DNA from: Candidatus Enterenecus merdae
Lineage (GTDB): Bacteria; Bacillota; Clostridia; Oscillospirales; Oscillospiraceae
Length of the DNA: 64,000 bases
Assembly (NCBI GenBank): GCA_018716385.1
Contig: DVJZ01000026.1
Span: 62,001 to 126,000, forward strand
Direction of reading: 5' to 3'
Part shown: positions 1-64,000 of the stretch, in pieces
Position numbering within the stretch: the stretch's first letter is position 1
Layout: every line of letters starts with the position of its first letter
Made by a program: the position numbers and the translations under genes
Notes under the pieces: model-generated
What the model was told of the DNA's origin: nothing
Database searches by the model: none
What the model saw: the letters and a program-made list of their open reading frames with translations, nothing else

Positions 1-777
1 GGACAGCATCAGGTGGGACTGGGCCATATACTGCGCCACCCGGTCTGTGAAGGGCACCGCCTCCAAGTTGGCGTACCGCCCCGCCAGACGGCGGTACAGC
101 CGCTGGTTCTTCCCCGTCAGGATGGTGGTGCGCACCCCCTCCAGGTCATTGAGCGCCTGGTAGAAGGAGTCCCGCCGGGGCATCAGCCCCAGTCCACCCC
201 CCATGATCAGCAGCCGCCGGGGGCCATCCTGCCGCCGGGCGGCGGCGAAGCCATCCTTGACCGGGACGCCGCTGACCAGGATCCGCCCCGCAGCCACCCC
301 CTTGTCCACCAGGGCCTTCCGCACGTCAGGGGAGGGGACCAGGTAGCAGTCGGTACCAGGATGGATCCATTCACTGTGGTCGGTGACGTCGGTCATACAG
401 GTGATTAGGGGCAGGGTGCTGCCCGCGACCCACTTGTACCGGGCCGCAGCGCCGGAGCACACCGGGTGGGTGGACAGGATCAGCGCCGGGCGCAGCGCCC
501 CCGCCAGCTCTCCCACCTTGCGCTCCAACAACCTGGCCAGGGGAATCTCCCCCGCCTCGTCCCGGGTCCGGCGGTGGTGGAGGTTGTACACCCCGCCCAA
601 CCGGCTCACCAGGAATTGGAACCCCCGATACAGGGCGGGGGCCAGCTCGGGCATGGCATAGTGGAAGAGGTCGGTCAGGGCCACGGTGTGCCCCGCCCCT
701 TCCAGCTGGGCCGCCAGGGCCTGGGCCGCCGACCAATGCCCCATTCCAAACTTTCCAGTCAGCAGCAAGATGTTCAC
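1..777 (-). CDS. MGDG-synthase/MurG-like lipid glycosyltransferase, partial (3' end beyond window)
   Basis: Own reverse-strand translation from GTG at 777: VNILLLTGKFGMGHWSAAQALAAQLEGAGHTVALTDLFHY...STHPVCSGAAARYK...PLITCMTDVTDHSEWIHPGTDCYLVPS...LLIMGGGLGLMPRR; G-x-GH(W/F)xAA N-terminus typical of MGDG synthase/UgtP family. Absent from ORF track because no stop lies in the window. Confidence 0.85.
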   Translation of the reverse strand, partial: MNILLLTGKFGMGHWSAAQALAAQLEGAGHTVALTDLFHYAMPELAPALYRGFQFLVSRLGGVYNLHHRRTRDEAGEIPLARLLERKVGELAGALRPALILSTHPVCSGAAARYKWVAGSTLPLITCMTDVTDHSEWIHPGTDCYLVPSPDVRKALVDKGVAAGRILVSGVPVKDGFAAARRQDGPRRLLIMGGGLGLMPRRDSFYQALNDLEGVRTTILTGKNQRLYRRLAGRYANLEAVPFTDRVAQYMAQSHLMLS

Positions 778-891
778 AGCGCTCCCCCCTCGGGGCGGGG
801 CTGGCCCTCCCGCCCGGTTTTCAAGGGCCATGATACACCATGATTCTTAGCTTTCCCCAGGGGTTTCCTTTAAGTTTTGATAAAGAATCCC

Positions 892-1419
892 TCAAGATTC
901 CCGAAGAGAACTGTCCCATCCCTCCGGCCCCAGCCACCGGATCTCCTCCGGCGGCCTGCCCCGGCAGCAGATCGCCGCCCGCCAGCCCGCCCCCTCGTAG
1001 CTGCGCTGGGGGCAGTCCTTGGGTACGGCGGCCTTCCTGGGCGGGTAAAGGGGAAGGTCGGTCATCTTGCACCAACTCTCTTTCAGGGTCCACAGCCGGG
1101 TAAAATCCTCCCAGGTGCCGTCAAAGCAGGCGGCCTCCTCCCTGGTCAGGGCAAAGCCGGGCACCTCAGGCCGGTGGGGACGCACCACCTCGATGTCCAC
1201 CCCCACCGGCCCGTCGTCGGACAGGGCGCACAGGGCGTAACCGCCGCTGTGGGATAGGGACAGCCATCGGCCCGGCACCCCCAGGAAGAAGGGTTTGCCC
1301 CGGGGGCTGCGCCCCAGCGAAGGGCGCTCCCACCCCCAGAGCAGCCTGGCTCCCTGTTCCAGCAGCGGGTGGGCCAGCGCCCGCCCGTCCTCCCCCTTTG
1401 TTCCGAAGACCACCGTCAT
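892..1419 (-). CDS. Sfp-type 4'-phosphopantetheinyl transferase
   Basis: WLSLSHSGGYALCALSDDGPVGVDIEVV ... FTRLWTLKESWCKM: canonical PPTase motifs. Confidence 0.88.
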   Translation of the reverse strand: MTVVFGTKGEDGRALAHPLLEQGARLLWGWERPSLGRSPRGKPFFLGVPGRWLSLSHSGGYALCALSDDGPVGVDIEVVRPHRPEVPGFALTREEAACFDGTWEDFTRLWTLKESWCKMTDLPLYPPRKAAVPKDCPQRSYEGAGWRAAICCRGRPPEEIRWLGPEGWDSSLRES

Positions 1420-1537
1420 GCTCCCCTGCCTCCCTGCGCCGCCCCCCCATGGCCAACGCCAATGGGCGGGGCAGCCCCTGTGTGCATATTATAGCAGATT
1501 TTTTGGAAAAGGGAACTCCTACGCCCGGCCCAGGGCA

Positions 1538-1606
1538 AAGAATTCCCGGTCCCTTTTCAAGGAAAGTAGCGATTTCACGGAAAATTGAAAATTCCCGTCA
1601 AATTGA
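1538..1606 (+). repeat. Repeat copy A
   Basis: aattcccggtcccttttcaaggaaagtagcgatttcacggaaaattgaaaattcccgtcaaattg; related to copies at 2481 and 3549(-). Confidence 0.7.
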
Positions 1607-1625
1607 CAGGAATCCCGACAGCTTA

Positions 1626-1715
1626 TTAAAATTCCTCATACCGCCGGATTTTCTCCTGATTGTTCTCAATCTCGTTGGTTAATTCCTCGCGTGTTTTCTC
1701 CCTCCGTTTCGTCAT
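1626..1715 (-). pseudogene. Truncated small ORF resembling mobile-element DUF3847-type protein N-terminus
   Basis: MTKRREKTREELTNEIENNQEKIRRYEEF* preceded by GAAAGGAG SD; ends abruptly next to repeat copy A. Confidence 0.4.
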
Positions 1716-1846
1716 AGCTGGTCGCTCCTTTCTACCCGCAGGCACAAAAAGGAGCAGCCGTTTTCTTGGTTGAAGATAGCTGCTCTGGGTGGATGGGTTC
1801 AGTTGTTTAAGCTGGCGGCAAACTCCCCGATAAATGGGAATTTAGC

Positions 1847-2074
1847 TTACTTTTCTTTCAATCCTAAGATTGCAATGACTATACCTACAACAGCAATAAC
1901 TACTGCTACATACAGAAATGGTGTAAGACCATACTCTGCAAGGATTTGCATCGTCATAGAGAATGGACTTAAGTTTATATGCTCAAATTGATAAGCCATC
2001 GCTCCCCCCAATAATACAACGGCTGAGATGATGCCTGTCATAAACATAGCTGAACCAACAATAACTTTTTTCAT
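1847..2074 (-). CDS. Small membrane protein, unknown function
   Basis: MKKVIVGSAMFMTGIISAVVLLGGAMAYQFEHINLSPFSMTMQILAEYGLTPFLYVAVVIAVVGIVIAILGLKEK; two TM segments; AT-rich. Confidence 0.55.
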   Translation of the reverse strand: MKKVIVGSAMFMTGIISAVVLLGGAMAYQFEHINLSPFSMTMQILAEYGLTPFLYVAVVIAVVGIVIAILGLKEK

Positions 2075-2154
2075 AGCGAAACCTCCATCAAATCCCGATT
2101 TGTCTCTCTGTTGTTTTAAGAAGATTATACCATAAGGCTGTGAACAAATCCACA

Positions 2155-2421
2155 TCATTTCAGCCTGTCGGCGGCGTTATTCTCTCTGGCATACCGCCGC
2201 GCTGCTTCCCGGCGTTCCTCGCCGTATGGGGCGGTCAGACGAAAAGAGAATCGGCCTTTCTCCATGTCAAACTCCATGCAGCCCGTTTCCAGGCCGCTGC
2301 CGGCCTGGCGGCACGCGCCGGGGTGCTGCTTTGCATAGGCGGCAAGCCGCTTCTTCAAGGCGGTATTGTGGGTGCGGATATGGATAAGGGGGGACTTTCT
2401 CGTCAAACCAAACAAAGGCAA
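2155..2421 (-). pseudogene. Mobile-element-type hypothetical protein, apparently 5'-truncated
   Basis: ...FTKQQALPLFGLTRKSPLIHIRTHNTALKKRLAAYAKQHPGACRQ...FSFRLTAPYGEERREAARRYARE; only a TTG start; reading frame continues upstream toward repeat copy B without a good start. Confidence 0.45.
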
Positions 2422-2480
2422 TGCCTGCTGTTTGGTAAAACCGGCGGATCTTGTTTCATCACTACCAATCTTGTAAAAGG

Positions 2481-2518
2481 GGCAATTCCCGGTCCCTTTT
2501 CAAGATAAGTAGTGACGG
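2481..2518 (+). repeat. Repeat copy B (partial)
   Basis: ggcaattcccggtcccttttcaagataagtagtgacgg, matches the first part of copy A. Confidence 0.6.
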
Positions 2519-2591
2519 CCCAAACTCCGTCGGTTTCGCCAAATAGAAGTCCCTAACCTGAAAACGGCTGAGTGAGACAGTTTATCATGCC

Positions 2592-2620
2592 TTGCAAAAA
2601 ACATCTTTTTATTTTATAAT
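2592..2620 (+). promoter_or_regulatory. Sigma-A-type promoter for the lipoprotein gene
   Basis: TTGCAA-17 bp-TATAAT. Confidence 0.7.
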
Positions 2621-2692
2621 GATAAAAATAAAATATCAGCGAAATTTTGCGTCTATACCAGCAAGAACATGCTAGGATGGAGGTTGAACCAT

Positions 2693-3409
2693 ATGAAAAA
2701 GTTCGCTGTTTGTTTCTTATCAGGATTGGTCTGTATTTCCAGCTTGACAGGTTGTTTAGGTCAATCTGGACAGGCTGAAGGACCTGGACCAGAACCCATC
2801 TCTGCTGAGATGCTTGCTCAGGACGTCTATGATGCGCTGCAAGAGGAATGGGATTCCTATGACAGCCTCAGTACGGAGCAAAAAATGCTGTCCAGTCACT
2901 TGCCTGGGGCCTTTTATGAGGACTTTTCGGATTGGGCAGCCTGTGAGGAATTCTTGGGCATGTCCGTTCCAAATCCGCTGGAGGAAGCGGCCTGGCTTGA
3001 CCATGGAACGTATGTGGGTATGCCAGAGGGATTCCAGGATGCTCCCAATGTGCGGGTCAGCTTATGTGGCACCCGAGAGGGACATGTGGAGTGGCTCAGC
3101 GTCGAGAGCGGCTATCGGGACGGCGAGATCAGGGTCACTCTGGACGCGATGCTGTATGGTGACCCCGCAGAGGGGATAAGCACGGACAGCGGGTGGTCTG
3201 TGGAACTGAAGCGGCAGTCCTACATTGCGAATGTTGACGATGATCCCGTGTTGATTACAGAGGACAGCGGGGAGCAATACGTCTCCCGTACCGCTTATCT
3301 GGCCCAGGGTCATGTGCTATATCGGGTCAGTGTGATTGGGGATCCAAATCTGCAAGACCATGTTCAGGAGACGTTGGAAAATGTGTTGTCTGAGTTTGAA
3401 AATGTTTGA
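2693..3409 (+). CDS. Lipoprotein of unknown function
   Basis: MKKFAVCFLSGLVCISSLTGCLGQSG lipobox. Confidence 0.75.
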   Translation: MKKFAVCFLSGLVCISSLTGCLGQSGQAEGPGPEPISAEMLAQDVYDALQEEWDSYDSLSTEQKMLSSHLPGAFYEDFSDWAACEEFLGMSVPNPLEEAAWLDHGTYVGMPEGFQDAPNVRVSLCGTREGHVEWLSVESGYRDGEIRVTLDAMLYGDPAEGISTDSGWSVELKRQSYIANVDDDPVLITEDSGEQYVSRTAYLAQGHVLYRVSVIGDPNLQDHVQETLENVLSEFENV

Positions 3410-3510
3410 CTGTCTGGATATGCAAAGCAATAAAAGTAACGGTAACAGGTTCTTGCAAAGATAATCCGGCAAAGAGAAAGCACTTTCTTTCACCCAAATG
3501 TTTAGGACAC

Positions 3511-3543
3511 GACTGCTCCCAAATCTGGGGGCAGTCCTTTTTT
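3511..3543 (+). terminator. Rho-independent terminator
   Basis: GACTGCTCCC-aaatct-GGGGGCAGTC followed by TTTTTT-type tract. Confidence 0.75.
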
Positions 3544-3548
3544 ATGCA

Positions 3549-3611
3549 ATTTGACGAAAAATTTCAATTTCCCTTGAAATCACTACTTTCCTTAAAAAAG
3601 GGCAATTCCCG
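3549..3611 (-). repeat. Repeat copy C (inverted relative to A)
   Basis: Reverse complement gcgggaattgcccttttttaaggaaagtagtgatttcaagggaaattgaaatttttcgtcaaatt aligns with copy A. Confidence 0.7.
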
Positions 3612-3730
3612 CTTCCCCTTGACTTTCCTCCCCGCAGGCAATACAATAGGAACTTACAGGAATCCCCGCCCTGCCCCTGCCGCTCCGGCGGATGGAACCG
3701 GCCAGGCGGGCCGTCAAAGGAAGGGTCGCT

Positions 3731-5173
3731 ATGGCACAAGAGAAAAGCAAACAGGTCCGGCAGATCACCGACATGGAGGCCGACTTCGCCCAATGGTTCA
3801 CCGACGTGTGCCGGAAGGCGGAGCTGATCGACTACTCCTCCATCAAGGGAATGTTCATCCTGCGCCCCTATGGCTACGCCATCTGGGAAAATTTCCAACG
3901 GATTCTGGATGAAAAGTTTAAGCAGACCGGGCATGAAAACGTCTACCTACCCATGCTCATCCCCGAGTCCCTGCTCCAGAAGGAGAAGGACCATGTGGAG
4001 GGCTTCGCCCCTGAGTGCGCCTGGGTCACCTACGGGGGCAGCGAAGAGCTGGAGGAGCGCTACTGTATCCGCCCCACCTCCGAGACCCTGTTTTGTGAGC
4101 ACTATGCCCACATCATCCAGTCCCACCGGGACCTGCCCAAGCTGTACAACCAATGGTGCTCTGTGATTCGCTGGGAGAAGACCAGCCGGCCCTTCCTGCG
4201 CCACCGGGAGTTTTTGTGGCAGGAGGGGCACACCATGCACGCCACCGCCCAGGAGGCGGTTGAAGAGACGCAGCGGATGTTCAACATCTACGCCGATTTC
4301 TGCGAGAACTACCTGGCCATGCCAGTGGTCAAGGGCCGTAAGACCGATAAGGAGAAATTTGCCGGAGCCGAAGCCACCTACACCGTGGAGTGTATGATGC
4401 ACGATAAGAAGGCCCTCCAGGCAGGCACCAGCCACTACTTTGGCGACGGCTTTGCCAAGGCCTTTGGCATCACCTTCGCGGGTAAGGACAACCAGCCCCA
4501 CCATCCCTTCCAGACCAGCTGGGGGGTGTCCACCCGGCTGATTGGCGGCCTCATCATGACTCACGGGGACAACAACGGTTTGGTGCTGCCCCCCCGGATC
4601 GCCCCCATCCAGGTGGTGGTCATCCCCGTGGCCCAGCACAAGGACGGCGTGCTGGAGGCCAACCGGGCGGTGGTGGATACGCTGCGGGCAGCCGGGCTGC
4701 GGGTAAAGCTGGACGAGAGCGACAACTCCCCCGGCTGGAAGTTCGCAGAGTACGAGATGAAGGGCGTACCCCTGCGCCTGGAACTGGGCCCCAAGGATAT
4801 GGAGAAGAACCAGTGCGTACTGGTACGCCGGGACAACGGCGAAAAGGTCTTCGTGTCTCTGGACGGCATCGAGCAGACTGTTGCCGATATGCTGGATAGG
4901 GTGCAGCAGGGGCTGTATGACAAGGCCAAGCGCAACCTGGAGGAAAACACCTATCCCTGCGCCACCCTGGAGGAAGTGCGGGAGAAGATGGCCGCCCGGG
5001 GCGGCTTTGCCAAGGCCATGTGGTGCGGAGAGCTGGCCTGTGAGCTGCGCATGAAGGAGGAGGCGGGGGTGTCCTCCCGGTGCATCCCCCTGGAGCAGGA
5101 GCGCCTGGGCGAGGTGTGCGCCTGCTGCGGCAAGCCCGCGCAACACATGGTATACTGGGGCGTCTCCTACTGA
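3731..5173 (+). CDS. proS: Prolyl-tRNA synthetase (short, archaeal/eukaryote-like type)
   Basis: [59 protein letters not shown]; class II aaRS motifs. Confidence 0.96.
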
Positions 5174-5197
5174 TCCCCCATGTTTGATGATCTCAAG

Positions 5198-5239
5198 ACA
5201 GCTCCGGAGGGCCGCAGCGGCCCTCCGGAGCTGTGTTTT
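5198..5239. terminator. Bidirectional terminator with perfect 18-bp stem
   Basis: acagctccggagggccgc-a-gcggccctccggagctgt then gtttt. Confidence 0.85.
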
Positions 5240-5261
5240 CCCCTCGCCGGGACTCCCCGCG

Positions 5262-8027
5262 TCACAGCAGCCGGATCTCCGCCCTGCTGCCCCCCGAGCG
5301 CTGCTTGTACACCACGATCTGCCGGTCGATCTTCTCCTTCAGCTCGGCCACGTGGGAGATGATGCCCACCAGCCGGTTGCTCTGGGCCAGCCCGGACAGG
5401 GCCCGCATGGCCTGTTGGAGGGACTCCTCGTCCAGCGAACCAAAGCCCTCGTCCACAAACATGCTCTCCAGCCGGATGCCCCCGGCGGAGGCCTGGATCT
5501 CATCGGACAGGCCCAGGGCCAGGGAAAGGGAGGCCTTGAAGGTCTCCCCGCCGGAGAGGGTCTTGACGCTGCGCGTCGTGCCGTTGTAGTGGTCGATGAC
5601 GTCCAGTTCCAGCCCGCTCTGGCTCCGATGGTCGTCTCCTTCCCGCCGGCGGGCCAGCTCGTACTGCCCGCCGGACATGACCATGAAGCGGGTGTTGGCC
5701 CGCTGGATGACCCGGTCGAAGTAGGCTGCCTGGACATAGGCCTCCAGGGCGATCTTTTGCCGATTGGCCAGAGCGCCGTTGGCGGTGTCGGACAGGGCCT
5801 TGACCCAGCCCCACCGCCCCTGGATACCCGTCAGGCCGGCCGCCCGTGCCCGCAAGCCCTCCAGGGCGGCCTGGTTGGTGGATAGCCGGGTGTGCACCTC
5901 CTGCTCCCGCCGGGCCAGCTCCGCCCGCTGGGCCAGCAGCTCCTCCTTGGCGGCCTGCCAAGCCTCCTGCTGAGGCTCTGGCTGCCCCGCCAACAGGGCC
6001 TGGGCCTGGCTGATCTGGGCCTGGAGGGCGGCGGCCTGGTTCTGGAGCCGGTCAAAGGCCGCCTGACGCTCAGCCAGGGCCTGCTTCCCCTCCTGGGCCT
6101 GCCTGGCCAGCTCCGACGCCGCCTGCCGGGCGGCCTGGCCGCTGTCGTAGCGCAACGTACCGGCCAAAGCCTGGATGCGCCCCTCCAGGGCCTCCGCCTG
6201 GGCGGCCTGGGCCGCCAGTTCCCGGTCTAGCCGGGCGCAGGTCTGTTCCAGCTCAGCCTGCCGGACCCGTCGCTGGGGGATCAGGCCGTCCAGCTCGGCC
6301 CGGCGGGCCAGCGCCGCCCGCACCCGAGCCAGTTCCCCCTCCATCCGCTCTAAGGCGGCGGTCAGCTCAGCCCGGCGCGCTGCAATCGCCTGGGGCAACC
6401 TCTGGCCCTGAACTCCGGGCATCAGGGCCTCAGCCATCCGGGCCAGGGCGGCCTGCCGTTCCTCCAAAGCGCCCCGCTTGGCCCCAGCCAAAGCGCTGGC
6501 CTGAGCGGCTTGCTGTCCGGCCTGATCGGCCCGCTGCCGGGCCTGGTCCAGCTGCCCCTTGGTGGGGGCTTGGGTAGACTTGTGGGCGGGCGCCGGGTGG
6601 TCTGGCGCACCACATACCGGGCAGGGTACGCCGGGCAGCAGGGTCTCGGCCAGGATGCCCGCCTGCTCATCTAAGTAGGCCCGGTGAAGCCTGTCATGGG
6701 CCCGCTGGGCGGCCTGGGCCGTCTGCGCCAGGGACAGGTACTCCCCCTGGGCGGTCTCCAGCTCCCGGTTCAACCGTTCTACCCCGTCCAGTTCCCGGCC
6801 CAGCCCGTCCAGATCCGCTTTTTCCCGCTGGGCGGTGGCCACCTCTCCCTCCAGACGGGCCTGCTGCCCCTCCCCCGTGGCCAGCGCCGCCTGTTCCGCC
6901 AGCAGCCCGTCCAAATCGGCCTGCCCCGCGGCCAGCTCCCCCCTCATGGCCTGGAGCTGGCTCCTCTGCCGGTCTGCCGCTTGGGTCAGGGCGGCCAGCG
7001 CATCCCGGGCCTCGTCCAGCTCCCCATACCGGGGCAGCTCCGCCTGGATGGCGGCAATCGCCGTGGCGGTCTCCTCCTGGGCCTGGCTGTCCCGCTGCGC
7101 GGCCAGCGCCCGCTCCGCCTGGGCTAGCTGGGGCAGGCAGCTTTGCAGGGCGGCCTGGGCCTGCTGGAGGGAGCGCTGGGTGCGCGCGCGCTCCTGAGCC
7201 TGGGTGAGCAGGGCGTTGAGCCGCTCCAGTTCCTGCTCCACCCCCTGGCGGGCCTGGCGGCAGCCATCCTGATCGGCCAGGTCAGCCTGGATCAGGGCTT
7301 GGATCAGCCCCGTCACCTCGTCCAAGGGCAGCTGGCGGGCCTGGGCCTGCCCCACCTGGGGGGCCAGCGGACTGTCCGGCGGGCAGCGCAGGCCGGACAG
7401 ATACTGGTCAATGCTGGTCCAGGCCGCCTCGTAATCCCCCCGCAGCTGGGCTACCTCCTCCTTCAGCCGCTCTTGCAGGCGCTGGTAGGGCTGGGTGCGA
7501 AACAGTTTTTGAAAGATCCGCTTGCGTTCCTCGGTGGGGGCCAGCAGCAGCTTTCGGAACTCTCCCTGGGCGATCATGGCGATCTGGGTGAACTGGCCCC
7601 GTTCCACCCCCAACAGCTCCACAATGGCCCGGTTGACCTCGGCCTGCTTGGTGATCACCCGGCCGTCTGGCGTGTGCAGCTCCGCATTGGCCCGCTCCAC
7701 CGTCACACCCTGCCCCCGGGCCTTGGGGCGCGGATATTCGGGGTTGCGCTTGACATAGTACTGCGCGCCCCCATAGCCAAACAGCAGCTCCACCTGGGTG
7801 GGGGTATCCGGGGCGGCATACTTGGAGCGGAGCATGGAGGGTTCCCGGGCGTCTCCGCTGGCCTGGCCGTAAAGGGCAAAGGCGATGGCGTCAAAAATGG
7901 TGGTCTTGCCAGCCCCGGTGTCCCCGGTGATGAGGTACAGACCGCCCGTGCCCAGCTGGGACAGATCCAGTTCCGTCCTGCCCGCATAGGGGCCGAAGGC
8001 GGACAGGACAAGCTTCAGCGGCCTCAT
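5262..8027 (-). CDS. sbcC: Exonuclease SbcCD subunit C
   Basis: MRPLKLVLSAFGPYAGRTELDLSQLGTGGLYLITGDTGAGKTTIFDAIAFALYG; CPVCGAPDHP zinc hook; LSGGETF signature. Confidence 0.95.
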   Translation of the reverse strand: MRPLKLVLSAFGPYAGRTELDLSQLGTGGLYLITGDTGAGKTTIFDAIAFALYGQASGDAREPSMLRSKYAAPDTPTQVELLFGYGGAQYYVKRNPEYPRPKARGQGVTVERANAELHTPDGRVITKQAEVNRAIVELLGVERGQFTQIAMIAQGEFRKLLLAPTEERKRIFQKLFRTQPYQRLQERLKEEVAQLRGDYEAAWTSIDQYLSGLRCPPDSPLAPQVGQAQARQLPLDEVTGLIQALIQADLADQDGCRQARQGVEQELERLNALLTQAQERARTQRSLQQAQAALQSCLPQLAQAERALAAQRDSQAQEETATAIAAIQAELPRYGELDEARDALAALTQAADRQRSQLQAMRGELAAGQADLDGLLAEQAALATGEGQQARLEGEVATAQREKADLDGLGRELDGVERLNRELETAQGEYLSLAQTAQAAQRAHDRLHRAYLDEQAGILAETLLPGVPCPVCGAPDHPAPAHKSTQAPTKGQLDQARQRADQAGQQAAQASALAGAKRGALEERQAALARMAEALMPGVQGQRLPQAIAARRAELTAALERMEGELARVRAALARRAELDGLIPQRRVRQAELEQTCARLDRELAAQAAQAEALEGRIQALAGTLRYDSGQAARQAASELARQAQEGKQALAERQAAFDRLQNQAAALQAQISQAQALLAGQPEPQQEAWQAAKEELLAQRAELARREQEVHTRLSTNQAALEGLRARAAGLTGIQGRWGWVKALSDTANGALANRQKIALEAYVQAAYFDRVIQRANTRFMVMSGGQYELARRREGDDHRSQSGLELDVIDHYNGTTRSVKTLSGGETFKASLSLALGLSDEIQASAGGIRLESMFVDEGFGSLDEESLQQAMRALSGLAQSNRLVGIISHVAELKEKIDRQIVVYKQRSGGSRAEIRLL

Positions 8028-9166
8028 GCCTCTCCCTCCCACACCGTTTGGATCAGCCCTTGCAGAAATTCCGTCTGCTCCGGGGAGAGAGGCTGGTTGT
8101 TCTGCATCTGATAAAACCGGGCGAACAGCTCCAGCGGGTTCTGGCGCTCCACCGCCGTCCCCGCCCCCTCCACCGTCCCGGAGCGCCGGGTGCGGGCGTT
8201 GTCATAGTCCAGCTTCATCAGGTTGTGGTAGATCGCCCGCAGCCGGCCAATGGCGTCCGGGACGTCCTGCTCGTCGGTGAGGGTGATGTGGACATAGTCC
8301 TCCTGGTAGGTGGTGCCCTGGTAGAAGCCTCGGAAGGTCAGCTCCTGATAGCTTCCCCGCAGCTCCACCAGATCCCGCAGGGGGCGCAGGGGGAGGGTGC
8401 GCACCGTCAGCTCCCCCTTGGCCCCCAGCTCCGCCACCGTCATGGACTTGCGGTGGGCCGCCTCGGAGAAGGAGTACTTTAGCGGACTGCCCGCGTAGCG
8501 CACCCGGGGAGACCCGACGTTCTGGGGACTGTGGATATGGCCCAGGGCCACATAGTCGAAGGGGGCGAACACCGCCCCGTCCACGTTGTCCAGCCCGCCC
8601 ACAGATAACTCCTCCGAGTCTGATCGCTCCGCCCCGGTGACAAACTGATGAGCCACCAGGACGTTGCGCCGTGCGGGATCCAGCCCCAGGTGGCCGATGG
8701 CCACCCGCACCGCGTCGGTGTAGGTCTCCACCTGCTCCTGGGGGCAGTGGAGGCGCACCTGGGCCGGCTTGAGGAAGGGCAGCAGATACACGTCCACAGG
8801 GCCGTGGGCGTCCTCCAAGGTGATGGGGCGGATCTGGCCGGCGTATACCGGGGCCAGGTGGATGCCGCTGTCCCCCATCAGCCGGCCGCCAAAGGCCAGC
8901 CGCTCGGGGCTGTCATGGTTGCCGCTGATGACGAATACCTGGGTGTCCAGCCGGGACAGGCGTACCAAGAACTCGTCAAACAGCTCCACGGCCGGGGCGG
9001 GCGGCACGGACTTGTCATAGATGTCCCCGGCCAGCAGCACCCCATTCGGGCGCTCCTGCTCGATCCCGCGCAGGGCCTGCTTCAGGATATGGGCCTGATC
9101 CTCCAGCATGGAGAAACCGTTGACCCGCTTGCCCAGGTGCAGGTCGGACAGATGGATGAACTTCAT
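8024..9166 (-). CDS. sbcD: Exonuclease SbcCD subunit D
   Basis: MKFIHLSDLHLGKRVNGFSMLEDQ...LLAGDIYDK...VISGNHDSPERL; overlaps sbcC start by 4 bp. Confidence 0.95.
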   Translation of the reverse strand: MKFIHLSDLHLGKRVNGFSMLEDQAHILKQALRGIEQERPNGVLLAGDIYDKSVPPAPAVELFDEFLVRLSRLDTQVFVISGNHDSPERLAFGGRLMGDSGIHLAPVYAGQIRPITLEDAHGPVDVYLLPFLKPAQVRLHCPQEQVETYTDAVRVAIGHLGLDPARRNVLVAHQFVTGAERSDSEELSVGGLDNVDGAVFAPFDYVALGHIHSPQNVGSPRVRYAGSPLKYSFSEAAHRKSMTVAELGAKGELTVRTLPLRPLRDLVELRGSYQELTFRGFYQGTTYQEDYVHITLTDEQDVPDAIGRLRAIYHNLMKLDYDNARTRRSGTVEGAGTAVERQNPLELFARFYQMQNNQPLSPEQTEFLQGLIQTVWEGEA

Positions 9167-9428
9167 GGCCGCTCCTCCCTTCCCAGCCCATGGCCGGGCG
9201 GTTCTAAGGGGCATTATACCGCCCCGCCGGGCTTTTCACAAGAGGGGAGAGGCTCCAGCCTGGGGCCGGGTCAGCAAACAAGGACCCCAGCCCGCGCTCC
9301 CGCACGGACTGAGGTCCTTGCCCAAAGGAACCCCGCCGGAGTGGGGATCCCAAGCCAAGCGCAATAACTCTTCCATAATGACCGGCAAGATCATCGGGTT
9401 GCGCTTGTGATTACCTCTCTTGGCGCAG

Positions 9429-9482
9429 GGGAGTGAATCCCCTACGCCGCCGGGCTTCGCCCGCCCACCTTCGGCGGGGCCC
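9429..9482. repeat. GC-rich palindromic intergenic repeat segment
   Basis: ggggagtgaatcccctacgccgccgggcttcgcccgcccaccttcggcgggg; shares gtgaatccc core with 62.8-63.0 kb repeats. Confidence 0.35.
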
Positions 9483-9496
9483 CAAACCAAGCCCAA

Positions 9497-11155
9497 TTAC
9501 ACCTCCATGATCACCGGCAAGATCATCGGGTTGCGCTTGGTTTTCTTATAAAGGTAGTTGGACAGCGCGCCCTTGATCTCAGACTTGATGGCCGCCCAGT
9601 CCCGGGTGTGCCGGGTGGCACAGCGCTCCAGCGCCTCCACCGCCACCTGGCGCAGCTCTTCCATGAGTCCTTCCGACTCCTTGACGTAGACGAATCCCCG
9701 GGTGATGATGTCGGGGCCGGAAATGACCTGCCCGTCCTCGCCGGACATGGACACCACCACCACCAGCATCCCGTCCTGGGCCAGGTGCTGCCGGTCCCGA
9801 AGGACCACCGCCCCCACGTCGCCCACGCCGTAGCCGTCCACGAACACCTTGCCCGAGGGCACCGTGCCGTTGACCTTGACGCTCTTGGCGGTCAGCTCAA
9901 TGACCTTGCCCACGTCGCTGATGACGATGTGCCGCGGGTCCATGCCCATGTCCCGGGCCAGCTTGGCGTGGGTCTTGAGGTGGCGCTGCTCGCCGTGGAC
10001 GGGGATGAAGAAGCGGGGCTTGGTCAGCGCGTGCATGATCTTCAGCTCCTCCTGGCAGGCGTGGCCGGACACGTGCAAGGGCAGCTCCCGCTCGTTGACC
10101 ACCTCGGCGTCCCGGCGGTAGAGCTCGTTGATCACGTTGCCCACCGAGTTCTCGTTGCCCGGGATGGCGGAGGCGGAGATGATAACCCGGTCCCCCGCCT
10201 GGATGTCCACCTGCCGGTGGGTGTTGAACGCCATCCGGGTCAAAGCGGACATGGTCTCGCCCTGGCTGCCGGTGGAGATGATGCACACCTTGTTCTTGGG
10301 CAGGGTCTTGATCTGGGCCAGGTCCACCACCGTGCCCGCGGGCACTTTCATATAGCCCAGCTCGGTGGACACCCGCATGGCGTTCTCCATGGACCGGCCG
10401 GTCACCGCCACCTTGCGGCCGTACTTGGCAGCCACGTTGATGATCTGCTGGATGCGGTCGATGTTGGAGGCGAAGGTGGTGACGATGATGCGTTGATCAC
10501 ATCCCCGGAACAGCGCCTCAAAGGAGGCGCCCACGCTGCGCTCGCTCTTGGTAAAGCCGGGGCGCTCCACGTTGGTGGAATCGGCCAGCAAGGCCAGCAC
10601 CCCCTCCTTGCCCAGCTCGCCCAGGCGGGTCAGGTCGGCCATGCCACCCTGGATGGGGGTGGGGTCGATCTTGAAGTCGCCGGTGTGGACGCACACCCCC
10701 AAGGGGCAGCGGATGGCAAAGGACACCGCGTCGGCGATGGAGTGGTTGATGTGGATGAACTCCACCGAGAACTTGCCCGCCCGGACGGTCTCACCCGCCT
10801 CGCAGGTCACCAGCTTCACCTTGTCCACCAGGCGGTGCTCCTCCAGCTTCAGGCGGATCAATCCCGCGGACATTCGGGTGGCATAGATGGGGGCGTTGAT
10901 GTCCCGCATGAGATAGGGGATGCCCCCGATATGGTCCTCGTGGCCATGGGTGATGAAGATGGCCCGGATCCGATCCCGATTCTGGATCAGATAGGTGAAG
11001 TCGGGGATGACCACGTCGATGCCGTACATATCGTCGTCAGGGAACCCCATCCCCACGTCCACGATGATGATGTCGCCGCCGTACTCATAGACGGTGAGAT
11101 TCTTGCCGATCTCGTTCAAACCGCCCAGCGGGATGATTTTTAATTTTTCTGCCAT
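9497..11155 (-). CDS. rnj: Ribonuclease J
   Basis: MAEKLKIIPLGGLNEIGKNLTVYEYGGDIIIVDVGMGFP...FITHGHEDHIGG; ends KRNPMILPVIMEV. Confidence 0.95.
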   Translation of the reverse strand: MAEKLKIIPLGGLNEIGKNLTVYEYGGDIIIVDVGMGFPDDDMYGIDVVIPDFTYLIQNRDRIRAIFITHGHEDHIGGIPYLMRDINAPIYATRMSAGLIRLKLEEHRLVDKVKLVTCEAGETVRAGKFSVEFIHINHSIADAVSFAIRCPLGVCVHTGDFKIDPTPIQGGMADLTRLGELGKEGVLALLADSTNVERPGFTKSERSVGASFEALFRGCDQRIIVTTFASNIDRIQQIINVAAKYGRKVAVTGRSMENAMRVSTELGYMKVPAGTVVDLAQIKTLPKNKVCIISTGSQGETMSALTRMAFNTHRQVDIQAGDRVIISASAIPGNENSVGNVINELYRRDAEVVNERELPLHVSGHACQEELKIMHALTKPRFFIPVHGEQRHLKTHAKLARDMGMDPRHIVISDVGKVIELTAKSVKVNGTVPSGKVFVDGYGVGDVGAVVLRDRQHLAQDGMLVVVVSMSGEDGQVISGPDIITRGFVYVKESEGLMEELRQVAVEALERCATRHTRDWAAIKSEIKGALSNYLYKKTKRNPMILPVIMEV

Positions 11156-11516
11156 ACATACTCCTTTTCCAATTTTCCAATGGATGCTTCCTGTCATTGC
11201 GCGCAAGTTCACCAGGCCAGGCGGATGGAACCTGCCTGTCCTGTCTGATGAATCCGAGCGAAAGCAACCCTCCGGCGCCAAAGCCGCTCCAGCCCCCAAC
11301 AGGGTCCGGGCTGGCACACGGGAAACAGGCGGCAGCCGGGCCGCGCCCACGCCGGCCCTGTCTCGCCGGATGGGATGCGGCTGGCTACTTGCCTCACCCG
11401 CGCTGTGCGCCCCTTCAGGTCACAGCTTCACGCTCCAAATCAAAAACGCTGAAAGCCAGCGTCTCACGCCATGTTCGAGAACGCTCAACCCCCATCAGGG
11501 GGGAGCAATTCTCGAA
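11156..11516 (-). promoter_or_regulatory. Long candidate structured 5' leader of rnj with hairpins
   Basis: Minus strand: TATACT at 11523-11518; long stem TTCGAGAA..GCTC..CCCC/GGGG..GAGC..TTCTCGAA (11516-11474); second hairpin ACGCTG-GCTTT-CAGCGT-TTTT (11462-11442). Confidence 0.4.
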
Positions 11517-11594
11517 TAGTATAGCACAGAAATCGGAAAAAGTACAGCATTTTTTACCCTATGGCCAAATTTGGCCGTCTCCACCGGTCCGGCC

Positions 11595-12251
11595 TCACCT
11601 GGCCCGGGCCAGGGTGAGGGCCACCACGCACGCCGCCCCCGCGGCCCGCAGGCAAGCGGCGCATTGGGCCAGGGTCGCCCCACTGGTTGCCACATCGTCC
11701 ACCAGTACCACCCGCTTCCCAGCCAGCTCCACCCCTGGCAGGCAGTCGTAAGCCCCGGCCACGTTGGCTCTCCTGGATTGCTCCGTTCCCAGGCGGGACT
11801 GGGCCCGGGTGTGCCGGCGCTTCTCCAGGGTGGGGATCACCGGTAGCCCCGTCACCTCACCCACCCGACGGGCCAGCAGTTCCGCCTGGTCATAGCCCCG
11901 GGCCCGCAGGCGCTTGCGGGACAGGGGCGCCCAGGTGACCAGGTCCACCGGCCCCGCCCAGTCCCGCGCCAGGCATTGGGCCATGAGCGCCCCGAACAGG
12001 CGGCTGTGCCCCCGTCCGTGCTGGAACTTATAGCGGCGCACCCCCTCCCGCGCACCGTCCCGGTACCAGAGGGGGGCCAGGCAACGGGCACAGCCGTCCA
12101 CCTGCTGCCGAGCCTCCTCCGGCTCCACCCAGGGCAGGGCCCGCTGGCAGGCTCCACACATCCCGTCCTCCCACCGCTCCAGCACCCGGCCGCAGAAGGG
12201 GCAGCGGACTGGGTACACCAGGGACAACAGCAGGGCTAAGGGCCGGATCAT
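11595..12251 (-). CDS. comF: ComF family protein (phosphoribosyltransferase-like)
   Basis: CPFCGRVL/CGACQRALPW/CARCLAP zinc ribbon, VVLVDDVATSGATL PRTase motif. Confidence 0.92.
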   Translation of the reverse strand: MIRPLALLLSLVYPVRCPFCGRVLERWEDGMCGACQRALPWVEPEEARQQVDGCARCLAPLWYRDGAREGVRRYKFQHGRGHSRLFGALMAQCLARDWAGPVDLVTWAPLSRKRLRARGYDQAELLARRVGEVTGLPVIPTLEKRRHTRAQSRLGTEQSRRANVAGAYDCLPGVELAGKRVVLVDDVATSGATLAQCAACLRAAGAACVVALTLARAR

Positions 12252-12433
12252 CGCTCCTGGCCGGGCAGCTCGATGGGGCCGTGCTCCCGCTCGAAGCTAC
12301 GGATGCACTGGTTGACCAGGTAGAGGATCTGCTTGCTCATGGAGCGGCCCTCATATTCGGCAACATATTTGAATTTATCGTGAATGTTTGGATGCAGACG
12401 GATGCTGAGATGGGTCAAGTCTTGGTTTGCCAT
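12248..12433 (-). CDS. Ribbon-helix-helix (Arc-like) DNA-binding protein
   Basis: MANQDLTHLSIRLHPNIHDKFKYVAEYEGRSMSKQILYLVNQCIRSFEREHG. Confidence 0.75.
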   Translation of the reverse strand: MANQDLTHLSIRLHPNIHDKFKYVAEYEGRSMSKQILYLVNQCIRSFEREHGPIELPGQER

Positions 12434-12674
12434 ATGCCGCGCCTCGCTTTCGGTAATTCCACCATACCCAAAACAACTAATAATTAGTTATCTTTAAGTG
12501 CAAAATTACGGCATTATTTGAACAGCCAGCGGCCCCTCATTCTGGAGGGTGCTGGCTGTTCAAACCATTGTGACATTCAGCGGCATCATCTTGGCGCGGA
12601 AGCCCCCTTTCCAGCCTGCGGACACAATAAGCGGCAACGAAAGTGCTGCGGAAGCCCACAGCCCGCTTGCCATC

Positions 12675-12706
12675 AAAAGGCCCGCTCCGGTTGGAGCGGG
12701 CCTTTT
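12675..12706. terminator. Terminator (downstream of nifJ)
   Basis: aaaaGGCCCGCTCCggttGGAGCGGGCCtttt. Confidence 0.85.
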
Positions 12707-12719
12707 GCGGTGAAATTTT

Positions 12720-16328
<3,609 letters not shown>

Positions 16329-16562
16329 TGGCGTTCTCCTCCTTAATTGGTCCGGTGAACCTGCCCGGACATGATTCGTGGTTGGGATGGTGCGATGCGA
16401 TGGCCCGGGCCCGGCCCGGCGCGCATCGGGGCAGCCCCGCGGGGCTCGGCTACACCTCTATATTGTAACACGGCATCTTCCCTTTTGTAAATAGAATTCT
16501 GCATATATCGTGATTTTTTTATCAATGTTCACGGGCAATCCAGATGCCACTGCCCCACACCC

Positions 16563-16889
16563 TCAAAACACCGCCTGCACCAGCACCATATACAGTATGG
16601 TGCCTCCCAAAATCGACAGCATATTGTTGCGTTTCCACAGGTGCAGCAGGGCTACCGCCAGCCCGGCGATCAGGGCTGGGGCCCAGTTGGCGGGGGCCTG
16701 AAAGCTCACCTGCCGGAAGCAGTAGACGATGAGCATAGCGATCACCGCCGGGGGCAGGTACCGGCCCAGGTAGAGCACTGCCCGGGGCGGGTTCCCTCGC
16801 CGGCCAAAGAGCAGGAAGGGCAGGGCCCGGGTGAGAAAGGTGATGGCGGCCATCACGGCGATGGCGGCCACGGCTTGCCACGCGCTCAC
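16563..16889 (-). CDS. azlD: AzlD family branched-chain amino acid export protein
   Basis: FLTRALPFLLFGRRGNPPRAVLYLGRYLPPAVIAMLIVYCF; overlaps AzlC by 4 bp. Confidence 0.88.
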   Translation of the reverse strand: MSAWQAVAAIAVMAAITFLTRALPFLLFGRRGNPPRAVLYLGRYLPPAVIAMLIVYCFRQVSFQAPANWAPALIAGLAVALLHLWKRNNMLSILGGTILYMVLVQAVF

Positions 16890-17608
16890 CGCTCCTCACC
16901 CCCTTGCCCGGCATTCGCCCGCTGCCCCTCCAGTCGAGGGCGCAGGAGCATCAGCAGGGCCACCATCAGCACCAGGGCGGGGATGAGGAAGCGGCCGTTT
17001 TCCTGTCCCATCACCAGCAGGCAGGCCAGGGTGACCCCCGCCCCCAGCAGGGCGGGCAGATGCTGGCGGCTGGAGCGCCACTGCTCCACGGCGATGACGA
17101 TGAACAGGGCGGTCATGGCAAAGTCAATCCCCTCGGTGTTGATCTGGATGAGGGAGCCGGCCACCGCCCCCAGCACGGACCCACTGATCCAATACAGATG
17201 GTCCAGCACAGCGATGGAGAAGTAAAACCCTTTCTCCTCCACCCCCTGGGGCGGCTGGACGCCGGCCAGCAGGGCATAGGTCTCGTCGGTGAGGGAGAAG
17301 ATCATGTACAGCTTACGCCAGCCCATGCCCTGGAACTTATCCAGCATGGACAAGCCGTAGACCAGGTGCCGGAAGTTGATGATCAGCGTGAGAAAGGCCA
17401 CGTCGCCCAGGGGTGCGGCGCGGTCCAGCAGGTCCACCGCCAGGTACTGGCCGCTGCCGGCATAAATGGCCGCCGACATGGCCGCCGCCCAAGTTGGGGT
17501 ATATCCGATGGCGGCCATCATCCAGCCGAACACGACGCCGATGGACAGGTAGCCCATCAGCACCGGCAGGGTATAGGGAAAGGCTGCGGACAGGGTTTTT
17601 CGGGACAT
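16886..17608 (-). CDS. azlC: AzlC family branched-chain amino acid export protein
   Basis: AAFPYTLPVLMGYLSIGVVFGWMM...YAGSGQYLAVDLL...NFRHLVYGLSM. Confidence 0.92.
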   Translation of the reverse strand: MSRKTLSAAFPYTLPVLMGYLSIGVVFGWMMAAIGYTPTWAAAMSAAIYAGSGQYLAVDLLDRAAPLGDVAFLTLIINFRHLVYGLSMLDKFQGMGWRKLYMIFSLTDETYALLAGVQPPQGVEEKGFYFSIAVLDHLYWISGSVLGAVAGSLIQINTEGIDFAMTALFIVIAVEQWRSSRQHLPALLGAGVTLACLLVMGQENGRFLIPALVLMVALLMLLRPRLEGQRANAGQGGEER

Positions 17609-17742
17609 GGCGGCGCGCGCCCCCTCTCAGGCAAAGTCTCCGGCGCAGCGGGCCGGAACGCGCCGGCCCCAATCAGTGCGGATTGCATCTATCGTATCAA
17701 ATCCGCCCTGGGTTGACAAGGGCGCGATTTACAGAAAGCACC

Positions 17743-17771
17743 TTGTAATGCTGACGTAAATTGGCTATAAT
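17743..17771 (+). promoter_or_regulatory. Sigma-A-type promoter upstream of lipid kinase gene
   Basis: TTGTAA-17 bp-TATAAT. Confidence 0.65.
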
Positions 17772-17837
17772 GGTACCCGTCAAAAGTCTCTTTGCCCCCC
17801 GGTCTGGCCGGGGCGCGCGCCCGGCGGAGGGGATCGG

Positions 17838-18740
17838 ATGAAACGACTGCTATTCCTTTACAATCCAAAGGCTGGCCGCCAGCGGGTGCGGGGAATGCTG
17901 CCCGTCCTGTTGGAGGTGTTCGCCCGGTCAGGGTACGAGATCACCGTCCACCCCACCATGGCCCCGGAGGAGGCCGTCCAGGTGGTTGCGGAGCGGGCCG
18001 GTCAGTATGACCGGCTGGTGTGCTGCGGGGGGGACGGCACCCTCAACGAGACGGCCCGGGGCCTGGTAACCCTTCCGGAAGGCCAGCGCCCTGTGCTGGG
18101 CTACATCCCCACGGGCACCACCAACGACTTTGCCAAGACCCTGGGCCTGCCGCGATCCGCCGAGAAGATGGCGGAGGTAGCCTGCGTCGGGGTGCCCCGG
18201 GCGGTGGACGTGGGCGACTGCTCTGGGCGGCTGTTCACCTATGTATCCGCTTTCGGGCTGTTTACCGACGTGTCTTACTCCACTCCCCAGACCACCAAGA
18301 ACCTGCTGGGCCACTTCGCCTATGTGCTGGAGGGGGCTGGCCGGCTGCTGAACGTGCCCAGCTATCCCATGGAGGTGTCCACCGACACAGGGCGGACGAT
18401 CTCGGGGGACTTCATCTATGGCATGGTGTCCAACACCCTGTCGGTAGGGGGGATGATGTCCCTGCCCAGGGATCAGGTGAAGCTGGACGACGGCCGGTTT
18501 GAGGTGCTGCTGATCCGTCCTCCCCACACCCCCCGGGACTGGCAGTCCATCATCGCCTCCCTCAAGGCCCAGCGGGCCGAGCGGGAGGACGGCGCGGTGG
18601 TGGGCTTCACCGCCAGCCAGGTCACCTTCCGCTGCCGCCAGCCGGTGGCCTGGACGGTGGACGGGGAGTTCGGCGGCCGGCGGGAGGAGACCGTGATCCA
18701 GAACCGGCCCAGATCCCTGGTGATCGCCTGCGGGGCCTGA
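17838..18740 (+). CDS. Diacylglycerol/lipid kinase family protein (YegS/DgkB-like)
   Basis: LFLYNPKAGRQRV...RLVCCGGDGTLNETARGL...LGYIPTGTTNDFAKTLGLP. Confidence 0.92.
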   Translation: MKRLLFLYNPKAGRQRVRGMLPVLLEVFARSGYEITVHPTMAPEEAVQVVAERAGQYDRLVCCGGDGTLNETARGLVTLPEGQRPVLGYIPTGTTNDFAKTLGLPRSAEKMAEVACVGVPRAVDVGDCSGRLFTYVSAFGLFTDVSYSTPQTTKNLLGHFAYVLEGAGRLLNVPSYPMEVSTDTGRTISGDFIYGMVSNTLSVGGMMSLPRDQVKLDDGRFEVLLIRPPHTPRDWQSIIASLKAQRAEREDGAVVGFTASQVTFRCRQPVAWTVDGEFGGRREETVIQNRPRSLVIACGA

Positions 18741-18760
18741 GCCCTCGCCCATCCAATGTC

Positions 18761-18810
18761 AAAACAGCCTGCCCGGCCATGCGCAGCTGCATGGTTGGGC
18801 AGGCTGTTTT
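18761..18810. terminator. Bidirectional terminator
   Basis: aaaacagcctgcccggccatg...catggttgggcaggctgtttt. Confidence 0.85.
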
Positions 18811-18822
18811 CTCAATTGCCGG

Positions 18823-20955
18823 CTACCACGTCACCCCATGGTCGGCCAGCACCCGGTAGTAGTCCTGCTGGATGATCTGCTTGGCATAGGTGTACTTGGC
18901 CTGGACCAGCTGGGTCACAGCCCTCACATAGCCCTCGTCCACCGTCACGCCCGGGTTGGGGGTAAAGGTGCCGGTGGACGCCTCATAGGTGCCCGCCGCG
19001 GTGATCCAGCTGTTGCCAAAGCCGGTGTTGGCAAACACCACCAAGGGCATACAGGTGGAGACCTGATCCACCTCATAGTTGGTGGCGAAGACGTCCCGGC
19101 CGGAATACAGGCGGGAGTCATAGTCCAGGCCAAACAGGTTGCAGAGGGTGGGCACGATGTCGATGGACGAGCAGGGGGTGTCCACCTCCACGGGCTCCTC
19201 GATGGCTGCCGACCACATGATGAGGGTGTTGCGGTAGCGGGAGGTGTCCCGCTCGGTATCGCTCATCCCCCGCAGCTCGTTGTAGTAGTCCACCTCCCCG
19301 GCGGCCATCTGATAGGGATAGTGGTCCGAGGTGAGCACGATGAGGGTGTCGTCGGCGATGCCCGCCCGTTCCAGCCGGCCCACCAGGTCGGCCATGGCCG
19401 CCTCCAGCTCCAGGTTGCAGGCGATGTAGGCCTGCACCTGCTCGGAGGCGTCGGGATAGGCGGCCTGGGCCTCCGCCTGGTGCTTGCGGGCCATGGCGTT
19501 GGCCGACCAATAGTAGTTGCAGTGGCCGCTCACCGTCATATAGTAGGCGTGGAAGGGAGTGCCGTTCTCCACATAGTCCTGGATATAGCTATCCGCCGTG
19601 GCCTGGATCATCTCCAGATCGGACTTGGGCCAGACGGTGGGGTCGTCGGTGGCCAGCACCAGGCCGTTGCCGATGCCGTGGTAGTCATAGCCCAGGTTGG
19701 TGTGGGTCTGGTCCCGGCCGTAGTAGTTGTAGGTGTGGTTGTGCCAAGCCGGGACATTGTACCCCAGCTTGGCAAACTGCCGGGCCAGGGAGATGGGCAT
19801 ATCCTTATCCTTGCTGGCCCCAAAGGCGGTCTGGCTGCCAAACCAGTTGGGGATGAGCCCCGTCATCACCGCGAACTCCCCGCCGGAGGTGGATTGGGTC
19901 CAGTTGGGCTGGTAGTAGTTCTGGAATACGAACCCCTCATGGGAGAGCCGGTACAGGGTGGGGGTGAGCTCCTGGCTGATCAGGTAGGGGGAGAAGGCCT
20001 CGGCGGTGATCAGGATCAGGTTCTTGCCCTGGAACATACCGGTGTACTGGTTCTGCTGGGATGGGGTCAGCCCGCCCAGATACTGGTGCAGGGCCTTTAG
20101 GTTGCTGTCACTGGCGGAGGCGGCCAGGGCGGCAAAATCGATGTCCAGCGCGTTGTCCCCATAGACCGTCGGCTGGCTGGCAGCGCCGGAGGGATCGGCT
20201 TCCGGCGAGGCCGAGCCGCCGGGCAGCAGGTCCGGGTGGAGCTCTGGCAGGGGAGCCTCAGGCTGGCCAAACAGGGCGTACTCCAGCTCCAGCCGAAGGG
20301 CGCTCACCAGCCCGAACTGGGGGATGGCGGTGTTGGCGGTGAAGTCGTAGGTGTAATAGCTGCCCGCGCCCCCCAGGGAGGAGATGAGGAAGGCGGCCAG
20401 CTGGCACGCCACCATCCCCCCCGCCAGCAGGCCCCGGACCAGGGCGGTCTGCCCCTCCTGGGGCACGATGGCCCTGCCCAGCAGGCAGTAGGCGACCAGG
20501 GGCAGGAAGGCCAACAGGAGGAAGGGGAGGATGCCCAGCAGCACATCCCAGATGGTGGAGGCAAAGTTGCCCACCACATCCCCGGCCATCCCGCCCATAA
20601 AGGTCAGCCCATAGTAGACCCCGAACATGCTCCGGCAGCCCCGCTCCACGCACAGGATCGCCCCGCCCAAAGCCACCAAGACACCCCCGGCCACCCGGGC
20701 CGCCCGGCGCCAGGGCAGCAGGTCCAGCACCAGGAAGAGGGCCAGGCCAGCGGCCACGGAGAACAGGAAGATGCGAATCAGCGCTGGGGTAAAGAAGGGG
20801 GTCCCCCGGTCAAACAGGCGCAGCAGCAACTCGTGATAGAGCACCGTCACCGGAAAGAACAGCAGGGATAGCAGCGGCTTGCCGCCCTCCCTCCAGCTGC
20901 GGCTAGTGGGGCGGCCAGCCGGACTGCCCGGTTGCAGGTATCTGGGTTGGCGCAT
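18823..20955 (-). CDS. LTA synthase-like sulfatase-family membrane protein
   Basis: N-terminal TM helices; LILITAEAFSPYLISQELTPTL, STSGGEFAVMTGLIPNW, DDTLIVLTSDHYPY: LtaS-family features. Confidence 0.88.
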   Translation of the reverse strand: MRQPRYLQPGSPAGRPTSRSWREGGKPLLSLLFFPVTVLYHELLLRLFDRGTPFFTPALIRIFLFSVAAGLALFLVLDLLPWRRAARVAGGVLVALGGAILCVERGCRSMFGVYYGLTFMGGMAGDVVGNFASTIWDVLLGILPFLLLAFLPLVAYCLLGRAIVPQEGQTALVRGLLAGGMVACQLAAFLISSLGGAGSYYTYDFTANTAIPQFGLVSALRLELEYALFGQPEAPLPELHPDLLPGGSASPEADPSGAASQPTVYGDNALDIDFAALAASASDSNLKALHQYLGGLTPSQQNQYTGMFQGKNLILITAEAFSPYLISQELTPTLYRLSHEGFVFQNYYQPNWTQSTSGGEFAVMTGLIPNWFGSQTAFGASKDKDMPISLARQFAKLGYNVPAWHNHTYNYYGRDQTHTNLGYDYHGIGNGLVLATDDPTVWPKSDLEMIQATADSYIQDYVENGTPFHAYYMTVSGHCNYYWSANAMARKHQAEAQAAYPDASEQVQAYIACNLELEAAMADLVGRLERAGIADDTLIVLTSDHYPYQMAAGEVDYYNELRGMSDTERDTSRYRNTLIMWSAAIEEPVEVDTPCSSIDIVPTLCNLFGLDYDSRLYSGRDVFATNYEVDQVSTCMPLVVFANTGFGNSWITAAGTYEASTGTFTPNPGVTVDEGYVRAVTQLVQAKYTYAKQIIQQDYYRVLADHGVTW

Positions 20956-21039
20956 CAGGATCCCTCCGTCTTTGCCTCATAGTAAAACACTCGGCCGCCT
21001 GCCAGGGCAGACGGCGCTTTATGTCAACAAGTTTGTTTT

Positions 21040-21068
21040 ATCTTACCACAGCCCTCATGGGATTTCAA
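21040..21068 (-). promoter_or_regulatory. Promoter of LtaS-like gene
   Basis: Minus strand TTGAAA (21068-21063), 17-bp spacer, TAAGAT (21045-21040). Confidence 0.6.
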
Positions 21069-21122
21069 TGACAAAACGATGACAATGCGATGACAGGTAC
21101 AATCTTAAGAAAACCATAAGAA
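21068..21122 (-). promoter_or_regulatory. 11-bp-period direct-repeat array (candidate OmpR/PhoP-type response-regulator site)
   Basis: TGTCAT at 21095-21090, 21084-21079, 21073-21068 and TTCTTA at 21122-21117, 21111-21106, all with 11-bp spacing. Confidence 0.6.
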
Positions 21123-21278
21123 ATGTCCCCGATCACCCTATATACGCCCCAGAGGGGCAAATGGCTGCGGGGGTGGGAGGGCGGGTGCAAAAATCCGCCC
21201 CGTTTGTGTCGGGGCGGGCGGAAAACGCTTGCGCCCCCGGCAGGCCAGTTTGCCGGGGACGCGTTTAGACAGTCGGGT

Positions 21279-22058
21279 TCAGCCCAGTTCCCCTGGGCAG
21301 AAGGACTCTGGCGGCAGCAGCTCGCTAAAGGCCACCAGGGCCTCGTCAAACCCGCCCGGGTCATAGGCGGGAGTGGGGCTCTCCAGCCAGTTGGTGGGCC
21401 GGCCCAGACCCAGCGGCAGCGAGGCCACCAGGGACAGCCGCTCCCCGGGAGCCCGCTCCTCCACCAAGCTGCCCGCGTGCAGCTCGGCAATCTGCCGGGC
21501 CAGGGGCAACTCCCAGCCCTGGGCCAGCTCCTCCTCACCGGGGGCGGCCAGCCGCTGGAGCGGCTCCTCCCCCGGGCGGGCCGGCCCCGGCCCGCGCACG
21601 GTGAAGCAGGCGCTGTCCTCCTGCTGAGTCAGGGTGAGGCTCACCTCTCCCCCCGGCCGGGCGACTGCAGCCACCAGGGCCAGCACCATCTGCTCGGCCA
21701 GGGCCTGGTCCACATGCGCCAGCAGCCGCTCCGGCCCCTGGTAGCTCAAGCTCACCCCCGCCCCGCCCAGCACCCCTCGGGCCCGGGCGGCCAGCTCGGC
21801 GCTCCACGGCCCCAGGTCCACCGGCGCAGGGAAGGCACGGATCTCATCCTCGTCGGTCAGGCGGTCGAGCAGTTCCATCTGCCCCACCGCCCGCAGCATC
21901 CGGCAGATGCTCTGGTTGAGTATCGCCAGATAGGCCCCGGCCTTTTCTCCAGTGGCCGTCCGCTCCAACATCTGGCTGGCCGCGGTCAGGTTGGAAAGCT
22001 GTATGCGCAGCCGTGCGGCCACCCCGGCCACGCTGGCCGCCAGTGTCTCTCGATCCAT
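21279..22058 (-). CDS. Histidine-kinase-like ATPase domain protein, no obvious sensor or partner regulator
   Basis: RLRIQLSNLTAASQMLERTATGEKAGAYLAILNQSICRMLRAVGQMELLDRL (DHp-like) followed by a degenerate HATPase-like region. Confidence 0.55.
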   Translation of the reverse strand: MDRETLAASVAGVAARLRIQLSNLTAASQMLERTATGEKAGAYLAILNQSICRMLRAVGQMELLDRLTDEDEIRAFPAPVDLGPWSAELAARARGVLGGAGVSLSYQGPERLLAHVDQALAEQMVLALVAAVARPGGEVSLTLTQQEDSACFTVRGPGPARPGEEPLQRLAAPGEEELAQGWELPLARQIAELHAGSLVEERAPGERLSLVASLPLGLGRPTNWLESPTPAYDPGGFDEALVAFSELLPPESFCPGELG

Positions 22059-22198
22059 TCCATCTGCCCCCTATCCCATCTCTCTATATTGTATGCGCGG
22101 CGGCACGCAGGCTACCATGGAAAAATCTGTGCGCCTCTCGGCCCCCAGTTTACCAGATTTTTCGCCCCTTCACAAGCCGGAAAACATCCCCAAGCCCG

Positions 22199-23032
22199 TC
22201 AGGCTCCCTCCGGCGCGTCCAGCAGGGCGGCTACCTCCGCCAGGGGATTGGGGGCATACTGCTCCAGCCGCCCCTCATCCATGGCCTGGGACAGGGCCGG
22301 ATCCAGCGGCAGCTTGGCCAGCACCGGCAAGGACAGCTGGGCCCCCAGCGCATCAATGGTGCTCTGCCCAAAGATGGGGTGGCGGGCGCCGCAGTCGGGG
22401 CACTGGAAGTAGCTGTAATTCTCCACCAGCCCCAGCACCGGAACCTTCATCATCTCGGCCATCCGCACCGCCTTTGTGACGATCATGCCAACCAGGGTCT
22501 GGGGGGCGGTGACCACGATGGCCCCGTCCACCGGCAGGGACTGGAACACCGTCAGGGGTACGTCTCCCGTCCCAGGGGGCATATCCACGAACAGGTAGTC
22601 CAGCTCCCCCCATACCACGTCGGTCCAGAACTGCCGCACCGCGTTGGCCACCACCGGGCCGCGCCACACCACCGGGTCGGTCTCCTGCTGGGTGAGCAGG
22701 TTCAGGCTCATCAGCTTCACCCCACCCCCGCTCACCGCGGGGATCAGGCCCTCCTCCCCGCCGGTGGCCCGGGTGTGCACCCCAAAGGCCCGGGGCACCG
22801 AGGGGCCGGTGATGTCCGCGTCCAGCACGCCCACCCGCTTCCCCCGGGCGGCCATGGCCGCGGCCAGGGAACAGGTGACGGTGGACTTGCCCACGCCCCC
22901 CTTGCCGCTGGCCACCGCCACCACCTTTTTGATGTGGGAGGCCGCGTTGGCCGGCCTGCGCAGATCCTGGGGCGCGCGCCGCTCCCCGCAGCTTGCGCCG
23001 CAGGAGCCGCACTCATTGCTGCATTGACTCAT
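22199..23032 (-). CDS. Mrp/NBP35 family P-loop ATPase
   Basis: VVAVASGKGGVGKSTVTCSLAAAMAARGKRVGVLDADITGPSVPRAFG; C-terminal CPDCGARHPIFG. Confidence 0.94.
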   Translation of the reverse strand: MSQCSNECGSCGASCGERRAPQDLRRPANAASHIKKVVAVASGKGGVGKSTVTCSLAAAMAARGKRVGVLDADITGPSVPRAFGVHTRATGGEEGLIPAVSGGGVKLMSLNLLTQQETDPVVWRGPVVANAVRQFWTDVVWGELDYLFVDMPPGTGDVPLTVFQSLPVDGAIVVTAPQTLVGMIVTKAVRMAEMMKVPVLGLVENYSYFQCPDCGARHPIFGQSTIDALGAQLSLPVLAKLPLDPALSQAMDEGRLEQYAPNPLAEVAALLDAPEGA

Positions 23033-23091
23033 GTTATGCGCTTCCTTTCAGCCCCGCCAGGCCAATGGCCTGTGGGAAAATTTTTTGATGA

Positions 23092-23114
23092 AATACCTTG
23101 ACAGGCGAGGTATT
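23092..23114 (+). promoter_or_regulatory. Inverted repeat AATACCT-N9-AGGTATT overlapping a TTGACA-like -35
   Basis: aatacctTGACAggcgaggtatt; 7-bp perfect arms, upstream of PadR gene. Confidence 0.55.
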
Positions 23115-23313
23115 CTATGTTACCCTCTCCTCAGAAGTACTTCGGCAGACGATGTATATCCGCCGTGACTGGGAGGGCTGTACAATGCCTGGCATCCCCG
23201 CGGACCGGGTTCCCGGATGGGCTCTGGGCACGCGGCCGCCTTCCCGGCGGGGGCAAGGTCCGGAGGTTTCCGGGACCGGGCCCTGAAACGGCGAGAAGGG
23301 AGGCAGCGCCGCC

Positions 23314-23649
23314 ATGTCCATTTCCGGCGACACCTTGCGCGGGCATACAGACACCATTATTTTAACACAGCTGCTGCGCGCAGACAACTATGGTTATGAG
23401 ATCAACAAAAAGATTCAGCAGCTCACCCACGGGCAGTACGGTCTGAAGGAGGCCACGCTGTACACCGCCTTCAAGCGGCTGGAGCAGAACGGGCTGATCC
23501 GCTCCTACTGGGGGCAGGATGGGCCCGGCGCCCGCCGGCGCTACTATTCCATCACCCAGGAGGGCCGCCGCCGCTGGGAGGAGAACACCCGGGAGTGGGC
23601 GGCCACCCGGGCGCTGCTGGACGCGCTGATTTCCATCGAGGAGGAATGA
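23314..23649 (+). CDS. PadR family transcriptional regulator
   Basis: RGHTDTIILTQLLRADNYGYEINKKIQQLTHGQYGLKEATLYTAFKRLEQNGLIRSYWGQ...RRYYSITQEGRR. Confidence 0.94.
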   Translation: MSISGDTLRGHTDTIILTQLLRADNYGYEINKKIQQLTHGQYGLKEATLYTAFKRLEQNGLIRSYWGQDGPGARRRYYSITQEGRRRWEENTREWAATRALLDALISIEEE

Positions 23650-23655
23650 GCAAGC

Positions 23656-25128
23656 ATGGAACCGATGAAGCAGAGATTTGTCAACGCTGTGGCCGGCCAA
23701 CTGACCGGCGCACCCCACTCCACCGCCAAGGACGAGCTCATCGAGGAGCTGTCTGACAACCTGTACCGGCGCTATCAGGATCTGGTGGGCGCCGGCCTGG
23801 GCCAGGAGGATGCCTGGCGCCAGGCGATGGACTGTCTGGGGGACACCGGCGAGCTGGTAGAGTACCTCAACGGCCTTCAGCCCGACGAGTCCCTGCCCGA
23901 GCCGGTGGCCCGTCCCGGCCAGGGGGACGGCGGGCAGATGGAGGAACTGCTGAGAAATGTGGAGGAAATGGTCAAGGGCGCGCTGGGCAAGGCCAAGAGC
24001 GCGCTGAAAGACGCCAAGGATCGGGCGGAGGACAGCCTGGGCGTGTCCACCGACGAACTGGCCCGGGAGGCTAAGGAAAAGGTAGGCCAAGCCTTCCGGA
24101 AGGCCAAGGACGCGCTGGAGGGCACCGTCTCGGCCTGGGCCGGTGGCCGCGGGGAGGAGGAAGCGCCCGATCCCGTGCCGCTGGACGGGCCTGTCTGGGC
24201 AAATAAGCTTACGGGGCTGGACGTGCAGGTGGCCGGCGACGTCACCATCCGCCTGAACCAAGGGGAGGACGGGGACGTGGTGATTGGCGGCGATGTGGGG
24301 CGGCTGGAGGCCTTCCGAACCGAGGACGGGGTGCTCACCATCCGGCAGGACAGCCGGACGGCCAGCTCCTTCTTCCTGTTCCGCCGGGGGCTGTATGCCG
24401 CCGACGTCACTCTGGATCTGCCCCGGCGCTGGTGGGACTTCATCCGGGTGTCCACCGCCGCAGGGGACGTGGAGGTGAGCGGTGACGTCCCCCTGGGCCA
24501 ACTGACGATCCAGACCGCCAGCGGAGACCTCTGCGGCCGGCTGCCCCAATGCCAGCAGCTGGAGGTTCGCTCCACCAGCGGAGACGTGGAGTGGGAAGGC
24601 TGCGTGGACACGCTGCGGGTGGAGACGGTCAGCGGCGATGTGCACCTGCGCGGCCAGCTATCCCGGGTGGACCAGATGGTATGCAAGAGCGTCAGCGGCG
24701 ACATAGAGTGGGAGGGGGCCGCCGGCCAGCTCCAGGCAGAGACAGTCAGCGGCGACATCCTGCTCAGCGGCCGCATGGGCCAGGTCCAGGCCTCCAGCAC
24801 GAGCGGCGAGGTGGAGCTGACCGGCCAGGTGGAGCAACCCCGCTGCTCCTCGGCCAGCGGCGGCGTGCGGCTGGAGAGCGGCCAGCTGCCCCGGCGCATG
24901 GAGCTGTCCTCCAAGTCGGGGGACTGTGAGGCCCGCATCCCGGACGACGGCGCCTTCCTCCTCCACTTCAAGACGGCCAGCGGCCGGATCCAGTCCGATT
25001 TCTTCCCCGACGCCAAGGGCGGCCGGAGCAGCACCTTCTCCTACCGCAGGGACGAGGCGGCCGGCCAGGAAGTCCCCGTCTACCGGATCTCCAGCATCAG
25101 CGGCGACCTGCACCTATATCAGTATTGA
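23656..25128 (+). CDS. DUF1700-like/DUF4097 beta-solenoid-like protein
   Basis: Repeating ...TVSGD(V/I)xL.. units every ~18-20 aa; coupled to PadR gene. Confidence 0.8.
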   Translation: MEPMKQRFVNAVAGQLTGAPHSTAKDELIEELSDNLYRRYQDLVGAGLGQEDAWRQAMDCLGDTGELVEYLNGLQPDESLPEPVARPGQGDGGQMEELLRNVEEMVKGALGKAKSALKDAKDRAEDSLGVSTDELAREAKEKVGQAFRKAKDALEGTVSAWAGGRGEEEAPDPVPLDGPVWANKLTGLDVQVAGDVTIRLNQGEDGDVVIGGDVGRLEAFRTEDGVLTIRQDSRTASSFFLFRRGLYAADVTLDLPRRWWDFIRVSTAAGDVEVSGDVPLGQLTIQTASGDLCGRLPQCQQLEVRSTSGDVEWEGCVDTLRVETVSGDVHLRGQLSRVDQMVCKSVSGDIEWEGAAGQLQAETVSGDILLSGRMGQVQASSTSGEVELTGQVEQPRCSSASGGVRLESGQLPRRMELSSKSGDCEARIPDDGAFLLHFKTASGRIQSDFFPDAKGGRSSTFSYRRDEAAGQEVPVYRISSISGDLHLYQY

Positions 25129-25262
25129 ACGCGGGGTGGGCCGGGATGCATCCTGCTCTGTGGATTGTTATCGACTCGGCCCTGCTTTACACCCTGTCCG
25201 TATGTTTATCAAGGCGGAAACAGCCAGGTTTCGGATTTCAGGAAGGAAGGCATGATATTCTT

Positions 25263-25463
25263 ATGATGAGACGACTCTATCGCACCACAAGCTCCGACTC
25301 CGTGTTCTGCGGTGTGTGCGGCGGCATCGCCCGGTATCTGGGCCTGGACTCCACTATGGTCCGGGTAGCCACGGTGCTGCTGGTGTTCGTGTTCGGCCTG
25401 TCCCTGTGGGTCTATGTCATCGCAGCCCTGCTCATGCCCAAGGAGAGCGCTCTTTGGAAATGA
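25263..25463 (+). CDS. PspC domain protein
   Basis: MMRRLYRTTSSDSVFCGVCGGIARYLGLDSTMVRVATVLLVFVFGLSLWVYVIAALLMPKE. Confidence 0.9.
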   Translation: MMRRLYRTTSSDSVFCGVCGGIARYLGLDSTMVRVATVLLVFVFGLSLWVYVIAALLMPKESALWK

Positions 25464-25477
25464 GCCCGCGGTCAAAA

Positions 25478-25514
25478 GAAAGGCTCCGCTTCCCATGGGA
25501 AGCGGAGCCTTTTC
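25478..25514. terminator. Terminator
   Basis: aaaggctccgcttcccatgggaagcggagcctttt. Confidence 0.85.
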
Positions 25515-25520
25515 CGATTC

Positions 25521-26438
25521 TCACCCAATGAACTCGTGGAGCAGGGAACCCGCCGGCACCAGCTTTGGGTCGATGGTCTCAAACCAATCGAAGGCGGCCA
25601 CCAGTTCCCGCAGTTCCTGGGTGCGCTGGTTGTCCTCAGGCACCGCCTCCATCAGCGGCCTGGCGTAACAGGCCATCACCGACACCTCGTAGGGCAGGGA
25701 GGAGTCAAAGAGCAGGTGGGCGGTGTGTTTGTAAGGGGAGATATACAACTTCTCCCCCCGGCGCACGTTGTCCCACATGCCCAGCGTGCCCATCACGTCG
25801 GTGCCCCGGAAGTTATAGTCCCGCACCGCCCGCCGGGTCAGGCGCATCCAGGTGCCCTTAAAGCGCAGCGCCGCCCCGTCCAGCACGCTGCTGCGGGCGG
25901 AGATATACAGGCGGGTGGCCTCCGGATGGCTTCCGGTGATCTGTGGATTCAGGGCATGAATCCCCTCAAAGATGGCGATCTCGTCCCGGCCCAGCTTCAG
26001 GGGCACCCCCGCGCTGTCATTGCGCATCTGCCGGGCGAACTCGAACTTGGGAATGACGATCTCCTCCCCCCGGGTGAGGCGGGAAAAATGCTCGTTGAGC
26101 AGAGCCAGGTCCATCACCTGGGGGGATTCATAGTCGATCTCCCCCTCGGGCGTGCGGGGGGCAGTGCGGGGGTCCTGGTGGACGAAGTAGTCGTCCATGG
26201 AGATGGTGTGGCTGCCCACCCCCCGGCGCTCCAACTCCCGGCAGATCATCCCCGCCGTGGTGGTCTTGCCCGAACCGGAAGGTCCGGAGAGCAGCACCAC
26301 AGGGCTGTCACCCATCCTGCCGCAGATGAGCTGCGCCGCCGCGCCCACCTTATCCGCAAACTCCCGGTCGCACCGCTGCATATACCCCGACGCGTCCTGG
26401 CGGACGGCCACGTTGATGTCCTCCAGCTGATAGGCCAT
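25521..26438 (-). CDS. Uridine kinase-like / phosphoribulokinase-family nucleoside kinase
   Basis: VVLLSGPSGSGKTTTAGMICREL...ISMDDYF...PQVMDLALLNEHF. Confidence 0.88.
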   Translation of the reverse strand: MAYQLEDINVAVRQDASGYMQRCDREFADKVGAAAQLICGRMGDSPVVLLSGPSGSGKTTTAGMICRELERRGVGSHTISMDDYFVHQDPRTAPRTPEGEIDYESPQVMDLALLNEHFSRLTRGEEIVIPKFEFARQMRNDSAGVPLKLGRDEIAIFEGIHALNPQITGSHPEATRLYISARSSVLDGAALRFKGTWMRLTRRAVRDYNFRGTDVMGTLGMWDNVRRGEKLYISPYKHTAHLLFDSSLPYEVSVMACYARPLMEAVPEDNQRTQELRELVAAFDWFETIDPKLVPAGSLLHEFIG

Positions 26439-26589
26439 AAAATCCCCCATTCCGCCGCTGTGCACGGCACAAATCAAACCAACCAGATTGCCCACATACA
26501 ACGAATCCGCTCCCGCCTCCGGTTGGTCGGTCAGGGCAAGACGATGGACAATCCCGGCCCCCGTGTGAGGCGGCCCACGGACCGTTCCC

Positions 26590-28545
26590 TCAGGTCCGTT
26601 TGAACTGCTTTTCCAGCTGGGCCCGGGTCAGCTCAATGGCCACCGGCCGGCCGTGGGGGCAGTAGCGCACCTGGCCGGACAGCACCATTTGGGCCACCGC
26701 TTCCAGCTCCTGGGGCCCATTGCGCTGGCCCCCCTTGATGGCCGCCTTGCAGGCCATGGTGTGCAGCAGCTCGTCCCGGGCCTGGGCCGGGTCGGCCGCG
26801 CCGGTGCGGCGGATGCGCCGGGCCAGCTCCACCAGGGCGGGCTCAATCTCCCCCGCGTCCAGATAGTCCGGCGCGGCGCGCACCGCCAGGGCGTCGGCCC
26901 CAAACTCCTCCACCTCAAAGCCAAACTGGGCCAGCAGAGGCAGCCGCTCCAGCAGGATCGCCCGCTCCTCCGGGGCGGGGGTGAAGCTCACCGGCGCGAG
27001 CAGCCGCTGCACCATGGGCTGGTAGTCCTCCGCCTTCAGCCGGTCAAAATTCACCCGTTCGTGGGCCGCGTGCTTGTCGATGAGCACCACCTTGTCCCCC
27101 TGCTCCACCATCACATAGGTACGGAACAACTCCCCCCGCACCTGCCAGCACTCCTCAAGGGCCGGGGCAGAGACCTTGGGCTCCTGCGGCCCGGAGGCGG
27201 GTGGGGCGGGGTAGGGCGGGTCGGGCCTGGTATCGGCAGGCGGAGCTGGGCTGGGCCCGGGCTGGGCCCGGGCTGTCACGGCTGCCGGGGCAAAGCAGGC
27301 CACCGCCCCGTTCTCTTCCCCCGTCGGGGCATGATGGGGCTGGGACTGGCCGGGCGCAAAGCCGGGTTCCTGGGGCAGGGGGGTCACCCGGCGCAGCCGG
27401 GGCATCGCCGCCCCCGCCGGGCTCCGGCCCGGCTCCTTCTCCACGGCGGGGGGCGGCGTGAGCAGCTGGGCCGGCCCGCTCCGCAGGGGCAGGACAGTCT
27501 GGTTGGGGGTCACCGTGTCCTCCCGGGCCTCCCGCAGCACCGCCTGGGGCCGGCTCTGGTCCCCGCCCAGGGCGGAGAGCACCCCGTGGTACACCGTGGA
27601 AAACACCTGCTGCTCGCTCTGGAACTTCACCTCGGTCTTGGCCGGGTGGACGTTCACATCCACCTCGTTTGGCCGCACCGTTAAGTGGATGACGCAGCTG
27701 GGGAAACGCCCCACCATCTTCTGATTCTTATAGGCTTCCTCCACCGCCGCCATCATGGTGCGGCTTTTCACATACCGGCCGTTGACGAAGAAGTGCTGGT
27801 AGCTGCGGCTGCCCCGGCAGCAAACGGGCATGGAGGTAAAGCCGGACACGCTCATATTCGGCCCAGAGCCGGCCACCGGCAGCAGGCCCAGGGCGATGTC
27901 CCGGCCCATGACGGCGTAGACCGCGCTCTTAAGCTGCCCGTCCCCGGGGGTGAGCAGTTCCTGCCTCCCATCCCGGATGAACTTCACCGACAACTCGGGG
28001 TGGGACAGGGCCGCGCGCTGAACCACAGCGAACACCGCCGCCCCCTCCGCCGCGTCCTTCTTCAGGAACTTCTGCCGGGCGGGGGTGTTGAAAAACAGGT
28101 CCCGCACCACCAGGGTGGTGCCCAGGGGACAGCCCGCCTCCTCCTGCCCCAGCACCTTGCCCCCCTCCAGGGTGAGGGCGGCGCCCAGCTCGGCCTGGGC
28201 CGGGCGGGTGAGCAGCTCCACCCGGGACACCGCCGCGATGGCTGCCAGCGCCTCCCCCCGGAATCCCAGGGTGCCGATGGCCTCCAGGTCAAACTGATTG
28301 GAGATCTTGGAGGTGGCGTGGCGCAGGAAGGCCGTCTGGACCTGATCGGCCGGGATGCCGCAGCCGTCGTCGGTCACCCGGATGAAGCTCATCCCCCCGT
28401 GGGCGATCTCCACGGTGACGGCGTTGGCCCCGGCGTCGATGGCGTTCTCCATCAACTCCTTGACCACCGAGGCAGGCCGCTCCACCACCTCACCGGCGGC
28501 GATCAGGTCGGCCACATGGGGTTCCAGTTGTCTGATTGCAGGCAT
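26590..28545 (-). CDS. mutL: DNA mismatch repair protein MutL
   Basis: MPAIRQLEPHVADLIAAGEVVERPASVVKELMENAIDAGANAVTVEI. Confidence 0.96.
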   Translation of the reverse strand: MPAIRQLEPHVADLIAAGEVVERPASVVKELMENAIDAGANAVTVEIAHGGMSFIRVTDDGCGIPADQVQTAFLRHATSKISNQFDLEAIGTLGFRGEALAAIAAVSRVELLTRPAQAELGAALTLEGGKVLGQEEAGCPLGTTLVVRDLFFNTPARQKFLKKDAAEGAAVFAVVQRAALSHPELSVKFIRDGRQELLTPGDGQLKSAVYAVMGRDIALGLLPVAGSGPNMSVSGFTSMPVCCRGSRSYQHFFVNGRYVKSRTMMAAVEEAYKNQKMVGRFPSCVIHLTVRPNEVDVNVHPAKTEVKFQSEQQVFSTVYHGVLSALGGDQSRPQAVLREAREDTVTPNQTVLPLRSGPAQLLTPPPAVEKEPGRSPAGAAMPRLRRVTPLPQEPGFAPGQSQPHHAPTGEENGAVACFAPAAVTARAQPGPSPAPPADTRPDPPYPAPPASGPQEPKVSAPALEECWQVRGELFRTYVMVEQGDKVVLIDKHAAHERVNFDRLKAEDYQPMVQRLLAPVSFTPAPEERAILLERLPLLAQFGFEVEEFGADALAVRAAPDYLDAGEIEPALVELARRIRRTGAADPAQARDELLHTMACKAAIKGGQRNGPQELEAVAQMVLSGQVRYCPHGRPVAIELTRAQLEKQFKRT

Positions 28546-28584
28546 AGCGCGCCTCCTTTTGCACATCCGCCCTCCAGGGCGGGG

Positions 28585-29019
28585 TCACACCTCCAGCAGA
28601 ATGGTCACCGGGCCGTCGTTCTGGGAGAACACCTGCATATCGGCCCCAAACTCCCCGTGCTCCACCGGGAAGCCCCGCTGCCGGCACTGCTCCATGAACC
28701 GTTCATAGAGGGGGCGGGCCACCTCCGGCCTGGCCGCCCCGGTAAAGCCCGGCCGGCGGGAGGAGGTGTCCGCATACAGGGTGAACTGGCTGACCACCAG
28801 CAGGCCGCCCCCCACCGCCGCCAGGTTCCGATTCATCTTGCCCAATTCGTCCTCAAAAACCCGCAGGCCGCACACCTTGTCGGCCATCTTGTCCGCCGTG
28901 TCCGGCCCGTCCTGCGGGGCCACCCCCAGCAGCACCAGAAAGCCCTGTTCAATCTGGCCGTTGACCCGGCCGTCAATCTCCACCCGGGCCTGCCGCACCC
29001 GGGTCACCACCGCGCGCAT
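28585..29019 (-). CDS. dtd: D-aminoacyl-tRNA deacylase
   Basis: MRAVVTRVRQARVEIDG...GLLVVSQFTLYADTSSRRPGFTGAARPE. Confidence 0.95.
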   Translation of the reverse strand: MRAVVTRVRQARVEIDGRVNGQIEQGFLVLLGVAPQDGPDTADKMADKVCGLRVFEDELGKMNRNLAAVGGGLLVVSQFTLYADTSSRRPGFTGAARPEVARPLYERFMEQCRQRGFPVEHGEFGADMQVFSQNDGPVTILLEV

Positions 29020-29058
29020 CCGCCCGGCCCCCTTTCCGCTTTGTCCTCCTGCCCCGGC

Positions 29059-30063
29059 TCACAGCCCCTTGCGCCGGATGTCCTCCCCATAGAAGGTCAG
29101 CTCCCGGAACAGCCCCCCGATGCGGGAAACCGTCTGGGCGGCATACCGGTGGGCGATCTGGTCCAGGGACAGGTTGGTGGAGATGATGGTGTGCCGACCG
29201 GCCTGGATACGGCTGTTGACCACCTCGTACAGGGCCTGCTGGGCCATGGGCCCGGTCATCTCGCTGCCCAGGTCGTCCAGGATCAGCAGCTGGCAGCGCA
29301 GGTAGCGCCGGGTGTCCTCCCGGGCCTGGCGCTCCTGCTCCGCATCCCGGGTGAAGCGCCGGGTCTCAAAGGCCGAAAACAGGTCGATGGCCGTCTCATA
29401 CACCACCGAGTATCCCCGCCGGGACACCTCCCGGGCGATGCACCCGGACAGGAAGGTCTTGCCCAGCCCGGTGCCCCCCGACAAAAGTAGGTATTTGAGG
29501 GGATAGTCGGGGAACTGCCGGGCAAACCCCTCGCACACCTGCACGATCCGCTTCATCTGCTCCCGGGGGGAGCGCTCCTCCCCCTGCCAGGGCAGGTCGG
29601 AATACACATCCAGCCGGATCTGGTCAAAGGACTGCTCCGGCGTCAGGTTCATCAGCCTGGTCAGGCGCTTAATCTGCTCCTGGGCGCACAGCTGCCGCAG
29701 GCAGCGGCACATCCTGCCCTCGGCCCAGCCCGTGTCGCCGCACAGGGGACAGGCGGGGACATCCTCCAGCTCCTCAGGGCTGTGGCCCAGCTGCCGCAGC
29801 AGCGCGGCCCGGCGCGCCTGCAGCTCCAGATTCTTGCTCCGCACCGCCTGGAGCTCCGGCCCGCCGGCCTCCAGCGGCTTGCCCGCCGCCGCCAGGTTTG
29901 CCAGCTCCAACATCGTGCCCCGCAGCGCCTGGTCCAGCTGGCGCAGCTCCGGCTCCCGCCGGTACAGCTCCTGTTCCAGCTGGTCCCGGCGCAGGGCCCG
30001 GGCCTGCTTTTGGCGCAGCAGCTTCTCGCCGGCCTGGCGCACCACCCCCGGTTCAAAGGCCAT
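29059..30063 (-). CDS. DnaC/IstB-like ATP-binding protein
   Basis: LKYLLLSGGTGLGKTFLSGCIAREVSRRG...LLILDDLGSEMTGP. Confidence 0.88.
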   Translation of the reverse strand: MAFEPGVVRQAGEKLLRQKQARALRRDQLEQELYRREPELRQLDQALRGTMLELANLAAAGKPLEAGGPELQAVRSKNLELQARRAALLRQLGHSPEELEDVPACPLCGDTGWAEGRMCRCLRQLCAQEQIKRLTRLMNLTPEQSFDQIRLDVYSDLPWQGEERSPREQMKRIVQVCEGFARQFPDYPLKYLLLSGGTGLGKTFLSGCIAREVSRRGYSVVYETAIDLFSAFETRRFTRDAEQERQAREDTRRYLRCQLLILDDLGSEMTGPMAQQALYEVVNSRIQAGRHTIISTNLSLDQIAHRYAAQTVSRIGGLFRELTFYGEDIRRKGL

Positions 30064-30069
30064 GTCCCG

Positions 30070-31035
30070 TCACCCCCCTTCCCCCTGTTGCTGCAAGAAT
30101 TGATCCAGCCAGTCCGCGTTCTTCCGGATGCGCTCGGCGCTGGGCTGGAAGGTTTCCTCCCCGGCGCGCTTTTTGCCTCCCTGGCCGCGCTGGGGCGGCC
30201 GGTCCTCCCGCTCCACCTGCTGGGCGGTGGTGTAGCCCGCCTGGTGCCAGGACAGCAGGATCCGGTTCATATAGGGCCAGCTCATCTCCTTCTTCTGATA
30301 GACCGTGCGGGCATAGGCCAGGGCGATGAGCTCGTCGCTCAGCCCCAGCTCCACCCAACGCTCGATGTACGCCCGCTCCTGCTCCACCGCCGGGCGGGGG
30401 GTGCTCACCCCAATGGCGGACAGGATCTGCCACTCCCGCTGGTCCACCAGCTCCTGCCGGCGCAGATAGGCCTCCGCCCGCTCCACCGTGTCCACCCCCA
30501 GGCGCTTCCATCGGAAGGCCTCCTTCTGGATCTGGGGCAGCCGGAGGCGCTGGCCGCCGGGCTTGCGCTGCCGCTCCCGCCGGGCCACATGGCTGGCCAG
30601 CAGCAGGATCACCTCCGGAGGCAGGGCCAGATAGTCGTAGATGGTGTACAGGCACTTCAGGTCGTTGTCGGTGAGGGGGCGGCTGACGATCCGCTCCACC
30701 TCCCGGTACAGACCCTGGAAGTCGGGCTCCCGCTCCAGCGCGTCGGCCAGGTCCTTCCGGCTGTACTCCGGGCGCTGGGGGGCCGGTTCCGGCTCCGGGG
30801 CGGCGGGCTCAGGGTCCCGGGGTTGGGCCAGCTCCAGCTTGGCCAGCCGCTGCCAGGCCCGCTCCTCCCGGGCCCGATCCCAGCCCAGCTTTTCCCGGGC
30901 CTTTTCCGCTGCCCCGCCCCCCTCCAGCAGAGCCAGGTAGAGCAGGGCGGCGTCCCCGTCGCCGGCCTGCACCAGCCGCCGGGCGGCCTGGGCGGACATG
31001 GACAATATTTCGTTGGGCAGCAGCAGTGCGGACAA
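30070..31035 (-). CDS. DnaD-domain replication protein
   Basis: Two DnaD-like helical modules (LEREPDFQGLYREVERIVSRPLTDNDLKCLYTIYDYLALPPEVILLLASHV; WEILSAIG..EREYIERWVELGLSDELIALAYART). Confidence 0.8.
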   Translation of the reverse strand: MSALLLPNEILSMSAQAARRLVQAGDGDAALLYLALLEGGGAAEKAREKLGWDRAREERAWQRLAKLELAQPRDPEPAAPEPEPAPQRPEYSRKDLADALEREPDFQGLYREVERIVSRPLTDNDLKCLYTIYDYLALPPEVILLLASHVARRERQRKPGGQRLRLPQIQKEAFRWKRLGVDTVERAEAYLRRQELVDQREWQILSAIGVSTPRPAVEQERAYIERWVELGLSDELIALAYARTVYQKKEMSWPYMNRILLSWHQAGYTTAQQVEREDRPPQRGQGGKKRAGEETFQPSAERIRKNADWLDQFLQQQGEGG

Positions 31036-31129
31036 CGCCCCCGCCTCCCCTTTGCAGAGATTCCCGTCAAGGTTTTATTGTACACGAACGGCCGGGAAAT
31101 GACAACCGGGAAATCCCCCGGACAGACAC

Positions 31130-31160
31130 AGGCCCCGGTCCGCGGACCGGGGCCTGGGAT
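31130..31160. terminator. Terminator/strong hairpin
   Basis: aggccccggtccgcggaccggggcct. Confidence 0.6.
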
Positions 31161-31163
31161 GTA

Positions 31164-31649
31164 TCAAGGCATCTGGGGCAGGGAGTCGTCTTCGTCCACC
31201 CACTCCCGCTGCACGTCCACCACCCGGTATTGGGTGGGGGTGTCCCGGATGACCACCCTGGCGATGCCCGCGTTGATGATCAGCCGGCGGCACATGGAGC
31301 AGGAGGTGGAGCCGGCAATCAGCTCCCCGGTCATGGGGTTTCGGCAGGCCATGTACAGCGTGGCTCCCAGCACCTCCCGACGGGAGGCAGAGATGATGGC
31401 ATTGGCCTCGGCATGGACCGCCCGGCACAGCTCGTAGCGCTCCCCGGAGGGGATGCGCATGACCTCCCGGGTGCAATAGCCCAGGTCGACGCAGTTCTTC
31501 CTGCCCCGAGGCGCGCCGTTGTAGCCGGTGGACACGATCTCGTCGTGGTTGACCACGATGGCGCCGTAGCTGCGGCGCAGGCAGGTGGCCCGCTCCAGCA
31601 CGGTCTGGGCGATGTCCAGGTAGTAGTTCTCTTTATCTATGCGCTCCAT
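31164..31649 (-). CDS. dCMP/cytidine deaminase (ComEB-like)
   Basis: ELCRAVHAEANAIISASRREVLGATLYMACRNP...STSCSMCRRLIINAGI. Confidence 0.92.
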   Translation of the reverse strand: MERIDKENYYLDIAQTVLERATCLRRSYGAIVVNHDEIVSTGYNGAPRGRKNCVDLGYCTREVMRIPSGERYELCRAVHAEANAIISASRREVLGATLYMACRNPMTGELIAGSTSCSMCRRLIINAGIARVVIRDTPTQYRVVDVQREWVDEDDSLPQMP

Positions 31650-31822
31650 GGGGGTCTCCTTTCCCGTCGCGGGATGTGCTCCCCGCCAGTATACCAAGTT
31701 TTCCCCCTGCGCGCAATGTGCAAATTCACACATTGTTTACGGATACCCCATTGACGGCGACTTCCTTGGCGATTATCATAAAGAGTAGACCCACAAAGCC
31801 CCTTGCGGGCCCAGGAGGTGAC

Positions 31823-32224
31823 ATGGGGATGATTCGACAGTGGCTAGGCCGCTTTCTGGCGGGGCGCTACGGCATGGACCCGTTGAACACGGCCATGTTG
31901 ACCCTGTGCCTGGTGCTATATGTGGTGTTCCTGTTCGCCCGCCTGCTGGTGCTGGAGGTCTTGGTGCTGGCGCTGATGCTGGTCATCCTCTTTCGGATGT
32001 TGTCCCGCAATCTGGAGCGCCGGCGGGCCGAAAACGCCAAGTTCCTTCAACTGGCCCGCCCCATCTGCCGGCGCTTCAAGTCCTGCCGCGCCCGGATGCA
32101 GGACCGGGAGCACCGCTACTTCAAATGCCCCAACTGCGGCCAGCAGATGCGGGTTCCACGGGGCAAGGGGCGCATCACCGTACACTGCCGCACCTGCGGC
32201 GCAACCTTTGAGGAAAAGTGCTGA
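31823..32224 (+). CDS. Small membrane-anchored zinc-ribbon protein
   Basis: Two TM segments then YFKCPNCGQQMRVPRGKGRITVHCRTCGATFEEKC. Confidence 0.75.
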   Translation: MGMIRQWLGRFLAGRYGMDPLNTAMLTLCLVLYVVFLFARLLVLEVLVLALMLVILFRMLSRNLERRRAENAKFLQLARPICRRFKSCRARMQDREHRYFKCPNCGQQMRVPRGKGRITVHCRTCGATFEEKC

Positions 32225-32241
32225 ACTGCCACGGGCAATCC

Positions 32242-32275
32242 GGCCCGTCCGCCTGAGGGCGGACGGGCCGTTTTC
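32242..32275. terminator. Terminator
   Basis: GGCCCGTCCGCC-tgag-GGCGGACGGGCC gtttt. Confidence 0.8.
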
Positions 32276-32281
32276 GCACCC

Positions 32282-32707
32282 TTACATCTGGGCAGGGCCG
32301 GGGTCCTTGTGGTTGACCGTCACATTGTCCCGGTTCATCTTTTGGCGCAGCAGCAAGAAGTTGGGCATCCCGCCCGCCGCGCACACCTGCTTGGCCGTCA
32401 CCTCGGCATAGGGGAAGAGCTGGTGGTAGCACTGCACGTGAAAATCCCGCTTGTCCTCGTCGGTGACCGGGCCGCCTGTGATGGCAAACACCCCCACAAT
32501 GTCCACCGAGACGAAGAAGCGGTGGTCCGGCCCGTCACTCTTATCCTTCACGCATTGGTAGAGCTTGGCCACACAGCGGCTGTTATCCGGAGCATAGCTC
32601 ACGGAGAAGGAGAAGTTGTTCTCCAGCTGCACCTGGCCGGGCTTGTCCAGCTTGTTGAAAAATTGCAGGTCCTGCAGCTTATAGGACAGCATGTTCAGTT
32701 CCGCCAC
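32282..32707 (-). CDS. SecB-like protein-export chaperone homologue
   Basis: LSYKLQDLQFFNKLDKPGQVQLENNFSFSVSYAPDN...FFVSVDIVGVFAI...CYHQLFPYAEVTAKQVCAAGGMPNFLL: SecB-like 'lFPYa..i..l....g.P.l.l'; GTG start with AGGAGGT SD. Confidence 0.6.
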   Translation of the reverse strand: MAELNMLSYKLQDLQFFNKLDKPGQVQLENNFSFSVSYAPDNSRCVAKLYQCVKDKSDGPDHRFFVSVDIVGVFAITGGPVTDEDKRDFHVQCYHQLFPYAEVTAKQVCAAGGMPNFLLLRQKMNRDNVTVNHKDPGPAQM

Positions 32708-32869
32708 GGCTTGCACCTCCTATCGGTTTGCTCCATTCTACCACATCTGCGCCCCCGGCGCAACCGCCCACGCCCCATTGCCAAACGCTCCGGAGCGTGA
32801 TATCCTGTCAGGGCGACAACCCCCGCGGCAAGCCGTGGGGCAGCTTGCCCTTTCCGAGGTGACCCTGTT

Positions 32870-34240
32870 ATGAACGATACCATTGCCGCCATCGCCACCG
32901 CCCTGGCCCCCGCCGCCATCGGCATCCTGCGCCTGTCCGGCCCGGACTCCATCGCCGTGCTGGGCCGGGTGTTCACCCCCACCCACGGCGCGCCTATGGC
33001 CCAGCGCCCCGACCGCACCCTGGTCTACGGCGCCCTCCGGGGCCCGGACGGGCAGGTGATCGACCACTGCCTGGCCACCGTCTCCCGCGCCCCCCACAGC
33101 TACACCGGGGAGGACACCGCCGAACTGCAATGCCATGGCTCTCCCGTGGGGCTGACCCTGGGGCTGGAGGCCCTGTTTGCCGCCGGCGCCCGGCAGGCCC
33201 TGGCCGGGGAGTTCACCCGCCGGGCCTTCCTGGCCGGCAAGCTGGACCTGACCCGCACCGAGGCCATCGCCGACCTCATTCACGCCGAGTCCGCCGCCGC
33301 CGTCGTCCAGGCCGCCGGCCAGCTGGGCGGGGCCCTGGCCGGGGCCATCGAGGAGATCTACCAGTCCCTCACCGACCTGCTGGCCCACTTCCACGCGGTG
33401 CTGGACTATCCCGACGAGGACATCCAGCCCCTCCAGGCCGCCCACATCGCCGCCACCCTGGCCCAGACGGAGGACAGGCTGGCACGGCTTGAAGGCAGTT
33501 ACCGCCGGGGACGGGCGCTGGTGGAGGGGATCCCCTGCGCCATCATCGGCCGGCCCAACGCGGGCAAATCCACCCTGTTTAACGCCCTGCTGGGCTATGA
33601 CCGGGCCATCGTCACCCCCACCGCCGGCACCACCCGGGACACAGTGGAGGAACGGTTGAACCTGGGCGGGGTGCTGGTGCGGCTCATCGACACCGCCGGC
33701 CTGCGCCAGGCCGACGACCGGGCCGAGCAACTGGGCATCCAGCGCAGCCACAGTGCGGCGGAGCGGGCGGAGCTCGTGCTGGCGGTGCTGGACGGCAGCG
33801 CCCCCTTGACACCGGAGGATCGGGAGGTGCTGGCCCTGGCCCTGCGCGCCCCCCGGTGCGTGGTCATCCTCAACAAGGCCGACCTGGCCGGGGACGCCCC
33901 CCCGCCCCCCGGCCTGCCCGAGGGGATGCCGGTGGTCCGGCTGTCCGCCCTCACGGGGGCGGGGGTGGACGGGCTGGAGCGGGCGATGCAGGCGCTCTTC
34001 CCTGCGGATCCAGGTCTGCGCCCCGGCTGCCTGCTCACCAACGCCCGGCAGGCCCAAGCCGCCCGGCAGGCCCGGCAGGCGGTGGGACGGGCCGGGCAGG
34101 CCCTGCGGGACGGGCTGCCTCCCGACGCGGTGCTCTCCGACGTGGAGCTGGCCCTGGCCGCCCTGGGGGAGCTCACCGGCCGGGTGGTGCGGGACGACGT
34201 CACCGCCCGCATTTTCCAGCGCTTTTGCGTGGGCAAATAG
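32870..34240 (+). CDS. mnmE: tRNA modification GTPase MnmE
   Basis: DTIAAIATALAPAAIGILRLSGPDS...GRPNAGKSTLFNALLGYDRAIVTPTAGTTRDTVEE...IFQRFCVGK. Confidence 0.97.
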   Translation: MNDTIAAIATALAPAAIGILRLSGPDSIAVLGRVFTPTHGAPMAQRPDRTLVYGALRGPDGQVIDHCLATVSRAPHSYTGEDTAELQCHGSPVGLTLGLEALFAAGARQALAGEFTRRAFLAGKLDLTRTEAIADLIHAESAAAVVQAAGQLGGALAGAIEEIYQSLTDLLAHFHAVLDYPDEDIQPLQAAHIAATLAQTEDRLARLEGSYRRGRALVEGIPCAIIGRPNAGKSTLFNALLGYDRAIVTPTAGTTRDTVEERLNLGGVLVRLIDTAGLRQADDRAEQLGIQRSHSAAERAELVLAVLDGSAPLTPEDREVLALALRAPRCVVILNKADLAGDAPPPPGLPEGMPVVRLSALTGAGVDGLERAMQALFPADPGLRPGCLLTNARQAQAARQARQAVGRAGQALRDGLPPDAVLSDVELALAALGELTGRVVRDDVTARIFQRFCVGK

Positions 34241-34276
34241 AAAAGCAGGCCCCCCGCCGGGGGCCTGCTCTTTTCA
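34241..34276. terminator. Terminator
   Basis: aaaagcaggccccccgccgggggcctgctctttt. Confidence 0.8.
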
Positions 34277-36907
34277 CAGCTTCTGCTTGAGCTCATACAG
34301 CAGATTCAGCGCCTCCAAGGGCGTTAAGGTATCCACGGCCGTGCCCCGCAGCGTGTCCAGCACCTGCGCCCCCGCCATGTCCCCCAGGGAGAGCTGGTCG
34401 TCCTGGGGCCGCGCCGCCTGGGGACGGGGGGCAGGCCCTCCCTGGGCCTCCAGCTGGGCCAGGACCTCCCGGGCCCGCCGGATCACCCAGTCGGGCGCGC
34501 CGGCCAGCTGGGCCACCTCGATGCCATAGCTCTGATCCGCACCGCCGGGCACCAGCTTGCGCAGGAACACCACGTCGCCCTCTCGCTTCTTGGCGGCAAT
34601 GTGATAGTTCTTCACCCCCTGGATCTCCTGCTCCACCTCCGTCAGCTCGTGGTAATGGGTGGCAAACAGCGTCTTGGCCCCCAGCCGCTTCCTGTCCGCG
34701 CAGAACTCCAGCACTGCCCGGGCGATGGACATCCCGTCGTAGGTGGAGGTACCCCGGCCGATCTCGTCCAGGATGAGCAGGCTGTCCGTCGTGGCCTGAC
34801 GCAGCATCTGGGCCACCTCGGTCATCTCCACCATAAAGGTGGACTGCCCGGCCCCCAGGTCGTCCGAGGCGCCGATGCGGGTGAACACCCGGTCCACCAC
34901 GCCAATGCGGGCCGAGCGGGCCGGGACATAGGCGCCCATCTGGGCCATGAGCACGATGAGGGCCACCTGGCGCATATAGGTGGATTTGCCTGCCATGTTG
35001 GGCCCTGTGAGGATGGCCAGCCGGTTCTCCTCCCCGTCCATCTGCGTGTCATTTGGCACGAACAGGCTGTCCTTACGCATCCGCTCCACCACCGGGTGGC
35101 GGCCCTCCCGGATCTGGATGACCCCGCTGCCGTCTACCTGGGGCCGGCAGTAATCGCAGTCCACCGCCACGGCGGCAAAGGAGCGCAGCACGTCCAGCGC
35201 CCCCACCCCCGCCGCCGCCCGCTGTACCTGGCGCACCTGGCCGGCGGCCTCCTCCCGCAGCTGGCAGAACAGCTGGTACTCCAGGGCGGTGATCCGGCTT
35301 CTGGCCGACAGGATGTCGTGCTCCAGGTCCTTCAGCTCCTGGGTGATGAAGCGCTCACAGTTGCTCAGGGTCTGCTTGCGGATGTAGTCGGGGGGCACCA
35401 GGTCGTAGTTGGCCTTGGACACCTCGATATAATAGCCAAAGACCTTGTTATAGCTCACCTTCAGGTTTTTGATGCCGGTGCGCTCCCGCTCCCGGCCCTC
35501 CAGGGCCAGCACCGCGTCCGCCCCGTGTTCCACCAGGTCCCGCAGCCGGTCCACCTCCTGGTCGTACCCCGGTCGGATGAAGCCCCCCTCCCGGATGGTG
35601 AAGGGCAGCTTATGCCCCTCATCCTCATCCAGGATGGCCCCGTCGATGCGGGCCTGGAGCTGCTCCAGGCCGGACAGACTGTCCGCCGCCTGGGCCAACA
35701 GCCCGCCGGGCAGCCCATGGGTATGGGCCAGCAGGGCGGGCAGTACCCCCAGGCCCTGGGCCAGCTGCTTCATGTCCCGGGCGTTGGCGCTGCCATAGAC
35801 CACCTTGCCGATCAGCCGCTCCAAGTCGGGCACCTGGCGCAGGGTGAGGGCCAGCTCCTCCCGGGCCACGGTGTGCTCCACCAGGGCGGCCACCGCGTCC
35901 TGCCGCCGGGCAATGTCCACCGGGTCCCGCAGGGGCCGCTCCACCCAGGCGCGGATCATCCGGTGGCCCATGGCCGTCCGGGTCCGGTCCAGCACCCACA
36001 GCAGGGAACCCTTCTTCTCCTGGCTCCGGAGGGTCTCGGTGAGCTCCAGGTTGCGCCGGGCGGTGAGGTCCAGCTCCATGTACCGCCCCTCCGCCTCCTC
36101 CTCCTCCAGCACCAAGGGCCCCAGGTGACTCAGGTCGGTCTTTTGGGTCTGGGTCAGGTAATCGGCCAGCGCCCCCGCCGCCCGCAGCCCCAACTCCCGC
36201 CGGCTCCCCTCCGGAGGCAGGGCCTGGTCCGGCTGCCACAGGCCGCAGGCGGCCAGCGCCTGCGCCCCCTGGCCGGGCTGAAAGGGGCCGTCCTGCCCCG
36301 TCTGGCACAGGCAGCCCAGCCGGTCCCGGAGAAAGCGCACCAGCTCCTCCTGGGCCGCGGCGGCGGGGGAGAGGATGGCCTCGCTGGGCGACCAGGCGGA
36401 GAGCTGATTGAGCAGTTTGCCCAGGGCCTGTCCCCCCTGGAAGGCGCAGGCGGCAAACTGCCCGGTGGACAGGTCGCACCGGGCCAGGGCGTAGTCCTGC
36501 CCGTCGTGGTAGACCGCGCAGAGAAAGTTGTTGCGGCTCTCGTCCAGCATCACGTCGTCCATGGCAGTGCCGGGGGTGACGATGCGCACGATGTCCCGCT
36601 CCACCAGCCCCTTGGCCGTGGCCGGATCCTCCAACTGCTCGCAGATAGCCACCTTATACCCCCGTTTGATCAGCCGGGCGATATAGTTCTGGGCGGAGTG
36701 GTAGGGCACGCCGCACATGGGCACCCGCTCCTGCTCGGGCTTGTTCCGGTCCCGGGTGGTGAGGGTGAGGCCCAGCTCCTCGGCGCCGATCTTGGCGTCG
36801 TCGTGAAACATCTCGTAAAAATCCCCCAGCCGGAAGAAGAGCAGACAGCCTGGGTTCTCCTGCTTCATCTTCAGGTACTGGCGCATCATGGGGGTCAATT
36901 CAGCCAT
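34274..36907 (-). CDS. mutS: DNA mismatch repair protein MutS
   Basis: MAELTPMMRQYLKMKQENPGCLLFFRLGDFYEMFHDDAKIGAEELGLTLTTRDR...TGPNMAGKSTYMRQ. Confidence 0.97.
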   Translation of the reverse strand: MAELTPMMRQYLKMKQENPGCLLFFRLGDFYEMFHDDAKIGAEELGLTLTTRDRNKPEQERVPMCGVPYHSAQNYIARLIKRGYKVAICEQLEDPATAKGLVERDIVRIVTPGTAMDDVMLDESRNNFLCAVYHDGQDYALARCDLSTGQFAACAFQGGQALGKLLNQLSAWSPSEAILSPAAAAQEELVRFLRDRLGCLCQTGQDGPFQPGQGAQALAACGLWQPDQALPPEGSRRELGLRAAGALADYLTQTQKTDLSHLGPLVLEEEEAEGRYMELDLTARRNLELTETLRSQEKKGSLLWVLDRTRTAMGHRMIRAWVERPLRDPVDIARRQDAVAALVEHTVAREELALTLRQVPDLERLIGKVVYGSANARDMKQLAQGLGVLPALLAHTHGLPGGLLAQAADSLSGLEQLQARIDGAILDEDEGHKLPFTIREGGFIRPGYDQEVDRLRDLVEHGADAVLALEGRERERTGIKNLKVSYNKVFGYYIEVSKANYDLVPPDYIRKQTLSNCERFITQELKDLEHDILSARSRITALEYQLFCQLREEAAGQVRQVQRAAAGVGALDVLRSFAAVAVDCDYCRPQVDGSGVIQIREGRHPVVERMRKDSLFVPNDTQMDGEENRLAILTGPNMAGKSTYMRQVALIVLMAQMGAYVPARSARIGVVDRVFTRIGASDDLGAGQSTFMVEMTEVAQMLRQATTDSLLILDEIGRGTSTYDGMSIARAVLEFCADRKRLGAKTLFATHYHELTEVEQEIQGVKNYHIAAKKREGDVVFLRKLVPGGADQSYGIEVAQLAGAPDWVIRRAREVLAQLEAQGGPAPRPQAARPQDDQLSLGDMAGAQVLDTLRGTAVDTLTPLEALNLLYELKQKL

Positions 36908-36956
36908 GGGGCGGTCACGTCCTCTCTCTTTCTTTCAACCTGCCGCGGCACGCGCC

Positions 36957-37793
36957 TTATCCCTCGGCGCCGAAATCGGTGATCACATATACATAGCGCA
37001 CCCGCTCCAGGTCTGCCGCAGGCTCTACCTGGGCGTAGCGGCTCACCCCGTCGGCCTCGGTGAACAGCCCCGTGACGTTGCCCACCACCAGGCCCGCCGG
37101 ATACACCTGCCCCAGGCCGGAGGTGACCACCTGGTCCCCGGACACCAGCTGGGCCTCCTCGGGCAGATAGGACAGCTTGAGCAGCCCGTCCAGCATCAGG
37201 GTAAAGTCCCCCTCCAGGATGGCGGTGTCGTCGGTGCGGGCCACCCGGCCGCCCAGCTCCACATCTGGGTCCAGCACAGTGTCCACCAGGGCCCAGCTGC
37301 CCCCCACCTCGCTGACCACCCCCACCAGGTTGCCGTACTGGTCCACCACGCAGTCGTTGCGCTCCACCCCGTCCTCCGCGCCCTTGTCGATGGTCAGGTT
37401 GGCCTGCCAGTTGTCCGAGGTGCGGCGGATGACCTGGGCGTCCTCATAGGCAAACTCGGGCCGCTCCTCGGCCAGCCCCAGCAGATCCTCCAGACGCTGG
37501 TTCTCCCGGATGGCGTCCTGGTACTCCCGCTCCAGCTCCTCCAGCTCGGCGATGCGCTGGCGCAGCTCCTCGTTGGTCTGCTCCAGCGCGTCGTACCGGA
37601 AGGCCCGGTCATACCGCTCCTGGGTCCAGGTGGCCACCGCCGAGGAGGCGGCGCGGAAGGGGGCGGAGACCAGCTCCACCAGGCCGGTCAGCGGGTTGAA
37701 CCCCAGGATGGAGGACCCCACCCCCACCACCGCCGCCAGCAGCGCCGCGATGAGCACCAAAAGCAGCCCATTGTCATGAAAAAATCGCTTCAT
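36957..37793 (-). CDS. mreC: Rod shape-determining protein MreC
   Basis: N-terminal TM, coiled coil, DQYGNLVGVVSEVGGSWALVDTVLDPD. Confidence 0.9.
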   Translation of the reverse strand: MKRFFHDNGLLLVLIAALLAAVVGVGSSILGFNPLTGLVELVSAPFRAASSAVATWTQERYDRAFRYDALEQTNEELRQRIAELEELEREYQDAIRENQRLEDLLGLAEERPEFAYEDAQVIRRTSDNWQANLTIDKGAEDGVERNDCVVDQYGNLVGVVSEVGGSWALVDTVLDPDVELGGRVARTDDTAILEGDFTLMLDGLLKLSYLPEEAQLVSGDQVVTSGLGQVYPAGLVVGNVTGLFTEADGVSRYAQVEPAADLERVRYVYVITDFGAEG

Positions 37794-37811
37794 GCCGCCT
37801 CCTTCCCGCCC

Positions 37812-38396
37812 TCAGCGGCACGCCAAGGCCAGCAGGTCCACCCCAAATCCCGCCAGCATCTGGCCCAGCCGGTACAGCGGCAGGCCCATCACGTTGTAGT
37901 AATCTCCCTGGATGCCCGACACCAACAGCGCACCCAGCCCCTGGATGCCGTAGGCCCCCGCTTTGTCCATGGGCTCCCCGGTGGCGATGTAGCGGGTGAT
38001 CTCCTCCGGCTCCAGCGGCCGGAAGGCGACGGTGGTCACCTCGTGCCCGGTATCCTCCCGGCCGCCCTGGAGCAGGGTGAGGCCGGTATACACCTCGTGG
38101 CGGTTGCCCGACAGGGCGGACAGCATGGAGAAGGCCTCCTGCTCCGTCTTGGGCTTGCCCAGCACCGCCCCATCCAGCGCCACCACCGTGTCCGCCGCCA
38201 GGATCAGTCCCTGCCCGTCCCCCTGCCGGGCTACCGCCCGGGCCTTGCGCAGGCTCAGCTCCTCCACCAGCTGGGCGGGGGAGGGGTTGCCATCCACCCG
38301 CTCGTCCACGTCGGGGGAGACCGCCTTGAACTTCAGCCCAATCTGTTCCAGCAGCGCCCTGCGCCGGGGGGACTGGGAGGCCAAAATCAGCTCCAC
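37812..38396 (-). CDS. maf: Maf family nucleotide pyrophosphatase (GTG start)
   Basis: VELILASQSPRRRALLEQIGLKFKAVSPDVDE...LAADTVVALDG. Confidence 0.93.
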   Translation of the reverse strand: MELILASQSPRRRALLEQIGLKFKAVSPDVDERVDGNPSPAQLVEELSLRKARAVARQGDGQGLILAADTVVALDGAVLGKPKTEQEAFSMLSALSGNRHEVYTGLTLLQGGREDTGHEVTTVAFRPLEPEEITRYIATGEPMDKAGAYGIQGLGALLVSGIQGDYYNVMGLPLYRLGQMLAGFGVDLLALACR

Positions 38397-38478
38397 AGGA
38401 TGTTCCTCCTTCCACATGGGCCCGCCCCGCCAGGTAGGGGGGAGGGGCCCTGCTTGCCACGGTTCTTGCCCGGGCCGG

Positions 38479-40563
38479 TCACTCCACGTCCCGGTAGTAC
38501 AGCCCCCGGGTGTAGTTGTTGGGCGTGTAGCTGCCCACCCCCCGGTACCGCTCCAGCACCCGGGCGCACTCCAGGGCGTTCTCGGTGGTGAAGCTCAGCC
38601 GGATGGCCCACAGCCCCGCCCGGCGGTAGTCCTGGGCCTTGTCGGCCAGGAACAGCTTATTGGCATTGAAGATCTCGTTGCGGCAGCCAAAGGCCCGCAG
38701 CACCGGGAACTGCACGCCCTTCCGGTCGGTGAGGGTGTTGGCATTGGCACACACGCACTTGCCAAATTGGTTCTTAATGACGCAGTTCTCGGTGATCATC
38801 AGGGGCAGGCGGCCGTAGGCGAACAGCTCGGTGTCCACCGCCTTGGACAGGTCCCGGATCTGAGCCAGCTTCAGTTCGAAGGAGGCGGTGAGGGAGACAA
38901 AGCCCATGCGCTTATACTCCTTGACCGCCTGGCTGTTGAACACTTGCAGGCCAAAATCCCCCCGCAGGGCCATGCCCGCCTGCCGGGCCGGCTCCACCAT
39001 GCCCAGGTTGCCCACCAGGGCCTGGGTGACGCCCAGGGCCCGGCACTGCTCCAGCATCTCCCCCAGCTGGTCCAGCTCCCGGTCAAAGCACACCCGGGGC
39101 AAGACGGCAGCCACAGGAACGTCCCGCTCCTGGGCCTGCTCGATCTCCCCGGGGTGGGCGCTGATCTCCTCCACCGGCAGGTAGAGCAGGTCGGGCTTTT
39201 GCTTGAGCAGCTCAAAGCTGAGCTGGTCGGCCCGGCGCAGGGATAGGTTCAGTTTGGGCTCCTGCCGGGGGTTTCCATACCTGGCGCCCACCTTATAAGG
39301 ATTGTGCCGGCGGCGGGGCAGCGCCGTGCGCTGCTGGGACAGCTCGTCCAGCACCTGGCGGCGCAGGGCGTTGAGCACCGACAGGGGGACGGCCAGCCCG
39401 TCGGCCACCAGGCTGCGCACCCCAGCGCAGCGGTAGGGGGTACCGCCGGTCTTGACCAGCTGGCCCTCCACATCCTGCTCCGTCACCGCCCGGGTCCGGG
39501 CCAGCTCGGGCAAGGGCCCCGCCGCGGTGACCACCCGGCCGCAGTCGTCCTCCACCCCCACCTGTACCGGCTCGCCGGGGCGGATCATGGCGTAAAAGGT
39601 CACCGGGACGCCCGGCCCCTCCCCCTTTTCGTAGGCGGCCCGGGCCTGGGCAAAGAGCTGCTTGGGCTCCGGTTCCTTCTCCCGCACCCCGAACATCTCG
39701 GGGCCCAGGCTTCCGGTGAAGTACCCGTCGGTAAAGCCCTGCCGGGAGAAGGCCGCACGCAGCTGGTCCAGCTCCTCCCGGGTGGGTTCCCGCCCTTCCC
39801 GCAGGGCGTCGGCATACACCTTGGTCACCACCCAGACGTATTCCGCCCGCTTCATCCGGCCCTCGATCTTGGCGCTGGCCACCCCCATCCGCTCCAGCTC
39901 CTGCAGGTGGCCGGCCAGGGACATATCCTTCAGGGACAGGGGGTGCCCCTCCGCCGGGCCGCCCCCCCAGCCGTAGGGCAGGCGGCAGGTCTGAGCGCAC
40001 ACCCCCCGGTTGCCGCTGCGCCCGCCGATGGCGCTGGACATGAAGCACTGGCCGGAGTGGCACATACACAGGGCCCCGTGGACGAAGGTCTCGATCTCGA
40101 TGGGGGCATTGGCACACAGGTACTCCAAGTCCGCCCGCCCCAGCTCCCGGGCCGCCACCACCCGGCTGATGCCCAGGTCCGCGGCGGCCTTCACCCCGTC
40201 CAAGTTGTGGATGGACATCTGGGTGGAGGCGTGGATCGGCAGGTCGGGAGCCACCTGGCGGAGCATCCGCACCACCCCCAGGTCCTGGGCGATCACCGCG
40301 TCCATCCCCAACTGGGAGGCGGCGGCCGCCTGTTCGGCCGCCTGCTCCATCTCCCGGTCGGACACCAGGGTGTTCAGGGTCAGGTACAGCCGCACCCCCC
40401 GCAGGTGGCAGTAGGAGACGGCCTGGGCAAGCTCTTCCCGTGTGAAATTTTTCGCGTTGCGCCGGGCGTTGAAGCTCCCAAAGCCCAGATAGACCGCGTT
40501 TGCGCCGGCGCACACCGCCGCGCGCACCGCCTCGGGGCTTCCCGCCGGGGAGAGGATCTCCAT
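38479..40563 (-). CDS. U32 family peptidase-like protein
   Basis: MEILSPAGSPEAVRAAVCAGANAVYLGFGSFNARRNAKNFT...FVHGALCMCHSGQCFMSSAIGGRSGNRGVCAQTCRLPY. Confidence 0.95.
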   Translation of the reverse strand: MEILSPAGSPEAVRAAVCAGANAVYLGFGSFNARRNAKNFTREELAQAVSYCHLRGVRLYLTLNTLVSDREMEQAAEQAAAASQLGMDAVIAQDLGVVRMLRQVAPDLPIHASTQMSIHNLDGVKAAADLGISRVVAARELGRADLEYLCANAPIEIETFVHGALCMCHSGQCFMSSAIGGRSGNRGVCAQTCRLPYGWGGGPAEGHPLSLKDMSLAGHLQELERMGVASAKIEGRMKRAEYVWVVTKVYADALREGREPTREELDQLRAAFSRQGFTDGYFTGSLGPEMFGVREKEPEPKQLFAQARAAYEKGEGPGVPVTFYAMIRPGEPVQVGVEDDCGRVVTAAGPLPELARTRAVTEQDVEGQLVKTGGTPYRCAGVRSLVADGLAVPLSVLNALRRQVLDELSQQRTALPRRRHNPYKVGARYGNPRQEPKLNLSLRRADQLSFELLKQKPDLLYLPVEEISAHPGEIEQAQERDVPVAAVLPRVCFDRELDQLGEMLEQCRALGVTQALVGNLGMVEPARQAGMALRGDFGLQVFNSQAVKEYKRMGFVSLTASFELKLAQIRDLSKAVDTELFAYGRLPLMITENCVIKNQFGKCVCANANTLTDRKGVQFPVLRAFGCRNEIFNANKLFLADKAQDYRRAGLWAIRLSFTTENALECARVLERYRGVGSYTPNNYTRGLYYRDVE

Positions 40564-40616
40564 GTGCTCTCTGCTTCCTTCCTGGATTCTGATGTACTCG
40601 TTGGGCCGCGGGCCTC

Positions 40617-40931
40617 CTACTTCCTCTGCTGCAGCTTGAAAATCTCCCGCTTGGCCTCGCTCAGCTCCAGCTTCTGCTGGGCCGACTCCTCCAGCAGATC
40701 CTTGATCTGCCGGCGCAGGTTCTCCGCGGCCTGCTGCTCCTTAAAGCGCTCATCGGCGAGGTTCAGCGCAGTGAGCACAGCGCAGTCCACCATGGCCATG
40801 CCGGCCTGGCTGGCGGTCTGGGCCAGCTTCTCGTCCACATAGGCGGCCACCCGCTGGACATACTCCTGATCCTCGGCCGCAAGCAGGGTGTACTGCCTGC
40901 CCTGGACGGTGACGGTGATTCGGTTTTGCAT
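40617..40931 (-). CDS. zapA: Cell division protein ZapA
   Basis: MQNRITVTVQGRQYTLLAAEDQEYVQRVAAYVDEKLAQ...MVDCAVLTALNLADE + coiled coil. Confidence 0.88.
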   Translation of the reverse strand: MQNRITVTVQGRQYTLLAAEDQEYVQRVAAYVDEKLAQTASQAGMAMVDCAVLTALNLADERFKEQQAAENLRRQIKDLLEESAQQKLELSEAKREIFKLQQRK

Positions 40932-41032
40932 GGCTGCCCCTCCCAAAATTTTTGTTGCCTTATAGTATAACATAAACCTCTGAAAAAGGGAACGAGAAAA
41001 TCTCCGGCCCCACCCCCCGGCACTTTTGCCCA

Positions 41033-41061
41033 TTGACGGCCCCCTGTTTTGGTGGTAAAAT
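41033..41061 (+). promoter_or_regulatory. Promoter of glyS T-box transcript
   Basis: TTGACG-17 bp-TAAAAT. Confidence 0.65.
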
Positions 41062-41074
41062 GCCTTTAACAAAA

Positions 41075-41305
41075 GGCATGGACCGGGAAGAGTACCCGTT
41101 CTGTCCGGGCGCAGAGAGAGGCCGGCTGGTGCAAGGCCTCCCCGGACGGCGGAGAAGGGCGCCCGGGAGCCGCGGGCAGGCAATGGCCCGCCGGGCCGTC
41201 CCGCCGTTACCCGGGGCGTGGAGCGCGCATCCTCCGGATGCGAATTCAGGTGGAACCGCGGATTGCATGATTCGCCCTGAGCCAAATCGGCTCGGGGCGT
41301 TTTTT
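41075..41305 (+). ncRNA. T-box riboswitch leader
   Basis: GGGAAGAGTA, AGAGAGG, TGGAACCGCGG T-box (41251-41261), terminator cgccctgagccaaatcggctcggggcgtttttt. Confidence 0.92.
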
Positions 41306-41340
41306 CCTGGGCCGCACCAAGTGGAAAGGACTGTGCCGAC

Positions 41341-42762
41341 ATGAAAAACACGGAAAAGACCATGGAGCAGATCGTCAACCTGTGCAAGGGCCGGGGCTTC
41401 ATCTTCGCCGGCAGCGAGATCTACGGCGGCTTGGCCAACACCTGGGACTACGGCCCCCTGGGCGTGGAGCTGAAAAACAACGTCAAGCGGGCCTGGTGGA
41501 AGAAGTTCGTCCAGGAAAACCCCTACAACGTGGGGCTGGACGCGGCCATCCTCATGAACCCCCAGGTGTGGGTGGCCTCCGGCCATGTGGGCGGCTTCTC
41601 CGACCCGCTGATGGACTGCAAGGAGTGTCACGAGCGCTTCCGGGCCGACAAGGTCATCGAGGACTGGTGCCAGGCCAACCAATTTGACCTGGGCCACAGC
41701 GTGGACGCCATGAGCCAGCAGGAGATGAAGGACTTTGTGGCCCAGCACGCCATCCCCTGTCCCACCTGCGGCCAGCACAACTGGACGGACATCCGCCAGT
41801 TCAACCTGATGTTCAAAACCTTCCAGGGGGTCACCGAGGAGGCTAAAAACACCGTCTACCTGCGCCCGGAGACCGCCCAGGGCATCTTTGTCAACTTCCA
41901 GAACGTGCAGCGCACCACCCGGCGCAAGCTGCCCTTCGGGGTCTGCCAGGTGGGCAAGAGCTTCCGCAACGAGATCACCCCGGGCAACTTCACCTTCCGC
42001 ACCCGGGAGTTTGAGCAGATGGAGCTGGAGTTCTTCTGCCAGCCGGGCACCGAGCTGGAATGGTTTTCCTATTGGAAGGACTTCTGCCACCAGTGGCTGC
42101 TGGGCCTGGGCATGAAGGCGGAAAACCTGCGCCTGCGGGACCACGAGCCTGAGGAGCTCAGCCACTACTCCAACGCCACCACCGACTTCGAGTTCGTCTT
42201 CCCCTTCGGCTGGGGGGAGCTGTGGGGGGTGGCCAGCCGCACCAACTTTGACCTGAACGCCCACCAGACCACCTCGGGCAAGGATATGACCTATTACGAT
42301 CAGGAGAAAAATGAGCACTATATCCCATATGTTATCGAGCCCTCCCTGGGCGCCGACCGGGTGACCCTGGCCTTCCTGGTGGACGCCTATGACGAGGAGG
42401 TGGTGGACGCAGACAAGCAGGACGTGCGCACTGTGCTGCGCCTGCACCCAGCCCTGGCCCCCTACAAAGCGGCGGTGCTCCCCCTGTCCAAAAAGCTGGG
42501 GGACAAGGCCCGGGAGATCCAGGCCATGCTGTCCAAGCACTTCATGGTGGATTACGACGACGCCGGCTCCATCGGCAAGCGCTACCGCCGCCAGGACGAG
42601 ATCGGCACCCCCTACTGCGTGACAGTGGACTTTCAGACCGTGGGTTCGGATACGGAGGCGGCGGACCACGCCGTCACCATCCGGGACCGGGACTCCATGG
42701 AGCAGGTGCGCGTGCCCATCGACCAGCTGAAAGCCTGGCTGGACGAGAAGCTGGCGTACTAA
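41341..42762 (+). CDS. glyS: Glycyl-tRNA synthetase (dimeric class II)
   Basis: [35 protein letters not shown]. Confidence 0.97.
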
Positions 42763-42768
42763 GGCGTC

Positions 42769-44628
42769 ATGGGGGGGATCTTTCGGTGCTTTCTGTTCCA
42801 GACCCGACCCGACCCCGGCCTGTCCCGGGGAATGCGGGCGGCGTTCTGGATCTGGAATTGGGGGCTGGTGGTGGCCGCCGGGCTGGGCCTGGGGCTGGTC
42901 TGCCTGGTCCTTGCCCCGGGCAGCTACGGCTGGGACGTGTTTTGGGACTACTGCTCCAGCCCCGCCTTACTGGCCCTCAACCTGCTGCCCACCGCGCTGC
43001 TGGCTGCCCTGCTGTACGGGCTGCTGGGCCGGCCCTGGCTGGCCCAGCTGCTCACCGCCGTCCCGGCGCTGGCCCTGGCTCTGGGCAACTATTACAAGCT
43101 GGCCTTCCGGGACGACCCGGTGGTGGCCTCCGACCTGGCCTTGCTGGGCGAGGCGGGGCAAATGGCCGGCCGGTATGAGCTCTTTCTCACCACCAAGCTC
43201 GTCTGCGCCCTGGCCCTGGGCGGGTTGAGCGTGGCCGCCCTGGCCCTGCTGGCCCGGGGCAGGCCCCGGCGGAGGGGGCGGCTGGCCGGGGTGCTGATCC
43301 CCCTGGCGGCCATTGCCGCCCTTGTCCCCGTCTACGCCAGCGAGCAGCTCTATGACGACACCGCTCAGCTGGGCCACCTCCAGCAGTGGTCGGCCACCCA
43401 GCAGTATCTCTCCCACGGGCTGTTCTACCCCTTCCTGCACAGCATCCAGGACGCGCTGCCCAGCCCACCCGAAGGCTATTCCCAGCGGACGGCCGCCCAG
43501 CTGCTGGCCCAATACCAGGATGGGGACATCCCCGAGGAAAAGCGGGTGAACCTGGTTGGCATCATGCTGGAGGCCTTCTGTGACCTGTCCGAATTCCCTC
43601 AGATCGAGTTCCAGCAGGATGTATATGCGGACTTCCACCAGCTACAGTCAGAGAGCTACCACGGCAACCTGCTCGCCGACGTCTTTGCCGGGGGCACCAT
43701 CCAGACCGAGCGGGCTTTCCTCACGGGGTTGTGCTCCGGCTCGTTCAACTTCCGCTCGACCGCTTCCTCCTACGTATGGTATTTCAAGCGCCAGGGTTAC
43801 CAGACCTCCGGCGACCATCCCAGCAACCGGTGGTTCTACAACCGCAGCAATGTCAACGTCTATCTGGGGTTTGACCGCTACCGCTTCCTGGAGGACTTCT
43901 ATACCCAGTTCACCGGGGGCTGGACCGCTGATGACAGCATCTTCTTCCCCCAGCTGACCGCCTCCCTGCTGGAGCAGATGGAGGACGAGGCCCCTCTGTT
44001 CTCCTTCTCCGTTTCCTACCAGGGCCACGGCCCCTACGACGACCAGGTGTGCGCCTGGGGAGACGTGGACGACTTTGTGGGCAACCAGGAGCTGGACGAC
44101 GACGCCCGCACCATCTTGGCCAACTATCTGGGCTCGGTGCAGGACACCTCAGCGCGCCTGCTGGCCCTGGCCGACACCCTGCGGGATCTGGATGAGCCGG
44201 TGGTGTTGATCGTCTTTGGCGACCACAAGCCCTGGCTGGGCAACGGGAACAGCGTGTATGAGGCCCTGGGCATCGACCTGTCCCAGAGCGACCGGGATAG
44301 CTTTTACAACTACTGGGCCACCCCCTACCTCATTTGGGCCAACGACGCGGCTAAGCAGGTGCTGGACAATGACTTTGTGGGCCAGGGGCCGGACCTCTCC
44401 CCCTGCTTCCTGATGAACCTGCTCTTCCAGCAGTGCGGGTGGGCAGGGGACGCCTATATGCAGGCGGTGTACGACTGCTGGCAAGCCCTGCCTGTGGTCC
44501 ACGCCAGCGGGGCCTACCTCACCAGCGGCGGAATCCTCACCGACCAACTGTCCGAACAGGAGCAGGCCCTGGCCCAGCGCTTGGCCCATCTGGACTATTA
44601 CCGATCCACCCATTTTGCCTACGGATAG
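42769..44628 (+). CDS. LTA synthase-like sulfatase-family membrane protein (second copy)
   Basis: NLVGIMLEAFCDLSEFP, GTIQTERAFLTGLCSGSFNFRSTASSYVWYFKRQGYQTSGDHPSNRWFYNR, VVLIVFGDHKPWLG. Confidence 0.88.
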   Translation: MGGIFRCFLFQTRPDPGLSRGMRAAFWIWNWGLVVAAGLGLGLVCLVLAPGSYGWDVFWDYCSSPALLALNLLPTALLAALLYGLLGRPWLAQLLTAVPALALALGNYYKLAFRDDPVVASDLALLGEAGQMAGRYELFLTTKLVCALALGGLSVAALALLARGRPRRRGRLAGVLIPLAAIAALVPVYASEQLYDDTAQLGHLQQWSATQQYLSHGLFYPFLHSIQDALPSPPEGYSQRTAAQLLAQYQDGDIPEEKRVNLVGIMLEAFCDLSEFPQIEFQQDVYADFHQLQSESYHGNLLADVFAGGTIQTERAFLTGLCSGSFNFRSTASSYVWYFKRQGYQTSGDHPSNRWFYNRSNVNVYLGFDRYRFLEDFYTQFTGGWTADDSIFFPQLTASLLEQMEDEAPLFSFSVSYQGHGPYDDQVCAWGDVDDFVGNQELDDDARTILANYLGSVQDTSARLLALADTLRDLDEPVVLIVFGDHKPWLGNGNSVYEALGIDLSQSDRDSFYNYWATPYLIWANDAAKQVLDNDFVGQGPDLSPCFLMNLLFQQCGWAGDAYMQAVYDCWQALPVVHASGAYLTSGGILTDQLSEQEQALAQRLAHLDYYRSTHFAYG

Positions 44629-44645
44629 AGAAAGGAATGACCTCC

Positions 44646-45545
44646 ATGACCCACCAGGAATTGGCCCTCACCGCCGCCCGCGCGCGGCTGCTGGGGCTGG
44701 AAATGGTGTACCGGGCCGCCTCCGGCCACCTGGGCGGCTCCTTCTCCGCCCTGGACCTGCTCACCGTCCTGTATCAGAACGTGATGCGGGTCGACCCCCA
44801 AGATCCCCAGGCCCCCGGCCGGGACCGCTTCGTGCTCAGCAAGGGCCACTGCACCCCGGCCCTCTATCCCACCCTGGCCCTGCGGGGGTATTTCCCCGTG
44901 GACGAGCTGGGGCAGTTCCGCTCCATCCGCGGGCACCTGTCCGGCCACGCGGAGATGTGCCATGTCCGGGGGGTGGATATGTCCACCGGTAGCCTGGGCC
45001 AGGGCGTGTCCGCCGCCGTGGGCATGGCCCTGGCGGGCAAGCTGGATAAGCTGGACTACCGGGTCTACGCCATGCTGGGGGACGGCGAGGTGGAAGAGGG
45101 CCAGGTGTGGGAGGCGGCCATGTCGGCGGCCAAGTTCCAGCTGGACAACCTGTGCGCCATCGTGGACGTCAACGGCCTGCAGATTGACGGCCCCACCGCC
45201 GAGGTGATGCCCTCCGAGCCCCTGGATCAGAAATGGGCGGCCTTCGGCTGGCACGTCATCCCCTGTGACGGCCACGACTACGCCGCCATAGAGGCCGCCT
45301 ACGCCCAGGCCGCCGCCGTCCGGGGCCAGCCCAGCGTCATCCTGGCCCGCACCGTCAAGGGCAAAGGGGTATCCTTTATGGAGGGCAGCGCCGGCTGGCA
45401 CGGCAAGGCCCCCAACGACCAGCAGTACCAGCAGGCCAAGGCGGAACTGGAGGGTCAGATCGCGGCCCTGTCCCAGCCGGCGGGGCAGCCCGGCGCGGCC
45501 CAGGCCGCTCCTGCGGAACGGAAGGAGGGAAAGGCATATGTCTGA
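44646..45545 (+). CDS. Transketolase, N-terminal subunit
   Basis: AASGHLGGSFSALDLLTVLYQNVM...GRDRFVLSKGHCTPALYPTLAL...GDGEVEEGQVWEAAM. Confidence 0.94.
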   Translation: MTHQELALTAARARLLGLEMVYRAASGHLGGSFSALDLLTVLYQNVMRVDPQDPQAPGRDRFVLSKGHCTPALYPTLALRGYFPVDELGQFRSIRGHLSGHAEMCHVRGVDMSTGSLGQGVSAAVGMALAGKLDKLDYRVYAMLGDGEVEEGQVWEAAMSAAKFQLDNLCAIVDVNGLQIDGPTAEVMPSEPLDQKWAAFGWHVIPCDGHDYAAIEAAYAQAAAVRGQPSVILARTVKGKGVSFMEGSAGWHGKAPNDQQYQQAKAELEGQIAALSQPAGQPGAAQAAPAERKEGKAYV

Positions 45546-46488
45546 GACCATCGCCACCCGCGCCGCCTATGGCCAGACCCTGGCGGCCTTAGGGGAGGAG
45601 TATCCCGACCTGGTGGTGCTGGACGCCGACCTGTCCGGCTCCACTATGAGCAAGCAGTTTGCCGACGCCTATCCCCACCGGTTCTTCAACGTGGGCATCG
45701 CCGAGGCCAATATGACGGGCATTGCCGCGGGGCTTGCCACCTGCGGCAAGCGGCCCTTCCTGCACTCCTTCGCCATGTTCGCCGCCGGGCGGGCCTGGGA
45801 GCAGGTGCGCAACTCCATCGCCTATCCACGGCTGAACGTGAAGGTGGTGGGCTCCCACGGCGGGCTGTCCGTGGGGGAGGACGGGGCCACCCATCAGTGC
45901 ATTGAGGATTACGCCATCATGCGCGCCATCCCCGGCATGGCGGTGGTCTCCCCCTGCGACGGGCCGTCCATGCGCCTGGCCGTCCGGGCCCTGCTGAACT
46001 ATGACGGGCCGGCCTACCTGCGCCTGGGCCGGCTGGCGGTGGAGTCGGTCACGGACGGGATCCCCGGCTACCGGTTTGAGCTGGGCCGGGGCTTCCAGCT
46101 GCGGGATGGGACGGACGTCACCGTCATCGCCACGGGCATGATGGTGCAGGAGGCGCTGAAGGCCGCCCAGGAACTGGAGGCAGAGGGGATCGGGGTGCGG
46201 GTGATTGACATGCACACCATTAAGCCGCTGGATGAGGAGATCGTGCTGAAGGCCGCCCGGGAGACCGGCGCCCTGGTCACCAGCGAGGAGGCCACCGTGC
46301 TGGGTGGGCTGGGCTCGGCGGTGTGCGAGTGTGTGGCTGGCTCAGGCCTGCCCGTCCCCGTGGTGCGCCACGGGGTGCAGGACGTGTTTGGCCGCTCCGG
46401 CGCGGCCCGGGACGTGCTGGCCGCTTACGGCCTCACCGCCGACGGCATCCGGGAGGCGGTTGGACGGGCCCTGGCGCTGAAGGGCTGA
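45538..46488 (+). CDS. Transketolase, C-terminal subunit
   Basis: YGQTLAALGEEYPDLVVLDADLSGSTMSKQFADAYPHRFFNVGIAEANMTGIAAGLA. Confidence 0.94.
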   Translation: MSETIATRAAYGQTLAALGEEYPDLVVLDADLSGSTMSKQFADAYPHRFFNVGIAEANMTGIAAGLATCGKRPFLHSFAMFAAGRAWEQVRNSIAYPRLNVKVVGSHGGLSVGEDGATHQCIEDYAIMRAIPGMAVVSPCDGPSMRLAVRALLNYDGPAYLRLGRLAVESVTDGIPGYRFELGRGFQLRDGTDVTVIATGMMVQEALKAAQELEAEGIGVRVIDMHTIKPLDEEIVLKAARETGALVTSEEATVLGGLGSAVCECVAGSGLPVPVVRHGVQDVFGRSGAARDVLAAYGLTADGIREAVGRALALKG

Positions 46489-46561
46489 AACGGGGGTTCT
46501 CCGCCCGTCCGGGCCCCGGGCCTGGGCGGGCGGAAGGCCGCTCCAGCGGGGAAAAAAGTTG

Positions 46562-46590
46562 TTGACAAACCCCCTGCCATCGGGTATACT
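46562..46590 (+). promoter_or_regulatory. tRNA cluster promoter
   Basis: TTGACA-17 bp-TATACT. Confidence 0.8.
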
Positions 46591-46617
46591 AATGCTTGCC
46601 CTATTGAGGCCACCCAT

Positions 46618-46694
46618 GGCGGCATAGCTCAGTTGGCTAGAGCGCACGGTTCATACCCGTAAGGTCATGTGTTCGAATCACATTGCCGCTACCA
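46618..46694 (+). tRNA. tRNA with CAT anticodon (Met or Ile2), CCA encoded
   Basis: Cloverleaf; loop TTCATAC; ends TGCCGCTACCA. Confidence 0.94.
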
Positions 46695-46752
46695 CCCGAA
46701 GAGGCGGCGATGGCCGCCCCTTCGGGCCCACCAGTTCCCCCTTGGGCAACCC

Positions 46753-46827
46753 GGCCCGTTGGTCAAGTGGTTAAGACACCGCCCTTTCACGGCGGTAACA
46801 CGGGTTCGAGTCCCGTACGGGTCACCA
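46753..46827 (+). tRNA. tRNA-Glu(TTC), CCA encoded
   Basis: CCGCC-CTTTCAC-GGCGG anticodon arm; ACGGGTCACCA 3' end. Confidence 0.95.
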
Positions 46828-46831
46828 ATCT

Positions 46832-46907
46832 GGAGGCTTAGCTCAGCCGGTAGAGCGCTTGCTTCACACGCAAGAGGTCACAGATTCGAGTTCTGTAGTC
46901 TCCACCA
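46832..46907 (+). tRNA. tRNA-Val(CAC), CCA encoded
   Basis: CTTGC-TTCACAC-GCAAG anticodon arm; AGTCTCCACCA 3' end. Confidence 0.95.
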
Positions 46908-46927
46908 AACACAGCCCTCTGGGCCGT

Positions 46928-46967
46928 AAAACCCCCGGCTCCCTGCACGCAGGGAGCCGGGGGTTTT
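46928..46967. terminator. Terminator after tRNA cluster
   Basis: aaaacccccggctccctgcacgcagggagccgggggtttt. Confidence 0.88.
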
Positions 46968-47170
46968 CTGCAATTTTCTCCATTCTATCACATCCCTCGC
47001 CCTCTTGCACCAAAGGTTTCCCTTTCCCCCTTTCTATCCGGGGAAATGGGCTCCATTCCCGCCCCTTTCCACCACTGTAAAATATTTTCTACTTTCCCAT
47101 TCCAGTTTCATCTTCCTTTCATGTTTCATTGGTAGGATGTGGCCAGAAAGAAGAAAGGAGCTCTTCCCTT

Positions 47171-48376
47171 ATGAACCGGAAACAAAGAAGAAACGCCCTC
47201 ACCGCCCTATGCGCGGCGGGCCTGCTGGCCTTTGCCGCCGGCTGCGGACAGCAGCAGGGCTCGGCCGACTATATCGGCCTGGACGCGGCCAAAACCATCG
47301 CCCTGGAGGACGCGGGGGTGGACGAGTCAGCCGCCTCCTTCTCCATCACCGGGCTGGACCGGCAGAACGGCACCGATTTCTATGCCATCGACTTCACCGC
47401 CAACGGCCAGAGCTATACCTATGACATCGACGCGCTCACCGGCAACATCCTCAACAGCGGCGATGGGGCCGGGGCCTCCCCCGCCTCCATCACCGAGGAG
47501 CAGGCCCGGGAGATCGCGTTGAGCCATGCGGGGCTCAGCGCCGACCAGGTTACCTTCCTGCGGTGTGTGGCCGACCGGGAGGACGGCCGGCAGGTGTACG
47601 ACGTGGAGTTCTACACCGCTGATTTCACTGAGTACGATTACGAGATCGCCCTGGACAGTGGCGAAGTCCTCTCCTATGATTTCGACGTGGAGGGCTATGA
47701 CCGCCCCGCTCCCAGCGCAGATCCCACCCCCGTACCCAGCGCCCAGACCGGCACCACCTCTACCGCCGGCAGCAGCGGCTCCACCTCCAGCGGGGCAACA
47801 TCCGGCGGGTCTGCCGCCAGCGGCGGTACCTCTGGCGGGAGCACCTCCAGCGGCAGCTCTGGCGGCACCACTTCCGGCGGTGGGTCTACCTCTACCGGTA
47901 CCGGCATCACCGCCGATCAGGCCCGGCAGATCGCCTTGAACCACGCGGGGCTCAGCGCCAGCCAGGTCACCTTCCTGCGCAGCCATCTGGACTGGGAGAA
48001 CGGCCGCCGGGTGTATGATGTGGAGTTTTACAGCACCTCCAACTATGCCGAGTACGACTATGAGATCGACGCCTCCAGCGGTACGGTGCTCTCCTATGAC
48101 TACGACGCGGAGTACTATACGCCCCCCAGCTCCGGTGGAAACACCGGCGGCAGTTCGGGCGCCACCATCTCCTTGGACCAGGCCCGGCAGACCGCCCTGG
48201 CCCGGGTGCCCGGCGCCACCGCCAATGACATCCGGATCCACCTGGACTATGACGACGGCCGGGTGGAATACGAGGGCACCATCTACTACAACCAGACGGA
48301 GTATGAGTTCACCATCGACGCCTACTCCGGCGTCATCCGGGAGTGGGACGTGGAGTCCCACCAGGGCCGGTGGTAA
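47171..48376 (+). CDS. Lipoprotein with multiple PepSY domains and a Ser/Gly/Thr-rich linker
   Basis: MNRKQRRNALTALCAAGLLAFAAGCGQQQ lipobox; repeated ITxxQAxxIALxHAGLSAxQVTFLR...VYDVEFYS..EYDYEID..SGxVLSYDYD. Confidence 0.85.
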   Translation: MNRKQRRNALTALCAAGLLAFAAGCGQQQGSADYIGLDAAKTIALEDAGVDESAASFSITGLDRQNGTDFYAIDFTANGQSYTYDIDALTGNILNSGDGAGASPASITEEQAREIALSHAGLSADQVTFLRCVADREDGRQVYDVEFYTADFTEYDYEIALDSGEVLSYDFDVEGYDRPAPSADPTPVPSAQTGTTSTAGSSGSTSSGATSGGSAASGGTSGGSTSSGSSGGTTSGGGSTSTGTGITADQARQIALNHAGLSASQVTFLRSHLDWENGRRVYDVEFYSTSNYAEYDYEIDASSGTVLSYDYDAEYYTPPSSGGNTGGSSGATISLDQARQTALARVPGATANDIRIHLDYDDGRVEYEGTIYYNQTEYEFTIDAYSGVIREWDVESHQGRW

Positions 48377-48461
48377 GCCCGTACCGCACCGCTTCCTGTA
48401 ACAGACCACCCCAGGCAACGCTACCTGAAGACCAAATCTTTGAGAAAAGGAGACCTGAACC

Positions 48462-49610
48462 ATGAAGCTACAAACCATCTTCCGTCGCGCGGGGGCCATC
48501 CTGATCGGCACGTCCCTGGCTGTGGGCCTGCTGATCACCTCTGCCGGCGCAGCCGTCGCCAGCGGCGTGGCTGCCCAGCTGTCCCCCAACTTCACCGTGC
48601 TGGTGGACGGTGAGTCCCGCACCTTCTACAACGTGGCCGGCGTTGAGGTACACCCCATTTTGTACAACGGCACCACCTACCTACCCGTCCGGGCCATGAG
48701 CGAGCTGATCGGCAAGAACGTCAACTGGGATCAGAGCACCTACACCGTCTCCCTGGGCGGAACCCGCACCACCCCGCCCACCGTGGGCACGCCTGACCTC
48801 TACGCCGTGACCCGGGATGTGACGGTGCGTCTGTCCCCGGACATCACCGTGCTCATGGACGGCGTACAGCGCCAGTTTGCCGACGCCAACGGCAACACCG
48901 TCTATCCCCTGCTCTATGACGGGTCGGTCTACCTGCCCATCCGGGCCATCGGCAACCTGATGGGAATGAGCGTGGGCTGGAACGGCTCCACCCAGACGGT
49001 CAGCCTGAACGGCAGTACCGCCGGCGAGGGCTCCCTGGTCACCGACGCGGACAGCTTCGGCCCCACTGATCCCAACACCGGCAACACTGGCACCACCACC
49101 CCCACCTATCCCGACACCGGATCCGGCTCCACCGGCACCGGCATCACCGCCGAGCAGGCCCAGCAGATCGCCCTGAACCACGCGGGGCTCAGCGCCAGCC
49201 AGGTTGCCTTTGTGCGCAGCCACCTGGACTGGGAGCACGGCCGCCAGGTGTACGATGTGGAGTTCTACAGCACCTCGAACTACACCGAGTACGACTATGA
49301 GATCGACGCCACCAACGGCACAATCCTCTCCTACGATTACGATGCAGAGTACTGGAACCGTCCCAGCTATCCCAGCTATCCTAACACCGGCTCCGGCGGC
49401 ACCAGCGCTGCCATCTCCCTGGAAGAGGCCAAGCAGATCGCTTTGGCCCGGGTTCCCGGCGCCACCAATATCCGCATCCACCTGGAATGGGATGACGGTC
49501 GGCTGCAGTACGAGGGCTCCATCTACTATGGCTACTGGGAGTATGAGTTCTCCATGGATGCCAACACCGGCACCATCTGGGAGTGGGAGCGGGATCACAT
49601 CTACGACTGA
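48462..49610 (+). CDS. Copper-amine-oxidase-like N-terminal domains plus PepSY domains, secreted
   Basis: Signal peptide; two NGTTYLPVRAMSELIGKNVNWDQSTYTVSLGG-type modules; PepSY repeats similar to 47171-48376. Confidence 0.85.
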   Translation: MKLQTIFRRAGAILIGTSLAVGLLITSAGAAVASGVAAQLSPNFTVLVDGESRTFYNVAGVEVHPILYNGTTYLPVRAMSELIGKNVNWDQSTYTVSLGGTRTTPPTVGTPDLYAVTRDVTVRLSPDITVLMDGVQRQFADANGNTVYPLLYDGSVYLPIRAIGNLMGMSVGWNGSTQTVSLNGSTAGEGSLVTDADSFGPTDPNTGNTGTTTPTYPDTGSGSTGTGITAEQAQQIALNHAGLSASQVAFVRSHLDWEHGRQVYDVEFYSTSNYTEYDYEIDATNGTILSYDYDAEYWNRPSYPSYPNTGSGGTSAAISLEEAKQIALARVPGATNIRIHLEWDDGRLQYEGSIYYGYWEYEFSMDANTGTIWEWERDHIYD

Positions 49611-49662
49611 TCTCTTCCCCTGATCCTACTCTCTTTCACATTTTATCAGTCAGGAGATCCCT

Positions 49663-50022
49663 ATGAAAAAGCATCCTTGGTTTCAGCTCTATCCGGAACA
49701 TCACGGGGCCTCGCGCTGTTCCATCGCCGGCGGCGGCGTAAAACTCCTCTCCCTCTTTATCCTGGCCGCCGCCATCCTCTACTCCCTGGCCCTTCTGCTG
49801 TGCGGCTTCCGGGTGGCGTCCGCCGCCGGGCTGGGCACCGCCCTGGTGTTCCTGATGGACGAACTGGATGACATGGTGTTGCTCGCCTTCTTCCTCTGGG
49901 GGGCCTTCGCCGCCTGTCGGTTCGCCGCCAGCGTGCTCCACGCCAAGGCGGAGCTGCTGGCCAGAACTGACCAGCCGGCCACCGTCACCCAAACCGCTCA
50001 GGACACCACCACTTCTACCTGA
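49663..50022 (+). CDS. Small membrane protein, unknown function
   Basis: Two TM segments; downstream of PepSY genes. Confidence 0.5.
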   Translation: MKKHPWFQLYPEHHGASRCSIAGGGVKLLSLFILAAAILYSLALLLCGFRVASAAGLGTALVFLMDELDDMVLLAFFLWGAFAACRFAASVLHAKAELLARTDQPATVTQTAQDTTTST

Positions 50023-50289
50023 CCGGGCCCTCTCTCCCCGCCCTCCCTGGAAAGTTTCCAGGGAGGGCGGGTCTTTTCCGTTCTGGCCCCTATGCTGCAA
50101 GGTTTCTCCGCCGTCGTCCCTTGGCCGGGCCGGCCGGGTTTTCCCGGGGAATCCGCCCTGTTGCAACCCCGGTTTCCCCCTGCGTCATGCAGGTTTTCCC
50201 CTGCGCCGATTCATTTTCTCCCGATGCCTTTTGCCTAAAAAGCCCACCAATCCCCTCTGATTTTTATCTATATCCCCGGCCCCTCCCAG

Positions 50290-50319
50290 TTGACAAATCC
50301 ATTTATTTCACGATATAAT
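50290..50319 (+). promoter_or_regulatory. Promoter of amino-acid ABC transporter operon
   Basis: TTGACA-18 bp-TATAAT. Confidence 0.75.
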
Positions 50320-50398
50320 GCAATAAAGTTTTCTTGCGGATTCCCTGTTCCCACGCTCAGGCTTCCCCATCCGCCCAGATCCGGTTCGCAGAGAGGAG

Positions 50399-51133
50399 AT
50401 GGTTCCTGTGGTCAAATTGGTCAACGTCAACAAGTTCTTCGGCAGCCTTCACGTTTTGAAGGACATCAACCTTCAGGTTGCAGAGGGAGAAAAACTTGTC
50501 ATCATCGGCCCGTCCGGCTCGGGCAAGAGCACCACGGTGCGGTGCATGAACTTCCTGGAAGAGCCTACCTCAGGCCAAGTGTACATCGACGGGGTGCAGC
50601 TAACCCATAAGAACAAGACCGAATTGGTGCGCCGCTCCACGGCCATGGTCTTTCAGCAGTTCAATCTCTATCCCCACAAGACGGTGTTGGAAAACCTCAC
50701 CCTGGCCCCCATCAAGCTCCAGAAGGTCCCCAAGGCGGAGGCGGTGGAGCGGGCCTACAAGTACCTGGACATCGTGGGCCTGCGGGAAAAGGCGGGCAGC
50801 TACCCGGCCACCTTGTCCGGCGGGCAGCAGCAGCGGGTGGCCATCGCCCGGGCCCTGTGCTCCCGGGCCAAGATCATCCTGTTTGACGAGCCCACCTCCG
50901 CCCTGGACCCGGAGACCGTCCAGGAGGTGCTGGATGTGATGATCCGTCTGGCCAGCGAGAAGAACATCACCATGGTCATCGTCACCCACGAGATGGGCTT
51001 TGCCCGCCAGGTGGCCGACCGGGTCATCTTCATGGATGACGGGCGCATCGTCGAAGAGGGGCCGCCGGAGCACTTCTTCACCAACCCCACCGAAGAGCGC
51101 ACCAAAGCGTTTTTGAGCAAGATCCTGCGCTGA
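50399..51133 (+). CDS. Polar amino acid ABC transporter ATP-binding protein
   Basis: [57 protein letters not shown]...[15 protein letters not shown]. Confidence 0.95.
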
Positions 51134-51207
51134 TTTCCCGCTTGCAGCGGCGCTCGCGCCTGTAAGAATAGATCGTCAGTCTTGATTTGGAAATGGAGGA
51201 CCCTGTT

Positions 51208-52089
51208 ATGAAACATCGCAAGAAACTGCTGGCCACCCTGCTGGCCGGGGCCATGTGCCTGGCCCTTTCCGCCTGCGGTGGCGGCGACACGCCCGCCTCT
51301 GCCAGCCCCGCCTCGTCCGGCGCCGGCACGTCTGCCAGCCCCTCTGGGGAACCCCTGGCCGCCGACGTGCAGGCCATCGTGGACCGGGGTGTGCTGCGGG
51401 TGGGTGTAAAGCCCGACGTACCCGGCTTCGGCTATCAGGACGTGCTCACCGAGGAGTATTCCGGCATGGAGGTCGACCTGGCCCATCAGATCGCGCAGAG
51501 CCTGGGCGTGGACCGAGTGGCATTCACCCCCGTCACCGCCGCCACCCGAGGCCAGCTGCTGGACTCGGGGGACATTGATATGGTCATCGCCACCTTCACC
51601 ATCACTGACGAGCGCCGGGACAGTTGGAACTTCACCACCCCCTACTACACCGACGCGGTCTCCCTGCTGGTCAAAACCGACAGCGGCATCGCCGACTATG
51701 CGGACCTGGAGGGCAAAGTCATCGGCGTCTCCACCGGCTCCACCTCAATGGAGTCGCTCATCGCCGTGGCGGCGGAGAACGGCGTCACCCTGACCCAGGC
51801 GGACAACTTCTCCGAGTACGCTACCTATCCCGAGATCAAAACCGCCCTGGACGCCGGCCGGGTGGACGCATTCTGCGTGGACGGCTCCATCCTGTCCGGC
51901 TATCTGGATGACAGCGTGGAGATCCTGGACTCCATCCGCTTCTCCCCCCAGGAGTACGGCATCGCCACCGCCCTGGCCAACACCGGCCTGGCCGAATATC
52001 TGGACGAGCTGATCAACACATGGCTGGATGACGGCACCATCGATCAGATGATCTCCGATAACGGCGTGGCCCCCTCCTTTGAGGGCTAA
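51208..52089 (+). CDS. Amino acid ABC transporter substrate-binding lipoprotein
   Basis: MKHRKKLLATLLAGAMCLALSACGGG; GVLRVGVKPDVPGFGYQD...YSGMEVDLAHQIAQSLG. Confidence 0.94.
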   Translation: MKHRKKLLATLLAGAMCLALSACGGGDTPASASPASSGAGTSASPSGEPLAADVQAIVDRGVLRVGVKPDVPGFGYQDVLTEEYSGMEVDLAHQIAQSLGVDRVAFTPVTAATRGQLLDSGDIDMVIATFTITDERRDSWNFTTPYYTDAVSLLVKTDSGIADYADLEGKVIGVSTGSTSMESLIAVAAENGVTLTQADNFSEYATYPEIKTALDAGRVDAFCVDGSILSGYLDDSVEILDSIRFSPQEYGIATALANTGLAEYLDELINTWLDDGTIDQMISDNGVAPSFEG

Positions 52090-52138
52090 GCCAGGCCGCA
52101 CCAGCGGTCCATTGGGGATCGCCCCCAGAATTTCACCC

Positions 52139-52164
52139 GGGGCCGGAGCGGCAGCTCCGGCCCC
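52139..52164. other. Intercistronic perfect 11-bp hairpin without U-tract
   Basis: GGGGCCGGAGC-ggca-GCTCCGGCCCC between binding protein and permease genes. Confidence 0.6.
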
Positions 52165-52236
52165 GTCAGGAGCACCTCACCCACCCGGTGGGATGCCCCT
52201 GACGGAGCATACCACCCCGGCAAAGGAGGTTCTTGC

Positions 52237-52950
52237 ATGATTGAACAGATCCTGACCCCTTGGCGCTGGCAGACCCTGCTCACCCAATGGCCCACCCTGC
52301 TGCGCGCCTTTCTCACCACGCTGGAAGCTTCGGTGCTGGCCCTGCTGCTGGCCCTGGCGCTGGGCGTGATCTTTGGGCTGATGTCCACCTCCCACCACCG
52401 CCTGCCCCGGGTGGTGGCCCGGATCTACGTGGAGTTCTTCCAAAACACCCCGCTGATGATCCAGCTCTTCTTCGTCTTCTTCGCCCTGCCCTATGCGGGT
52501 GTCTCCCTGCCCTCCTTCGCCTGCGGGGTGCTGTGCGTGGGGGTGTACACCGGCGCGTACATCTCCGAGGTGGTGCGGGCGGGCATCCAGTCCATCCCGC
52601 TGGGACAGTTTGAGGCGGCCCACTCCCAGGGCTTCACCTACCTGCAGACCATGCTGCTGATCATCCTGCCCCAGACGGTGCGGATCATCCTGCCTCCCTT
52701 GGTCAACCAATGCGTCAACCTGATCAAGAACACCTCGGTGCTGGCCATGATCGCCGGGGGCGACCTGATGTATGTGGCCAACAACTGGGCCACCAACGGC
52801 AACGCCAGCTATGGCCCGGCCTATCTCATCAGCGGGGTGCTCTACTTCCTGCTGTGCTTCCCCCTGTCCACATGGGCCCGCCGGTATGAGGAGAAACTAA
52901 AGCGGCAGGACACCCAGCGCCCTGCCGCCGGAAAGGAGGCGGCCGCGTAA
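52237..52950 (+). CDS. Amino acid ABC transporter permease
   Basis: EFFQNTPLMIQLFFVFFALP...EVVRAGIQSIPLGQFEAAHSQGFTYLQTM. Confidence 0.94.
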   Translation: MIEQILTPWRWQTLLTQWPTLLRAFLTTLEASVLALLLALALGVIFGLMSTSHHRLPRVVARIYVEFFQNTPLMIQLFFVFFALPYAGVSLPSFACGVLCVGVYTGAYISEVVRAGIQSIPLGQFEAAHSQGFTYLQTMLLIILPQTVRIILPPLVNQCVNLIKNTSVLAMIAGGDLMYVANNWATNGNASYGPAYLISGVLYFLLCFPLSTWARRYEEKLKRQDTQRPAAGKEAAA

Positions 52951-53639
52951 TGTTTGACCAGCTTGCAGACCTGTTCACCCCCACCATCCTGCTCTACCTG
53001 CTGCGGGGGTTTGCCATCACCCTGCGGGTGGCGGCCATCGCCATCCTGCTGTCCATCCTATTTGGCACCATCCTGGGCCTGATCCGCGCCTATGCCCCCA
53101 AGCCCCTGCGGATGCTGGCAGGGGCCTACATCGAGTGGTTCCGCAACACCCCCCACCTGCTGTGGGTAATGGTGTGCTTCATCGCCGCCCCCTTGCCCAG
53201 CGACTGGGCCCGGTGCGCCATGGCCTATGTACTCTTCACCTCTGCCATGATGGCCGAGGTCATCCGGGGTGGGCTGAACGCCATCCCCAAGGGCCAGTTC
53301 GAGGCGGCCCACTCCCAGGGCTTCACCCTGGTGGGCACCCTGCGCTACATCATCCTGCCCCAATGCTTCCGGCGCATTGTGCCCACCATGCTCAGCCAGA
53401 TCATCACCGTGGTAAAGGACACCTCTTTCATGGCCCAGGTGGCGGTGGCCGAGCTGCTGTTCCGCACCAAGAACCTGATGAGCATCTTCTACAACGTGGT
53501 GGGCCGGCAGATCACCGCCCCGGACGTGTTCCTGCTGTTCGGCTTTGCCATGCTGCTGTACTTCCTGGTGAACTTCGCCCTGTCGTGCATCGTGCGCTAC
53601 CTGCAAAAGCGCAACCGCACCGACCTGCCCCACAGGTGA
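52950..53639 (+). CDS. Amino acid ABC transporter permease
   Basis: EWFRNTPHLLWVMVCFIAAP...EVIRGGLNAIPKGQFEAAHSQGFTLVGTLRYIILPQ. Confidence 0.94.
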   Translation: MFDQLADLFTPTILLYLLRGFAITLRVAAIAILLSILFGTILGLIRAYAPKPLRMLAGAYIEWFRNTPHLLWVMVCFIAAPLPSDWARCAMAYVLFTSAMMAEVIRGGLNAIPKGQFEAAHSQGFTLVGTLRYIILPQCFRRIVPTMLSQIITVVKDTSFMAQVAVAELLFRTKNLMSIFYNVVGRQITAPDVFLLFGFAMLLYFLVNFALSCIVRYLQKRNRTDLPHR

Positions 53640-53668
53640 TCTGCCCTAAAATCTTTCCCTGACCGCGC

Positions 53669-53707
53669 AAGCCCCCCAGCGCCATACTGGCGCTGGGGGG
53701 CTGTTTG
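53669..53707. terminator. Bidirectional terminator between convergent operons
   Basis: gcaagCCCCCCAGCGCCAtacTGGCGCTGGGGGGctgttt. Confidence 0.7.
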
Positions 53708-53721
53708 CCTGTCCCAGAGCG

Positions 53722-55605
53722 TCATCCCCAGGGGGTGAGGGCAATCTCCCCGCCGGCAACTTCCGCCCGGTAGAGCTGCCCCAGCCGAGTCCCCGGGGGC
53801 AGCAACTCCAGCAAGGCCTGGTCACACTCCATGAGGTAGAGATAGCCACAGTGGTTCTCTTGCAGCGCGGCGGACAGGGCATCGTAATCCGCCTGTCCCC
53901 CCTGATTCAGATAGGTGTAGGCGAAGGACACCGGAGAGGCGGCGTTGACCACCACGGGGTTCATCTCCGACTGGGTCAGCGCCAGCAGCACCCGGGCGCC
54001 GCTCTCCCGGTAGGGGACGGCCTCCAGCGCCTCCAGAAAGGCCCCGTAGTCCGTCTCGAAGCGGGCCCGGTGGGCCAGGCGGGAGGCGTCTATCTCATCG
54101 TGGATGAACCTGCGGTAGGCCTCGTCATAGCTGGTGCAACCCAGCAGGATCAGCGCCGTCAGCGCCCCCGCCACCCATTGCCGCCGGGCAGGCAGCCCCC
54201 GCAGCTGCGCCCCGGGAGCCAGGCCCGAGGCCAGCGCCGCCACCAGCATCAAAAGCCCCGTGTTGGCCGGCTCACAGTACCGGCTCATCAGGGTGACGGC
54301 GTTGACGGGTTCGAAATACTGGCTCTCGTCATAGAACATGGTCAGCTGGCCCACGGACACCACGAAGTAGATCAGGAACGTGACGCCCAGGATATAGGCC
54401 AGCAGCAGCTTCCCCCGCCCCTTGGGCACCGCGCCAAACCGCCACAACAGCGCGGCGGCACACACCAGCAGCACCACGATGGCAAAGGGGGTCAGGTCGA
54501 TGGCCAGGGTGCTCTCCCGGTGGACGGGGGTGAGGAAGAAGGCCTGGAGATAGGAGCGGATATACCCCCGGGTCACGGCGGAGTCCAGGAAGGTGCCGTT
54601 GGCCAGCTCAGACAGTCGTTGGGCGGCCCGGTCGAAGAACCCGCTGGCCAGGTATCCGCTGCGCTCCATCACCCGGCAGTAGATCGACCAGCTCTGGGCC
54701 AGGAGCACTGGGACCGCCAGCAGCAGGCCGGCAAAGCGGTACTCCCGCCGCCCCCGCCACCACAGCAGAAAGAACAGGCCGGCCAGCACGCTCCACAGCA
54801 AGCCGATACCTTTCATCAACGCCAGGTATCCGGCGGCCACCGCCAGCTCCCCCTTCCAAAAGGCCACCTGGCGGTCAGGGCGTAGGACGATCTTGCACAG
54901 GATCATCCCGAACAGGATGGCCATGACCGGGTCCACGCAGATGGTCCGGTACAGGGCGGTGCTGGACACGCCGGGCAGGCACAGGGCGCACAGGGGGATG
55001 AGCAGCCAGGTGACGGGCCGTCCCCTGGGATAGCGCGTCCAAAAAACCGCCCCCACGGAAAAGAGCATGAGGCTGCTGAAGATGAAGTAGCCAAAGAACA
55101 GATACTGCTCCTGGTAGCCGCCAAACAGGTGGGCAAACCACCACAGGATCAGCTGTAGACCCGGGCTGTAATCCCCAAACCCCTGGGCCACGTTGCTGTA
55201 CCTGGCGGCAAAGCCCTCCCGGAAATACAGGCTCTTGGTGTCCGGGCCCCAGAAGTTGTAGGCGTCCCACTCCAGGATCTGCTCCCCGCGCAGCAGCAGG
55301 CACATGACGGCCAGCAGCAGCACGCAGCCCCAGAGATAGGGATCGGCCAGCTGCCGCTTCAGCTCTTGAACCAGGGCCCTGGCGCCCTCTCTCCGAACGG
55401 TTCGGGCGGCCCAGAGGATCCCGCCCACTCCGGCCAGCAGCAGCACGCCATCGATCATCCCCATCCCCCCGAAGAAGGCCAGGACATAGAGGATCAGCCC
55501 GATGGCGCACAACAAGTAGGGGGCCAGCTCCACCGGCCGACGCCCGGTGCGCCAGGCCAGGGCAAATAGGGCGCAAAACAGCCCCAGCAGGGAGAAAACC
55601 GCCAT
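53722..55605 (-). CDS. Polytopic membrane protein, GT-C-fold glycosyltransferase-like (YfhO/PMT-like role inferred)
   Basis: Multiple TM helices with first-loop EWDAYNFWGPDTKSLYFREG acidic motif; 4 bp downstream of GT2-GtrA gene. Confidence 0.65.
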   Translation of the reverse strand: MAVFSLLGLFCALFALAWRTGRRPVELAPYLLCAIGLILYVLAFFGGMGMIDGVLLLAGVGGILWAARTVRREGARALVQELKRQLADPYLWGCVLLLAVMCLLLRGEQILEWDAYNFWGPDTKSLYFREGFAARYSNVAQGFGDYSPGLQLILWWFAHLFGGYQEQYLFFGYFIFSSLMLFSVGAVFWTRYPRGRPVTWLLIPLCALCLPGVSSTALYRTICVDPVMAILFGMILCKIVLRPDRQVAFWKGELAVAAGYLALMKGIGLLWSVLAGLFFLLWWRGRREYRFAGLLLAVPVLLAQSWSIYCRVMERSGYLASGFFDRAAQRLSELANGTFLDSAVTRGYIRSYLQAFFLTPVHRESTLAIDLTPFAIVVLLVCAAALLWRFGAVPKGRGKLLLAYILGVTFLIYFVVSVGQLTMFYDESQYFEPVNAVTLMSRYCEPANTGLLMLVAALASGLAPGAQLRGLPARRQWVAGALTALILLGCTSYDEAYRRFIHDEIDASRLAHRARFETDYGAFLEALEAVPYRESGARVLLALTQSEMNPVVVNAASPVSFAYTYLNQGGQADYDALSAALQENHCGYLYLMECDQALLELLPPGTRLGQLYRAEVAGGEIALTPWG

Positions 55606-55609
55606 GCCC

Positions 55610-56653
55610 TCACCCTCTCTCCGCCGGCGATCCGGTCACCTCCCGGAAGATGAGCCGGCGCTGCACCCAGTAGTTGACCACGAACAGCACCCCGTCCACC
55701 AGCGCCTTGATCAGCGTCAGGGGCAGGGGCAGCGGGCGCAGGAGGATGACCAGGCCGCCGCTGGCCAGCATGGCGCAGACCCACAGCAGCGCATATTTCC
55801 AGAACTGGCTCCAGGTACGCTTGCGCACCTGGAAGCTCCAGCGCTGGTTGAGCTTGAAGTTGACATAACCTGACACACACCGGGCCAGGGCGGTGGCGGC
55901 CAGGATGCCCAACCGAGGGGCAAGCAGGGCGAACAGCAACAGATCCACCCCACAGCCCGCCAGGGAGGAGGCCGCATACTTCAGGGGCCGCTGATAGATC
56001 CGCGCGCTGTCCACCACCGTGCGGAAGTGGGAGCCGCGGTTGTTGTCCTCGTAGACGGTCTGGATGGGGATCATCTGGATGGGATAGCGGGCCTGGGTCA
56101 CCTCGGTGAGCATATTGGTCTCATACTCGTACCGCTCCCCAGGCAGGTCCAGCAGCAACTGGAACAGCGCCCGGGGAAGGCCCCGCAGGCCGGTCTGGGT
56201 GTCCGGGCAGTCCAGGCCCGTGCCCAGGCGGACAAAGAAGGATGTAATCCGGTTGCCCATCCGGGAGCGCCAGGGCACATTTCCTCCGGAGAAGTCCCGG
56301 ATGCCCAGCACGAAGGGGTGATCCGGCCCGGCCAATGCCTGGGCCACCCGGCGGATGTCCTGGGGCAGGTGCTGTCCGTCCGCGTCCGCGGTGACCACCC
56401 CGGACAGGGCGGGGAAGCGCTCCAGGGCGGCGCGCAGCCCGGTCTTTAGGGCCGCCCCCTTGCCCCGGTTGACATCGTGGCGCACCACCACCGCGCCCAG
56501 GGCCTCCACCTGCTGGAAAACCTGGGCGTAGGAGGGGCCCGAGCCGTCGTCCACCACCACGATGTCCCCCATCCCCTCCCGCAGGCAGCCCTGGACCACC
56601 GCGGGCAGGTGGCCGTCGGGGTTGAGCGAGGGGATCAAAACAACGCTGTCCAT
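55610..56653 (-). CDS. GT2 glycosyltransferase (DPM1/CsbB-like) fused to GtrA-like membrane domain
   Basis: MDSVVLIPSLNPDGHLPAVVQGCLREGMGDIVVVDDGSG...NRGKGAALKTGL...TADADGQH; C-terminal GVDLLLFALLAPRLGILAATALARCVSGYVNFKLNQRWSF. Confidence 0.88.
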   Translation of the reverse strand: MDSVVLIPSLNPDGHLPAVVQGCLREGMGDIVVVDDGSGPSYAQVFQQVEALGAVVVRHDVNRGKGAALKTGLRAALERFPALSGVVTADADGQHLPQDIRRVAQALAGPDHPFVLGIRDFSGGNVPWRSRMGNRITSFFVRLGTGLDCPDTQTGLRGLPRALFQLLLDLPGERYEYETNMLTEVTQARYPIQMIPIQTVYEDNNRGSHFRTVVDSARIYQRPLKYAASSLAGCGVDLLLFALLAPRLGILAATALARCVSGYVNFKLNQRWSFQVRKRTWSQFWKYALLWVCAMLASGGLVILLRPLPLPLTLIKALVDGVLFVVNYWVQRRLIFREVTGSPAERG

Positions 56654-56675
56654 AGCGCCCTCCTTTCCGGCCACC

Positions 56676-57722
56676 TCAGGCCCCGGCGTCCGGGAGCTGG
56701 ACCGCGAGATAGGGGGGGAAGGGGATGGGCTCTGCCTTGGCGTACTCCAGCAGAAGGTTGGCCCCATCCTCCTCCACCTCGTCAAATCCCGCCAGCTTGT
56801 AGGTGATATACATGATCCGGTTGTGCTCGGTCTCTAAAAATTCCGCCTGGAGCGCCTTCCCCTCCGCCTGGGCCAGCTGGGTGGCGTAGGCCAGCAGGGC
56901 CGAGCCGATCCCCCGGGTCATCACCCGGCAGGAGACGATCAACAGCTTCAGGCGCAGGGCCTGGGCCTGCCGCTCCAGCAGCAACAGGCCCACTTTGCCG
57001 CTGTCGCCATAGCGGTCCTGGAGCCCGCAGATGCAGAAGATGTGCTCCGGCGACTGGGCCAGGGCCAGCAGCTGCTCATAGGAGTAGGTGTACCCGGTGG
57101 AGTTGAGCTGGTGGGTGCGCACCGTCAGCTCCTCCACCCGCTGCAGGTCCTCCTGCGTCACCCGGGTGATCTCCATGCGCATGCCCAGCGTGGCCAAAAA
57201 CTCCTCCGCGCTGCCCCCAAAGTCCCGCTCCGCCGCCTGGCGGTTCAGGTCCGCCTGGTACATCTTGCGGCGGTTGGCCGAGTCCTGGGTGATGAAGCGC
57301 ACACGGCACTCCGGCAGCTGGGGCAAGCCGGCGGCCTGGGCCGCGTCATAGGTGCGCACCTTGGGGTGGGCAAAGCGCACCTCGTCCCGCTCAAAGGGGC
57401 TGTCGTCCACAAAGGCCACCGCCTCGGGCTTGAGGTTGAGGGTGTCCAGGATGGCCTGCACCGCCCCGGACTTGGGCCCCCAGGAGATCTGGGGGCACAG
57501 GAAGTAGTCGGCCAGGCCAAAGGCCTCCAGCCGCTTTAGGGCAGGGGAGGCGTCGTTCTTGGAGGCCACGGACTGGATGATGCCCCGGCGGTCCAGCTCC
57601 CGGATGGCGTCGGCCACGCCGGGGCGCAGCGCCTGGGCGCCCCCCTCGGTCAGGGTCCCCTCCCACACGGTGCCGTCCAAGTCCCAGATCACGCACTTGA
57701 CCTGCGCGGGCTTGTCAGCCAT
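56676..57722 (-). CDS. FkbH-family HAD-superfamily protein (predicted glyceryl transferase/phosphatase)
   Basis: KCVIWDLDGTVWEGTLTEGG...VASKNDASPALKRLEAFGLADYFLCPQISWGPKSGAVQAILDTLNLKPEAVAFVDDSPFERDEVR...TVRTHQLNSTGYTYS...YGDSGKVGLLLLE: N-terminal HAD plus GNAT-like C-terminus as in FkbH. Confidence 0.88.
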   Translation of the reverse strand: MADKPAQVKCVIWDLDGTVWEGTLTEGGAQALRPGVADAIRELDRRGIIQSVASKNDASPALKRLEAFGLADYFLCPQISWGPKSGAVQAILDTLNLKPEAVAFVDDSPFERDEVRFAHPKVRTYDAAQAAGLPQLPECRVRFITQDSANRRKMYQADLNRQAAERDFGGSAEEFLATLGMRMEITRVTQEDLQRVEELTVRTHQLNSTGYTYSYEQLLALAQSPEHIFCICGLQDRYGDSGKVGLLLLERQAQALRLKLLIVSCRVMTRGIGSALLAYATQLAQAEGKALQAEFLETEHNRIMYITYKLAGFDEVEEDGANLLLEYAKAEPIPFPPYLAVQLPDAGA

Positions 57723-57984
57723 TCCCTTCACCCCCGTCGCCCAGGCGCCGCTGGACCAGCTCAGCCATGGCGTCGATGGTGTGGAAGTTCTGCTCCGTGA
57801 TGTCCCGGCGGCCCAGTTTGAGATGGAACTCCCGCTCGATGAACTGCACGATCTGCAGGGCGAATAGGGAGGTGATATACTTGCTCTGAAACAGCTCCGT
57901 GTCATATTGGAGCCCGTCCGCCTGCTTCAATTGAATGAGAAACTGATAGATGCGTTCCTTGATGGCTTGCGCTTCCATGTCCAT
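57715..57984 (-). CDS. Acyl-carrier-like protein
   Basis: QFLIQLKQADGLQYDTELFQSKYITSLFALQIVQFIEREFHLKLGRRDITEQNFHTIDAMAELVQRRLG; Ser in TSL (usual DSL); 8-bp overlap with FkbH gene. Confidence 0.8.
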   Translation of the reverse strand: MDMEAQAIKERIYQFLIQLKQADGLQYDTELFQSKYITSLFALQIVQFIEREFHLKLGRRDITEQNFHTIDAMAELVQRRLGDGGEGNG

Positions 57985-58005
57985 TGCCTCCTTATCCCTA
58001 TGGGC

Positions 58006-59853
58006 TCACTGTATGGCCTGTAACGATTCCTCGATCCGCTCCAGCAGGGCCTGGGCCGTCAGCCCGCCCTCCACCGTGAGCCGCCGCAGCTGGTAGAGGG
58101 ACTGCTGCGCCCCCTTCAGCAGCTGGTTGGCTCCGCTCTGGGTGGTGACGCTCACCTGCACACCCAGCTCCTGCAGCACCACCTCGGACAGGGGGGAGCA
58201 CAGCCCGTTGGGATAGGTGTACACCGGGCAGGTCTCACCCACCGCCTCCTCCAGCTGCTGCCGGGCCTGGAGGTAATCCTGGGTGAGGGCGGCGACGTAC
58301 GCCTGCTCGCTCTCCCCCTCCATCTGGAGCACCCCCTGCCGGCAGCCCTCCCCATCCAGGGCGGCCACCTGGTGCATGTCATAGCTGTGGGTGGTCAGAG
58401 TCAGCACCCCCCGCTGCACCCAGGGCAGGGCCTCCTCCAGAGAGAAGTGGGGGGTGATGGGCTGGCCGGTGTCCTTGTAAGTGGATTTCCCCACGGACAC
58501 GCCAATGACGGCGATGTTGGCCGTAAAGCCGTACTGCTCCAGCAGAGGGGCGGCCAGCTCCAGGTTGTTCCGGTAGCCGTCGTCAATGGTGATCACCACC
58601 GGCTTGTCCGGCAGGTCGGTCCCCTGGGTGACAAAGTCGATGAGCTGCTGATAGCTCACGCTGGTATACCCCGCGTCCCGCAGGGCCTGGAGCTGGGCCT
58701 CAAAGTCAGAGGCGAGCACAGTCGTGCCGCTGACCTCGTCCTCCCGATCTGTAAAGGAGTGGTACATCAGGATGGGCACCTGGGCGGTGAGTTCCTCCCC
58801 ACCCTCCCCCTGGGCATAAGCGGCCTGGATCACCTCCGCCACGTTCTCCGCCGTGGTCAGCGCGCCAAAGCCCTCGGGCACATAGACCGACGCATCGTCA
58901 AACAGGGTGGCCAGCACCATCGCCCCGGCGTTGTTGCGAAAATGCTGCACGTCGTAGAAGTAACGCAGGTCCCCGTTGATGCTGTTGTTGCCCCAAAAGG
59001 CGTAGAAGTCGTCGATCTGAGCCGCCCGGGTCCAGAACTCCTCCACCCCCTCCCGGGGGTAGGCGGAAAACTCCGCCTGGGACACGGGCACGCCCACCAT
59101 GGTGAATCCGATGCCGTTTTGGTCGCACAAGTCCTTGATCTGCTGGATGGCGGAGATGGCCTCGTCGATGTAGTCCATGGACGCGGGGGCCAGGGTGGTG
59201 GCCATCCCCTCGTAGGCCAGGTAGCTGGCCATGTCCTGAATGGGGGAGGAGTCCCGCAAGGTCTTGTCATAAACCCCCGTCTCGGGCACATAGACCGTGG
59301 AGTCGTCGGGCAGGTAACCTGCGTCCAGGCGGCTGACCAGCTTGTCCCAGGCATAGCCCAGGTTGGCGAAGAGATAGCGACCGTAAAACAGCAGGCCGCT
59401 CTCCCCGCACACCTTGCCGTGCATCGCCTGGCGCAGGTCGGACTGGCTGCCCTGGTCATAGAGGCTGGCGCTCTCCGGGTCGATGGTCAGCAGGATATGC
59501 TCCACCTGGTAGTGCTCCACCAGGTAGGCGGCCAGCTGCGCCTCGTCCAGCAGATCCCCGCCGTACCAGGTCATGTTGTAGTAGCGGTCCCCGGTGTAGG
59601 CGTTGAGCGCCTCCACGCTGAGGGAGGAGGCTTTGGAGCTGCCGATGACATAGGCGTTGTAGTCCTGGTAGTGCTGGTCCAGATAGGCGATCTTGGCCAC
59701 CCTGGGGTTCTGGGTCATGTCGTAGGCATACCATTGGAAGAACCGGTCGCCAAACACCCCGAAGGGGTCTACGATCACATTGCAGGCCGCCAGCAAAACC
59801 ACCCCGCCCAGCAGCGCGGCCAGGAATCCCAAAAGCCACTTTTTGACCGACAT
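58006..59853 (-). CDS. Fusion: SGNH-hydrolase/DltD-like domain + PgaB/IcaB-type polysaccharide deacetylase
   Basis: N-terminal TM/signal, YVIGSSKASSLSVEALN (SGNH block I), YFYDVQHFRNNAG (DxxH); C-terminal PILMYHSFTD, VVITIDDGYRNN, LTTHSYDMHQ. Confidence 0.82.
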   Translation of the reverse strand: MSVKKWLLGFLAALLGGVVLLAACNVIVDPFGVFGDRFFQWYAYDMTQNPRVAKIAYLDQHYQDYNAYVIGSSKASSLSVEALNAYTGDRYYNMTWYGGDLLDEAQLAAYLVEHYQVEHILLTIDPESASLYDQGSQSDLRQAMHGKVCGESGLLFYGRYLFANLGYAWDKLVSRLDAGYLPDDSTVYVPETGVYDKTLRDSSPIQDMASYLAYEGMATTLAPASMDYIDEAISAIQQIKDLCDQNGIGFTMVGVPVSQAEFSAYPREGVEEFWTRAAQIDDFYAFWGNNSINGDLRYFYDVQHFRNNAGAMVLATLFDDASVYVPEGFGALTTAENVAEVIQAAYAQGEGGEELTAQVPILMYHSFTDREDEVSGTTVLASDFEAQLQALRDAGYTSVSYQQLIDFVTQGTDLPDKPVVITIDDGYRNNLELAAPLLEQYGFTANIAVIGVSVGKSTYKDTGQPITPHFSLEEALPWVQRGVLTLTTHSYDMHQVAALDGEGCRQGVLQMEGESEQAYVAALTQDYLQARQQLEEAVGETCPVYTYPNGLCSPLSEVVLQELGVQVSVTTQSGANQLLKGAQQSLYQLRRLTVEGGLTAQALLERIEESLQAIQ

Positions 59854-59878
59854 AGCAAGCTCCTTTTGCGCCAGAGGC

Positions 59879-61300
59879 TTAGAAATTAAAGTAGAGGAAG
59901 GTGGACACCTGGCTCATGTTCAGCAGGGAGGCGGCCAGCACCAGGCCGCTCCACACCCCGTCCCGCAGGGAGAAGGTCTTTTTCTCCATGATCCCGTTGG
60001 AGTTGGGCAGGCAGAAGGTGATGATGGCCGAAGCGGCCAAGATCAGGCACAGCAGAAGATGCTCCCCCACAAAGCCCGCCGCGCTGGCCAGCAGGCCGGC
60101 GGGGTCGGACCAGGCCGAGAGGGAGAACATCCTCCGGTACACCTGGGCTGCCTGGCCCAGGTCGGTGCAGTCAAACAGCACCCGGATGAGCACCGAGCAG
60201 AAGAAGGTCATGGCCACGGCCAGGGCGGCGGGCAGCGGCTTGCGCATCTTCAGCGCCCGCAGGTTGGCCAGGCAGACCAGCACGCCGTTGACCAACCCCC
60301 AGGCCACAAAGTGCCAGCCCGCCCCATGCCAGATGCCGGAGGCGGCAAAGGTGAGCAGAACCGCCAGGATCATCTTTCCCGTCCGATCCCCAAAGTGGAA
60401 GACGTTGTGAAAGACATACTCGTTGAAAAACCGGGACACGGTGATGTTCCACCGCCGCCAGAAGGTGGCAAAGTCCCGGGCTTTGTAAGGGGAGTCAAAG
60501 TTGATGGGCAGGTGCACGCCGAAGAAGCAGCCCAGCCCCCTGGCCATGTCAATGTACCCGGAAAAGTCGAAGTAGTAGGCAAAGGTGTAGCACAGCACCC
60601 CCACCCAGGCCTCCACCGTGGTGGCCTGGGCCACCTGCCCGCCGTAAAAGGCGGTGGCAAAGTCGATCATAGGATTGGCCAGCAGGATCTTCTTCCCACA
60701 CCCCACGCAGAAGAGCATCACGCCCCGGCAGACGTCCTGGCCGGAAAACTCCAGCAGCTTCCGCCCCTGGATCTGGGGCACGATCTCGTCCTCCTTGACC
60801 ACCGGGCCCACGATCAGCTGGGGGAAGAAGGTGATGAACAGGGTGTAGTCCAGAAAGGAGAGATAGCCGCACTCCCCCCGGTAAAAGGAAACGGTGTACA
60901 TGAGGATCTGGAAGGTGAAAAAGGAGATGCCAATGGGCAGGATGGTGGACAGCAGGGCAAAGTCCGTGCCCAGCACCAGGTTGAGGTTCTCCAGGAAAAA
61001 GTTGGCGTACTTGTAGTACCCCAGCAGCCCCAGGTTGAGCAGCACCGCCGCGGCCAGCAGCAACCGCCGGGCCGCAGTCCGCTCCACCCGGTGCAGGAGG
61101 GTGACCAGCAGGTAGTTGACCAGGATGATCCCCAAAAAGCCCAGCACAAACTCGGGCTGGCCCAACCCGTAAAAGACCAGGGAGGCCAACACCAGCCAGC
61201 CCTTCATCCCGGCCACATTCCCCCAATGGCGCAACAGGTGATAGCCCAACAGCACCACGGGCAGGAACAGGAAGATAAATTGGTAGGAGGAGAAGATCAT
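59879..61300 (-). CDS. MBOAT family O-acyltransferase (DltB/AlgI-like)
   Basis: MIFSSYQFIFLFLPVVLLGYHLL...LPIGISFFTFQILMYTVSFYRG...FPQLIVGPVVK...RWNITVSRFFNEYVFHNV...TFAASGIWHGAGWHFVAWGLVNG. Confidence 0.96.
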   Translation of the reverse strand: MIFSSYQFIFLFLPVVLLGYHLLRHWGNVAGMKGWLVLASLVFYGLGQPEFVLGFLGIILVNYLLVTLLHRVERTAARRLLLAAAVLLNLGLLGYYKYANFFLENLNLVLGTDFALLSTILPIGISFFTFQILMYTVSFYRGECGYLSFLDYTLFITFFPQLIVGPVVKEDEIVPQIQGRKLLEFSGQDVCRGVMLFCVGCGKKILLANPMIDFATAFYGGQVAQATTVEAWVGVLCYTFAYYFDFSGYIDMARGLGCFFGVHLPINFDSPYKARDFATFWRRWNITVSRFFNEYVFHNVFHFGDRTGKMILAVLLTFAASGIWHGAGWHFVAWGLVNGVLVCLANLRALKMRKPLPAALAVAMTFFCSVLIRVLFDCTDLGQAAQVYRRMFSLSAWSDPAGLLASAAGFVGEHLLLCLILAASAIITFCLPNSNGIMEKKTFSLRDGVWSGLVLAASLLNMSQVSTFLYFNF

Positions 61301-61322
61301 AGGCGCGCGTCCGTTCTTTCCG

Positions 61323-61351
61323 TTTACAGGTTGAGGATTTCTTGCTATGAT
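61323..61351 (+). promoter_or_regulatory. Promoter of PPTase gene
   Basis: TTTACA-17 bp-TATGAT. Confidence 0.65.
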
Positions 61352-61405
61352 GGTGATCACAAGGCGGCGGGGCAGGCGTGTCCCGCCGGCAAAGGAGGGT
61401 TGTCC

Positions 61406-61984
61406 ATGCGCGTTTACTGGTGCGACCTGGCCCCGTTGCTGACCCAGCCGGAGCGGTTTCTGGGCTGGTGCGTCAGCCAGGGCCTGTCCCTGGCTCCCTA
61501 CCTGCGCCTGGACGACGCGGCCCGCCATCTGGCCGGGGCGCAGCTGCGCCGCCTGGCCGGGGCGGACGGCGCCCCGCCGGCCCGCCTCAGCATCAGCCAC
61601 TCAGGTGCCCTGGTGGTGTGCGCCCGGGGAGCCGGCCCGCTGGGCATTGACACCGAGCAGGTGTGCCCGTCCACCGCGCCCCTGCCCCTGTCCTGCCTCA
61701 CCGGCCAGGAGTGCCGCTGGCTGGCCGGGCAGGCCCAGCCCAGCCGGGCCTTCCTGCGCCTGTGGACCCGGAAGGAGTGCCTGCTCAAGGCCGAAGGGGG
61801 CGGCCTGGCCGACCTGGCCAACCTGCCCTGCCTGGTGGAAGGGGGGCTTCTGCGCCCCCGGGCCGGCCGGCTGCGCCTCCGGGAGCTTTCCATCTTACCC
61901 GGGTATGTCACCAGCCTGTGCGCCCGGAAGATGGGGCCGGTGGCGCTGCGCCCCCTATCCCTGGACCAGGTATTCCCGCTCTGA
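61406..61984 (+). CDS. Sfp-type 4'-phosphopantetheinyl transferase (second in window)
   Basis: ARLSISHSGALVVCARGAGPLGIDTEQV...FLRLWTRKECLLKAEGGGL. Confidence 0.9.
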   Translation: MRVYWCDLAPLLTQPERFLGWCVSQGLSLAPYLRLDDAARHLAGAQLRRLAGADGAPPARLSISHSGALVVCARGAGPLGIDTEQVCPSTAPLPLSCLTGQECRWLAGQAQPSRAFLRLWTRKECLLKAEGGGLADLANLPCLVEGGLLRPRAGRLRLRELSILPGYVTSLCARKMGPVALRPLSLDQVFPL

Positions 61985-62068
61985 CGGGAAAAAGCCTTTC
62001 CTTATGTTATCACATCGGCCCCTGGTCTGCAAGCAGAGAATTCCATCTGCCCTGGGGCGGGAAACGGC

Positions 62069-62103
62069 AAAGGCCGCCCCGAAGGTTTGGGGCGGCCTTT
62101 GGC
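62069..62103. terminator. Terminator
   Basis: aaaggccgccccgaaggtttggggcggccttt. Confidence 0.8.
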
Positions 62104-62120
62104 TTATCTTGGGCGTTGGC

Positions 62121-62741
62121 TTATCTCGGGCGGCGGTGGGCATTCTGCCGCTTGATGACCTTCAGACGGACAAACTCCTCCCGCTCCTTCTCCTCCAGCG
62201 CCTCGGTGATGGAGCGGATGGTGTCCTCCAGGCCGGGGATCACCACGTTTTTCAGCGCGTTTGCCCGCTTCTGGGCCTTCTTGATGGCCTCCGCCAGGCG
62301 ATAGATGGAGGTCTCGATCTCCGCCATCCTGCGCACCAGCGCCTTCACCTTGGCAAACTCGATGTAAGCCCGGTCAAAGGCGGCGTTGGTGTAGGCAAAC
62401 CCATAGGTGGGCTTTGGGGCAGGGGAGTGGCCGGGGATATGGGGCAGCTCCACCCCCATCACCGAGCGCCAGCGGATGTCCAAGCTGTCGTCGGGGGCCA
62501 CCCCCTCGGCGATGCGGCCGCACAGCCCCAGTTCCATGTTGGCCCGGGCCAGGGCGGCGTAAGCGGCGTGGAACACCTGGTCAATCTCCCCCTGTACGGC
62601 GGAGGCGTCCTCCAGCAGGGTCATCATCTCCCGCACCAAGATGTTCCGCTTCCGGTCCATCAACTCATAGCCCGCCCGGGCCAGCGCCCTGGAGCGCTGG
62701 GCTGCCATCAGGTTGCCCTTTGTGGGGGTTGCCGCGGCCAT
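62121..62741 (-). CDS. ntpD: V-type ATP synthase subunit D
   Basis: MAAATPTKGNLMAAQRSRALARAGYELMDRKRNILVREMM...RRMAEIETSIYRLAEAIKKAQKRANALKNVVIPGLEDTI. Confidence 0.95.
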   Translation of the reverse strand: MAAATPTKGNLMAAQRSRALARAGYELMDRKRNILVREMMTLLEDASAVQGEIDQVFHAAYAALARANMELGLCGRIAEGVAPDDSLDIRWRSVMGVELPHIPGHSPAPKPTYGFAYTNAAFDRAYIEFAKVKALVRRMAEIETSIYRLAEAIKKAQKRANALKNVVIPGLEDTIRSITEALEEKEREEFVRLKVIKRQNAHRRPR

Positions 62742-62770
62742 GGGGCCACCTCCTTTTCTGAATCCCCCAG

Positions 62771-62891
62771 GCAAACCGCTCACGCTGGGTTTGCCTGGGG
62801 CCCCCTTCCTTTCCCTTCCTCGGGCGGGAGTGAATCCCGCCCTGCGGGAAATGCCTCCCGGCATTTCCTCGCGCCATCCGGCGCGGCGGCC
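62771..62891 (-). repeat. 121-bp intergenic repeat, copy 1
   Basis: gcaaaccgctcacgctgggtttgcctggggcc...tttcctcgcgccatccggcgcggcggcc. Confidence 0.95.
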
Positions 62892-62911
62892 AGAAGGCCG
62901 CTATTCCCACC

Positions 62912-63032
62912 GCAAACCGCTCACGCTGGGTTTGCCTGGGGCCCCCTTCCTTTCCCTTCCTCGGGCGGAAGTGAATCCCGCCCTGCGGGAAATGCCTCCC
63001 GGCATTTCCTCGCGCCATCCGGCGCGGCGGCC
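62912..63032 (-). repeat. 121-bp intergenic repeat, copy 2
   Basis: One mismatch to copy 1 (g at 62828 vs a at 62969); offset 141 bp. Confidence 0.95.
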
Positions 63033-63042
63033 CAGGGGATCG

Positions 63043-64000
63043 TCACACCTCCGGATCCTCGGCGGCCAGCGCCTCAAAGGCGCCCTCCCGGTAGTGGGCC
63101 TCCAGCTCCTGATCGGACACCCGGTCCAGCTCCCCCCGGGGCAGGATGGACAGCAGGATCCAACCCAGAGCCAGGGTCTGCTCCAGGCTCCGGTCCTCCT
63201 GCTGGCCCTGGCGGACGAAGTACTGCTCAAAGGCCCGGCCAAACGTCAGGTACCGCTTGTCCAGGGGGGAGAGCTCCTCCTCCCCGATGACCGAGGCCAG
63301 GCTGCGGGCGTCCTGCACCTTGGAGTAGGAGGCGAACAACTGGTTGGATACGGCGGGGTGGTCCCCCCGGGTGAACCCTTCCCCGATGCCGTCCTTCATC
63401 AGGCGGGACAGGGAGGACAGGATGTTGACCGGGGGATACACCCCGGACTGATCCATGCCCCGGTCCAGCACGATCTGCCCCTCGGTGATATAGCCGGTCA
63501 GGTCGGGGATGGGGTGGGTGATGTCGTCGTTGGGCATGGTCAGGATGGGCACCTGGGTGACCGAGCCCGGCCGGCCGGCGATCATGCCCGCCCGCTCGTA
63601 CAGGGAGGCCAGGTCGGAATACAGGTAGGCGGGGAACCCCTTCCGGGACGGGATCTCCCCCTTGGAGGAGGAGAACTCCCGCACCGCCTCGCAGTACGAG
63701 GTCATGTCCGTCATCACCACCAGCACATGGTAGCCATGGGTGAAGGCCAGGTATTCCGCCGCGGTCAGGGCGCAGCGGGGGGTCAGGATGCGCTCCAGGA
63801 TGGGATCGGAGGCCAGGTTCAGGAACATGACCACCCGCTGCAACGCCCCCGCCTCCTCAAAGTTGCGGCGGAAGAACTCGGCCACGTCGTGCTTCACCCC
63901 CATGGCGGCAAAGACGATGGCAAACTCCCCGTCGTCGCCGGCCACCCGGGCCTGACGCACCATCTGGGCGGCCAGCTCGTTGTGGGCCATGCCCGCCCCC
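63043..64000 (-). CDS. ntpB: V-type ATP synthase subunit B, partial (5' end beyond window)
   Basis: GAGMAHNELAAQMVRQARV...AVSNQLFASYSKVQDARSLASVIGEEELSPLDKRYLTFGRAFEQYFVRQGQQEDRSLEQTL; frame open to window end. Confidence 0.95.
   Translation of the reverse strand, partial: GAGMAHNELAAQMVRQARVAGDDGEFAIVFAAMGVKHDVAEFFRRNFEEAGALQRVVMFLNLASDPILERILTPRCALTAAEYLAFTHGYHVLVVMTDMTSYCEAVREFSSSKGEIPSRKGFPAYLYSDLASLYERAGMIAGRPGSVTQVPILTMPNDDITHPIPDLTGYITEGQIVLDRGMDQSGVYPPVNILSSLSRLMKDGIGEGFTRGDHPAVSNQLFASYSKVQDARSLASVIGEEELSPLDKRYLTFGRAFEQYFVRQGQQEDRSLEQTLALGWILLSILPRGELDRVSDQELEAHYREGAFEALAAEDPEV

Follow-up and report, generated by a model that had tools for sequence, protein, structure and literature searches.

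In the Dlt pathway (DltABCD-X), teichoic acids are D-alanylated by an MBOAT protein and an SGNH transferase that are fed by a carrier protein. The D-alanine is activated with ATP by the adenylating enzyme DltA, encoded within the operon, and the acyl group is shuttled by a Tyr in the FXYXXF motif of the microprotein DltX. O-acetyltransferases of the PatA/PatB type (PatAB, AlgIJX, PatA1B1, and WssHI) have the shuttle hexapeptide at the C-terminus of the MBOAT itself next to a separate SGNH protein, and they use acetyl-CoA and no carrier protein (PMC12148441). The role of FXYXXF as an acyl shuttle has been demonstrated for both DltX and PatA (PMC12148441). Formation of glyceryl-ACP by FkbH is known from the tetronate and methoxymalonate pathways (PMC7489565), whose cassettes have a stand-alone ACP beside FkbH. 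Finally, native gellan gum, a Gram-negative exopolysaccharide with L-glyceryl and acetyl esters, provides a precedent for glyceryl on a bacterial polysaccharide (PMC4392319, PMC9104527), and we found no paper in the open-access literature that names a gellan glyceryl transferase.

Here we analyzed an operon from a gut Clostridia genome (completeness 99%) that probably encodes a four-protein transmembrane acylation machine, with FkbH in place of DltA and a predicted glyceryl group placed on a polymer outside the membrane. All coordinates are positions within the window, i.e., the whole stretch of 64,000 nucleotides that was analyzed. The layout described by a first-pass annotation was fully reproduced from the sequence: seven genes lie at the positions it gave, six of them tightly packed on the minus strand and one, encoding a phosphopantetheinyl transferase (PPTase), divergent from them. 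The recomputed intergenic distances are 25, 21, −8, 22, and 4 bp, the negative value being an 8 bp overlap between the ACP gene and fkbH. Two congeners have an identical gene set in identical order.

Like the Dlt pathway, the operon combines a predicted carrier-fed MBOAT, an SGNH transferase, a Tyr shuttle motif, and a charging enzyme within the operon. On the other hand, it has FkbH where Dlt has DltA, the shuttle motif is fused to the MBOAT, the SGNH domain is fused to a NodB deacetylase, and the acyl group is predicted to be glyceryl, drawn from an acyl phosphate of glycolysis, in place of ATP-activated D-alanine. It differs from PatA/PatB-type systems in its dedicated ACP and charging enzyme, and from the FkbH-ACP cassettes in having a membrane acyltransferase instead of dehydrogenases, a methyltransferase, FabH, and PKS. 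Unlike the L-glycerate of gellan gum, the predicted group is D-glyceryl. The combination of FkbH with an MBOAT, glycerate, or capsule/teichoic acid was not found described in the open-access literature, an absence that is no proof of novelty.

The membrane acyltransferase and its SGNH-NodB partner

The MBOAT acyltransferase (59879..61300, minus strand; 473 aa) is DltB/PatA-like. It matches PF03062 (E 2.7e-22) and the DltB structures 6bug and 8jem, has the catalytic His in a WHG motif (GIWHGAGW), and terminates in FLYFNF, which fits FXYXXF. It thus has the catalytic His and C-terminal Tyr motif that mark the MBOAT-SGNH family, and FXYXXF closes 27/28 of the MBOATs from FkbH-type loci. Against the DltB profile TIGR04091 it scored 132.8 bits, far under the cut-off of 375. 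No separate DltX-like microprotein was seen in a non-exhaustive scan of small ORFs, and DltD (PF04914) had no match in the whole genome. Since the shuttle motif is on the MBOAT's own C-terminus, as in PatA, and the protein falls so far below the DltB cut-off, the operon is not Dlt proper. The first-pass annotation had spoken of Dlt-like B, C, and D parts, and this stands inasmuch as an MBOAT, a carrier, and an SGNH protein are present, but it needs amending for the PatA-type shuttle and the sub-threshold DltB score. A sister MBOAT clade is found in Paenibacillus, with carrier and FkbH absent nearby, so the MBOAT fold alone is no proof of carrier use.

The next gene (58006..59853, minus strand) encodes a membrane-anchored fusion of a DltD-like SGNH domain (residues 1-345) and a NodB/PgaB/PplD-type deacetylase (residues 350-615; Polysacc_deac_1, PF01522), with a single N-terminal hydrophobic helix. 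Across 40 sequences, D301 and H304 of the SGNH domain are invariant and S73 is near-invariant, while D424/D425 and H489/H494 of the NodB domain are invariant. The AlphaFold model (pLDDT 94.6) was matched by Foldseek to PplD/PgaB, DltD (7dxm/6pfx), and PatB (8tlb), with weak E-values for DltD and PatB (2e-3 to 4e-2). The protein therefore has the Ser and DxxH of an extra-membrane SGNH partner of the MBOAT-SGNH family, with a weak fold match. In hhalign, the SGNH domain reached a probability of 12.5% against DltD, a match too weak to be taken as proof of homology. By these comparisons, the relationship of the SGNH domain to DltD is a remote one.

Predicted charging of the carrier protein

The dedicated ACP (57715..57984, minus strand; 89 aa) gave no match in the Pfam search. 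The genome encodes two canonical ACPs at other sites, and this protein is distinct from both. As expected of the carrier in a Dlt system, the dedicated ACP has a phosphopantetheine Ser, Ser39 in TSLF, which is invariant in an alignment of 24 sequences. The divergent gene (61406..61984, plus strand) encodes an Sfp-type PPTase (PF01648), presumably the activator of this ACP, and a divergent PPTase is found in 10/29 of the FkbH-type loci.

The predicted glyceryl-ACP synthase (56676..57722, minus strand; 348 aa) is a short-form FkbH with HAD-IIIC and GNAT-like domains. It scored 251.2 bits against TIGR01686 (cut-off 146.65), which places it in the family, and its catalytic residues are intact (D14, D16, S54, K84, D106, D107, and C265, all invariant). 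It is 54% identical over 98% to FkbH of FkbK-ACP-FkbI-FkbH cassettes on Streptomyces plasmids, and these proteins form a joint clade with 99% SH-aLRT. By sequence, the window FkbH is in a clade of FkbHs from methoxymalonyl-type cassettes. The Streptomyces cassettes were classed as glyceryl-ACP/methoxymalonyl-ACP-like by gene content only; that of S. californicus adjoins NRPS genes and its methoxymalonyl set is incomplete. Searches with the Streptomyces homologues revealed no FkbI or FkbK in the window, and beside the 29 FkbH-type loci only probable butyrate genes and isolated dehydrogenase matches. Strong matches at one locus (L111) were not accepted as module members and are read as butyrate genes, because an EtfB-like gene follows downstream and they lie beyond a gene reading as ribosomal protein L13. 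Given the absence of the two follow-up dehydrogenases, the FkbH product should be glyceryl-ACP.

To place the operon among related loci, we surveyed 80 loci with the SGNH-NodB protein as sole query, so that neither FkbH, ACP, nor MBOAT was used. FkbH was found at 29 of them and a DltA-like AMP ligase, usually together with a GNAT, at 28, with both at none; a further 2/80 have an ACP without a visible charger and 21/80 have neither. The core order MBOAT > SGNH-NodB > ACP > FkbH is present in 25 of the 29 FkbH loci (25/80 overall). The architecture is recurrent in many Oscillospiraceae-type Clostridia MAGs, and FkbH adjoins ACP in nearly all FkbH loci retrieved from the same taxonomic order. Chance adjacency was rejected, since the same ordered set is found in two congeners and the core recurs under a query free of FkbH, ACP, and MBOAT. 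These four genes are a conserved module. The first reading had also seen no DltA and had assigned its charging role to FkbH. The genome agrees with this: DltA was not detected, and the sole AMP-binding protein is similar to long-chain fatty acid CoA ligases. Together with the mutual exclusion across the 80 loci and the lack of dltA and dltD matches, this supports, at the level of sequence, the replacement of DltA by FkbH.

Proposed mechanism and alternative readings

In the proposed mechanism, the PPTase would convert apo-ACP to holo-ACP. Judging from its family, FkbH would take glyceryl from 1,3-bisphosphoglycerate, its HAD domain stripping the 3-phosphate, and load D-glyceryl onto the ACP thiol. 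By analogy with PatA and DltX, the MBOAT would pick up glyceryl from the ACP on the cytoplasmic side and, by means of the WHG His, pass it to the Tyr of its own FLYFNF tail at the outer face. The anchored SGNH domain could then take glyceryl onto its Ser and pass it on to an exported glycan of the envelope, forming an ester at a hydroxyl, and the fused NodB domain may remove N-acetyl groups from that glycan.

An acyl other than plain glyceryl (lactyl, hydroxymalonyl, or methylated glyceryl), made by FkbH or by a gene elsewhere and still carrier-fed, is unlikely. Methoxymalonate pathways do further oxidize and methylate FkbH products (PMC7489565), and the close relatives on Streptomyces plasmids are accompanied by FkbI/FkbK and methyltransferase genes, but the searches described above argue against such follow-up steps here. 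The SGNH-NodB protein raises another alternative, since its two domains are fused in 80/80 loci irrespective of the mode of charging, and the catalytic residues of each domain are conserved: NodB would strip the N-acetyl and SGNH would put glyceryl on the freed amine. However, characterized MBOAT-SGNH systems form esters (PMC12148441), and the fusion also occurs in the carrier-less Paenibacillus loci, where two modifications of one polymer are an easier explanation. N-glycerylation is therefore improbable. The corresponding deacetylate-and-replace machine, exchanging the N-acetyl of an envelope amino sugar for glyceryl derived from 1,3-bisphosphoglycerate, is a similarly long shot, although if true it would couple the acylation of surface glycans directly to flux through glycolysis, with no need for an activating enzyme that depends on ATP. 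It is very improbable that FkbH and ACP are a separate secondary-metabolite pathway merely neighboring an acetyl-CoA-fed MBOAT/SGNH pair. The Paenibacillus sister clade and the use of acetyl-CoA by other PatA-type systems (PMC12148441) are in line with such independence, but ACP-FkbH is locked beside MBOAT and SGNH-NodB throughout a deep clade, and in the other branch the same role is filled by an AMP ligase and ACP.

If the FkbH-charged module esterifies an envelope glycan with glyceryl, the locus family appears to be a carrier-fed exception of wide occurrence; its charger would spend a glycolytic acyl phosphate and require no ATP and no amino acid. This predicts a glyceryl ester on the envelopes of many uncultured gut Clostridia and links surface chemistry to glycolysis; if confirmed, such decoration of the surface would be of a new kind, and its energy source unusual. 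A second FkbH-MBOAT pairing, with a long FkbH, is present in the same taxonomic order. The family shows one membrane acylation chassis combined with different chargers: FkbH (at least twice), AMP ligase, or none.

The adjoining glycosylation pair

The last two genes encode a fusion of a GT2 polyprenyl-phosphate sugar synthase with a GtrA-type membrane domain (55610..56653, minus strand; PF00535 and PF04138), which has weak similarity to PpgS/AglJ, and a polytopic glycosyltransferase (53722..55605, minus strand) assigned to the GT-C fold by predicted-structure comparison. The latter gave no match in the Pfam search, and its AlphaFold model (pLDDT 73.5) was matched by Foldseek to AftA, STT3, ArnT, and AglB. 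AftA, STT3, and ArnT are GT-C enzymes. By predicted function, GT2, GtrA, and GT-C are thus all within one operon, and in this genus the pair may add a sugar to the same glycan outside the membrane. The coupling of acylation to three-component glycosylation claimed earlier holds as far as the parts share the operon, but an obligate tie was rejected, since the pair is beside only 10/29 FkbH-type loci. The GT-C protein has alignable relatives at related loci.

Gene content of the locus and parts predicted to act across the membrane

All seven genes described in the first-pass annotation were found in the window (part of contig C11) at 53722-61984: six on the minus strand, with intergenic distances of exactly the 25, 21, -8, 22 and 4 bp reported there, and a divergent PPTase gene. 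Family searches matched the MBOAT, FkbH, GT2 with GtrA and PPTase proteins, and showed that the C-terminal half of the SGNH protein (SGNH-NodB) is a polysaccharide deacetylase. The carrier protein (ACP) and the GT-C protein had no match in Pfam and were identified by alignment and by fold search, respectively. All seven genes occur in unchanged order in two congeners, and of the named relatives in the collection scan, Candidatus Enterenecus stercoripullorum was the closest (83% SGNH-NodB identity). The sequence evidence points to a conserved, FkbH-charged MBOAT-SGNH acylation module, most likely one that transfers glyceryl to an envelope glycan. It would operate as Dlt does, yet is not a Dlt member: DltA, DltD and a separate DltX were not found, and the MBOAT fell short of the DltB cut-off.

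PatA acetylates the tyrosine of its own C-terminal hexapeptide, and the shuttle motif is FXYXXF (PMC12148441). The window MBOAT carries a C-terminal FLYFNF and the WHG histidine, and the motif is retained in 27/28 FkbH-type and 22/22 long-FkbH MBOATs in the tree. The SGNH-NodB model was very confident (pLDDT 94.6); in fold searches its deacetylase half strongly matched PplD, PgaB and IcaB, and DltD (7dxm, 6pfx) and PatB (8tlb) were matched with good probability and weak E-values. Across 40 sequences Ser73 was nearly invariant, and Asp301, His304 and the NodB residues D424, D425, H489 and H494 were invariant. A single hydrophobic N-terminal helix suggests that the protein is membrane-anchored, with its domains outside. 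Elsewhere in the genome (contig C39, L005:8789-11893), a second MBOAT ending in FLYFRF is followed by a secreted protein, AlgJ/AlgX-like by eye; the two are probably an ordinary O-acetylation pair.

Proposed charging by FkbH or by a ligase

GTDB genomes were scanned with an alignment of seven SGNH-NodB proteins, using peptides from the SGNH domain, so that the presence of FkbH, ACP or MBOAT played no part in the selection. Among the best 80 loci, 29 had FkbH (sought within 6.5 kb), 28 an AMP ligase, two (both on short contigs) an ACP without a visible charging enzyme, and 21 none of these, figures that count loci rather than independent events since near-copies and short contigs are included. 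The order MBOAT, SGNH-NodB, ACP, FkbH was seen at 25 of the 29 FkbH loci; FkbH and ligase never occurred together (0/80).

The ligase-type loci (L112:1494-7460, L118, L128, L159 and 24 more) combine a DltA-like adenylation enzyme with a GNAT, ACP, MBOAT and SGNH-NodB, usually in the order ligase, GNAT, ACP, MBOAT, SGNH-NodB. Of the ligases, five were scanned; all were amino-acid adenylation enzymes whose next best models were DltA, at scores under its cut-offs. An N-acylated aminoacyl group is possibly the one transferred. The contrast between these and the FkbH-type loci is the direct comparison needed for the idea that FkbH takes DltA's charging role, and it favors that idea: the same membrane and outside parts occur with either enzyme. 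The 1.80 Mb genome (99% complete) encodes one FkbH, no DltD, a single AMP-binding protein resembling fatty acid CoA ligases, and two other ACPs, both canonical and away from the module, which fits a dedicated FkbH-ACP pair.

The window FkbH shares 54% identity over 98% of its length with Streptomyces plasmid proteins, with which it falls in a group of 30 (99% support). HAD residues D14, D16, S54, K84, D106 and D107 and the SCR cysteine C265 were invariant in ten aligned FkbHs. The Streptomyces cassettes encode a 3-hydroxyacyl-CoA dehydrogenase, ACP, acyl-CoA dehydrogenase and FkbH and lie near cytochrome P450 genes, that of S. albidoflavus also methyltransferase and PKS genes. Neither dehydrogenase was present in the window, nor was there a convincing case around FkbH-type loci, so the simplest product, judging from family and context, would be glyceryl-ACP. 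One apparent exception, L111, was rejected: its two dehydrogenase genes look like butyrate genes and precede a gene for an electron-transfer flavoprotein. Two further loci (L016, L054) with a short FkbH grouping with the Streptomyces proteins, an ACP and nearby AMP-binding enzymes, and no MBOAT, may be secondary-metabolite clusters.

MBOAT phylogeny and recurrence of the FkbH pairing

Charging mode tracks the MBOAT tree, with five changes against a possible minimum of four and a shuffled mean of 47.5. Window-type MBOATs form one fully supported group with those of a carrier-less group (Paenibacillus, Planococcus and a few others). MBOAT and SGNH-NodB without a nearby carrier or charging enzyme were found, mostly in Paenibacillus, at L133, L136, L148, L150, L152, L155, L160, L162, L164 and L169. 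PMC12148441 describes the MBOAT-SGNH pathways outside Dlt as having no carrier. Since 9 of the 11 genomes tested from the carrier-less group contain no FkbH anywhere, this group probably runs on an acyl-CoA, as PatA does.

Long FkbH proteins (the FkbH_N domain was present in the one checked) pair, within the same bacterial order, with other MBOAT groups. A long FkbH and ACP lie about 1.3-3.1 kb from an MBOAT at L017, L018, L072-L075, L077, L078, L081, L083, L086 and L087. Around FkbH matches in relatives and the order, 27 of the 46 loci fetched had an MBOAT within about 4 kb; judging from this genome's two MBOAT genes per 1.8 Mb, chance alone would give roughly one such locus at most. Together with the separate long-FkbH MBOAT groups, this indicates that pairing of FkbH with MBOAT arose two or more times. 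Loci with long FkbH, ACP and MBOAT are frequent in the order, and their intervening genes mostly have no assignment.

Acceptor, glycosylation genes and other features of the window

The nearest folds to the deacetylase half, PplD and PgaB, make a GlcNAc-type glycan a reasonable guess for the acceptor. As the SGNH-NodB fusion is retained in every charging mode, a link of the deacetylase to the polymer is more likely than a link to the acyl group. The first-pass annotation had coupled acylation to the glycosylation genes; GT2-GtrA and GT-C genes adjoin 10/29 FkbH-type loci, some downstream of fkbH and others upstream of the PPTase gene, an arrangement that speaks for a functional link within that group yet shows the pair to be inessential to the module.

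Elsewhere in the window, a tandem repeat (62771-63032; 141-bp unit, 1.9 copies, 99% matches) lies between two V-type ATPase subunit genes, and two neighboring secreted proteins (47129-49610) contain repeated PepSY-like stretches, recognized by eye.
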